From Nitrosomonadales bacterium (GTDB taxonomy: Bacteria > Pseudomonadota > Gammaproteobacteria > Burkholderiales > Gallionellaceae): a stretch of DNA of 42,999 nucleotides. A program made the translations under genes and the position numbers. Within the stretch, counting starts at the first letter, position 1. Every line of letters begins with the position of its first letter. Positions 1-42,999 of this stretch are shown here, piece after piece. Under the pieces are notes generated by a model. That model searched no databases, was not told where the DNA came from, and saw only the letters and a list, made by a program, of their open reading frames with translations. The stretch lies in NCBI GenBank assembly GCA_023259065.1, contig JAHFQY010000019.1, positions 2,386-45,384 on the forward strand, written 5' to 3'.

Positions 1-35
1 CGCAATATGACAGGCAGCTGTTTCGCCCATTTCAT
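1..35 (-). CDS. Start of an unidentified gene, cut by the window edge
   Basis: An ATG on the minus strand overlaps the TAA stop of the DUF190 gene (TAATG arrangement), and the frame stays open to the window edge. Only about eleven residues are visible, beginning MKWAKQLPVIL, a basic then hydrophobic start that could be a signal or membrane anchor. It is probably the third gene of the crcB operon. Too little is present to name it, and the start itself is inferred only from the overlap. Confidence 0.35.
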   Translation of the reverse strand, partial: MKWAKQLPVIL

Positions 36-346
36 TACACCACACCCGCCTCCACCGCGTGGCGCAGGTAAAACAGATTAAGCTTGTGCGGACGCAACGA
101 TTCCAGCAGCTTGTCAGCCAGGGCTGCATCCAGCACAAACTCCACCTGTAACGGCAACTCGCCGGCCAGTTCAAAAAAGGTCTCTTCGTGCATATGGCCA
201 TGCCTGCCAAACCCGGCAACCGCACGATAGGCCGAGCCGCCCGGCGCACCCAGTTTTCTGCCCTGCTCCAGCAACCATTCATACACCAGCGTGCCGTTAT
301 GGCGCTGTTTTTCACTGAGGTAAAATTTCAGGGTGACGTTTTGCAT
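35..346 (-). CDS. DUF190 family protein, PII-like partner of CrcB
   Basis: A 103-residue protein beginning MQNVTLKFYLSEKQRH, typical in length and opening pattern of the DUF190 family, whose members have a PII-like ferredoxin fold and are often encoded next to crcB. The chosen ATG has a perfect AGGAGG five bases upstream; a longer reading of the frame runs antisense through crcB and has no such site. It lies 17 bases downstream of crcB on the same strand and is probably co-transcribed. A regulatory or accessory role in fluoride or ion export is inferred from linkage. The biochemical function of the family is not established, and no catalytic motif is visible. Confidence 0.85.
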   Translation of the reverse strand: MQNVTLKFYLSEKQRHNGTLVYEWLLEQGRKLGAPGGSAYRAVAGFGRHGHMHEETFFELAGELPLQVEFVLDAALADKLLESLRPHKLNLFYLRHAVEAGVV

Positions 347-363
347 GCTGCCTCCTGTCCGCT

Positions 364-747
364 CTATTGCTGCAACCATTTGAATGTCTGCATACCCAGC
401 ACCGTCATCAGCAGTGAGCCGCCCAGGTGTGCCGCGATGATTGCCGTTCCCCAGGCGTACTGGCCGCGCATCAGCAAGGTGACGGTTTCGGCAGAAAAAG
501 TGGAGAAGGTAGTCAAACCGCCAAGAAAGCCGGTGATGATGAGCAAGCGCCATTCCGGTGATAGGCCGGGGTGCTGCATGAAAAATGCCACTGCCAGGCC
601 GATGAGATAGCCGCCCACCAGATTGGCGGCCAGCGTGCCCAAGGGCAGCTCGGGCAGGGCCGGGTTGAGCCACAGCCCCAAGCCCCAGCGCAACCACGCG
701 CCGATGGCAGCGCCCAGTCCGATGGCAATAAATGCGTATAAGGTCAT
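364..747 (-). CDS. crcB: CrcB/Fluc fluoride ion channel
   Basis: A 127-residue inner-membrane protein with four hydrophobic segments and the diagnostic [13 protein letters not shown] stretch at residues 73-85, whose phenylalanines line the fluoride pores in the dual-topology Fluc dimer. The pore-region Asn is at position 42 in the [11 protein letters not shown] segment. The family passively exports fluoride that enters as HF and so protects enolase and pyrophosphatase, both encoded later in this window. Length matches the family. It is first in a short operon with the DUF190 gene. The upstream region carries a strong hairpin repeat; I could not fit a convincing fluoride riboswitch there. Confidence 0.95.
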
Positions 748-793
748 GGCGGCATTGTAGCAGTTGATGCGGCAAAACCATCACCCTCTCCCC

Positions 794-823
794 TGCCCCT
801 CTCCCGCAAGCGGGAGAGGGGCA
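794..823. repeat. Perfect 13-bp hairpin between divergent genes, REP-like
   Basis: The sequence forms a perfect 13-base-pair stem (arm TGCCCCTCTCCCG) around a CAAG tetraloop. It lies between divergent crcB and the DUF2157 gene, so it does not end either transcript by position, and no T-tract follows. A CTCTCCCC half-copy lies just to the left. C/T-rich hairpins of this kind are common dispersed intergenic repeats in proteobacteria. The core resembles the arms of the palindromic element found inside kdsB. Confidence 0.7.
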
Positions 824-905
824 GCTTTATCCGGCTGCACGTTTAATTTGCGCCGGCACTGCCATCGGTTATAGTTACCTCATTGTGTTTGTTCAGGAGG
901 CGGGT

Positions 906-2273
906 GTGCGCGACAGCAAATTCATCAGACGACTGGAACAGGAATTACCCGCATGGGCGGAGCGCGGCTGGGTGCAGCGCGGCGCCGAGCGTGACATCCT
1001 GGCTTATGTTGCATCACAGCACAGCGGCAGCGAGCGCATGGTGATCGCGCTGTCGCTGATGGGCGTGCTGTTGCTGGGCAGCGGCGTCATCACTTTCTTC
1101 GCCGCCCACTGGGCGGGCATGAGCAAGCTGGCCAAGCTGCTGGTGCTGTTCGGCAGCATGAGCAGCGCTTATGTCGCCGCCGCCGTCACTGCCACACGCG
1201 GCAATTTGCCGCGCGTCAGCCAGGGGCTGTGGCTGCTCGGGGTAATCCTGTTTGGCGCCAATATCATGCTGATCGCGCAGATCTACAACATAGACTCGCA
1301 CTACCCCAACGGCGTGCTGATGTGGGCGCTGGGCGGCCTGCTAGTGGCCTATACCATCCCCGCGCAGCTTGCGCTGGCTGCGGCCATCGCGCTGGGGGTA
1401 CTATGGACGGGCATGGAGCACATGGACTTCAACCGTCACGTGCACTGGCCGTTCCTGCTGTTCTGGCTGGCCTGCCTGCCGCCCATCTATCGCCACAACT
1501 GGCTGCGCACCCTGCACCTGGCATTGATCGGGCTGTTGCTGTGGAGCTGCTTCACCTATTTTGATTTCCTGTGGGAATACGATGCGTCCGGCCGCCACGG
1601 CGCGCAACTGTATCTGATGCAGATATTTTTCCTCGGCTATCTCGCGCTGTTTGTCACCGGGCTGTTGCTGGAGCAACGCGACGACACGCGCAAGTTCGCT
1701 GCCATGACGCGGCACTACGCGGCCTTCGCTGCGCTGTGCGCCTTTTTTGCGCTGACCTTCCCCGAAATCCAGCACAGCAGCCGCTGGCTGTTTGCCGGTG
1801 ACGGGCGCCTGCCCGCCGATGCCTGGTGGCTGGGGCTGACTGTGCTTGCAGCCGGCGCACTCGGCGGCCTGGTGCTCAAGCACCAGCGCACACAGCACGC
1901 AGCTGCAATTCCTGTGCACCTGCAATGGGGGCGCGGCCTGCTTGCAACTCTGTTGGCCCTGATACTGGCCAACGTGTTCATGAACGGCAGCGTGGGCGGA
2001 CAGATTGCCCTGGCCTTCAACCTGCTGTTCTTTGCCGCGCTGGTCTGGCTGGTGTTCCACGCCCTCTACAGCAGCGACCGCACGCTGCTGAATTTTTCCT
2101 TTTTATTTTTTGCCGCATGGCTGCTGAGCCGCTATTTCGACACCTTCTGGACGCTGCTCGACCGCTCCATGTTCTTTATGGCGGGCGGCCTGGCGCTGAT
2201 TGCGGGCGGCTACTTCCTGGAACAGCAACGGCGCAAGCTCGACCAGAAAATTGTCCAGGCCAGGGAGCACTGA
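906..2273 (+). CDS. DUF2157 multi-pass membrane protein
   Basis: A 455-residue protein. The N-terminal 55 residues are soluble and charged; the rest holds about a dozen hydrophobic helices, the layout of DUF2157 proteins, which have no known biochemical function. The start is a GTG with AGGAGG five bases upstream. A GTG 21 bases earlier is in frame but has no ribosome-binding site. The next gene encodes a GDYXXLXY protein one base after the stop. These two families are often adjacent, so they probably form one membrane complex or act in one pathway. The end of the protein is basic (QQRRKLDQK), which suggests a cytoplasmic C-terminus. Confidence 0.85.
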   Translation: MRDSKFIRRLEQELPAWAERGWVQRGAERDILAYVASQHSGSERMVIALSLMGVLLLGSGVITFFAAHWAGMSKLAKLLVLFGSMSSAYVAAAVTATRGNLPRVSQGLWLLGVILFGANIMLIAQIYNIDSHYPNGVLMWALGGLLVAYTIPAQLALAAAIALGVLWTGMEHMDFNRHVHWPFLLFWLACLPPIYRHNWLRTLHLALIGLLLWSCFTYFDFLWEYDASGRHGAQLYLMQIFFLGYLALFVTGLLLEQRDDTRKFAAMTRHYAAFAALCAFFALTFPEIQHSSRWLFAGDGRLPADAWWLGLTVLAAGALGGLVLKHQRTQHAAAIPVHLQWGRGLLATLLALILANVFMNGSVGGQIALAFNLLFFAALVWLVFHALYSSDRTLLNFSFLFFAAWLLSRYFDTFWTLLDRSMFFMAGGLALIAGGYFLEQQRRKLDQKIVQAREH

Positions 2274-2274
2274 G

Positions 2275-2853
2275 ATGAACATGACCCTGCGCACCATTCT
2301 CGTCCTGGCCCTGCAAATCGCCGCTCTGCTCGGCATGATAGGCATCAAGCAATGGACGCTGAACAGCGGCACTCCCGTAGTGCTGGAAACCTTGCCGGTT
2401 GACCCGCGCTCGCTGTTCAGCGGCGACTATGTGCGGCTGAACTACAGCATCAGCACGCTATTGCTGGACCAGCTCGGTGGCGACAAGGAGTTCAAGCGCC
2501 ACGATAGCGTGTATGTCGTATTGCAAAGCGGAGAGCCTTATGCCACGCCTGTTTCGGTTCATCATGAAATGCCGCAACTGGCCGGCGGGCAAGTCGCCAT
2601 CAGGGGCGAGGTGGAATACGCCAGCACCACGCGCTGGAACCAGCAGAGCCGGCAACTGGAACCGGCGAAGAGCCTGAACGTGCACTATGGCATCGAAAAT
2701 TACTACGTGGAAGAAGGCACGGGTCAAACCTTGGAACGCCCTGCCGACAATGCAAAAGTGACGGTGCGCGTGGCGGTGGACAGGTTTGGTAACGCGGGGA
2801 TCAGCGCGATCCTGCTTAACGGCAAAGAGCGCCATGTGGAACGCCTGCTTTAA
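2275..2853 (+). CDS. GDYXXLXY domain protein
   Basis: A 192-residue protein with one N-terminal hydrophobic segment (about residues 6-25) and the family motif GDYVRLNY at residues 50-57, followed by a beta-rich domain likely exposed in the periplasm. The ATG lies one base past the stop of the DUF2157 gene, so translation is probably coupled; an upstream in-frame start would overlap that gene by 25 codons and is not needed. Function is unknown for the family. It ends 11 bases from a convergent response-regulator gene, with no terminator visible between them. Confidence 0.85.
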   Translation: MNMTLRTILVLALQIAALLGMIGIKQWTLNSGTPVVLETLPVDPRSLFSGDYVRLNYSISTLLLDQLGGDKEFKRHDSVYVVLQSGEPYATPVSVHHEMPQLAGGQVAIRGEVEYASTTRWNQQSRQLEPAKSLNVHYGIENYYVEEGTGQTLERPADNAKVTVRVAVDRFGNAGISAILLNGKERHVERLL

Positions 2854-2864
2854 AACAATACCGG

Positions 2865-3248
2865 CTATGAGTTTTCCGCAGGGGAGAGTTGCAGGCGAAT
2901 CGCATTGAGCAGTTCATCCGGGTTCAAAGGCTTGGCGATGATGTGCTGGCCGCCGACAAACTCTCCCTGCTGTGCTTCCTCCCCCTTCTTGCGCATTCCG
3001 GTAACGAATATCACCTTGATGTGGCGCAGATCAGGGGCGTCACTGATCTGTGATGCTATCTCGGTACCCAGCATGCCCGGCATCATTACGTCGAGAACCA
3101 TCAGCGCCGGCTGGAATTCACGGGCAGCGGCAATAGCCTGATTGGAGCGATTGACTGTCATCACCTGATAGCCGCCAGCTGATTCAAGCGTGTCCTTGAT
3201 CAACTGGGTAAAAATTGGATCGTCATCGACTACCAGGATTTTGCTCAT
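2865..3248 (-). CDS. Stand-alone response regulator receiver protein
   Basis: A 127-residue CheY-like receiver with no output domain. The acidic pocket DDD is at residues 8-10, the phospho-acceptor is Asp53 in LMVLDVMMPG, the switch Thr is 83 and the conserved Lys is 106 (AKPLNP), so it should be phosphorylatable. The ATG overlaps the rimO stop as TGATG, which implies translational coupling; a TTG one codon upstream is less likely. No histidine kinase is nearby, so its partner is encoded elsewhere. With no DNA-binding domain it must act through protein contacts. The link to rimO is by position only. Confidence 0.92.
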   Translation of the reverse strand: MSKILVVDDDPIFTQLIKDTLESAGGYQVMTVNRSNQAIAAAREFQPALMVLDVMMPGMLGTEIASQISDAPDLRHIKVIFVTGMRKKGEEAQQGEFVGGQHIIAKPLNPDELLNAIRLQLSPAENS

Positions 3249-4579
3249 CAATCCGCCTGTTCCAGTTCAGCCCACAGATCGTGGTCGTCCGAGTCGGTAA
3301 TGCGCACGTTCACGAACTGACCCACTTCCAGTTCCTGGCCGTTGTCGATATACACCACGCCATCGATATCCGGCGCATCGCCGGCGGTGCGCGCAATCGC
3401 ACCCTCGTCATCCACTTCATCCACCAGCACCTGCAGGGTCTTGCCGACCTTGCGCGCCAGACGCTCTGCGCTGATTTCAGCCTGCAGCTGCATCAGGCGG
3501 GCGAGGCGTTCTTCCTGCACTTCGGGCGGGACGTGATCGGCCAGTTCGTTGGCCACTGCACCTTCCACCGGCGAATACATAAAGGCGCCGACGCGATCCA
3601 GTTTCGCCTCTTCCAGGAAATCCAGCAGCTCTTCAAATTCCTCCTCGGTCTCGCCGGGGAAACCGACGATGAAGGTGCTGCGCAGGGTGATATCGGGGCA
3701 GATTTCACGCCATTTTTTGATGCGCGCCAGCACGTTTTCGGCATTGGCCGGGCGCTTCATTAATTTCAGGATGCGCTGGTTGGCGTGCTGAAACGGGATG
3801 TCCAGGTAAGGCAGTATCTTGCCCTCCGCCATCAGCGGAATCACCTCGTCCACATGCGGATAGGGGTACACGTAATGAAGCCGCACCCACGCTCCGAGTT
3901 CACCCATGGCCTGTGCCAGCTCGGTCATGCGCGTCTTCAGCGGCCTGCCGTTCCAGAAGCCGGTGCGGTACTTCACATCCACGCCATAGGCGCTGGTGTC
4001 CTGCGAAATGACCAGCAGCTCCTTCACGCCGGCCTTCACCAGATTCTCCGCCTCCTGCATCACCTCGCCCACCGGACGGCTGACCAGGTCGCCGCGCAGG
4101 CTGGGGATGATGCAGAAGGTGCAGCGGTGATTGCAGCCCTCGGAAATTTTCACATAGGCAAAATGCTTGGGGGTCAGGCGTATGCCCTGCGGCGGCACCA
4201 GGTCGGTATAGGGATCGTGCGGCATGGGCAGGCTGGCATGCACCGCCTCCATCACTTCATCGGTAGCGTGCGGGCCGGTAACGGCGAGCACCTTGGGGTG
4301 CGCCTGCTTCACCACGTCGCCCTTGGCGCCCAGGCAGCCGGTAACGATCACCTTGCCGTTCTCCGCCAGCGCCTCGCCTATGGCATCCAGCGATTCTGCC
4401 ACTGCGCTGTCGATAAAACCGCAGGTGTTGACCACCACCAGGTCGGAATCGGCATAGCTGCCGGAGATAAGATAACCCTCGGCGCGCAGGCGCGTAAGGA
4501 TGTGCTCGGAATCCACGGTGGCCTTGGGGCAGCCGAGTGAAACGAAACCGACGCGCGCTGGTGATTTTTGCTTGCTCAT
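3248..4579 (-). CDS. rimO: Ribosomal protein S12 methylthiotransferase RimO
   Basis: A 443-residue radical SAM enzyme that methylthiolates an aspartate of ribosomal protein S12. The N-terminal MTTase domain has cluster cysteines 17, 53 and 82. The radical SAM domain has CNHRCTFC (Cys149, 153 and 156) binding the 4Fe-4S cluster that cleaves S-adenosylmethionine. A C-terminal TRAM-like RNA-binding domain covers roughly residues 375-440. The opening [16 protein letters not shown] is RimO-like rather than MiaB-like. Length is normal. It heads a two-gene unit, its stop overlapping the start of the receiver gene. An AAGG sits ahead of the ATG. Confidence 0.97.
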
Positions 4580-4630
4580 GATTTAAACCTTAAAAATATA
4601 TATGCAGAATGAGCGGACACGCCTCTGCTG

Positions 4631-5407
4631 TTACTCCGCCAGCAGCACGCCCATCACGGCCACCGTCCCCACGCCCAGCAGAATCAGCACCACCTGCTGC
4701 AGGGTGTCGCGCAACTGTGCGCGCTTGTGCAGACCGGGAATCAGGTCGGCCACTGCCACGTAGATCATGCTGGCGGCGGCAAGTGCCAGCAAAGTGGGTA
4801 TCCAGGACTGCATGGTCTGCAGGGTAAGGTAACCCAGTATGCCGCCCAGCACGGATGCAAAACTGGAAATCAGGTTCAACCACAGCGCTTTGGTCTTGCG
4901 GTAACCGGAGTGCAGCAGGATGGCAAAGTCGCCCACTTCCTGCGGAATCTCGTGCGCGATGATGGCCAGGGCGGTGACGATGCCGAGATGAATATCGGTC
5001 AGAAAGGCAGCCGCGATGATGACGCCATCGACGAAATTGTGGAAGGTGTCGCCCACCATGATCATCAGCCCGCTGCGCCCGTGGTCGTGTGTTTCATGCT
5101 GCAGCAGCTCGTGCGCCTCGCAGTGCTCATGGTGACAATGGCGCCACAGCACCAGTTTCTCCAGAATAAAAAACAGCAAAATTCCGCCCAACAGCGTGGC
5201 ACTGAGCGCGGCCACATTCGAGGTGAGCTTGATAGCCTCGGGAAGAATATCCAGAAACACAGCACCCAGCAGCGCGCCGATGGCATAGCTCACCATGGAG
5301 TTGACATATTGTTGCGCGCGCGCGTTAAGCGCAATCAGCGCCGCACCCAGTACACTCAACACGCCGCCAGCGATACTGGCGGCAATAATCCAGGCGAGAA
5401 CGCTCAT
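4631..5407 (-). CDS. ZIP family divalent metal transporter
   Basis: A 258-residue inner-membrane protein with eight predicted helices. The metal-path motifs are GDTFHNFVDGVIIA near residues 119-132 (His123, Asn124, Asp127) and HEIPQEVGD at 152-160, the ZIP signatures of transmembrane segments IV and V. A variable cytoplasmic loop at residues 90-109 holds eight histidines and two cysteines and probably senses or buffers metal. ZIP proteins move zinc, iron or manganese into the cytoplasm; the substrate cannot be told from sequence. It is a single gene with short gaps on both sides. Confidence 0.93.
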   Translation of the reverse strand: MSVLAWIIAASIAGGVLSVLGAALIALNARAQQYVNSMVSYAIGALLGAVFLDILPEAIKLTSNVAALSATLLGGILLFFILEKLVLWRHCHHEHCEAHELLQHETHDHGRSGLMIMVGDTFHNFVDGVIIAAAFLTDIHLGIVTALAIIAHEIPQEVGDFAILLHSGYRKTKALWLNLISSFASVLGGILGYLTLQTMQSWIPTLLALAAASMIYVAVADLIPGLHKRAQLRDTLQQVVLILLGVGTVAVMGVLLAE

Positions 5408-5515
5408 GGTTGATTCAGGAAATAATTAAAGGCGCGGATTATAGCAAAGTCAGGGGCTGGCCAACTGCCCTTCCGGCGGGTACAACTCGCCACCGGCAAT
5501 GGTCATGAATACGGC

Positions 5516-5734
5516 TTATTTCAACGAGCCGAGATAGAGCTCTTCGACCTTCTTGCGCGCCCACGGCGTTTTGCGCAGGAACTTGAGGCTGGACTTGATG
5601 CTGGGATCGCTGTTGAAGCAGCGTATTTCTATCATCCTGCCCATCTCCGCCCAGCCATAGTGCTCGACCAGGTGAACGAGGATAGCTTCCAGCGTGATGC
5701 CGTGCAGGGGGTTATTGGCTTGCGGGGTAGTCAT
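5516..5734 (-). CDS. VF530 family (DUF2132) small DNA-binding-like protein
   Basis: A 72-residue protein beginning [19 protein letters not shown] and containing the family core of a GW...M...I.CF..DPS...[12 protein letters not shown] pattern. VF530-type proteins fold as a small helical domain proposed to bind nucleic acid, and many bacteria encode one copy. Length and motif agree well. It is not obviously in an operon. Downstream in the same frame, after the TAA, a short coding-like tract continues to a TGA at 5450; this is described among the findings. Confidence 0.88.
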
Positions 5735-5762
5735 GGGTGAAAATTATATCACCCCACCAAGT

Positions 5763-5826
5763 GGGAGCGCCGACGTCCTCGTCGGCATTCGTCGAGTATT
5801 GTGCCGACGAGGACGTCGGCGCTCCC
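5763..5826. repeat. 25-bp perfect inverted repeat with nested palindrome
   Basis: Two perfect 25-base arms (5763-5787 and 5802-5826) flank a 14-base loop. Each arm contains its own 6-base palindrome (GCCGAC...GTCGGC), so the element can fold as one long hairpin or as two smaller ones. It ends 48 bases before the radical SAM start. The GGGAGCGCCGACG edge is typical of dispersed REP/MITE-like repeats in beta- and gammaproteobacteria. No T-tract follows, so it is unlikely to be a simple terminator. Confidence 0.85.
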
Positions 5827-5874
5827 GCCAAAGAATTAGCGTAAAATGGCGCCCCCATTCAGCACCTGCCTGTC

Positions 5875-7395
5875 ATGTCCACTATCGTTCTCGCCACACT
5901 CAACGCACGCTATTACCACGCCTCGCTCGGGCTGCGTTATCTCGCCGCCAATATGGGCGAGCTGGAACAGGACACGCGGATCATGGAATTCATCCTGCAA
6001 CACAAGGCGGAAGAGATTATCGAGGCGGTGCTCGCAGCCAAGCCGCGAATAGTCGGCTTTGGCGTGTATATCTGGAACATCGAGGAAATCACCAGGGTCG
6101 TCGCCATGCTCAAGCGCGTTGCGCCCGAGATCATCGTGGTGCTGGGCGGGCCGGAGGTAAGCCATGAATGCGCCGAGCAGGAGATCGTGCGCCATGCCGA
6201 TTACGTGATTACCGGCTGGGGCGATGTGAGCTTTCCCCAACTGTGCCGCGAGCTGCTGGCCAGAAAACCGCAGGCGCAAAAGATCATCGCCGGCATCCAG
6301 CCGCCGCTGTCCGGGATCAAGTTGCCTTACGCGCTGTACACCGACGAGGATATCGCGCACCGCCTGCTGTATGTGGAAGCCTCGCGCGGCTGCCCGTTCA
6401 AATGCGAATTCTGCCTGTCCTCGCTGGACAAGACTGCCTGGGCCTTCGATCTGGACCTGTTTCTGGACGAGATGGCCAAGCTGTACGAACGCGGCACGCG
6501 CCAATTCAAATTCGTCGACCGCACTTTCAACCTCAACATCAAGGCCAGCGTGCGCATACTGGAATTTTTCCTCGCGCGCATGGACGAAAAACTGTTTGTG
6601 CATTTCGAGGTGATACCCGATCACCTGCCGGAACCGCTGAAGGAGCTGATTGCGCGCTTCCCCGCCGGGTCGCTGCAATTCGAGGTGGGCATCCAGACTT
6701 TCAACCCGGAGGTGCAGGCGCTGATTTCACGCAAGCAGGACACGCCCAAGGCTGAAGAGAATTTGCGCTGGCTGCGCAATGAAAGCCACGCGCATATCCA
6801 CGTAGACCTTATCATCGGCCTGCCCGGTGAGGACATGGCCAGCTTCGCACAGGGCTTTGACCGCCTGGCTGGCCTCAACCCGCACGAGATTCAGGTGGGC
6901 GTGCTCAAGCGCCTGCGCGGCACGCCCATCATCCGCCACACCGAAGCGTACGACATGCGCTACTCGCCCTATCCGCCCTACACCGTGCTCTCCACCGACC
7001 GCATCGATTTCCCCACCATGCAGCGCCTGGTGCGCTTCGCGCGCTACTGGGATCTGGTGGCGAACTCCGGCCGCTTTCCCCAAGCGATGACCTTGTTGCT
7101 CGGTGACAGTCCGTTTGCGCGCTTCCTCACCTTTTCCGACTGGATGTACACAACCACGCGCAAGACCCACCAGATCGCGCTGGATCGCCTGTTTGAGCTG
7201 GTCTACAAGGGCATGATCGAAACTCTCGCCGTGCCTCAAGCAGATGCGCAGGCAGCGGTGACACAGGACTTCATGCAGTCCGGCAGCAAGGAAGCGCCGG
7301 CATTCCTGAAAGCAGCGGAGGCTGGCAAGGAAACTTCAAGAAAAAACAAACAAGCCAACCAGACCAGCCGCCAAGCCCGGCATCTAGCCGGCTAG
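5875..7395 (+). CDS. B12-binding radical SAM protein (DUF4080 type)
   Basis: A 506-residue protein. Residues 1-130 form a cobalamin-binding-like Rossmann domain (IVLATLNARYYHASLGLRYL, GGPEVSHE). Next comes a radical SAM core with RGCPFKCEFCLSS (Cys173, 177 and 180), then a C-terminal DUF4080-like region with YSPYPPYTVL and the small helical end. Such proteins are presumed B12-dependent radical methylases or related enzymes, and their substrates are unknown. The final 40 residues are Lys/Gln/Asn-rich and probably disordered. It stands alone, converging on the adenylate cyclase gene. A TAAAAT hexamer at 5852 could be its -10 element. Confidence 0.9.
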   Translation: MSTIVLATLNARYYHASLGLRYLAANMGELEQDTRIMEFILQHKAEEIIEAVLAAKPRIVGFGVYIWNIEEITRVVAMLKRVAPEIIVVLGGPEVSHECAEQEIVRHADYVITGWGDVSFPQLCRELLARKPQAQKIIAGIQPPLSGIKLPYALYTDEDIAHRLLYVEASRGCPFKCEFCLSSLDKTAWAFDLDLFLDEMAKLYERGTRQFKFVDRTFNLNIKASVRILEFFLARMDEKLFVHFEVIPDHLPEPLKELIARFPAGSLQFEVGIQTFNPEVQALISRKQDTPKAEENLRWLRNESHAHIHVDLIIGLPGEDMASFAQGFDRLAGLNPHEIQVGVLKRLRGTPIIRHTEAYDMRYSPYPPYTVLSTDRIDFPTMQRLVRFARYWDLVANSGRFPQAMTLLLGDSPFARFLTFSDWMYTTTRKTHQIALDRLFELVYKGMIETLAVPQADAQAAVTQDFMQSGSKEAPAFLKAAEAGKETSRKNKQANQTSRQARHLAG

Positions 7396-7425
7396 CACCA
7401 GCGGTGCCAATTATTTGCGTCTGAG

Positions 7426-9021
7426 TCAGCCAGCAGCCTGGGCGCCCGGATGCCTGATATGGCACACGGACAAGGCCTCGCGTTTACCCTTGACCATGAT
7501 CTGGAAAACTTCCCCGAACATGATTTCCGGATGATGCGATGTGACAATGGCATCACGCATTACCTGGCTGACCAGGATGGAACCCGGATTGCAGTTTTTT
7601 TCTATTCTTGATGCGGTGTTGACGACATCGCCTATGGCTGTCCAGTCCAGCCTTTCTGCAGTTCCCACGTTGCCGATGACGACCTCACCCCAGTGTATGC
7701 CGATGCGCAGGCGCAAGGTGTCCTGGCCTGCACGCGAACGCAGGCCGTTGATGTCGGCTGAGTGGCTCTGCATATCCAGCGCGGCGAATATGGCATCGAC
7801 CGGCTTTCTGAAGATGGCCATGACGCTGTCACCCATGAATTTGTCGATATGCCCGTTATGGCGTTTTACCGAGCTGGATACGCGGCGCAGTATGGTGTTC
7901 AGCGTATTGATTACAGATTCGCTGCTGGCATTGCTTTCAACATAGGAAGTAAACCCGACGATGTCACAGAACAACACGGCGACAAAACATTCCTCATTGG
8001 TAAGCTTGTCCTTGCCCAGGCGCACAGCCTCCCTGGCCTTTTCCTCCACCAGTTGCGGCACATAACTGCGGGTGATTTTATGTATCCTGACCTCGCTCAG
8101 GATCGAGCCCTCGGCCAGATTTGCCCCGCCATCCTCCAGCGAGACTATTTGCCACAATGAATGAATGACAGACTGCTCGTCACGATAGCCACTGACGTTG
8201 AAAAGTATCGACAGGTTTTCTTCACCGGATATGTGCATGCGGGTGCGGTAGTTTTCAAAGACGCCATCATGCCCGGACAGGGCCAGGCCCCAGATAATGT
8301 CATTATAGAAATTGAACGGGATCGCACCAGCGAGGTTGGCAATTGAGGCCGCATTTGCCGGCAGCTTCACACTGGCCAGCATGGCCCTGGATAGCGCAAC
8401 AATTTCACCCGCGCTGGAAAACTGGATCAGGCCATAACCCAGCTTCTCGTGGATACGCTGGATATCGCTGGAATTGGCGGCGTCATCAAGCAAGCTGGCC
8501 GACTGCACGGCAGGCGCTCTTCCCAACTGTTTTTTCAGCGTCAGCACACAGCCCCCGGCGGGTTCATCCAGCATGGTTTCGTGCCACTGATACCCCAGCG
8601 CCTCTACCAGCCTGGCGGTGCCGCTCTCGGCCAGGTTCCACCTCGCCGGAGTGATGATGGACACGATGGTGTCCGCTTCCTGTGGAAAGGTGATCGCCAC
8701 CAGCCAGTCGTTCTCCTTGCAATACTGTGCGATGTTCTGCGAGCCATGCTCCGCCACTTCAGCCTTGTACAGCCCCTCCAGATATTCAGGATCGGTGCCG
8801 GCCACCATGCCGAAATCTTCCTCGGCCAATTGCAGGAATACCTTGCGATGCAAGGCTCTCACGGTTCCCTCAACGTAGTCGTGCAGCAACAGCATGCTGG
8901 GCGACAAAAGATGGGCAAGCTGCAGCTGGTTGAGCGTTTCCTCCAGACGCGAACGCAGTTCCAGCCAGATGCCGTGCTCGAGTGAAGTCACCAATAATGG
9001 CTGGGGCTGGTCGCTATTCAC
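7426..9021 (-). CDS. Class III adenylate cyclase with PAS-like sensor region
   Basis: A 531-residue soluble protein. The C-terminal cyclase homology domain (about 340-520) has all the catalytic residues: metal-binding Asp353 (FCDIVGFTSY) and Asp398 (HIDKFMGDSV), adenine-selecting Lys394 and Asp465, and transition-state Asn468 and Arg472 (GDVVNTASRIE). This predicts ATP as substrate and cAMP as product. Residues about 190-295 resemble a PAS fold (GLIQFSSAGEIVALSRAML). Residues 1-170 match no family I recognise and may be a second sensor. The start is GTG. It lies 13 bases downstream of the HDOD gene and is probably co-transcribed. No membrane segment is visible. Confidence 0.9.
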   Translation of the reverse strand: MNSDQPQPLLVTSLEHGIWLELRSRLEETLNQLQLAHLLSPSMLLLHDYVEGTVRALHRKVFLQLAEEDFGMVAGTDPEYLEGLYKAEVAEHGSQNIAQYCKENDWLVAITFPQEADTIVSIITPARWNLAESGTARLVEALGYQWHETMLDEPAGGCVLTLKKQLGRAPAVQSASLLDDAANSSDIQRIHEKLGYGLIQFSSAGEIVALSRAMLASVKLPANAASIANLAGAIPFNFYNDIIWGLALSGHDGVFENYRTRMHISGEENLSILFNVSGYRDEQSVIHSLWQIVSLEDGGANLAEGSILSEVRIHKITRSYVPQLVEEKAREAVRLGKDKLTNEECFVAVLFCDIVGFTSYVESNASSESVINTLNTILRRVSSSVKRHNGHIDKFMGDSVMAIFRKPVDAIFAALDMQSHSADINGLRSRAGQDTLRLRIGIHWGEVVIGNVGTAERLDWTAIGDVVNTASRIEKNCNPGSILVSQVMRDAIVTSHHPEIMFGEVFQIMVKGKREALSVCHIRHPGAQAAG

Positions 9022-9034
9022 AGGGCTTCCCTCA

Positions 9035-9880
9035 TCAGATGCTCGCGCACAGTTTATAGGTTTCGTTTTCCATCAGGCTCTCGATAAATGAATCCTGCAG
9101 CAACTGCTCACACAACGCTTCATTCAAGCCCAGCGCAAGCAATGCTGTATTTTTTGCCGCGTAATCAATTATTGCTTCCGCCCCCATGCCGGCAGCCTTG
9201 ACCAGAAAATTGGCCGCCTGCAGGCTGAGCAAGACCGTATCGGCCTGTGTCTCTGCACCGGGAACCGTGAGCTCTGCTCCCATATACTCATTAAAACGCT
9301 CGGGCAGTTTCCACTCCTTGACCGCTTCGCGCCCGACCTGGCAATGATCAAAGCCAAAGAATTTTTGTTCGGCTTGCAGGCTGGTGCACTTGTCCGCCTT
9401 GGAATGGGCAAATACTTTCTCGTACAAATCCGGCTTATGGGTAAACATCAGCACCTTGCCGGTATCATGCATCAGCCCGGCGATAAATGCCTCATCGTTG
9501 AGCCTGGGCGCCACCAGGGACTGGCAGATTTCCTGGCTGGCAATGGCAGTGAGCAAGGAGTGCTGCCAGATGTGCAAACGGAAGAGTGGATTCCGCGTTT
9601 GGGAAAAAAGGGAACGGCTAAAGGCCAGCAGGGCGAGTGAACGCACCACGCTGTAGCCCAGCAAGCTGATTGCCAGGGGAATGGTTGCCACCTTGTTGCC
9701 GCGGCTATACAGCGGGGAGTTCACCACTCTAAGCACAAGCGAGGCAACGCCCTGATCTGAACTGATCAAATCATCCAGTTCCTTGAAACAATTATTCGCA
9801 TCAACATCCAGATTGATTATTCTGGAAATAATCCCGGCCTGAACAGGGGTGTTCTTGAAGTTTATTTTTTCAGAATTCAT
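9035..9880 (-). CDS. HDOD domain signalling protein
   Basis: A 281-residue protein with one HDOD domain spanning about residues 10-210: LDDLISSDQGVASLVLRVVNSPLYSRG, then ISLLGYSVVRSLAL, then WQHSLL and AGLMHDTGK. HDOD is a relative of HD phosphohydrolases that usually lacks full metal ligands and works as a scaffold in signalling. Here the HD pair is kept in LMHDTGK, so activity is not excluded. It is the first gene of a pair with the adenylate cyclase, suggesting joint control of cAMP output. A weak GGAA lies ahead of the ATG. The upstream 520 bases are AT-rich and non-coding. Confidence 0.92.
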   Translation of the reverse strand: MNSEKINFKNTPVQAGIISRIINLDVDANNCFKELDDLISSDQGVASLVLRVVNSPLYSRGNKVATIPLAISLLGYSVVRSLALLAFSRSLFSQTRNPLFRLHIWQHSLLTAIASQEICQSLVAPRLNDEAFIAGLMHDTGKVLMFTHKPDLYEKVFAHSKADKCTSLQAEQKFFGFDHCQVGREAVKEWKLPERFNEYMGAELTVPGAETQADTVLLSLQAANFLVKAAGMGAEAIIDYAAKNTALLALGLNEALCEQLLQDSFIESLMENETYKLCASI

Positions 9881-10403
9881 ATTTTTCCAGCAGGAATTTA
9901 AAACTAAAGCATGCGGTTTAATTCTCGCACGCCTGTGATTTTTTTACCGGCAATAGCCTGCCTTTGATTTCCTTGGATTATTTTCTGCAGCCACCAAACC
10001 CTGCTGAAATATCTTCAAAACTAGGCCAAATTACATATTGACAAGCCGGAATAATCCACAATCTGAATAACGACGGCACTTGCAAGGCTAGTTCTTGCCT
10101 TTTCCTCTGCAAAATCGCCATTTTTAATTGCATCTTATTGATTTTTATAAACATAATTATTAAGCGCAAAAAATAAGCAGGGGCAAAAAAGTGTTTATCC
10201 GAGAGTGAGTTACCCTTCCACAACAAAAAACATCCACAAAGTTATCCACAGATTATGTGCATAACTAAAAATCAGCTTTGGGTGTTGCAAGTTAGTTCAA
10301 AACTTCTATCCGGTTTGGCGGCAACCTTGCTCAAACCAGGGCGACAAGTTACAGTTCGGGCTTGGAATTCAAGCTTGTTTAAATCATTGTCTGGAGAAGT
10401 TGC
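9881..10403. other. AT-rich intergenic region between divergent operons
   Basis: About 520 bases separate the divergent HDOD and exbB genes. I see no convincing gene. An 82-codon minus-strand frame (9978-10226) has no family resemblance or clear ribosome-binding site. Roughly 10110-10190 is strikingly AT-rich for this genome and is followed by the DnaA-box pair. Promoters for both flanking operons must lie here, but none was matched confidently. Confidence 0.7.
10242..10264. promoter_or_regulatory. Inverted pair of DnaA boxes
   Basis: TTATCCACA at 10242-10250 (plus strand) is a perfect DnaA box. TTATGCACA on the minus strand at 10264-10256 fits the TTATNCACA consensus, and the two are five bases apart. 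A weaker ACATCCACA lies 12 bases upstream at 10230. The AT-rich tract is just to the left. DnaA probably binds here, as a regulator of exbB or as a titration site; two or three boxes are few for a replication origin. Confidence 0.55.
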
Positions 10404-11012
10404 GTGTTCACTATTGTCGAAGCAGCAGGTTGGCCCATCTGGTTTTTGATTATTGCCTCCATTATTGCCGTAGCCCTGATCGCAGAACGCCTGATGTTCC
10501 TGCGCAACAAGACGATAGCCCCTTCCACACTACTCAATGAAGTCATTCAGGAACTGAAGCAGCGCGGCGTCAGCGACGAAATGCTGGCACGCCTGGAAGC
10601 CGGTTCGCCGCTGGGACGCGTGTTTGCCGCCGGCCTGAAGAACGTCAAGAGCTCCCCGGCTGTCATGAAGGAAGCCATCGAAGAAACCGGCCGCGCGGTA
10701 ACGCACGAGCTGGAACGCTTCCTCACCACACTGGGAACCATCGCCTCGATCAGCCCCCTGCTCGGCCTGTTTGGCACGGTGGTGGGCATGATAGAAATAT
10801 TCAGCGCACAAAACGGTGTCGGCAATTCCCCCGCCGTACTCGCGCACGGCATCTCGGTGGCACTGTACAACACCGCGTTCGGCCTGATGGTGGCGGTGCC
10901 CAGCATGATTTTTTACCGCCATTTCCGCGCCAAGGTGGACAGCCTCACCGTGGAGATGGAGTTGCAAGCCGTCAAGCTGGTGGAGATCGTGCACGGCGAG
11001 CGCAGGAACTAA
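10404..11012 (+). CDS. exbB: MotA/TolQ/ExbB family proton channel
   Basis: A 202-residue inner-membrane protein with three transmembrane helices: residues about 8-27, and the pair at 105-130 and 150-170 in the conserved MotA/TolQ/ExbB block (TTLGTIASISPLLGLFGTVVGMIE). With ExbD it forms the proton-driven motor that energises TonB or a Tol-like protein. The start is GTG with GGAG seven bases upstream. It sits three bases ahead of exbD. No tonB is visible nearby, so which partner it drives is unknown. The exbB-exbD-lpxK order is common in betaproteobacteria. Confidence 0.92.
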   Translation: MFTIVEAAGWPIWFLIIASIIAVALIAERLMFLRNKTIAPSTLLNEVIQELKQRGVSDEMLARLEAGSPLGRVFAAGLKNVKSSPAVMKEAIEETGRAVTHELERFLTTLGTIASISPLLGLFGTVVGMIEIFSAQNGVGNSPAVLAHGISVALYNTAFGLMVAVPSMIFYRHFRAKVDSLTVEMELQAVKLVEIVHGERRN

Positions 11013-11015
11013 GCC

Positions 11016-11435
11016 ATGAACTTTCAGCGCGGGCGCAGCCGTGAAGAGCCGGAAATCAACCTGATTGCAATGATAGACGTGTTGCTGGTGATCCTGATTT
11101 TCATGCTGGTAAGCACCACTTACTCCAAATACGCCGAGTTGCAGATCAACCTGCCGCAGGCCAGCGGCAAGGAAACTTCTCCTGCATCCAACCAGATCAG
11201 CGTGGCTGTGGATGCCTCCGAGCATTACGCCATCAACAACAAACCGACCAAATTCGCTGGTGTGGACACTCTGGCACAGGCTCTGCGCAAGGCAGCCGGC
11301 AAGCAGACCGACCCCACCATCATCATCAACGCCGACGCCAAGGCGCCGCACCAGTCTGTGGTCAACATCATGGAAGCCGCACGCCTGGCCGGTTACGGAC
11401 GCATCACTTTCACTACACAGAGCCAAGACAAGTAA
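11016..11435 (+). CDS. exbD: ExbD/TolR family biopolymer transport protein
   Basis: A 139-residue protein with one N-terminal membrane helix and a periplasmic domain. The helix carries the essential proton-carrying Asp21 in INLIAMIDVLLVILIFMLV, the ExbD/TolR signature. The periplasmic part (about 45-135) matches the family, including IIINADAKAPHQSVVNIM. It follows exbB after three bases and precedes lpxK by 15. It works with ExbB as the stator-like proton channel. Whether it belongs to a TonB or a Tol system cannot be settled from this sequence. Confidence 0.92.
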   Translation: MNFQRGRSREEPEINLIAMIDVLLVILIFMLVSTTYSKYAELQINLPQASGKETSPASNQISVAVDASEHYAINNKPTKFAGVDTLAQALRKAAGKQTDPTIIINADAKAPHQSVVNIMEAARLAGYGRITFTTQSQDK

Positions 11436-11450
11436 GTCACCAGACACGGG

Positions 11451-12437
11451 ATGAACGGGCTGCAACGACACTGGTACAAAGTGGCCTGGCGGCATCTGCT
11501 GCTGCTTCCAGCCAGCCTGATGTTTGGCTTTCTGTCAGCCACCCGCCGCCTTCTATTCCGCCTTGGCATACTCTCCAGTATAAGAATCCCCGTTCCTGTC
11601 ATTATAGTCGGCAACATTACCGTGGGCGGCAGCGGCAAGACCCCCCTTACGCTGTGGCTGGCGCAACAACTGATCGCCCACGGCAAGCATCCCGGCATTA
11701 TCAGCCGCGGCTTTGGCGGTAGCGGCAGCACGCCTCAAGAGGTCACTCCCGGCAGCAGCCCGGACCTGGTAGGCGACGAGCCGGTGCTGATGGCGCAGCG
11801 CGGGCTGTGCCCGGTATGGGTAGGGCGTGACCGCCCTGCCGCCGCCCTTGCCCTGCTGCAAGCCCACCCGCAATGTGATGTGATACTCAGCGATGACGGA
11901 CTACAGCATTACCGACTGCAGCGCGATGTGGAAATTGCTGTGGTTGATGGCGTGCGCCGCTTTGGCAATGGCTGGCTGTTGCCGGCTGGGCCCTTGCGCG
12001 AAGCAACGTCACGTTTGCGCTCGGTGGATGCCGTCGTGGTTAACGGCGGCACCGCGCACCACAACGAGCGCCTGATGCAACTTGACGGCATACAGTTCCA
12101 TAACCTGAGCGACCCGGCAAAAGTCGCCACAGCAGCGGATTTTCACGGCCAGCGTGTGCACGCCCTTGCCGGAATCGGCCACCCGGAGCGCTTCTTCGCC
12201 CATCTGCAGCGCCTGGGACTGATGCCGCAAACCCACTCCTTTCCCGATCACCACCGCTACACTGCAGCCGATCTCGAATTCGGCGATGACAATGCGATAC
12301 TCATGACCGAAAAAGATGCGGTAAAATGCCTCGCATTCGCCAATGACAAATGCTGGGTACTACGCGTGGATGCGCAACTTGATTCGGCCCTCACTCAACT
12401 CATATTAAAAAAGATCACCCCCACCAATGGATCCTAA
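11451..12437 (+). CDS. lpxK: Tetraacyldisaccharide 4'-kinase LpxK
   Basis: A 328-residue enzyme that phosphorylates the 4' position of the lipid A disaccharide, the sixth step of the Raetz pathway. An N-terminal hydrophobic segment (about 15-30) associates with the inner membrane. The Walker A loop [11 protein letters not shown] is at residues 54-64, and the typical later blocks [19 protein letters not shown] and FPDHHRYT are present. Length is normal. It overlaps the trm112-like gene by 11 bases, and kdsB follows, so lipid A and Kdo synthesis are coupled in one operon. Confidence 0.96.
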
Positions 12438-12612
12438 ACTACTCGACATTCTGGTTTGCCCGCTGTGCAAATCACCCTTGGTTTATCGCAAGACAGAACA
12501 GGAGCTGGTATGCAAGGCAGACCGCCTGGCCTTCTCCATCCAGGATGACATCCCCGTGATGCTGGCAGACGAAGCACGCAAACTGTCGCAGGAAGAAATC
12601 GACAAACTCTGA
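12427..12612 (+). CDS. Trm112/YcaR family small zinc-binding-like protein
   Basis: A 61-residue protein beginning [20 protein letters not shown], with the CPLC pair at 11-14 and a further Cys at 29, and the family end [11 protein letters not shown]. The family resembles the eukaryotic methyltransferase activator Trm112. In proteobacteria it is almost always encoded between lpxK and kdsB, as here. Its first codons overlap lpxK, and its stop overlaps the kdsB start (TGATG). The bacterial role is not established. Confidence 0.93.
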
Positions 12613-13526
12613 TGCTTGCCTTTCACGTCGTCATTCCCGCTCGCATCAGCTCCACCCGCCTGCCCGGCAAGCCGCTGCTGCCCATAGCCGGCAAACCCAT
12701 GGTGATACGCGTGGCGGAACAGGCCGCACAAAGCGGCGCACAGCAGATCTGGATCGCCACCGATCACCCGCCCATCATGGCGGCCGTGCATGAACATGGT
12801 TTCAAGGGCTGCATGACGCGTGCCGACCATCCCAGCGGTACCGACCGCATTGCCGAAGTGGTGGCGCAACATGACTGGGCCGATGACACCATCGTGGTGA
12901 ATGTGCAGGGCGACGAACCGCTGATACCGCCGCAACTGATACGCGCCGTGGCCCAGCATCTGCACGATCATCCGGAGTGCGCCATGGCCACGGCCTGCCA
13001 CCCCATCCACGACGAAGCCTCCATGCGCAACCCCAACATCGTCAAGGCGGTGGTGGACAAGAACGGCAACGCCATGTACTTCAGCCGCGCACCGATACCG
13101 TATCCGCGCGATGCCTTTATGGGTTTACCCTCGTCTGAAGGACGAGACGATTGCCCTTCCTCCCCGCAAGGGGGGCTGCGAGAGGGTGATGCCAAAGGCA
13201 TCGGGCACCCTTCGGCGTCCCCCTTGCGGGGGGAAGTTGGAAGGGGGGAGCTCCCTGCAAATAACACCGAACTTCCCGCCAACCTCACCGTGCTGCGCCA
13301 CATCGGCATCTATGCCTACCGCGCCAGCTTTTTGCGCGCCTACAGCCAGCTGGCGCCCACCACCATCGAGCAGATCGAGGCGCTGGAGCAGCTGCGTGCG
13401 TTGTGGCATGGCTACAAGATAGGCGTTACCATCACCCGGGATGCGCCACCCAGCGGAGTCGATACCGAAGCCGACCTGCTGCTGGCGCGCAAACTTTTCG
13501 AAGCAAACCAACCATTAAACAATTAA
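12612..13526 (+). CDS. kdsB: CMP-Kdo synthetase KdsB with in-frame insertion
   Basis: 3-deoxy-manno-octulosonate cytidylyltransferase, which activates Kdo with CTP for lipopolysaccharide core assembly. Family motifs are intact: [14 protein letters not shown] near the N-terminus, [52 protein letters not shown] and GVDTEADL. It is 304 residues long against about 250 in the family. The excess, roughly 47 residues, lies between Phe169 and Leu228. This extra part is Gly/Pro/Ser-rich and is encoded by a palindromic element. All catalytic blocks lie outside it, so the enzyme is probably active, with a surface loop. Confidence 0.95.
13156..13236. repeat. Palindromic element inserted in kdsB
   Basis: Imperfect long palindrome within the kdsB reading frame. 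Outer arms of about 18 bases (CTTCCTCCCCGCAAGGGGG and its near complement) enclose GGGTG/CACCC and a perfect central hairpin GATGCC-AAA-GGCATC at 13188-13202. The inserted DNA, judged against the normal protein, runs from about 13123 to 13268. At least two forward and two reverse frames are free of stops across it. Exact ends and any target duplication are not clear. Confidence 0.75.
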
Positions 13527-13594
13527 CCATGAGGAGATCCACCAGGCATTGAAGGCTGCACGCATTTGATCAAAAACGTAAGCGCACCATTTAA

Positions 13595-14275
<681 letters not shown>

Positions 14276-14298
14276 CTCACTCTTGCCATCTTGAACAT

Positions 14299-14330
14299 AA
14301 GGGCGCAGTCATTCGCGCCCTTAATTTTTT
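14299..14330 (+). terminator. Rho-independent terminator after adk
   Basis: An 8-base-pair stem (AAGGGCGC / GCGCCCTT) with an eight-base loop is followed by AATTTTTT. It sits 24 bases past the adk stop and 19 bases ahead of the next gene. Confidence 0.85.
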
Positions 14331-14348
14331 ATAAAGTGAACTCTAATC

Positions 14349-14747
14349 ATGCATAGCAAACCAATTCTTACCCTGGAAGATGCCAAACGCCTAGCCGCCG
14401 CCGCTGATGCCGAAGCCCGTGCCAACAACTGGGCGGTAGTCATCGCCATCGTCGATGATGGCGGCCACTTGCTATACCTGCAGCGCAGCCACGACACCCA
14501 GTTTGGCAGTGTTGAAACTGCCATTATGAAGGCCAACGCCTCTGTCGCCTTCAAGCGCCCGACCAAGTCTTCCGAGGAAGCCGTGCTGAGCGGCCGCCTC
14601 ATCCACCTCGCCCTGCCCGGCGTGATACCCGCTGAAGGCGGCGTGCCAGTGCTGCGCGACAACGTGGTGATAGGCGGCATCGGTGTCAGCGGAGTACGCT
14701 CGGCACAGGATGGGCAGATTGCCCTGGCTGGTGTGGCGGCGCTGTAA
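14349..14747 (+). CDS. GlcG/HbpS family (DUF336) protein
   Basis: A 132-residue protein starting MHSKPILTLEDAKRLAAAA, with the family blocks IVDDGGHLLYLQR, ANASVAFKRPT and GGVPVLRDNVVIGGIGVSG. The family includes the heme-binding HbpS and GlcG of the glycolate cluster. Neither partner system is present here, so the ligand is unknown. There is no signal peptide, so it is probably cytoplasmic. The TAA stop overlaps the ATG of the carbonic anhydrase gene, which suggests co-translation. Confidence 0.9.
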   Translation: MHSKPILTLEDAKRLAAAADAEARANNWAVVIAIVDDGGHLLYLQRSHDTQFGSVETAIMKANASVAFKRPTKSSEEAVLSGRLIHLALPGVIPAEGGVPVLRDNVVIGGIGVSGVRSAQDGQIALAGVAAL

Positions 14748-15268
14748 TGCTCTACAAACTGGGGCAGCGCATCCCCGAACTGCGCGGTGACACCCATTTC
14801 ATCGCGGACACTGCAGCCGTCATCGGCACGGTGATACTGGAAAACAATGTCAGCATCTGGTTTGGCGCCGTACTCAGGGGCGACAACGAAGCCATTCATA
14901 TCGGCGAGAACAGCAATGTACAGGATGGCGCTGTGCTGCACACCGACCCCGGCATACCGCTAAGCGTGGGGCCCAACGTGACTGTCGGGCATCAGGCCAT
15001 GCTGCACGGCTGCAGCATAGGCGCAGGCAGCCTGATCGGCATCAAGAGCGTCATCCTCAATAATGCCGTCATCGGCAGGAACTGCCTGATCGGCGCAAAC
15101 ACGCTGATTACCGAGGGCAAGGTGATAGCGGATAACTCGCTGGTGGTGGGATCGCCAGGCAAGGTGCTGCGCAGCTTGAATGAAGAGGAGATTGCGGCGA
15201 TGCACAACAACACCGCGCACTACGTCATCCAGCTACAACGCTATCTGAGCGGGTTAGAGTCCTGCTAG
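14747..15268 (+). CDS. Gamma-class carbonic anhydrase family protein
   Basis: A 173-residue left-handed beta-helix protein of hexapeptide repeats, YrdA/CaiE type. The three metal-binding histidines expected at trimer interfaces are His65 (VLHTDPG), His82 (VGHQAML) and His87 (LHGCSIG). This fits a carbonic anhydrase-like zinc or iron site. Activity of many YrdA relatives is low or unproven. It is coupled to the upstream GlcG-like gene. Its TAG shares the palindrome CTAG with the stop of the convergent chemoreceptor gene. Confidence 0.92.
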
Positions 15269-16386
15269 CGCGCGTGACACAGCAGGCTGGAATCGTTCTC
15301 ACCGGCCTTGGCAACACGATCAAGCGACCTTAACACCTCCATGCTGGCAGATTCAGTTTTGGCCAATAACGCCAACGCTTGATCAGCATTGCCGCTGCAA
15401 AATGCCTCCAGGGCAGCACGACCATTATCATGCACAGCCTTGTGTGGTGCATCCATATCGCGGTATCCATCCAGTTTTGAGTAGCACTCAAAGCCTTCGC
15501 CAGAGAAATACCACTTGCCGAGACGGCACTCGGTATGCGCAGCAAAACTCTCGGGCGTGCGCTCCGACAAGCCCATAAACACCTTGTAAATCTCAAACTT
15601 GAACAGGATGTGATCAATTTTCGCCACTTCCACAAAGCTGCGCAGGGCAGAAGCTGAGATAGTGCCTTCCATGCGCTGCGACAAATCGAGCAATTGCCCC
15701 ATGTTACGCATAACCTGCCCAACCTCCTGACTGAACACATCAGATTTTTCTGCCCACTTCAGCATCTGGCCACGCGTTGTCTCAGTCTCCTGTTGAATTA
15801 CGCCAACAAGCCCGGCAATCTCATTGGTGGCATTGGCAGTACGCTCTGCCAGCTTGCGCACCTCATCAGCCACCACGGCGAAGCCGCGCCCCTGTTCGCC
15901 GGCACGCGCTGCCTCAATCGCCGCATTGAGTGCCAGCAGGTTGGTCTGATCTGCCACCTCCTTGATCATTTTCACAATTCCACCAATCTGTTCAGCACGC
16001 TGTGTCAGGCTATGCACATTCTTCGATGTTTGCTCGGTGTCACGGGACAGCGCTTCGAGATTGGTTGCGATATTAACTACTGCAGCACGATTCATGGTAG
16101 AAATATCCGCGGCTTCGATGGCATGAATTTTCTCTTCTTTCATGCTGTTGGCAGCAATCACCTGGGATTGCTGAATTGCCACGAAAGACTCGCCAAAGGC
16201 CTGCATGTTCTTGTGTATGCGTGTATTGCACTCAATCTGGCACAAAGCTTCATCCAGAGTGTTTTGCTGGTTTACCAGTTGTTCACGAGCAGCCTGCAAT
16301 TCAACATTCAGCCGTGAGTTTTCACGCTGCATTGTCCTCAACTCTTCACGCAAACGACTTTCTTCTTTATGTCGACCAAAAAACAT
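15265..16386 (-). CDS. Soluble methyl-accepting chemotaxis protein with CZB domain
   Basis: A 373-residue cytoplasmic chemoreceptor with no transmembrane segment. It has an N-terminal coiled coil (about 8-55), a shortened MCP signalling hairpin with the conserved tip [35 protein letters not shown] around residues 143-177 and a C-terminal CZB domain. The CZB zinc ligands are all present: His259, Cys287, His315 and His319. CZB domains bind zinc and can sense redox or hypochlorous acid. The ATG has GGAGGG four bases upstream; a longer frame is open but has no such site. No other chemotaxis genes are nearby. Confidence 0.93.
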
Positions 16387-16513
16387 GTACCCTCCGGCTT
16401 GAATCATATTATTAAAATAATGCCTGCACATTGAGCCTTACCAGCCACGCCATGCAAGTCATGAACACAGGGCAAATTATCCCCCTGTTCAATCAAACTG
16501 AATGTGACAAATA

Positions 16514-17347
16514 TCACGCAACCTCCTGCTCACGTCTGCCCATGCGAAAATATTTCGTGTTGTCATAATATTCCTCGCGTACATTGTCCACAGACCATCC
16601 GGGCATGCCCAGTAACGGCACGGGATGCAGCTCGCGTGTGCTGCGACAATGCTCCGGGTCGTCCAGATACCCGGCAACGCACTGATCCAGCCAGGCCAGC
16701 CTCTCGGACAAGGGCCAGCTGAAGAATTCCGGCTCCACCATCACCACCAGCCCCTGGCCCGTCATGCCAACATAGGGATGCAGGGCCTTTTCATACAGGC
16801 CATGGCCGAACATATAGAAATCCATTGCGCCTTGCAATTGCGCACGGTGCTGCCAGAACAACTCCTTCCACTTGAATCCGCGCAACAGCTCGGCCAGTTC
16901 AGTCTTTGCACACGCAACGATTACGCCAGATTCATCCAGCAAGGTCGCCATGTCACGCACCTTGCCGCGCTGGCTGTGACCATCATGCACGCTTTTCAGC
17001 GCCTGGTAGTGACGTGTATTGATCGCCGTCTTGGCCTTGGGAAAAGCCAGCCACACCAGCGCATTGAACAGGTCATGCCAGTTATTTTCGCGAGTCTGTA
17101 CCTCACCGCTCAAATAGCAGCGCGGTTCATATTGGGATTCAAAACCCAGCTTGCCCTGCTCCTGGGCTACGAAGCTCAAGAGCTTTCCGCTTTGCACGCA
17201 AATACCTGGATATGATTCCAGCAGCCGGTTCCAATCCTGTAGCGAGGGGAATTGGCTGCCAGCAAGATGCTCGAGTGTGGGGTGTAATGGTGCAAACGCA
17301 GGCAATAACAGCAGGGCCCGCGGGTTCCATTCTTTTGCCTGAGTCAT
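16514..17347 (-). CDS. DUF3025 domain protein
   Basis: A 277-residue protein matching DUF3025 in length and in blocks such as NDLFNALVWLAFPKAK-like (here HDLFNALVWLAFPKAKTAIN), FGHGLYEKALHPYVGMTG and the end HPVPLLGMPGWSVDN. The family is widespread in beta- and gammaproteobacteria, but I know of no function for it. There are no membrane segments or signal peptide. It is not tightly linked to the downstream chemoreceptor gene. Confidence 0.88.
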   Translation of the reverse strand: MTQAKEWNPRALLLLPAFAPLHPTLEHLAGSQFPSLQDWNRLLESYPGICVQSGKLLSFVAQEQGKLGFESQYEPRCYLSGEVQTRENNWHDLFNALVWLAFPKAKTAINTRHYQALKSVHDGHSQRGKVRDMATLLDESGVIVACAKTELAELLRGFKWKELFWQHRAQLQGAMDFYMFGHGLYEKALHPYVGMTGQGLVVMVEPEFFSWPLSERLAWLDQCVAGYLDDPEHCRSTRELHPVPLLGMPGWSVDNVREEYYDNTKYFRMGRREQEVA

Positions 17348-17647
17348 GGGTGCAATTTTAAACGGCTTACCCTAGCACTTTGTTTCACATCGTGCCACAG
17401 GTTAAAACAATTATTGGTTAATTATTAAACGCTAATTTGATAATTTTAGCGTTTATCAAGTTTGTAAATTTGGCGTAAGATTAGAACCGCAACATCAACG
17501 CCGAACCAAACTCTGCCCTTGAAAAAAGCGCTACGGATAGTTGAACAAAGGTGCACTGGCGGACTTGGCAAGCGTAATGCTTCAGCGTTTCATCCACGTC
17601 AACGTGGGACAGTATCTTCGATCAATTCTTTCAGGGAGTGTAGGGGT
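17348..17647. other. Promoter/leader region of pfp
   Basis: Three hundred bases separate the divergent DUF3025 and pfp genes. The left part is AT-rich and holds a 10-bp dyad (separate entry). The right part contains a short hairpin, CCACG-TCAA-CGTGG, near 17598. The reading frame of pfp is open upstream to 17519, but that stretch has no family resemblance. No clear -35/-10 pair was matched. Confidence 0.6.
17426..17455. promoter_or_regulatory. Operator-like dyad upstream of pfp
   Basis: A perfect 10-base inverted repeat (TAAACGCTAA ... TTAGCGTTTA) with a ten-base AT-rich spacer, centred about 207 bases before the pfp ATG. Arm length and spacing suit a dimeric regulator. It is not followed by a T-tract. 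The regulator is unknown. Confidence 0.45.
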
Positions 17648-18907
17648 ATGGCAAAGAAGAATGCGTTTTATGCACAGTCCGGTGGTGTTACTGCAGTAAT
17701 CAATGCATCGGCGTGCGGTTTGATAGAAACAGCTCGCAAGCACAAGGACAAGATAGGAAAAGTATACGCCGGCCGCAACGGCATCATCGGTGCACTCACT
17801 GAAGACCTGATCGATACCAGCAAAGAATCAGCATCAGCAATTGCCGCACTGCGTCACACACCTTCCGGTGCATTTGGCTCCTGCCGCTTCAAACTCAAAA
17901 GCCTGACCGAAAATCTTGCTCAATATGAGCGCCTGATCGAAGTCTTCAAGGCGCACAACATCGGTTACTTCTTCTACAACGGTGGCGGCGACTCTGCCGA
18001 TACCTGTTTGAAGGTTTCCCAGCTGGCCGACAAGATGGGCTACCCCATCCAGGCCATCCACGTGCCCAAGACCGTGGACAACGACCTGCCCATCACCGAC
18101 TGCTGCCCCGGCTTTGGCTCGGTTGCAAAATATATCGCCGTCTCCACGCGCGAAGCCAGCTTCGACGTGGCCTCCATGGCCAAGACCTCGACCAAGGTGT
18201 TTGTGCTTGAGGTAATGGGCCGTCATGCCGGCTGGATTGCCGCCGCCGGCGGCCTGGCCTCGGATGAGAAATGCGAGATCCCCATCGTGATCCTGTTCCC
18301 CGAAGTAGCCTTCGACAAGAAAAAATTCCTCGCCAAGGTAGACTCCATGGTGAAAAAGCACGGTTATTGCTCGGTAGTCGTATCTGAAGGCGTGAAAGGT
18401 GAAGATGGCAAGTTCCTCGCCGACCAGGGCCTGAAAGACGCCTTCGGCCACTCACAACTCGGCGGTGCAGCGCCAGTCGTGGCCAACATGATCAAGGATG
18501 CACTGGGCTACAAATTCCACTGGGCAGTGGCTGACTACCTGCAGCGTGCCGCACGCCACATCGCCTCCAAGACCGACGTGGACCAGGCTTATGCACTGGG
18601 CAAAGCCGCAGTGGAACTCGCCATCAAGGGCAACAATGCGGTTATGCCTACAGTTGATCGCCTCTCCGACAAGCCATACAAATGGAAGATCGGTGTGGCA
18701 CAACTCAAGAACGTGGCCAACGTCGAAAAAATGATGCCGCGCAATTTCATTTCGCCGGATGGTTTCGGCATCACCGACAAGTGCCGCACCTATCTCACCC
18801 CGCTGATCAAGGGTGAAGACTACCCACCATACAAGGATGGCTTGCCGCAATACGTTCGCATGAAGAATGTAGCCGTGGCGAAGAAGCTGAAAGAGTTCAA
18901 ACTCTAG
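17648..18907 (+). CDS. pfp: Pyrophosphate-dependent 6-phosphofructokinase
   Basis: A 419-residue enzyme that phosphorylates fructose 6-phosphate using pyrophosphate in place of ATP; the reaction is reversible. GGGDS at residues 112-116 and PKTVDNDL at 140-147 mark the PPi-dependent group, since ATP-using enzymes have PGTIDNDI with Gly for Lys. MGRHAGW at 190-196 is the substrate-binding block. The ATG at 17648 follows GGGAGTGTAGGGGT; an upstream in-frame start adds residues with no homology. hppA lies 140 bases downstream, the same pairing reported in methanotrophs. Confidence 0.95.
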   Translation: MAKKNAFYAQSGGVTAVINASACGLIETARKHKDKIGKVYAGRNGIIGALTEDLIDTSKESASAIAALRHTPSGAFGSCRFKLKSLTENLAQYERLIEVFKAHNIGYFFYNGGGDSADTCLKVSQLADKMGYPIQAIHVPKTVDNDLPITDCCPGFGSVAKYIAVSTREASFDVASMAKTSTKVFVLEVMGRHAGWIAAAGGLASDEKCEIPIVILFPEVAFDKKKFLAKVDSMVKKHGYCSVVVSEGVKGEDGKFLADQGLKDAFGHSQLGGAAPVVANMIKDALGYKFHWAVADYLQRAARHIASKTDVDQAYALGKAAVELAIKGNNAVMPTVDRLSDKPYKWKIGVAQLKNVANVEKMMPRNFISPDGFGITDKCRTYLTPLIKGEDYPPYKDGLPQYVRMKNVAVAKKLKEFKL

Positions 18908-19047
18908 CCATACCAAATGAAAATGCGCTCCACAGGTCACACAGATTTGTTTAAGGCCAATCCGCTGCTCTGCGGGCGCAACCGGTGTTTTCTGTTCAAC
19001 GTTTCAAATCTGCTGTTTCTGCAATTTTATTCAAGGAGGAATAAATC

Positions 19048-21069
19048 ATGTCAGGTGGCTTAGGATTTGCACTGTTATGTGCAATAGCGGCGCTTCTATA
19101 CGGGGCGATTTCGATCAACTGGATTATCGGCAAGCCAACCGGCAATGATCGCATGCGCGAAATTGCCGCGGCCATTCAGGAAGGTGCGTCTGCCTACCTG
19201 AACCGCCAGTACACCACTATCGGCATCGTCGGTGCCATTCTGTTTGTAGTCATTCTGGTGTTCCTGAAATGGCCAACCGCCATCGGCTTTGCCATTGGTG
19301 CGTTGCTGTCCGGATTGACCGGCTACATCGGCATGAACGTGTCGGTGCGCTCCAACGTGCGCACTGCCGAAGCTGCGAAGGATGGCCTGAATGCCGCGTT
19401 GAACGTGGCATTCAAAGGGGGGGCCATCACCGGCATGCTGGTGGTAGGTCTGGGTCTTCTGGGTGTGGCCGGCTATTACGCCTTCCTTACCCTGGTGATG
19501 CACGCCACTTCCACAGAAGCAACTCATGCGCTGGTTGGCCTGGCCTTCGGTGGTTCGCTGATCTCCATCTTCGCGCGTCTGGGCGGCGGCATCTTCACCA
19601 AGGGGGCTGACGTTGGCGCCGACCTGGTAGGCAAGGTCGAAGCCGGCATTCCCGAAGATGATCCGCGCAACCCTGCGGTGATCGCCGACAACGTGGGCGA
19701 CAACGTGGGCGACTGTGCCGGTATGGCTGCCGACCTGTTTGAAACCTATGCCGTTACCATCATTGCCACCATGTTGCTGGGTGGCATGCTGATGGTCAAC
19801 GCAGGCCCCAATGCAGTGCTTTATCCACTGGTACTGGGCGGTTTCTCCATTATTGCATCCATCATCGGCACCTTCTTCGTGAAGGCCTATGCAGGCGGCA
19901 AGATCATGAATGCGTTGTATCGTGGCCTGGCCGTTTCGGCCGCGCTGGCAGCGGTTGCCTTCTACCCGCTCACCAACTGGCTGATGGGCGACAACGGCGT
20001 GTACTCGGTCAACGCACTGTATGCTTCGGCGATGGTGGGTCTGGTTCTGACCGCCTTGCTGGTGATGATCACCGAGTATTACACCGCAACTGAGTATGGT
20101 CCTGTGCGCCATATCGCCCAGGCATCCACCACCGGCCACGGCACCAACGTGATTGCCGGCCTGGGCGTGTCCATGCGTTCCACAGCCCTGCCTGTGCTGG
20201 CAGTATGCCTTTCCATCTGGACTGCATTCCATTTTGCCGGTTTGTACGGCATTGCGATCGCTGCAACCTCGATGCTGTCGATGACCGGTATTATCGTGGC
20301 GCTGGACGCTTATGGCCCGATTACCGACAATGCCGGCGGTATCGCCGAGATGGCCGGTTTGCCTGAGAGCATCCGCAACATCACCGATCCTCTGGACGCT
20401 GTAGGCAATACCACCAAGGCCGTGACCAAAGGCTACGCTATCGGCTCAGCCGGCCTCGCAGCACTGGTGCTGTTTGCCGACTACACTCATGCACTGGAGA
20501 AAACCCATGCCGGTTTGACCTTTGACCTGTCCGACTACAAGGTGATCATCGGCCTGTTTATCGGCGGCATGGTGCCTTACCTGTTTGGCGCCATGGGCAT
20601 GGAAGCGGTCGGTCGTGCCGCCGGTGCGATCGTGGTTGAGGTGCGTCGCCAGTTCAAGGAAATCAAGGGCATCATGGAAGGCAAGGCCAAGCCTGAGTAT
20701 GGCACTTGCGTGGACATGCTGACCAAGGCCGCGATCAAGGAAATGATAGTTCCTTCATTGCTTCCTGTTGCTGTGCCAGTAATCGTCGGCCTGACTCTGG
20801 GTGCGCAGGCACTCGGTGGTGTGCTGATCGGCACCATCGTGACCGGCCTGTTTGTCGCCATTTCCATGACCACCGGTGGCGGTGCATGGGATAACGCCAA
20901 GAAGTACATCGAGGAAGGCAATCACGGCGGCAAAGGTTCCGATGCCCACAAGGCAGCTGTTACCGGCGACACCGTGGGTGACCCCTACAAGGACACCGCC
21001 GGCCCTGCCGTTAACCCGCTGATCAAGATTATCAACATCGTTGCACTGATGATCGTGCCGCTGCTGTAA
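19048..21069 (+). CDS. hppA: K+-independent H+-translocating pyrophosphatase
   Basis: A 673-residue inner-membrane pump with about 16 helices that couples pyrophosphate hydrolysis to proton export. The signature [11 protein letters not shown] is at residues 188-198 and [19 protein letters not shown] at 214-232. In the motif [10 protein letters not shown] (453-462) Lys457 and Thr460 occupy the positions that distinguish potassium-independent enzymes from potassium-dependent ones, which have Ala in the Lys position. A strong AGGAGG lies eight bases ahead of the ATG. It follows pfp and precedes a terminator, so pfp and hppA probably form one transcript. Confidence 0.97.
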
Positions 21070-21090
21070 TCCGCTGTACAAGCTGTAGCG

Positions 21091-21118
21091 AAAGGGGCGC
21101 TGATGCGCCCCTTTTTTT
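21091..21118 (+). terminator. Rho-independent terminator after hppA
   Basis: A 10-base-pair stem (AAAGGGGCGC / GCGCCCCTTT) with a TGAT loop runs into a T-tract. It ends the pfp-hppA unit. Confidence 0.93.
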
Positions 21119-21158
21119 GCACCCTCAACTTACATTCACCCAGGAAAAACCTTTTTTT

Positions 21159-21282
21159 CCGCAGATTGCGCAGATTAACGCCGATTCAACAAAAGTCCCT
21201 TACATTGCCAGCTTCACTCCATTGGCTGCTAAGATTTATTTTTTATCCGCTTGATAATCAATTTAATCTGCGCAATCTGCGG
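21159..21282. repeat. Paired 19-bp inverted repeat upstream of ppa
   Basis: Perfect arms at 21159-21177 (CCGCAGATTGCGCAGATTA) and 21264-21282 (its complement) flank 86 bases of AT-rich DNA. Each arm is an imperfect tandem of a GCAGATT unit. The right arm abuts the ppa promoter. The size and the terminal inverted repeats resemble a small MITE-like element. No reading frame is convincing inside. Confidence 0.75.
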
Positions 21283-21306
21283 ACAACTACTGATTTTAAG
21301 ATCAAA

Positions 21307-21315
21307 TGTTATAAT
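21307..21315 (+). promoter_or_regulatory. Extended -10 promoter of ppa
   Basis: TGTTATAAT gives a perfect extended -10 element (TGn then TATAAT at 21310-21315). No good -35 is seen, as is usual for this class. Transcription would start near 21322, leaving about 30 bases of leader before the ppa ATG. Confidence 0.7.
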
Positions 21316-21351
21316 CCCGCCCTTTCACAACCCCTCAAAAGGCTGCACATC

Positions 21352-21900
21352 ATGAGTTTGAACAAAGTCCCTTCCGGCAAAAGCCTACCCGACGATTTCA
21401 ACGTCATCATCGAGATCCCCATGCATGGCGAGCCAGTCAAGTATGAAGTGGACAAGGAATCCGGCGCAATCTTTGTGGATCGCTTCATGAATACCGCCAT
21501 GCACTACCCCTGCAACTACGGCTACATCCCCCACACACTGTGCGGCGATGGCGATCCGGCGGACGTGCTGGTGATCACCCCGGTGCCTTTGCAAACAGGT
21601 GTAGTCGTGCGCTGCCGCCCCCTGGGCGTGCTCAAGATGACCGATGAAGGCGGTGAAGACGCCAAATTGCTGGCCGTGCCGGTGGATAAACTTTCCACCC
21701 TGTACCGTGGCATGAAAGACCATAACGACATTCCTGAAATAACGCTCAAGCAAATCTCGCATTTCTTTGAACACTACAAAGATCTGGAGCCCAACAAGTG
21801 GGTCAAGATTCAGGGCTGGTTTGGCGTGGACGAGGCTCGTAAAGAAATCATGTCCTCCGTAGCCAATTACCAGAACGCAACCGACAAGCCCGCTTTTTAA
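21352..21900 (+). CDS. ppa: Inorganic pyrophosphatase, family I
   Basis: A 182-residue cytoplasmic enzyme that hydrolyses pyrophosphate to two phosphates and so pulls biosynthetic reactions forward. The metal-binding signature DGDPADVLV is near residue 65; [19 protein letters not shown] and YGYIPHT are the other family blocks. The ATG at 21352 is preceded by an extended -10 promoter, so upstream in-frame starts are excluded. It makes a third pyrophosphate enzyme in a row after pfp and hppA. Soluble and membrane pyrophosphatases compete for the same substrate, so their balance is likely controlled. Confidence 0.97.
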
Positions 21901-21914
21901 GCCAAGGAGCCAAC

Positions 21915-22766
21915 ATGACAGCCCGCATCATAGACGGCAAAGCCATCGCACAGGAAGTGCGCGCAGAATGGAAGCTGCGTGCCGATGCACTCAAGGCTCG
22001 CGGCATTACGCCGGGGCTGGCGGTCATCATCGTCGGCGAGGATCCCGCTTCCAAGGTGTACGTCGCCAACAAGGTAAAAGCCTGTGCCGAACTGGGTTTG
22101 CATTCCGAGCACATCGTGATGCCTGCCGACACGGCTGAAGCGGCCCTGCTGGCCAAGATTGCCGAGCTGAACAACAACCCGAAAATACATGGCATCCTGG
22201 TGCAACTGCCTGTGCCTAAACATATCGACAGCAACAAGGTGCTGGAAGCCATCAGCCCGAACAAGGACGTGGACGGCTTCCACCAGATGAACGTGGGCGC
22301 GCTGGTCACCGGCAACACCCTGTTCCCTCCGTGCACGCCCTACGGCGCGATGAAGCTGCTGGAGAAAAGCGGTGTCGCCATCGAGGGCAAGCACGCCGTG
22401 GTGGTCGGGCGCAGCAACATCGTGGGCAAGCCCATGGCCCTGATGCTGCTGCAGCAGAATGCCACCGTCACCATCTGCACCTCCAAGACCGTGGATCTGG
22501 CCAAATTTACCCGTGATGCCGACATCCTGGTGGTTGCCACCGGCAAGCCCAGGATGATTACCGGTGACATGATCAAGCCCGGCGCAGCCGTCATTGATGT
22601 CGGCATCAACCGCCTGCCCGATGGCAAGCTGTGTGGCGATGTGGATTTTGACAGCGCCAAGGAAGTGGCCGGCTGGATCACCCCGGTACCCGGCGGCGTT
22701 GGCCCCATGACCATCACCATGCTGGTGGCCAACACCGTGCAGGCTGCGGAACGCGGCGCAAAATAA
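21915..22766 (+). CDS. folD: Bifunctional methylenetetrahydrofolate dehydrogenase/cyclohydrolase
   Basis: A 283-residue enzyme of one-carbon metabolism: it oxidises 5,10-methylene-THF with NADP and hydrolyses the product to 10-formyl-THF. The blocks are [17 protein letters not shown] (with the catalytic Lys in the YVANK segment), [21 protein letters not shown], the cofactor loop [12 protein letters not shown] and the end [10 protein letters not shown]. Length is normal. It starts 14 bases after ppa, with AAGGAG upstream, and is probably co-transcribed with ppa and the FKBP gene. Confidence 0.97.
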
Positions 22767-22794
22767 TCCGTTAATTTTTTACAAGGAAGAAACC

Positions 22795-23136
22795 ATGAGC
22801 ACAATTACCACAGCATCCGGCCTGCAATATGAGGACATCACCGTAGGCAGCGGCGCCACCGCTACCGCCGGCCATAGCGTCAGCGTGCATTACACCGGCT
22901 GGCTGACTGACGGCAAAAAGTTTGACTCCAGCAAGGACCGCAACGAGCCGTTTGAATTCAACCTCGGCGCAGGCCAGGTCATTCGCGGCTGGGACGAAGG
23001 CGTGCAAGGCATGCAGATCGGCGGCATCCGCAAGCTGACCATACCCGCATCCCTGGGCTATGGCGCACGCGGCGCAGGTGGCGTGATCCCTCCCAATGCC
23101 ACACTGGTATTTGAAGTGGAATTGCTGGGCGTGTAA
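22795..23136 (+). CDS. FKBP-type peptidyl-prolyl isomerase
   Basis: A 113-residue single-domain FKBP without signal peptide, hence cytoplasmic. It has the full FKBP core: [37 protein letters not shown] and the end [16 protein letters not shown]. It catalyses cis-trans isomerisation of prolyl bonds and assists folding. AAGGAAG lies ahead of the ATG. It closes the ppa-folD-FKBP unit, followed by a strong terminator. Confidence 0.95.
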
Positions 23137-23179
23137 AAGACCGGCGATCCAGCTGCCTTAATGAAACAGATGCCTGAAT

Positions 23180-23215
23180 AAAAACAGCCTGCAACTTTCG
23201 TTGCAGGCTGTTTTT
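23180..23215. terminator. Bidirectional terminator between FKBP gene and ftsB
   Basis: A perfect 15-base-pair stem (AAAAACAGCCTGCAA with its complement) and a CTTTCG loop, with A-tract and T-tract on the two sides. It can end transcription from both convergent operons. Confidence 0.93.
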
Positions 23216-23233
23216 ATTTGTACCACTCACAAA

Positions 23234-23551
23234 CTATCGAACAGCAGGTTTAGCCACGGTCACTGCCGAAGCTGGTGAATTTTCACCTACTATCTGGAAG
23301 AACACTTCACCCGGCTTGATCATCCCCAGTTCGCTGCGCGCATGTTCCTCGATGGCATCAGTGCCCTGCTTGAGATCGCGCACTTCGGCATCCAGTATGG
23401 CATTGCGCTGCTGAGTCTGTTGATTGGCCTTCTTCTGCTCTTCAACCTGGCGACCCATGTCCCACACCTTGAACCAGCCGCCCTTGCCCAGCCACAGCGG
23501 GTACTGCAACAGCAGAATCAGGGCGAGCAGGATGAGCGTAACCCAGCGCAT
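23234..23551 (-). CDS. ftsB: Cell division protein FtsB
   Basis: A 105-residue bitopic protein. It has an N-terminal membrane helix at about 4-20, then a coiled coil (about 34-75) of the FtsB/DivIC type ([22 protein letters not shown]), and the motif [20 protein letters not shown]. It joins FtsQ and FtsL in the divisome and helps activate septal wall synthesis. The position just downstream of eno is the standard place in proteobacteria. The 15 or so C-terminal residues beyond the domain are variable. Confidence 0.94.
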
Positions 23552-23581
23552 CTACTTAACCACCACGGGCAACAACCCGGC

Positions 23582-24883
<1,302 letters not shown>

Positions 24884-24892
24884 CTAGAATTT

Positions 24893-27424
<2,532 letters not shown>

Positions 27425-27552
27425 AAGAGACTGTGATTTCAGCGGAATGAAAGGCGTGCACAGGGAAAATCCAGGAGCCCCGTGACTAACACACCAGAAG
27501 TTTTGCGCCTGATTGCCCTGCTTTCTCCAAGGGTATGCAGATACCCATCAGT

Positions 27553-27864
27553 TCAATTGGGGCCGCATGCCAAATGCTGTGCACCGCACACATAGGCCTT
27601 GGCTGCTATCAGCGCAACCCACAGCCAGAACAGCAAGAAGAAGCTCACCAGTCCGATGTGGTTATCGGCAATGATTTTTGGCGTAATCTTGCGCACCGCC
27701 TTGAGCACCGGGGAGGTAACAATCTGCAGCAAGCGATAAACAAAATTATCTTGTCGTGACTTGCCGGAAAACAAGCCGACCACGCCTTGGGCAAGCAGGG
27801 CCATTCCGGCAATTTCAACCAGCGCCTTGAGCGCGCTGACGATAAACAATTCAATAGAAAACAT
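27553..27864 (-). CDS. YggT-like small membrane protein
   Basis: A 103-residue protein with hydrophobic segments at about 4-30 and 68-92. Between them VYRLLQIVTSPVLKAVRKITPK resembles the YggT family pattern in which a helix pair is separated by a segment reading like PLLRPIRR. YggT proteins have been linked to osmotic shock tolerance and to SepF-like division genes in other phyla; none of that is shown here. It is monocistronic, between pyrG and a divergent TPR gene. The match is a resemblance rather than a clear assignment. Confidence 0.6.
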   Translation of the reverse strand: MFSIELFIVSALKALVEIAGMALLAQGVVGLFSGKSRQDNFVYRLLQIVTSPVLKAVRKITPKIIADNHIGLVSFFLLFWLWVALIAAKAYVCGAQHLACGPN

Positions 27865-27970
27865 GATGGATGGATTAAATGTCGGGTTGGCGATTTTACA
27901 CGTTATCGCTTAACGGCTTGCAAGTAACGGAGACTATCGGGAGAATGCCCGCCACTACCATCACTCCGGA

Positions 27971-28567
27971 ATGAAACAGATGAATTTTGCCAAATGGCAA
28001 CACTATTTGCGGGCGCAACTCTTTCAGGCCCTGCACAAGGACGAAGCGGCCATCATCAGCTACAAACTAACCTTGCAGGCCGCCCCCGAATTTGCCCGGG
28101 CAGCGGCCTGCATCGGTTTCATTCATGCCAAGCGCGGCGACTTCGCTGCTGCCGCGCCCCATTTCCTCCAGGCCACACAGATCGATCCCGGTGATGCAGA
28201 CATCCACTTCAATCTGGGTTATGTCTACGACAAGCTGGGAAAATACCAGGAGGCCCTGCAAGCATTCGATACCGTACTCAGGCTCTCGCCCAAGTTTGAT
28301 CGCGCCTGGTATGGCAAGGGCATGTGCCATGCTGCCTTGGGCGACCACCGCGCCGCAGCGGCCGCACTGCTTGAAGCCGCCACCCTGCAGCCGATGAACC
28401 CGCACGCCTGGTACGCTCTGGGCATGGCGCATCATCACCTGCACGAGCCGGAACGCGTCAAGGAAATCATCCTGCAACTGAACCGCTTCGATCCGCGCAT
28501 GACACGCCAACTGATCCATGAAACAGAAAGATCGGACTTGAGTTACCTGGTGCATGACCTGATTTAG
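27971..28567 (+). CDS. Tetratricopeptide repeat protein
   Basis: A 198-residue soluble protein made of about four to five TPR units. The clearest is DADIHFNLGYVYDKLGKYQEALQAFDTVLRLSP; flanking copies start AAACIGFIHAKRGD and AWYGKGMCHAALGD. TPR superhelices bind other proteins, and the partner here is unknown. There is no signal peptide. CCGGA lies ahead of the ATG; a second in-frame ATG is three codons later. A bidirectional terminator follows it, then the convergent symporter gene. Confidence 0.85.
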   Translation: MKQMNFAKWQHYLRAQLFQALHKDEAAIISYKLTLQAAPEFARAAACIGFIHAKRGDFAAAAPHFLQATQIDPGDADIHFNLGYVYDKLGKYQEALQAFDTVLRLSPKFDRAWYGKGMCHAALGDHRAAAAALLEAATLQPMNPHAWYALGMAHHHLHEPERVKEIILQLNRFDPRMTRQLIHETERSDLSYLVHDLI

Positions 28568-28603
28568 TAAATCCTCGCCTGCCCCGGATACAAACAGCAA
28601 CAA

Positions 28604-28639
28604 AAAAAAGGAGGCCTGCTTGCGCAGGCCTCCTTTTTT
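28604..28639. terminator. Bidirectional terminator between TPR gene and symporter
   Basis: A perfect 16-base-pair stem (AAAAAAGGAGGCCTGC and its complement) with a TTGC loop, A-rich on one side and T-rich on the other. It serves both convergent genes. Confidence 0.95.
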
Positions 28640-28674
28640 ACTTCACAGCCTTATGCTTCAGGCTGCCATGCTTG

Positions 28675-30750
28675 TCATGCGTTGCCTTCCAGATTCGGAT
28701 AGCGCACATGGTCCACCAATTCCTGTATCTCCTTGGACGGCGCTGCTGTCAGCAGGCTGCCGATAATCACCCCGGCAAAGCCAACCGGCATGCCGAAGAT
28801 ACCCGCAGAGATCGGGTTGATGTCCCACCACAACGGCGCGTTCACACCGAAGAACGGGTAGGTTATGTACATGTAGTACATGCAGGTACCCAGACCGCCC
28901 ACCATGCCGAGGATAGCGCCCATCTTGTTGGCACGCTTCCAGAACACACCCAGCGCCAGGGCCGGGAAGAAAGCGGAAGCCGCCAGCGAGAACGCCGCGC
29001 CCACCAGGAACAGGATGTCACCCGGTTTCAGCGAAGTCACATACGCCGCCAGCAAGGCAACAACCAGCAACAGGCCCTTGGAGATTGCCAGGCGGCGTGT
29101 GGTTGGTGCATGCGGGTCGATCATCTTGTAATACACGTCATGCGACAAGGCATTGGCGATGGTCAACAGCAGGCCGTCCGCAGTGGACAACGCAGCAGCC
29201 AAACCACCCGCAGCCACCAGACCGGTGATCACATAGGGCAAGCCGGCAATTTCAGGCGTTGCCAGCACGATCAGGTCGCCACCGATGGTGATCTCGGCCA
29301 GTTGCACGATGCCGTCCTTGTTGATGTCGGTAATGCTCATCAGCGTCTTGTCCACCGATGCCCATGCCGATACCCAACTTGGCAGCTCGGAGAAGCTCGA
29401 CCCGACCAGCAAGGTGTAGATATCAAACTTGGCCAACACTGCCAGCGCGGGCGCAGTGAAGTACAGCAGGAAGATGAAGAACAGCGACCAGAACACCGAC
29501 TTGCGCGCCTCGCTTACCGATGGCGTGGTGTAGTAGCGCATCAGGATGTGCGGCAGCGCGGCGGTACCCACCATCAGGCACAGCACCAGAGCGAGGAAGT
29601 TCTTGCGCTTCTTGTCGCGTGCTGCGTCATCCTTGCCGGCAAAAGGCTCGGCATGTGATGCGATGGGAGCAGTCTTGGCTTTTGCACCGTCAGCTGCTTT
29701 TTTCCATGCCGCCTTTGCCGCAGCAGCGTCCGCCGGGAAGTCGGCAAGCGCTTTGTCAGCCGCAGCCACAGCCTTGGGATCCGCTTCAGGCTTGGCCTTC
29801 AGGTCAGCCGCATCCTTTGCCAGCTTGGCCTTTTCTTCCGCCAGATAGGCATCACCGCCTGCTGCCAGCGCTGCCAGCTTGGCTTCAGAAGCTTCCTGCC
29901 GCTGCTTGAAGATGGCGCGAACTTCAGCTTCACGGGCGCCGTCCGGTGTGGTCGGGTCATTCAGCACTTTCTCGCGCGCAGTGACCTTTTCCAGCACATA
30001 GCCGTAAGCGACCTGCGGAACCGGGTTGCCGGTGTGTTTCACCGACAGCCACACCACCGGAATCATGTAGGCCACGATCAGGATGATGTACTGGGCAACC
30101 TGTGTCCAGGTAACCGCGCGCATGCCGCCCAGGAAGGAGCACACCAGAATGCCGCCCAGACCGACAAACACACCGACACTGAACTCCAGGCCGGTAAAGC
30201 GGCTGGTGATCAGGCCCACGCCGTAGATCTGCGCGATCACATAGGTGAACGAGCACAGGATCGCGGCGAACACGCCGATGGAACGCGGAATATTGCCGCC
30301 GTAACGCGCGCCCAGGAAATCGGGAATGGTGAACTGGCCAAACTTGCGCAGGTACGGTGCAAGCAGCAAGGCTACCAGGCAGTAGCCGCCGGTCCATCCC
30401 AGCACGAAGGCCAGGCCATCATAGCCGCTCAAATACAGGGTGCCTGCCATACCGATAAAGCTGGCTGCAGACATCCAGTCAGCGCCTGTCGCCATGCCAT
30501 TGAACAGTGCCGGTACACGGCGTCCCGCCACGTAGTACTCGGACACATCGGCGGTCTTGGACATGATGCCGATACCCGCGTACAGCAGGATGGTCGCACC
30601 GAGAAACATATAGCCCAGCACCTTGTTCGGCACCCCCATTTGCTCAAGGATGGCGACAAAAATGACGAAGGCAATAAACCCGCCGGTATAGAAAGTGTAG
30701 TAGCGCTTAAGCTGTGAAAAAAATTGTGCGTTGCTTTGCGTCGCGGCCAT
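28675..30750 (-). CDS. Sodium:solute symporter, VC_2705-like large subunit
   Basis: A 691-residue inner-membrane protein of the SSS family related to acetate permease ActP. The sodium-site region includes GMATGADWMSAASFIGMAG near residues 85-103 and LSTADGLLLTIANALSHDVYYK in a later helix. Between helices, residues about 251-384 form an unusually long Ala/Lys-rich hydrophilic loop. An EF-hand-like calcium loop, DINKDGIVQLAE, is at 475-486. It is translated from an ATG overlapping the TAA of the small DUF4212 subunit. A short-chain carboxylate such as acetate is the likely substrate, by family and not by proof. Confidence 0.9.
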   Translation of the reverse strand: MAATQSNAQFFSQLKRYYTFYTGGFIAFVIFVAILEQMGVPNKVLGYMFLGATILLYAGIGIMSKTADVSEYYVAGRRVPALFNGMATGADWMSAASFIGMAGTLYLSGYDGLAFVLGWTGGYCLVALLLAPYLRKFGQFTIPDFLGARYGGNIPRSIGVFAAILCSFTYVIAQIYGVGLITSRFTGLEFSVGVFVGLGGILVCSFLGGMRAVTWTQVAQYIILIVAYMIPVVWLSVKHTGNPVPQVAYGYVLEKVTAREKVLNDPTTPDGAREAEVRAIFKQRQEASEAKLAALAAGGDAYLAEEKAKLAKDAADLKAKPEADPKAVAAADKALADFPADAAAAKAAWKKAADGAKAKTAPIASHAEPFAGKDDAARDKKRKNFLALVLCLMVGTAALPHILMRYYTTPSVSEARKSVFWSLFFIFLLYFTAPALAVLAKFDIYTLLVGSSFSELPSWVSAWASVDKTLMSITDINKDGIVQLAEITIGGDLIVLATPEIAGLPYVITGLVAAGGLAAALSTADGLLLTIANALSHDVYYKMIDPHAPTTRRLAISKGLLLVVALLAAYVTSLKPGDILFLVGAAFSLAASAFFPALALGVFWKRANKMGAILGMVGGLGTCMYYMYITYPFFGVNAPLWWDINPISAGIFGMPVGFAGVIIGSLLTAAPSKEIQELVDHVRYPNLEGNA

Positions 30751-31013
30751 TATTCGTCCCCCTCGTGTACGTCGTATTCACGATCAAGCTTGCCCATCGC
30801 CCTGGCGTAATACCAGATGATAAGCACATAGATGATCAGGGAACCTTGCGCGCCCATATAGAATGAGAACGGGAAACCCAGAATCTTGATGGATTGCAGA
30901 TCTCTTGCGAACCAGCCGATGACAAAAGTGACGACAAACCAGATCGCCAGCAATGTGCCGGTCAGCCGGAGATTTTTTTGCCAGTACTGTTTATGTTTCT
31001 CAGTAAGCTGCAT
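30750..31013 (-). CDS. DUF4212 small subunit of solute:sodium symporter
   Basis: An 87-residue protein with two membrane helices (about 18-38 and 50-70) and the family blocks YWQKNLRLTGTLLAIWF, GFPFSFYMGAQGSL and YARAMGKLDREYDV. This family is found just upstream of VC_2705-type symporters and is believed to be an obligatory partner, as YjcH is associated with ActP. It is the first gene of the pair, divergent from the two-component genes, whose shared intergenic region is about 225 bases. No confident promoter was matched there. Confidence 0.93.
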   Translation of the reverse strand: MQLTEKHKQYWQKNLRLTGTLLAIWFVVTFVIGWFARDLQSIKILGFPFSFYMGAQGSLIIYVLIIWYYARAMGKLDREYDVHEGDE

Positions 31014-31238
31014 TTTTTTCCCCTGTTTTTATTGAGCATGAAAGCGAAACAACTACAGGCTCCTCCCTGTAACACACCTGATTCGCAAGCCGGCCCGATT
31101 CAATTCGGAACACGAGATCAATTGCCGTTTGCCGCACCGCCAATTAAAATCGACATTCCCTGAGTGGTATGGCGCTGCTAGCAGCTCCGTCCGCAGGCAA
31201 GCTTACCGACATAACCTTACGCGGAACTTACAGCAGAT

Positions 31239-31913
31239 ATGCGAATACTGATTGCGGAAGATGACGAAGTGCTGGCTGACGGACTGTCACGCTCCATGAG
31301 TCAATCCGGTTACGCGGTGGACCGTGTGGGCACCGGCCTGGAGGCGGATACCATCCTCAAGGGCGGGCAGCCCTATGACCTCATCATTCTCGACATCGAG
31401 CTGCCGCGCATGGACGGTTTTACCGTGCTGCGCAACCTGCGCGAACGCCACCAGCAAGTCCCCGTCATCGTGCTCACGGCACGCGACAGCGTGGGCGACC
31501 GCGTCAAGGGGTTGGATCTGGGCGCCGACGATTACCTGATCAAGCCGTTCAGCCTGCAGGAGCTGGAAGCGCGGGTGCGCGCACTGCTGCGGCGCGGGCA
31601 ATGCGGCGGCAACCCGCTGCTGAGTTGCGGTGCGTTGAGCTTCGACAGCGTGGGCAGGCGCGCCTCCATCGACAGCCAGCCGCTGGAGCTGACCACGCGC
31701 GAGCTGAACCTGCTGGAAGCCCTGATGCTGCGCTCCGGCTGGGTGGTCAGCAAGGAACAACTGCTGGAGCGCCTGTACAGCTATTCGGAAGAGGCCAGCA
31801 GCAACGCCATCGAGGTCTACATCCACCGTTTGCGCAAGAAAATCTCCCCCGCCGGCGTGACCATCCGCACCATCCGTGGGCTGGGCTACATCATCGACAA
31901 GCTGCCCGCCTGA
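31239..31913 (+). CDS. OmpR-family response regulator
   Basis: A 224-residue transcription regulator of the QseB/TctD type. The receiver has the acidic pair at residues 8-9, phospho-acceptor Asp52 (LIILDIELPRMDG), Thr80 and Lys102. The C-terminal winged helix (about 128-222) has LTTRELNLLEALM and IEVYIHRLRKKI and ends IRGLGYII. It should bind direct-repeat sites, very likely in the divergent symporter promoter region. The kinase gene follows 109 bases later. The target is inferred from location only. Confidence 0.94.
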   Translation: MRILIAEDDEVLADGLSRSMSQSGYAVDRVGTGLEADTILKGGQPYDLIILDIELPRMDGFTVLRNLRERHQQVPVIVLTARDSVGDRVKGLDLGADDYLIKPFSLQELEARVRALLRRGQCGGNPLLSCGALSFDSVGRRASIDSQPLELTTRELNLLEALMLRSGWVVSKEQLLERLYSYSEEASSNAIEVYIHRLRKKISPAGVTIRTIRGLGYIIDKLPA

Positions 31914-32022
31914 CATTGATGGCGGATCACGCTTCGCCCATGGCAACTGGCATATGCATGTGTTCACATCGTGCCATCAGCTGTGCAGAACATCCACTCA
32001 TGAGCCAACCGGAACAACCATC

Positions 32023-33405
32023 ATGAAAGAACACACCCCCTCGCTGCGCAGCCACCTGATGCACAGGCTGCTGACCTCGCTGTATGTGCTATGGCTGATC
32101 AGCACCATAGTCGGCTATTTCGCCACCCTCAACTACGCCAACGAACCTTACGACCTGGTGCTGCTGCACCGTGCCAGGGCAGTGGCGGAAGATCTGAAAC
32201 TGGGAAGCATCCATGAACGGCTGGAAGTCATCCCGCAACTTCCTGACGGCTCCGACCCAAGCATGCCGGACCGGATTGTTTATACCGTCAGTGACAGCGA
32301 AGGCCGCAAGCTGGCGGGCAACGCCAGCATCTCGCGCCCGCTGTCCTACCGTCGCGGCAAGAACGGCCCCCTGTTCAGCAACGGTGAACGCGAGGGGCAA
32401 AAGACGCGCATGGTCAGCCTGGTGTACCAGTCCCCCGTCAACGGCAAGGTTCTGCAGTTGCATGTTTCAGAAACCACCCAACAGCGCCAGGCTCTCACGC
32501 GCGGAATACTGGCCAACATCCTCATCCCGCAACTGCTGCTGATCCTGATTGCGGTGGGCGCCGTGTGGTACGGACTGAAGCAGGGACTGTCGCCGCTTGA
32601 ACGCCTGCGCCTCGAGGTGGCAACAAGGAGGCGTGACGACCTGAGCCAACTGGATGGCAACAGGGCGCCGGCGGAAGTGCGCCCCTTGATAGATGCGGTG
32701 AATGACCTGCTGGAACGATTAAAACAGGTGATGGCGGCACAGAAACGCTTTGTCGCCGATGCCGCCCACCAGTTGCGCACCCCGCTGGCGGGACTTAAAA
32801 CCCAGGTGGAGCTGGCCCTGCGCGAAGAGGACCCCGAGCACAAGCAGCGCATCCTGCAGCATGTGCTCACCAGCGCCCGCCATGCCACCCACTTGGTCAA
32901 CCAGCTGCTGATGCTGGCGCGCAACGAACCCGGCGGCCAGGGAGTCAACGCCTTTACCACGGTAGACCTGCACCGGATCGCCCGTGAGCGCACCACCAAT
33001 TGCGTGCTGCAGGCGCTGGAAAAAAACATCGACATCGGGTTCGAGGGCGACACTCAGGCACCCGTGCTCGGTGACGCCGACAGCCTGGGCGAAATGCTGT
33101 GCAACCTGATAGACAACGCCATCCGCTACACGCATGCGGGCGGGCACATTACGGTCAGCGTGGCCAATGAAGAGCGGGCCGTCACCTTGCAAGTGCAGGA
33201 CAATGGCCCGGGCATAGAAAAGCAATACCGCACTCGCGTATTCGAGCGCTTCTACCGCATCCTCGGCAACAACCAGAGTGGCAGCGGGCTGGGGCTGGCC
33301 ATCGTGGCCGAGGTGGCCAAACGTCATGGCGCGGAGATCACGCTGGGGGAAGGCAACGATGGCAGCGGCACCGCTATCAGCATCCGCTTCCCGCACCATT
33401 ACTGA
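32023..33405 (+). CDS. TctE-like sensor histidine kinase
   Basis: A 460-residue inner-membrane kinase. Helices at about 17-37 and 165-185 enclose a periplasmic 2CSK_N-like sensor of about 125 residues. The dimerisation box has the phosphorylated His249 in DAAHQLRTPLAGL. The ATP domain has the N-box NLIDNAIRY, then DNGPG and GSGLGLAIV. The ATG at 32023 fits the usual family opening (SLRSHLMHRLL); the frame is open 49 codons further up without resemblance. TctE kinases sense tricarboxylates, and this one may sense the symporter's substrate. No start-proximal AGGAGG is seen. Confidence 0.93.
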   Translation: MKEHTPSLRSHLMHRLLTSLYVLWLISTIVGYFATLNYANEPYDLVLLHRARAVAEDLKLGSIHERLEVIPQLPDGSDPSMPDRIVYTVSDSEGRKLAGNASISRPLSYRRGKNGPLFSNGEREGQKTRMVSLVYQSPVNGKVLQLHVSETTQQRQALTRGILANILIPQLLLILIAVGAVWYGLKQGLSPLERLRLEVATRRRDDLSQLDGNRAPAEVRPLIDAVNDLLERLKQVMAAQKRFVADAAHQLRTPLAGLKTQVELALREEDPEHKQRILQHVLTSARHATHLVNQLLMLARNEPGGQGVNAFTTVDLHRIARERTTNCVLQALEKNIDIGFEGDTQAPVLGDADSLGEMLCNLIDNAIRYTHAGGHITVSVANEERAVTLQVQDNGPGIEKQYRTRVFERFYRILGNNQSGSGLGLAIVAEVAKRHGAEITLGEGNDGSGTAISIRFPHHY

Positions 33406-33416
33406 CGAGGCCGCGC

Positions 33417-34127
33417 TTAACCTGCGGCCCCCAGCCAGCGCTGCCCCTTCTCGATCTCCTGCAACTGGCGGAACCTGGCCAGTTTCTGCGCCCGCGCAGC
33501 GCGCAAGGCCATCAAGCCGAGTTGCGCCGTTGCCAGTGCATCAGCCAGGGCATTGTGGCGCGCATCATTGTCGACATGGAACAGCTTCAGCCAGTCGTCC
33601 AGCGCATGGCATCTGCGCACCGGCGCCGGAAACAATGCCGGCATCACATAGGCCAGGTCGGCCCAGGCATGCCGGAAATCAAGGCCGAGATATTTTTTGT
33701 ACGCCTTGCGCAACATGGTCGCGTCAAATGATACGTGGTAAGCCAAGAGCGGCGCACCATCCAGATATTGCAGAAAATCCAGCAGCGCATCCTCCGGCGC
33801 CACACCTTCACGCTGCGCGCTGCCACCGATGCCGTGCACCAGGATATTGTCCTTGCCGCTCGCCACATCCTGGCGCAGCACTATTTCAAAACTGTCCGCC
33901 AGCACAATGCGCCCGCCCTGCATGGCGACTGCACCTATGGCAATCAGGTGATCGTTCGCCAGGCTAAGGCCGGTGGATTCGACATCCACCACCACGATGC
34001 GGCCCTGTTCCAGGTCGGCATCGCGATCCGGCGTGATGCCTTTGCGCAAGGCGGCCAGCCGCGCGGCATGCCCCGGCAACAACGCCGGGGCAGCAGGCCT
34101 TAGCCAGGAGAGCAATCTGGAAATCAC
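33417..34127 (-). CDS. DnaQ-like 3'-5' exonuclease
   Basis: A 236-residue protein with a DEDDh exonuclease fold: Asp48 and Glu50 (VVVDVESTGL), Asp135 (HVSFDATML), His191 and Asp196 (ARHNALADALAT). The first 40 residues precede the domain. It resembles the DNA polymerase III epsilon family but is not the replicative subunit; the long form suggests a repair or RNA-turnover role. Its GTG start overlaps the stop of the upstream DUF294 gene (GTGA), so they are made together. This exonuclease/DUF294 pairing occurs with ActP-like symporters in other proteobacteria. Confidence 0.9.
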   Translation of the reverse strand: MISRLLSWLRPAAPALLPGHAARLAALRKGITPDRDADLEQGRIVVVDVESTGLSLANDHLIAIGAVAMQGGRIVLADSFEIVLRQDVASGKDNILVHGIGGSAQREGVAPEDALLDFLQYLDGAPLLAYHVSFDATMLRKAYKKYLGLDFRHAWADLAYVMPALFPAPVRRCHALDDWLKLFHVDNDARHNALADALATAQLGLMALRAARAQKLARFRQLQEIEKGQRWLGAAG

Positions 34128-36025
34128 AGCCCGTAATCCATGGAAAGGCGGCTTTGCAGTTTGCGCGCCTGGCGGAAGGCTTCTTTCAGGATGCGTCTGT
34201 CCAGCTCGTGCAAACGCTCGGGGTCTATCAGGTTGTCCAGCGCAGCATCGCCACGCCCCTGTTCGCTCAGCGCATCATGGTGGCGCAAGCGCAGCACCTG
34301 TATGAACAATAATGCATCGATCCAGGCCTCGAGCTCGCCGGCATTGATGTTCAGCCTGGGCGCGCTCAAGCGCAAGCGCTGTATCGTGCTGGTATGCGTG
34401 ACACCCGCAGCCAGGCTGAAAATGCGCGCCGCATCCACAAAGGGCGTGATGCCGTTCAGCTTGAGATCCAGCGTGCGCTCCTTGCCCACCACGAAATCGC
34501 GCATCACCCCCAGTGGCGGGCGATTGCGCAGGGCATTCTCGGCCATCTGATGCAGGAATTTCTGGTTATCCCTGGCAATGCGGGCCAGCCAGGTACGCAA
34601 ATCTTCAGCCAGGTTCTGCGCACCGTAGAGCGCACGGAAATCAAAGAAGATGGAAGCATGCAGCAGGGCCTCTGGCGCACCGTGCATGATCCAGCTGGAG
34701 AACGACTGCTTCCACTCATCCAGGGACAGGCACCATTGCGGATTGGAAGCCATGATCTCGCCCTTGCACAGGGGGAAACCGCACAAATCGAGCGCAACAT
34801 TGATGCGCCTGGCCACCGGCAACAACTGCACCCGCACCTCCTCTGCCGTCATGCCATCGGGCACGGTAAAAATCAGCGCATTGTCCTGGTCGGTATTCAG
34901 CGTCTGCTCGAAACGTCCCTCCGAACCCAGCGCAATCCAGCACAAACCCGCCTGCTGCAATGCATCGCACAAGCCGCTTGCCGCACACTCCAGCTCGATC
35001 ACGCGCACCGTGATCATGTCGTTGAAGGTGGAGATGAACTGCGTCAACTGCTCCGGCGCCACACCCTGCGCCATCATGCTGTGCGCCATGCGGCGAATGT
35101 CGGCAGCGGCACCCTGCAACACTTCAACAGTGGTGGCTTCGCGGATGCTGGAGCCGATCTGGCGCAACCCCACCCGCTGCAAGGCAAACAGGTCTTTTTC
35201 CGAAACCAGCCCGACCAGGCGCTCATTCTCCACGATCAGCACATGGCGAAAACCGTGCCTTGCCATCACCAGTGCAGCCTCATGCGCCAGCGCCTGCGGC
35301 TGCAGTGTAGTCAACTGCCTGGACATGATCCCTATCACCGCCTGCTCCAGGTCTATCTGCGGCAGCACAATGCGCTCCAGCACATCATGCAGCGTCAGGA
35401 TGCCCAGTGGGCGCTGCTCTCCGTCCACCGCAACGATGGAACCCACTTTGGCCTCGTACATGAGTTCCAGCGCATGGCGCACGCTGGTCTCAGGCGCGCA
35501 GCTGACAGGCATGCGGGAAATAATCGCGGACAACGGGCTATTCAGGGATTGCTGCTCCGCACTCGACTGGCTGTACTGCGCCTGTATCAGTTGCTTGGAA
35601 TGTTCGAGCAGATTGGCAATGCGGCGGGTGCAAAAATCACGGAAGGCCGTGCTCAAGCCCAGCAGGCCGTTGAAATCGGCGGCTGCCAGCTCGTAACAGA
35701 AAGTGTCGCTGCCGGCACGGTAAACACCGGCAACCGGCCGGCTCGCCAGCAACGCCCCCAGCGGAAAGCACTCGCCCTCGACCAGTTCCAGCCAGGCATC
35801 CGCATCTCCCCCCTGCGCCACATTCTGCTCACCCTGCACCGTGCCCTGCTTGATCACCAGAAAGCGCTCCACCGCTCCCTGCTCGGGAGAAATGATCACC
35901 TCACCCGCTGCGTAATAAGCCAGGCTCATGCGCTCCAGCATCCACAACAGGTGCGCGGGTTCCATGCGGTCAAACGGGGCATGTGCGGCAAAGAAAGACA
36001 ACTGGGAAGAATGGATCGCGCTCAA
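34124..36025 (-). CDS. cNMP-binding, CBS and DUF294 nucleotidyltransferase-like protein
   Basis: A 633-residue soluble regulator. Residues about 15-125 are a cyclic-nucleotide-binding-like domain, two CBS domains follow (about 170-285), then a DUF294 nucleotidyltransferase-like domain with GSEGRFEQT at 367-375 and the acidic pair Asp379/Asp381, and a C-terminal helical DUF294_C part (about 480-620). GlnD uses a similar G-S-x-G-R motif to modify PII. The substrate here is unknown. The start is TTG with GAGGTG upstream; no better start exists. The CBS part would bind adenosine nucleotides and could report energy state. Confidence 0.9.
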   Translation of the reverse strand: MSAIHSSQLSFFAAHAPFDRMEPAHLLWMLERMSLAYYAAGEVIISPEQGAVERFLVIKQGTVQGEQNVAQGGDADAWLELVEGECFPLGALLASRPVAGVYRAGSDTFCYELAAADFNGLLGLSTAFRDFCTRRIANLLEHSKQLIQAQYSQSSAEQQSLNSPLSAIISRMPVSCAPETSVRHALELMYEAKVGSIVAVDGEQRPLGILTLHDVLERIVLPQIDLEQAVIGIMSRQLTTLQPQALAHEAALVMARHGFRHVLIVENERLVGLVSEKDLFALQRVGLRQIGSSIREATTVEVLQGAAADIRRMAHSMMAQGVAPEQLTQFISTFNDMITVRVIELECAASGLCDALQQAGLCWIALGSEGRFEQTLNTDQDNALIFTVPDGMTAEEVRVQLLPVARRINVALDLCGFPLCKGEIMASNPQWCLSLDEWKQSFSSWIMHGAPEALLHASIFFDFRALYGAQNLAEDLRTWLARIARDNQKFLHQMAENALRNRPPLGVMRDFVVGKERTLDLKLNGITPFVDAARIFSLAAGVTHTSTIQRLRLSAPRLNINAGELEAWIDALLFIQVLRLRHHDALSEQGRGDAALDNLIDPERLHELDRRILKEAFRQARKLQSRLSMDYGL

Positions 36026-36209
36026 GGCATCACCTCTATGGTCAGGTATCGAGGATGATTATATTTGAATCGCGCTTATGATACCTTGAGACTATCGCTT
36101 TACGACGACCTGCTGTTGCAAACGCGGCTCCAGCCTTTTGATGATGATCAGGAAACGGCCGCCAAGGTAGAATGAATTCATTCGATACAAGCGCAAGCAA
36201 GCATCCATC

Positions 36210-37331
36210 ATGGCCATCTTCCTGAGTATCGTCCTGCTGATCTATGGCGCCATGCACCTGTATGCCCTGGGCAAGGTGTGGCAGGTGCTGCCGCATTCCA
36301 CCGCGCTGGGCCTGGCCCTGCTGCTGCTCGGCCTGCTGCTGACCCTGTCGCCGTTCATCCTGTGGTGGCTGTCGCGGCTCAACTGGCACGGCCTGACTGC
36401 GCTGACATCTTGGATCGTCTACCTGTGGATGGGGGCGCTGTTCCTGTTCTGCAGCACTGCCTTGCTGTTTGACCTGGTGCGCCTGTTGCTGTCATTGCTC
36501 GGACAGCCTTGGCCGGCCAGTCCGCTGGCCAGCCTGCAGGCAACCTGGCTGCTGGCAGCGGCACTGCTGTTGTATGGGCTGTATGACGCGCGGCAGATCC
36601 GCATCGAGCAAGTGCACCTGGGCAGCAGCAAACTACCGGCCGGCAGCCAGGTGCGCATCGCGCAGATTTCCGACGTCCACCTCGGCGCCATGCTGGGCGA
36701 GCGCTTCCTCGCCAACGTCATCGACCGCCTGCGCGAACTGCAGCCCGACATCATCGTCGCCACCGGCGACATCGTGGATGGACAGGGTGACGATTTCGAG
36801 CGCCTGGCGCAACAGCTGCGTGCGCTGCAGCCGCCGCACGGCGCTTATGCCGTGCTCGGTAACCACGAATATTTCGCCGGGCTGGAGCACTCGCTGAGCT
36901 TCCTGCGCAGCGCCGGTTTCACCGTGCTGCGCGGCCAGGCCGTCAGCACCGCCGGCATCGTCATCGCCGGTGTGGACGACCCTGCCGGCCAAGCGCGCGG
37001 GCAGGAAGTGCAACTGAATGCGCGTGCCGCCGTCGCTGCCATGCCGCCCAACGCCTTCGTCGTGCTGCTCAAGCACCAGCCGGTGGATGACATCGGCACC
37101 CGCTTTGACCTGCAGCTCTCCGGCCACATCCACGGCGGGCAGATTTTTCCGTTCGGCCTGTTCACCCGCATGGCTTATCACATCGACTGCGGCCTCACTG
37201 CGCTGGGGCATGAGCAGTGGCTATACGTGAGCCGAGGCACCGGCACCTGGGGTCCGCCGCTACGCCTGTTCGCCCCGCCCGAGATCACCCTGATCACCCT
37301 CGGCCATCAGGATACGGCGCATGGCGGCTAA
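36210..37331 (+). CDS. Membrane-anchored metallophosphoesterase
   Basis: A 373-residue protein with four N-terminal helices (within residues 1-125) then a calcineurin-like phosphoesterase domain. Metal ligands are Asp155 and His157 (ISDVHLGA), Asp187 (TGDIVDG), Asn218/His219 (LGNHEYF), the later KHQP and LSGHIHGGQIFP. This arrangement matches the YkoQ/YaeI-like group; YaeI acts on UDP-sugar lipids, but the substrate here cannot be assigned. The catalytic domain should face the cytoplasm or periplasm depending on helix parity. The next gene overlaps its last 11 bases. Confidence 0.93.
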   Translation: MAIFLSIVLLIYGAMHLYALGKVWQVLPHSTALGLALLLLGLLLTLSPFILWWLSRLNWHGLTALTSWIVYLWMGALFLFCSTALLFDLVRLLLSLLGQPWPASPLASLQATWLLAAALLLYGLYDARQIRIEQVHLGSSKLPAGSQVRIAQISDVHLGAMLGERFLANVIDRLRELQPDIIVATGDIVDGQGDDFERLAQQLRALQPPHGAYAVLGNHEYFAGLEHSLSFLRSAGFTVLRGQAVSTAGIVIAGVDDPAGQARGQEVQLNARAAVAAMPPNAFVVLLKHQPVDDIGTRFDLQLSGHIHGGQIFPFGLFTRMAYHIDCGLTALGHEQWLYVSRGTGTWGPPLRLFAPPEITLITLGHQDTAHGG

Positions 37332-37794
37332 GCCCCTGCACCGCGCACTGCTAGCCGCCCTGCTCTGCGGCACAGCACCCGTGGCAAGCGCCGATGCGCT
37401 GGTGACCACTGCCGCCTCCTGGCATGCCACCAATCACGGCGGCAGCACCGGTTACAACGAGGTGAATCCCGGCCTGGGCTACGAGCACCAGCTCAACGAC
37501 CAGCACACCCTGGCGCTGGGTTTCTACAACAACTCCTACGACCGCAACACCGACTACCTGCTCGACCTGTGGCAACCACTGCAGAGCGCGACCGATTTTG
37601 GCACCTTCAAGTTCGGCCTCGCATTCGGTCTTGCCAGCGGCTACGAGGGCGACTCCTTCGTCCCGGTGGCCGTGCCCATGCTGAGCTATGAAAACAGCGT
37701 CTGGGGGCTGAACCTGGTCACCGTCACTTTCCCCACCCCGGTGCTGGTGGAACGCTCGGTGTTTGCCCTGCAGCTCAAGCTCAAGCTACCCTGA
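37321..37794 (+). CDS. Small secreted protein, outer-membrane beta-barrel-like
   Basis: A 157-residue protein with a signal peptide (basic MAAKPLHR, hydrophobic core, ASA-like cleavage near residue 24). The mature part alternates aromatic and polar residues in beta-like segments: YNEVNPGLGYEHQL, HTLALGFYNNSYDR, FKFGLAFGLASGYEG, VPVAVPMLSYE, WGLNLVTVTFP and a terminal FALQLKLKLP. This suggests a small barrel of about eight strands, loosely like PagP, but no PagP catalytic residues could be assigned. It overlaps the phosphoesterase gene by 11 bases and ends at a strong terminator. Confidence 0.7.
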   Translation: MAAKPLHRALLAALLCGTAPVASADALVTTAASWHATNHGGSTGYNEVNPGLGYEHQLNDQHTLALGFYNNSYDRNTDYLLDLWQPLQSATDFGTFKFGLAFGLASGYEGDSFVPVAVPMLSYENSVWGLNLVTVTFPTPVLVERSVFALQLKLKLP

Positions 37795-37805
37795 CGCGGA
37801 CACAA

Positions 37806-37837
37806 AAAGAGCGGCCAGATTACTCTGGCCGCTCTTT
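37806..37837 (+). terminator. Hairpin terminator after the beta-barrel gene
   Basis: A perfect 14-base-pair stem (AAAGAGCGGCCAGA and its complement) with a TTAC loop ending in TTT. It lies 12 bases past the stop. A weaker 8-bp dyad, TTACATTT/AAATGTAA, lies at 37871-37903. Confidence 0.8.
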
Positions 37838-37954
37838 GCAACACTCATCCCCACGTTGGGGATAGGGGCCTTACATTTCACATCCCGACCATTTCAAATG
37901 TAAAACCTGATCGATTTTTCTGACACATTCTCAGCCCCCTGGAAATATCGACTC

Positions 37955-39310
37955 TCACCTCGCCTCCTGCTCCAGCCGCAGCAGATTGAAGCGCGCCTGA
38001 TAATACTCAGGGTCTAGCTGCAGCGCAGTGACAAACTCCGCGCGCGCCGCTCCTGCCCTGCCGGCCAGCATATAGGCATAGCCCAGGTTGTTGTGCGCCC
38101 TGGCTTTGTCAGGGGAGAGTTTAACCGTTGCTTGCCACAAGGCGACTTCACTACGGTAATCCTGATTGCGCATGACGGTTAAGCTGGTTAGTACCAGCAG
38201 CAACAGCGCGGCTGCCGTTATAAACATCCTGTGCCTGAGCCATAGCGACAGCTCGGCCAGCAGCGCCAATGCCAGCGGCCAGCCCAGCAAATACATCTGG
38301 CGCTCGTTGGCCACATCCAGGCGCGGCAGCAACAGATACAGGGGCAGCAGTTGCAGCATGGCCCAGGCCAGTGCAAAGCTTATCCAGGGGCGGCGGCGCA
38401 GGGGCAACAGCATCAGGATAAATATGGCGGCCAACACCATCACCTGCGGCAGCAGGCCGCTAAAGTCATGCACCACGCGCAGGTCGGGGTCGATATTCAG
38501 CCACAGCGGCAACAGCCATTGCCGCAGCAGATAGCTGAAGGCCAATACCTGCGTTGCCAGGTTTCCCTGCAGGCTATTGAGCCCGGCGCTGGTTTCCATT
38601 TGTGATTGGTAAGCGCCATGCAGCAGGAAAAATATTGCAGCAAGCAGCAGCAACAGCCAGCTGCTCCACTGCTGACGCAATGCCGTTTTCAGGCTGCCGC
38701 CGTTGTATAGCTCCCACAGCAGCAAGGCCAGCGGGAAGGTCACCGCAGTCTCTTTCACGGCCAGCGCCAGCAGCATGCACAAGGGGGCCACTGCATGCAA
38801 AAACCATCGATTGCCCTGCGCCCTGCCCGCCACATAAGCCAGCAAGCCTGCCAGGTAGAGCAGCGTCATCAATGCGCTGGAGCGGCCGCAGATGTAGGTC
38901 ACGGCTTCAGTATGGATGGGATGCACGGCAAACAACAAGGCGGCCAGCCACGGCAGTGCAGCCTGTGTTTGCAACTGCGCATGATGGGCAACAAAACGGC
39001 GGGACAGCGCCCACACCAGGTAGACGTTGCACAGGTGAATAAATATGTTGGTGAGATGAAAGCCGGGAGCGCCCAGGCCCAGCGTCCAGTCCAGGGTGTA
39101 GGTGAACTTCAACAGGGGGCGTATGCCATGACCGGTATCCGCCCACCATGCTGCCCAGGAGTGTATGCGCGGGTTGTTGACGATGACGTTGTAGTCGTCA
39201 AACTGGAATACGCCCCACAGCGCATTGGCATAGGCAAGGCAGACGGCGAACAGCAACAGGGGTGCAGCAAACCAGCGCGAGCGGCCCAGCTGTACGCTCC
39301 ACACCGCCAT
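37955..39310 (-). CDS. TMTC-like GT-C/TPR membrane protein
   Basis: A 451-residue inner-membrane protein with about ten helices and a TPR-like C-terminus (ARAHNNLGYAYMLAGRAGAARAEF). The N-terminal block FQFDDYNVIVNNPRI holds the paired acidic residues common in GT-C glycosyltransferases of the TMTC type, which use lipid-linked sugars. The block HLTNIFIHLCNVYLVW is also typical. It could glycosylate surface proteins, but substrates are unknown. It follows the transglycosylase gene by three bases and is probably in its operon. Confidence 0.82.
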   Translation of the reverse strand: MAVWSVQLGRSRWFAAPLLLFAVCLAYANALWGVFQFDDYNVIVNNPRIHSWAAWWADTGHGIRPLLKFTYTLDWTLGLGAPGFHLTNIFIHLCNVYLVWALSRRFVAHHAQLQTQAALPWLAALLFAVHPIHTEAVTYICGRSSALMTLLYLAGLLAYVAGRAQGNRWFLHAVAPLCMLLALAVKETAVTFPLALLLWELYNGGSLKTALRQQWSSWLLLLLAAIFFLLHGAYQSQMETSAGLNSLQGNLATQVLAFSYLLRQWLLPLWLNIDPDLRVVHDFSGLLPQVMVLAAIFILMLLPLRRRPWISFALAWAMLQLLPLYLLLPRLDVANERQMYLLGWPLALALLAELSLWLRHRMFITAAALLLLVLTSLTVMRNQDYRSEVALWQATVKLSPDKARAHNNLGYAYMLAGRAGAARAEFVTALQLDPEYYQARFNLLRLEQEAR

Positions 39311-39313
39311 CAG

Positions 39314-40519
39314 TTACATGACCGCATAGATTTTCTTGGCGGCCACGGCGTTCACGATGTAGCCGCGCGTTTCCGTATATGGCAAACGCAGGCGCAAGGT
39401 TTCATACACTTCATCCGGCCGCATGGCGTTGATCTTGTCGATGGCATCTGCCTGCCTGGTCTTGGCCGGGTTGGCGCTGAAGGCCTTGAACACATTGCTG
39501 GGGCCGGTGTTGTAAGCCGCAATCGCGCAGTATTCGCGCGACACGGGATTGTCGATCTGGCGCAGCGGGCTGTCGTTCAGCAGCACACCAAGATAGGTCG
39601 CCCCCAGCTCGATGTTGTTTTCCGCATCGAACAGGTATTCCTTGGTGGGCGACTCATCCAGCCCCTTGGCCTTGCGATAGGCTTCGCGCCCGCCGCTGCT
39701 GGGCACCAGCTGCATCATGCCGTAGGCCGGTGCGCTGGAAACCGCATAGGGATTGAACGAGCTTTCGATCTTGATGATGGCAAAAATCAGGCTGCGGCTG
39801 ACCTGGGTTGTTTCTGAATTTTTGCGCACCGTTGCGGCATATTGCAGCGCACGCTTGTCGATATGGTTATTCACCATGGCAAAGCTGATATACACCACCG
39901 TCTTGCTCACGCCGTTCACGTCTATCTGCCTGGTCTGCGTCTTGCTGCCCGCAAGGTAATCGGCATAGTGCTCCACATCCTCGCGCGTGTTCATGGGGTT
40001 GCCATTCTGGTCGACTACCAGCTGCTGCAAATAGGGTTTGCCCTTCAGCTCGATTTCCTTGTCGGAGAACAAATCCACCGCACCCGGATCATCGGGCGTA
40101 AGCAGCGCAGTCACCACGGCATTGCGCAGCCTGGTTTTAACCTCGGCCTCTTCCAGATGCTCAACCAGTATCGTGCCCTTGTCATAATCCACCACGGTGC
40201 GGTTTTTGTAATCCTCGGTGTACTTCACGTAGCGCGTCTTGCCGGGCAGGGTTGCCGCTTCAGACTTGCCCCATTTCTCGCCGCTTTCCTTCTGCAGCTT
40301 GCCCATCAGCCAGTCAAATTCCGCCTTCACCTTCTTGAGGTCATGCAGTGCCAGTTCCGGATTGTATTTATAAGCGTTGACCCGGTTGCTCGCCATGGAT
40401 TTCATGGCCTGCTTGGGATCCTTGTTGGTAGCCACACGCAGCATGTCCTGGGTGGAACATCCCGGAAGCATCGCGCTGCCCAGTGCAGCTGCCAATATCA
40501 ATAGTGATTTTTTACTCAT
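39314..40519 (-). CDS. mltC: Membrane-bound lytic murein transglycosylase, MltC-like
   Basis: A 401-residue lipoprotein. The lipobox MLPGC puts the acylated Cys at 21. The N-terminal part (about 25-225) matches the DUF3393 domain of MltC, and the C-terminal SLT domain has catalytic Glu252 in IIKIESSFNPYAV followed by YGMMQLVPSSGG and AAYNTGPSNV. It cleaves peptidoglycan with 1,6-anhydro formation, at the outer membrane inner face. It sits 31 bases downstream of a carboxypeptidase gene, so wall-remodelling enzymes are clustered here. Confidence 0.92.
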   Translation of the reverse strand: MSKKSLLILAAALGSAMLPGCSTQDMLRVATNKDPKQAMKSMASNRVNAYKYNPELALHDLKKVKAEFDWLMGKLQKESGEKWGKSEAATLPGKTRYVKYTEDYKNRTVVDYDKGTILVEHLEEAEVKTRLRNAVVTALLTPDDPGAVDLFSDKEIELKGKPYLQQLVVDQNGNPMNTREDVEHYADYLAGSKTQTRQIDVNGVSKTVVYISFAMVNNHIDKRALQYAATVRKNSETTQVSRSLIFAIIKIESSFNPYAVSSAPAYGMMQLVPSSGGREAYRKAKGLDESPTKEYLFDAENNIELGATYLGVLLNDSPLRQIDNPVSREYCAIAAYNTGPSNVFKAFSANPAKTRQADAIDKINAMRPDEVYETLRLRLPYTETRGYIVNAVAAKKIYAVM

Positions 40520-40550
40520 GATCCAGCCTCTCTACAAAGTCGGAACCTGC

Positions 40551-41345
40551 TCAAGACGGCTTGCGCGCCTGCGCAAACGCCAAATCCAGAATATCTACCG
40601 CATCCCACCAGCGATTGGGTGCGTTGAGCATCACCAGCAATACTCGCACACCCTTTCTTTCGGCATAGGCTATCAAACATTTGCCTGCCTTGGGGGTGTA
40701 ACCTGTCTTCAGGCCCAGCGCGCCCTGATAGCGGCCTATCAGCGCATTTTTATTTTCCACCTGATAACGGCCTGTGCCGCCTATGGCAGAAATCTGTGCC
40801 GATTCCCTGATCACCATTTCAGTCACCAGTTTGCTCTTGATGATTTCGTTAGCCAGCACGCCCAGATCATGCGCCGTTGAATAGTGCTTGTCGCCATCAT
40901 GTCCGCAGGCGTTGGTGAAGTGGGTGTTGAGCATGCCCAGTTGCTGCGCACGCCGGTTCATCAGTTGCACAAAGTGTTCCTGGTCACCCGCCACATAATC
41001 CGCCAGCGCATGGCAGGCATCGTTGTCGGAATTGACCAGCGCCGCACCCAGCAGGTCTTCCACATAAAAACGCTCACCGTTTTTCATCCCCAACCGTGTG
41101 CCGCTTTCCTGCGTGGCAAGATGGCTGATCTCCACCACCGCGCGCGGCTTGTAGCTGTCCAGCACCAGCAGCACCGTCATCAGCTTGGTCAGGCTGGCTG
41201 GGGGTAGCCGGCGGTTGGCCTGCTTCTCCCACAACAGCTCGCCATTCACCTGCACCAGATACGCCGCAGCCACCCCGGGAAAGGGATCGGGCTGCGCCAG
41301 TGCCATATTGCACACCAGCAGCAGCCCGATTATCAGCCCACGCAT
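40551..41345 (-). CDS. D-alanyl-D-alanine carboxypeptidase (PBP5/7 type)
   Basis: A 264-residue low-molecular-mass penicillin-binding protein with signal peptide. The active-site triad is complete: Ser51-x-x-Lys54 (ASLTKLM), Ser106-Asp-Asn108 (NSDNDAC) and Lys213-Thr-Gly215 (GLKTGYT). It trims D-Ala from wall peptides or acts as an endopeptidase (PbpG/DacA family). It is short, lacking the C-terminal anchor domain of DacA, which resembles PBP7. The ATG at 41345 is chosen over a TTG three codons upstream at 41354; the ribosome-binding site is weak for both. Confidence 0.9.
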   Translation of the reverse strand: MRGLIIGLLLVCNMALAQPDPFPGVAAAYLVQVNGELLWEKQANRRLPPASLTKLMTVLLVLDSYKPRAVVEISHLATQESGTRLGMKNGERFYVEDLLGAALVNSDNDACHALADYVAGDQEHFVQLMNRRAQQLGMLNTHFTNACGHDGDKHYSTAHDLGVLANEIIKSKLVTEMVIRESAQISAIGGTGRYQVENKNALIGRYQGALGLKTGYTPKAGKCLIAYAERKGVRVLLVMLNAPNRWWDAVDILDLAFAQARKPS

Positions 41346-41355
41346 TTTATTCAAC

Positions 41356-42348
41356 TCAGAAGCCGAACAAACCCTTCAGCTTCTTTGCTCCATCCAGCAC
41401 GGTGTCGGAGGTGCTTGAGCCCGAGTCGTCATCCGCTTTGGCTTTCTTCCCTGATTTGGAAGAGCTGGCAGATTCTTCCTCGATCATGTCACCCCCCATG
41501 CACTTCTTCATCTTGGCGCCAGAGGTAAAGCCACGACCCTCGCACTCCTCGCGCTTGCGCAGCAACTCACGGAAGGTCTTGGCCTCTGCAGGGCAGTTGG
41601 CCTCAAGGAAGTGCAAGGGGCCGCTGCGTGCCTTGGCCTTGCACAGCGACTTTCTCATGCTGTCGATATTGACGTTACAGGCCTTGGCTATCGAGGGCGA
41701 GCTTGCCGCTTCTTCCTGATGAACGAGCTGTTCGAAGGCCTGCACATCTTTCGGCACGTCATTGCGCACCACCTTGCACAGTGCCTCTTTCTTGCCCGCA
41801 CAGGTGGGCTTGTCGCCCAGGAACATTTGCGATGAATTGATCCAGTTGGAAGTACTGTATCTGGAGGTATCGCACGCCTTGGCCATGCCTTCATCCAGCT
41901 GCGCCTTGACCTTGCGCCCCATCTCTTCGGTATCGCAAGCTCCGCCAATACGCTTGCCGCTGCTGGTCATGCTCATGTTGACCGGCTCGCCATGCGATTT
42001 GCCGGTCATTTTCATGTTGCTCTTGAAGCTGCTGCCGTCGTGAGTGGTCTCGCCCACCATGTTCATGGTCTCGCCATCGGTGACGCAAGTGCCCTTGTAT
42101 TTGACCGTGTTGCCGGAATGCTGGACATCGGTCATCTTGCAGTTGCTGTCCTTGCCTTGAGTTTGGCGCGGGTCGCTTTCAGCGCCTTTGCCCAGGCACA
42201 CTTTGCTGGTTTGCCCGGGCATGGCAAACGGCATTCCCGGCATTTCCATTTTGGCAGTGATTTCCCACCACTCCCCCGGTGCCGCAGCAACAGAAAAGGC
42301 AAGCGTGCTTGCAGATAACGCCACAACATTCAGCCAGATTTTCTTCAT
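41356..42348 (-). CDS. Secreted cysteine-rich DUF3617 protein
   Basis: A 330-residue secreted protein with a signal peptide ending near residue 22. Residues about 24-165 match DUF3617 (PGEWWEITAKMEMPGMP, then SKVCLGK and an isolated Cys series). A second part (about 165-295) adds many cysteines spaced as pairs; twelve or so cysteines occur overall, an even number that suits disulfides. The last 40 residues are Ser/Lys/Asp-rich and likely disordered, ending KKLKGLFGF. DUF3617 has no known function and is usually much shorter. GAGGGG lies six bases ahead of the ATG. Confidence 0.85.
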   Translation of the reverse strand: MKKIWLNVVALSASTLAFSVAAAPGEWWEITAKMEMPGMPFAMPGQTSKVCLGKGAESDPRQTQGKDSNCKMTDVQHSGNTVKYKGTCVTDGETMNMVGETTHDGSSFKSNMKMTGKSHGEPVNMSMTSSGKRIGGACDTEEMGRKVKAQLDEGMAKACDTSRYSTSNWINSSQMFLGDKPTCAGKKEALCKVVRNDVPKDVQAFEQLVHQEEAASSPSIAKACNVNIDSMRKSLCKAKARSGPLHFLEANCPAEAKTFRELLRKREECEGRGFTSGAKMKKCMGGDMIEEESASSSKSGKKAKADDDSGSSTSDTVLDGAKKLKGLFGF

Positions 42349-42402
42349 TTTCGTCCCCTCACGATAGAATCAACCGAAATAATTACTGCCCGGACATCAT
42401 TA

Positions 42403-42449
42403 GTAGGAGCGGCTTCTAGCCGCGATTCGCACGCATGGCGTGCTCCTAC
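42403..42449. repeat. REP-like element with internal hairpins
   Basis: Outer arms GTAGGAGC (42403-42410) and GCTCCTAC (42442-42449) enclose GGCT-TCT-AGCC (42411-42421) and GCACGC-ATG-GCGTGC (42429-42443), a cloverleaf-like fold. GTAGGAGCGGCTTCTAGCCG is a typical REP opening of Gammaproteobacteria and Betaproteobacteria. It lies between the DUF3617 and uup genes. Confidence 0.8.
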
Positions 42450-42525
42450 AGGAGTCTTGAATTCCAGATGCGACCTGCCCGATTTTCCTCTCCCTGCGCC
42501 TGCTGTCAACCAGCAACACCAAGAA

Positions 42526-42999
42526 TCAGCCCTTGCGGCTTTCCAGCTCTTCCCAGCGAGTCATCAGGCCCAGCAACTCAGCTTCGATGGCAGTGGCGCG
42601 AGTTTGCAGCTTCTGTGCCTGTTTGGGGTCATCTCTATACATCTTCCCCGCCGCCAGTATCGCTCCCACTTCGGCCTGCTCACGCTCCAGCTCGTCTATC
42701 TTGGCCTGTATCTCTTCCAGCTCGCGCGCCTCCTTGAAGCTGAGCTTGCTGGCAGGCTTCGCTTTGACCGGCTCGCTCTTGGGTGCAGCCTTGGCTGCTG
42801 CAGGCGCATTGCTGCCGCCTTTCGCAGCCTGAAATTTCTGCACGCGCACCCAGTCTTCATAGCCGCCCACATATTCCTTCAGTTTGCCATCGCCCTCGAA
42901 GGCGATCACCTGGGTTACCACATTATCGAGAAAGGCGCGGTCATGGCTCACCAGGAACAGCGTGCCGTCGTACTCGGTGAGCAATTCTTCCAGCAGCTC
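42526..42999 (-). CDS. uup: ABC-F ATPase Uup, 3' end (cut by window edge)
   Basis: Only the last about 157 residues lie inside the window; the frame continues past the edge. LFLVSHDRAFLDNVVTQVIAFE is the Walker B/H-loop part of the second ABC domain, followed by the Uup-specific linker GGYEDW and a C-terminal coiled coil (about residues 100-150 of the visible part: EIQAKIDELEREQAEV) that binds DNA in Uup. An Ala/Lys-rich hinge precedes it. ABC-F proteins act on ribosomes and Uup in transposon excision and DNA repair. Paralogues such as EttA lack this tail, which supports Uup. Confidence 0.9.
   Translation of the reverse strand, partial: ELLEELLTEYDGTLFLVSHDRAFLDNVVTQVIAFEGDGKLKEYVGGYEDWVRVQKFQAAKGGSNAPAAAKAAPKSEPVKAKPASKLSFKEARELEEIQAKIDELEREQAEVGAILAAGKMYRDDPKQAQKLQTRATAIEAELLGLMTRWEELESRKG

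Follow-up and report, generated by a model that had tools for sequence, protein, structure and literature searches.

Why does the gene for an essential enzyme in a Gallionellaceae genome carry a block of extra codons whose DNA forms a long palindrome, and what could have brought it there? We addressed this question in a window of 42,999 nucleotides, by which we mean the whole stretch of DNA that was analyzed. The first-pass annotation, made from the letters of this stretch, had described kdsB as encoding 304 residues with an extra block of about 47, and had likened the DNA of that block to the palindromic elements of Rickettsia. The features on which our account turns are these:

12612 to 13526, forward strand: kdsB, CMP-Kdo synthetase (3-deoxy-manno-octulosonate cytidylyltransferase), 304 amino acids including the insert; from the open frame, Pfam CTP_transf_3 and KdsB matches in the PDB.
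13119 to 13256, forward strand: in-frame insert of 46 codons, after the DAF codons (13110-13118); from comparison with the 16-residue loops of relatives.
13122 to 13190, forward strand: type-A palindromic element, with its first hairpin at 13130-13146 and its second hairpin split by element D; from covariance model R1 (49 bits, E=6.2e-13) and the type-A alignment.
13156 to 13236, no strand assigned: long imperfect palindrome, consisting of the second type-A hairpin plus nested element D; from the inverted repeat 13162-13181/13212-13231 and the fold.
13166 to 13227, no strand assigned: nested palindrome D (GCAAGGGGGG...CCCCCTTGC), its ends placed from type-A copies that lack D.

The extra block in KdsB was borne out. 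Pfam CTP_transf_3 covers residues 6-270 of the frame (E=9.6e-61), and the best solved KdsB chain aligns to the window's protein in two blocks, query residues 6-170 and 226-292, with a gap between them. In most Gallionellaceae this loop has 16 residues, and alignment with a relative of the same genus whose loop is empty (L088, DAFASTSPLPAGMNVL) defined the insert ends: 46 codons at 13119-13256 rather than the roughly 47 residues at 13123-13268 first proposed, a span placed too far downstream by four bases at its start and by 12 at its end. The palindrome first read at 13156-13236 also held up, its 81 nucleotides folding into a single, nearly unbroken hairpin (-62.7 kcal/mol with RNA parameters), and the DNA fold of 13123-13268 has a z of -5.68 that none of 200 dinucleotide shuffles equaled. 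The first-pass annotation had further pointed to the absence of stops in at least two forward and two reverse frames. That count is right, the third reverse frame having only a terminal stop, but it is weak evidence: four of the six frames are open against a shuffled mean of 2.35, and in many of 17 type-A inserts tested the open-frame count lies near or below the shuffled mean. Open frames, being largely explained by composition, were accordingly dropped as evidence for a palindromic element.

Palindrome types A, B, C and E were named by eye from the inserts in KdsB loops. Judged from its sequence, the window insert is a type-A element split by a further palindrome, D, with the frame kept through the two of them. 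A type-A copy without the D segment is found in another genome (G148:C5, which is L042), and the inner part of D, 13177-13231, has family copies up to 95% identical by BLAST (L058 95%, L059 93%, L060 93%). The first type-A hairpin is adjoined by GACG, or CGTC on the other strand, at 13146-13149. In KdsB loops, type B is read as the peptide LPSPAGGRGVGGEG, type C as SLTPALSRGERE and type E as GITSDLA...SQPSRMASSS. Nesting recurs elsewhere, with element E found within type A (L009, and in reversed orientation in L099) and within type B (L041, L043, L112 and L038); seven of the 44 long loops, with 22-27 residues, fit no palindrome type clearly. We also observed element E, which is palindromic and about 50 bp long, nested in the palindromes of three units that contain a DUF559 gene (L388, L394 and L395), a class of unit described below.

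The same A-plus-D insert is present in kdsB of a same-genus genome (G004) at 85% DNA identity. A second full copy of the whole insert was not found in the window's own genome, where four other places match 14-29 bases of it, and the plasmid collection searched with the insert gave no match. The first-pass annotation had looked to genomic copies as a sign of mobility, and this holds for the component palindromes, which are dispersed, but not for the insert as a whole. An Rfam search around kdsB returned nothing credible, only three matches to miRNA or lncRNA families at E 0.54-0.84. The KdsB insertion itself is well supported by these comparisons: the 46 extra codons are palindromes nested one in the other, of a type that looks mobile, and are translated with the gene. 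The likeness to Rickettsia elements thus survives insofar as an in-frame palindromic repeat in kdsB would work in the same way, with the correction that there are two nested elements and not one.

How the enzyme might accommodate such a peptide is suggested by structure prediction. In an AlphaFold2 model of KdsB with a mean pLDDT of 81.7, most of the core scores above 85 and residues 172-218 score below 50; the predicted core matches KdsB structures such as 3oam, 3k8d and 4xwi. On this model the insert is most likely a floppy, disordered loop. The surface loop that had been proposed at first pass would, in this disordered form, probably be tolerated, and the inserted peptide may be without a function of its own while KdsB still works.

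The named relatives are Gallionellaceae, and a KdsB match was found in 145 of the 150 family genomes searched. The loop was measured in 145 loci from 143 genomes, two of which have a second locus (left out were G161, at a contig end, and G171, a weak match); 141 loops were measured by a script that uses in-frame anchors only and four, all without an insert, by eye. The loop has at least 20 residues in 44 of the 145 loci and at least 33 in 26. Most KdsB proteins of the family do not carry the long loop: it has 18 residues or fewer in 101 loci, and exactly 16 in 92 by script. No frame shift at the loop occurs among the 145 loci, and among the 44 long loops a length of exactly 35 residues recurs 12 times. 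Peptides of types A, B or E were absent from 21 kdsB loci of the same order outside the family (22 fetched, L282 left out), the loop there being 8 to 29 residues long in the 16 measured by script, with five more read by eye.

Comparison of filled and empty loops, such as L150 with 31 codons against the empty loop of L137, which has DTF, places the insertion directly after the DAF or DTF codons, in pairs too divergent to define a target-site duplication. The type-A-bearing L098 and the empty L141 differ at 8 positions in the 900 bases upstream of the loop and at 34 in the 700 downstream, which is suggestive only of recombination at the loop. On a tree of kdsB, a single short gene with weak support (L247, which is short, the outgroups, L251 and L258 were dropped), insert presence requires 33 changes, where shuffled labels require 37.8; of 300 shuffles, 13 did equally well. 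An attempt to count independent insertions on this tree was given up, the insert label being nearly random on it. Because the phylogenetic signal is weak, we claim no number of insertions, and separate insertion events, losses and recombinational exchange of the loop are indistinguishable. Since other Gallionellaceae carry palindromes of other sequence in the same loop (A, B, C, and E nested in A or in B), we regard the kdsB loop as a recurrent landing site, to whose pattern loss and recombination may contribute.

The palindromes also occur well beyond kdsB. Model R1, which describes type A, matches at least 120 of 150 family genomes at E <=0.01, in a strictly filtered search that scored no more than 33 candidates per genome; its one strong match in the window's own genome is the one in kdsB, with eight other places at E 0.011 to 0.060. 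Among 64 R1 loci (L305-L372 minus four incomplete ones, with kdsB itself represented four times), 12 occupy in-frame positions in five recognized genes: TruB (L305), HrpA (L306, L307 and L314), HisH (L309, L312 and L363), GcvT (L353 and L355) and an FAD oxidoreductase (L315, L318 and L352), where HrpA and HisH are names that we assume for their hosts. Pfam families agree in the six of these 12 loci examined, at least one per gene. The remaining R1 loci were left unclassified because GC-rich DNA is often open by chance; in L310, the type-A element is in frame within what we take to be an ApbE-like protein. The element is read differently according to its host, in one forward frame in KdsB, in another in HrpA and HisH, and, for the oxidoreductase, on the reverse strand. 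In HisH, the inserts of L309, L312 and L363 share one position; that the L363 insert might be an unrelated palindrome was ruled out by its alignment to L309 (52 identities, 19 mismatches and 14 gaps), and it is a diverged or replaced relative. The first-pass annotation had stressed a bacterial group distant from Rickettsia and an essential gene, both of which stand for Gallionellaceae kdsB, but the insertions are limited neither to kdsB nor to one strain.

Type B is abundant in the window's own genome, where model R2 for this type gives 33 matches at 30 non-overlapping places at E <=0.001. One of them lies in the window apart from kdsB:

782 to 826, reverse strand: stand-alone type-B palindrome, apparently intergenic, of the DUF559-associated kind; from model R2 (43.7 bits, E=4.9e-9).

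What might move these palindromes is suggested by their association with a family of nuclease genes. The DUF559 domain occurs in Vsr-like PD-(D/E)XK endonucleases, according to the available part of PMC12907096. In the HrpA-like protein of L306, a DUF559 domain stands ahead of Helicase_C, and palindrome peptides mark each of its two junctions. Of 60 family genomes, 43 gave a DUF559 match, as did 68 of 200 genomes from the phylum, and the loci studied are the best-scoring ones rather than a random draw. A family example reads CCCCTCTCCC-loop-GGGAGAGGGG-CTGGGGGAGAGGG upstream of the DUF559 gene and its reverse complement downstream. We scored such bracketing by comparing the 200 bases upstream with the reverse complement of the 200 downstream, against the 99% level of shuffles. 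Within the family, inverted bracketing was seen at 21 of 23 evaluable DUF559 loci (30 fetched), whereas Y1 transposase loci (34 fetched, 24 evaluable) showed it twice and 587 random windows five times, and when the DUF559 flanks were moved by 400-1250 bp it fell to 0-1 of 23 in the family and 0-2 of 29 outside it. The mean score of matched flank pairs in the family exceeded all 10,000 re-pairings. Outside the family, 17 of 29 phylum loci lie above their own 99% shuffle level, and 4 of 10,000 re-pairings did as well; counting against a general role of DUF559, bracketing is absent from the other 12, and at one of the 17 (L456) the match is unlike this palindrome type.

Palindrome and nuclease similarity are correlated within the family (Spearman 0.576; 0 of 5000 permutations), a correlation that can partly reflect units inherited together, and across the phylum no correlation was found when opposite-side flanks were compared (0.024), which again counts against the DUF559 step. 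Palindrome-ended DUF559 units also lie in frame in HrpA-like proteins, between DEAD and Helicase_C in L397 and between HA2_C and the OB fold in L402, and in an MmeI-like methylase protein (L401). As separate observations, a DUF559 gene outside the family (L438) is flanked on either side by inverted repeats of about 100 bp that match almost perfectly, and at L374 the start of the gene downstream of the DUF559 unit is apparently near-duplicated at both sides of the unit. The units of L374, L377, L380 and L383 lie between genes that we take to be ABC transporter ATPase-like and permease-like.

The palindromes of KdsB and those of the DUF559 units share sequence. Model R2, trained only on six type-B inserts of KdsB, was run at E <=0.01 on 30 DUF559 and 34 Y1 loci and gave 57 matches in 25 of the DUF559 loci and none in the Y1 loci; these matches lie mostly at the borders of the gene, those at one end being on the strand opposite to those at the other. 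On 66 kdsB loci (415,580 bases) the same model gave 19 matches, 11 of them in the kdsB loop, of which five are training sequences. With R1 at E <=0.1, all 45 matches fell in DUF559 loci and none in the 34 Y1 loci, and the two models together touch all 30 of the former. In the window's genome, the DUF559 gene L395 has a palindrome to either side (R2, E 0.003 and 0.004), one of them split by element E. Copy numbers could be compared in the six genomes common to the R2 search, which covered eight, and the DUF559 search, too few for testing: R2 and DUF559 matches number 33 and 3 (one weak) in G000, 40 and 3 in G073, 6 and 1 in G016, 6 and 0 in G004, 4 and 0 in G067, and 1 and 1 (weak) in G081. The R2 palindromes without a DUF559 match in G004 and G067 count against the DUF559 step, as does the make-up of the window insert, which is A plus D, whereas the cleanest DUF559 link is with type B; type-A palindromes share sequence with the DUF559 units, which are putatively mobile.

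We consider that nested, translated palindromes in KdsB with DUF559 as their mobilizing partner are, on balance, probably the best joint explanation. Comparison shows a type-A palindrome in the kdsB loop, in frame and immediately behind the DAF codons, with its hairpin interrupted by palindrome D, again in frame. Copies that are in frame and free of stops survive in the loop, and out-of-frame ones would presumably be lost. The palindromes may be related to a palindrome-DUF559-palindrome unit as its non-autonomous forms; in that unit the Vsr-like PD-(D/E)XK nuclease, and not a RAYT transposase, would nick or break DNA at palindromes, with palindrome copies spreading through the repair that follows. 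The assignment of mobilization to DUF559 is made because of the bracketing, the co-divergence within the family and the in-frame units. Stated more generally, and only tentatively, Pseudomonadota palindromes of the form CCCTCTCCC-loop-GGGAGAGGG could be the ends and solo copies of a DUF559 Vsr-like nuclease unit that spreads by nuclease-triggered repair, also in frame into KdsB, HisH, GcvT, TruB, HrpA and MmeI, and would then make up a second, RAYT-independent class of REPs.

The main rival to this proposal is that DUF559 genes home into pre-existing inverted pairs of palindromes, or REP dimers, which would be their targets while something else spreads the palindromes. Bracketing and in-frame DUF559 units would look identical under homing, the two genomes with palindromes and no DUF559 match fit it readily, and the available text of PMC3733652 describes head-to-head dimers as predominant in known REP families and REPs as targets of insertion sequences. 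Homing is nonetheless the less comfortable reading of the family data, in which palindrome similarity tracks nuclease similarity even when upstream flanks are compared with the downstream flanks of another locus, a pattern to which shared inheritance of the unit contributes, and of palindrome-ended DUF559 sequences in frame inside HrpA-like and MmeI-like proteins. We regard it as unlikely, yet as deserving serious attention.

That these are ordinary REPs moved by RAYT (Y1) tyrosine transposases, with DUF559 a bystander, seems improbable. Y1_Tnp is common enough, with five matches in the window's genome and at least one in 46 of 60 family genomes; some 500 bases away from one of the Y1 genes in the window's genome, 23 bases weakly match the insert, and RAYT-REP pairing is the mechanism proposed for GTAG REPs in the part of PMC3733652 available. 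RAYT mobilization is not supported by the Y1_Tnp loci themselves, none of the 34 having an R1 or R2 match, where many Y1 matches may not be RAYTs proper and the models cover types A and B, and 2 of the 24 evaluable ones being bracketed by inverted repeats. Still harder to sustain is the idea that loop length is under selection and the extra peptide functional in KdsB: the 35-residue loops and the reading frame kept across 145 loci would fit it, but the loop is predicted to be disordered, several different peptides occupy one KdsB site, and L098 has in L141 a near-identical gene without the loop. An origin by local slippage or by tandem duplication within a GC-rich loop, or as an artifact of metagenome assembly, hardly merits belief even though metagenomes are the source of most named relatives and similar motifs recur within the longest loops (L039 and L046), since similar sequences occur in other genes and genomes, the insert-bearing kdsB genes of separate records (L054 and L098) encode the same peptide, and Ferriphaselus sp. 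R-1 (L114), not labeled as metagenome-assembled, has a palindromic loop of 27 residues.

Our findings bear on how proteins gain loops. Recurrent, stepwise in-frame insertion of palindromes appears here in an enzyme that is essential, and near-identical genes with a filled and an empty loop lend themselves to direct tests of loop gain. The DUF559 unit, if the proposal is true, could answer what moves palindromes that have no known transposase. Judged by title or the start of the abstract, no literature linking DUF559 to palindromes or REPs was found in a search whose coverage excludes most subscription journals, and none apparently related to palindromes in Gallionellaceae.

In-frame palindromes are already known in other bacteria, and the KdsB case is a variant of them. 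As with the Rickettsia palindromic elements, reviewed in PMC10969869 as far as its accessible portion goes, palindromic DNA lies in frame in unrelated protein genes and is translated, in several families and copies, and TruB is a host both there, according to the accessible text of PMC3733652, and for type A in Gallionellaceae. The likeness is one of behavior, and the Gallionellaceae inserts differ in being nested, in recurring at one loop and in being read in different frames and strands in different host genes. Outside Rickettsia, the accessible text of PMC3733652 describes in-frame intragenic REPs in TruB, RNA helicases and repair genes, and REPs at about the same recB site in two Xanthomonas species; KdsB is not named as a host in that portion of the paper.

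Type A resembles the intragenic GTAG/CGTC REPs, as portrayed in the same partial source, in its in-frame insertion and in a CGTC-like tag beside the first hairpin: GACG occurs in all 17 type-A loops tested, in 15 of them as GAGACG beside the hairpin. According to that text, CGTC REPs have a stem of 8-9 bp that almost always starts with AT and a loop of 4-5; as read from the alignment, the first type-A stem has about 6-7 bp, starts with TC/GA and has a loop of about 3, outside the CGTC stem definition. Types A and B, moreover, flank DUF559 genes and were not found at the 34 Y1 transposase loci, whereas a flanked Y1 gene marks the GTAG REP/RAYT system; type A has a CGTC-like tag, and the gene that it adjoins here is of a nuclease type and not a Y1 transposase. 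VsrA of Caulobacter shares the DUF559 Pfam domain and, in the part of PMC12907096 available, is Vsr-like, is linked genetically to the DNA damage response and is discussed in terms of mismatch repair; the word stem "palindrom" is absent from its main text. There is a parallel in organization with the RAYT-REP units, or REPtrons, in which the gene of a DNA-processing enzyme is likewise bracketed by inverted palindromes that also occur alone, but the bracketed gene here encodes a DUF559 PD-(D/E)XK nuclease and not a Y1/HUH transposase.
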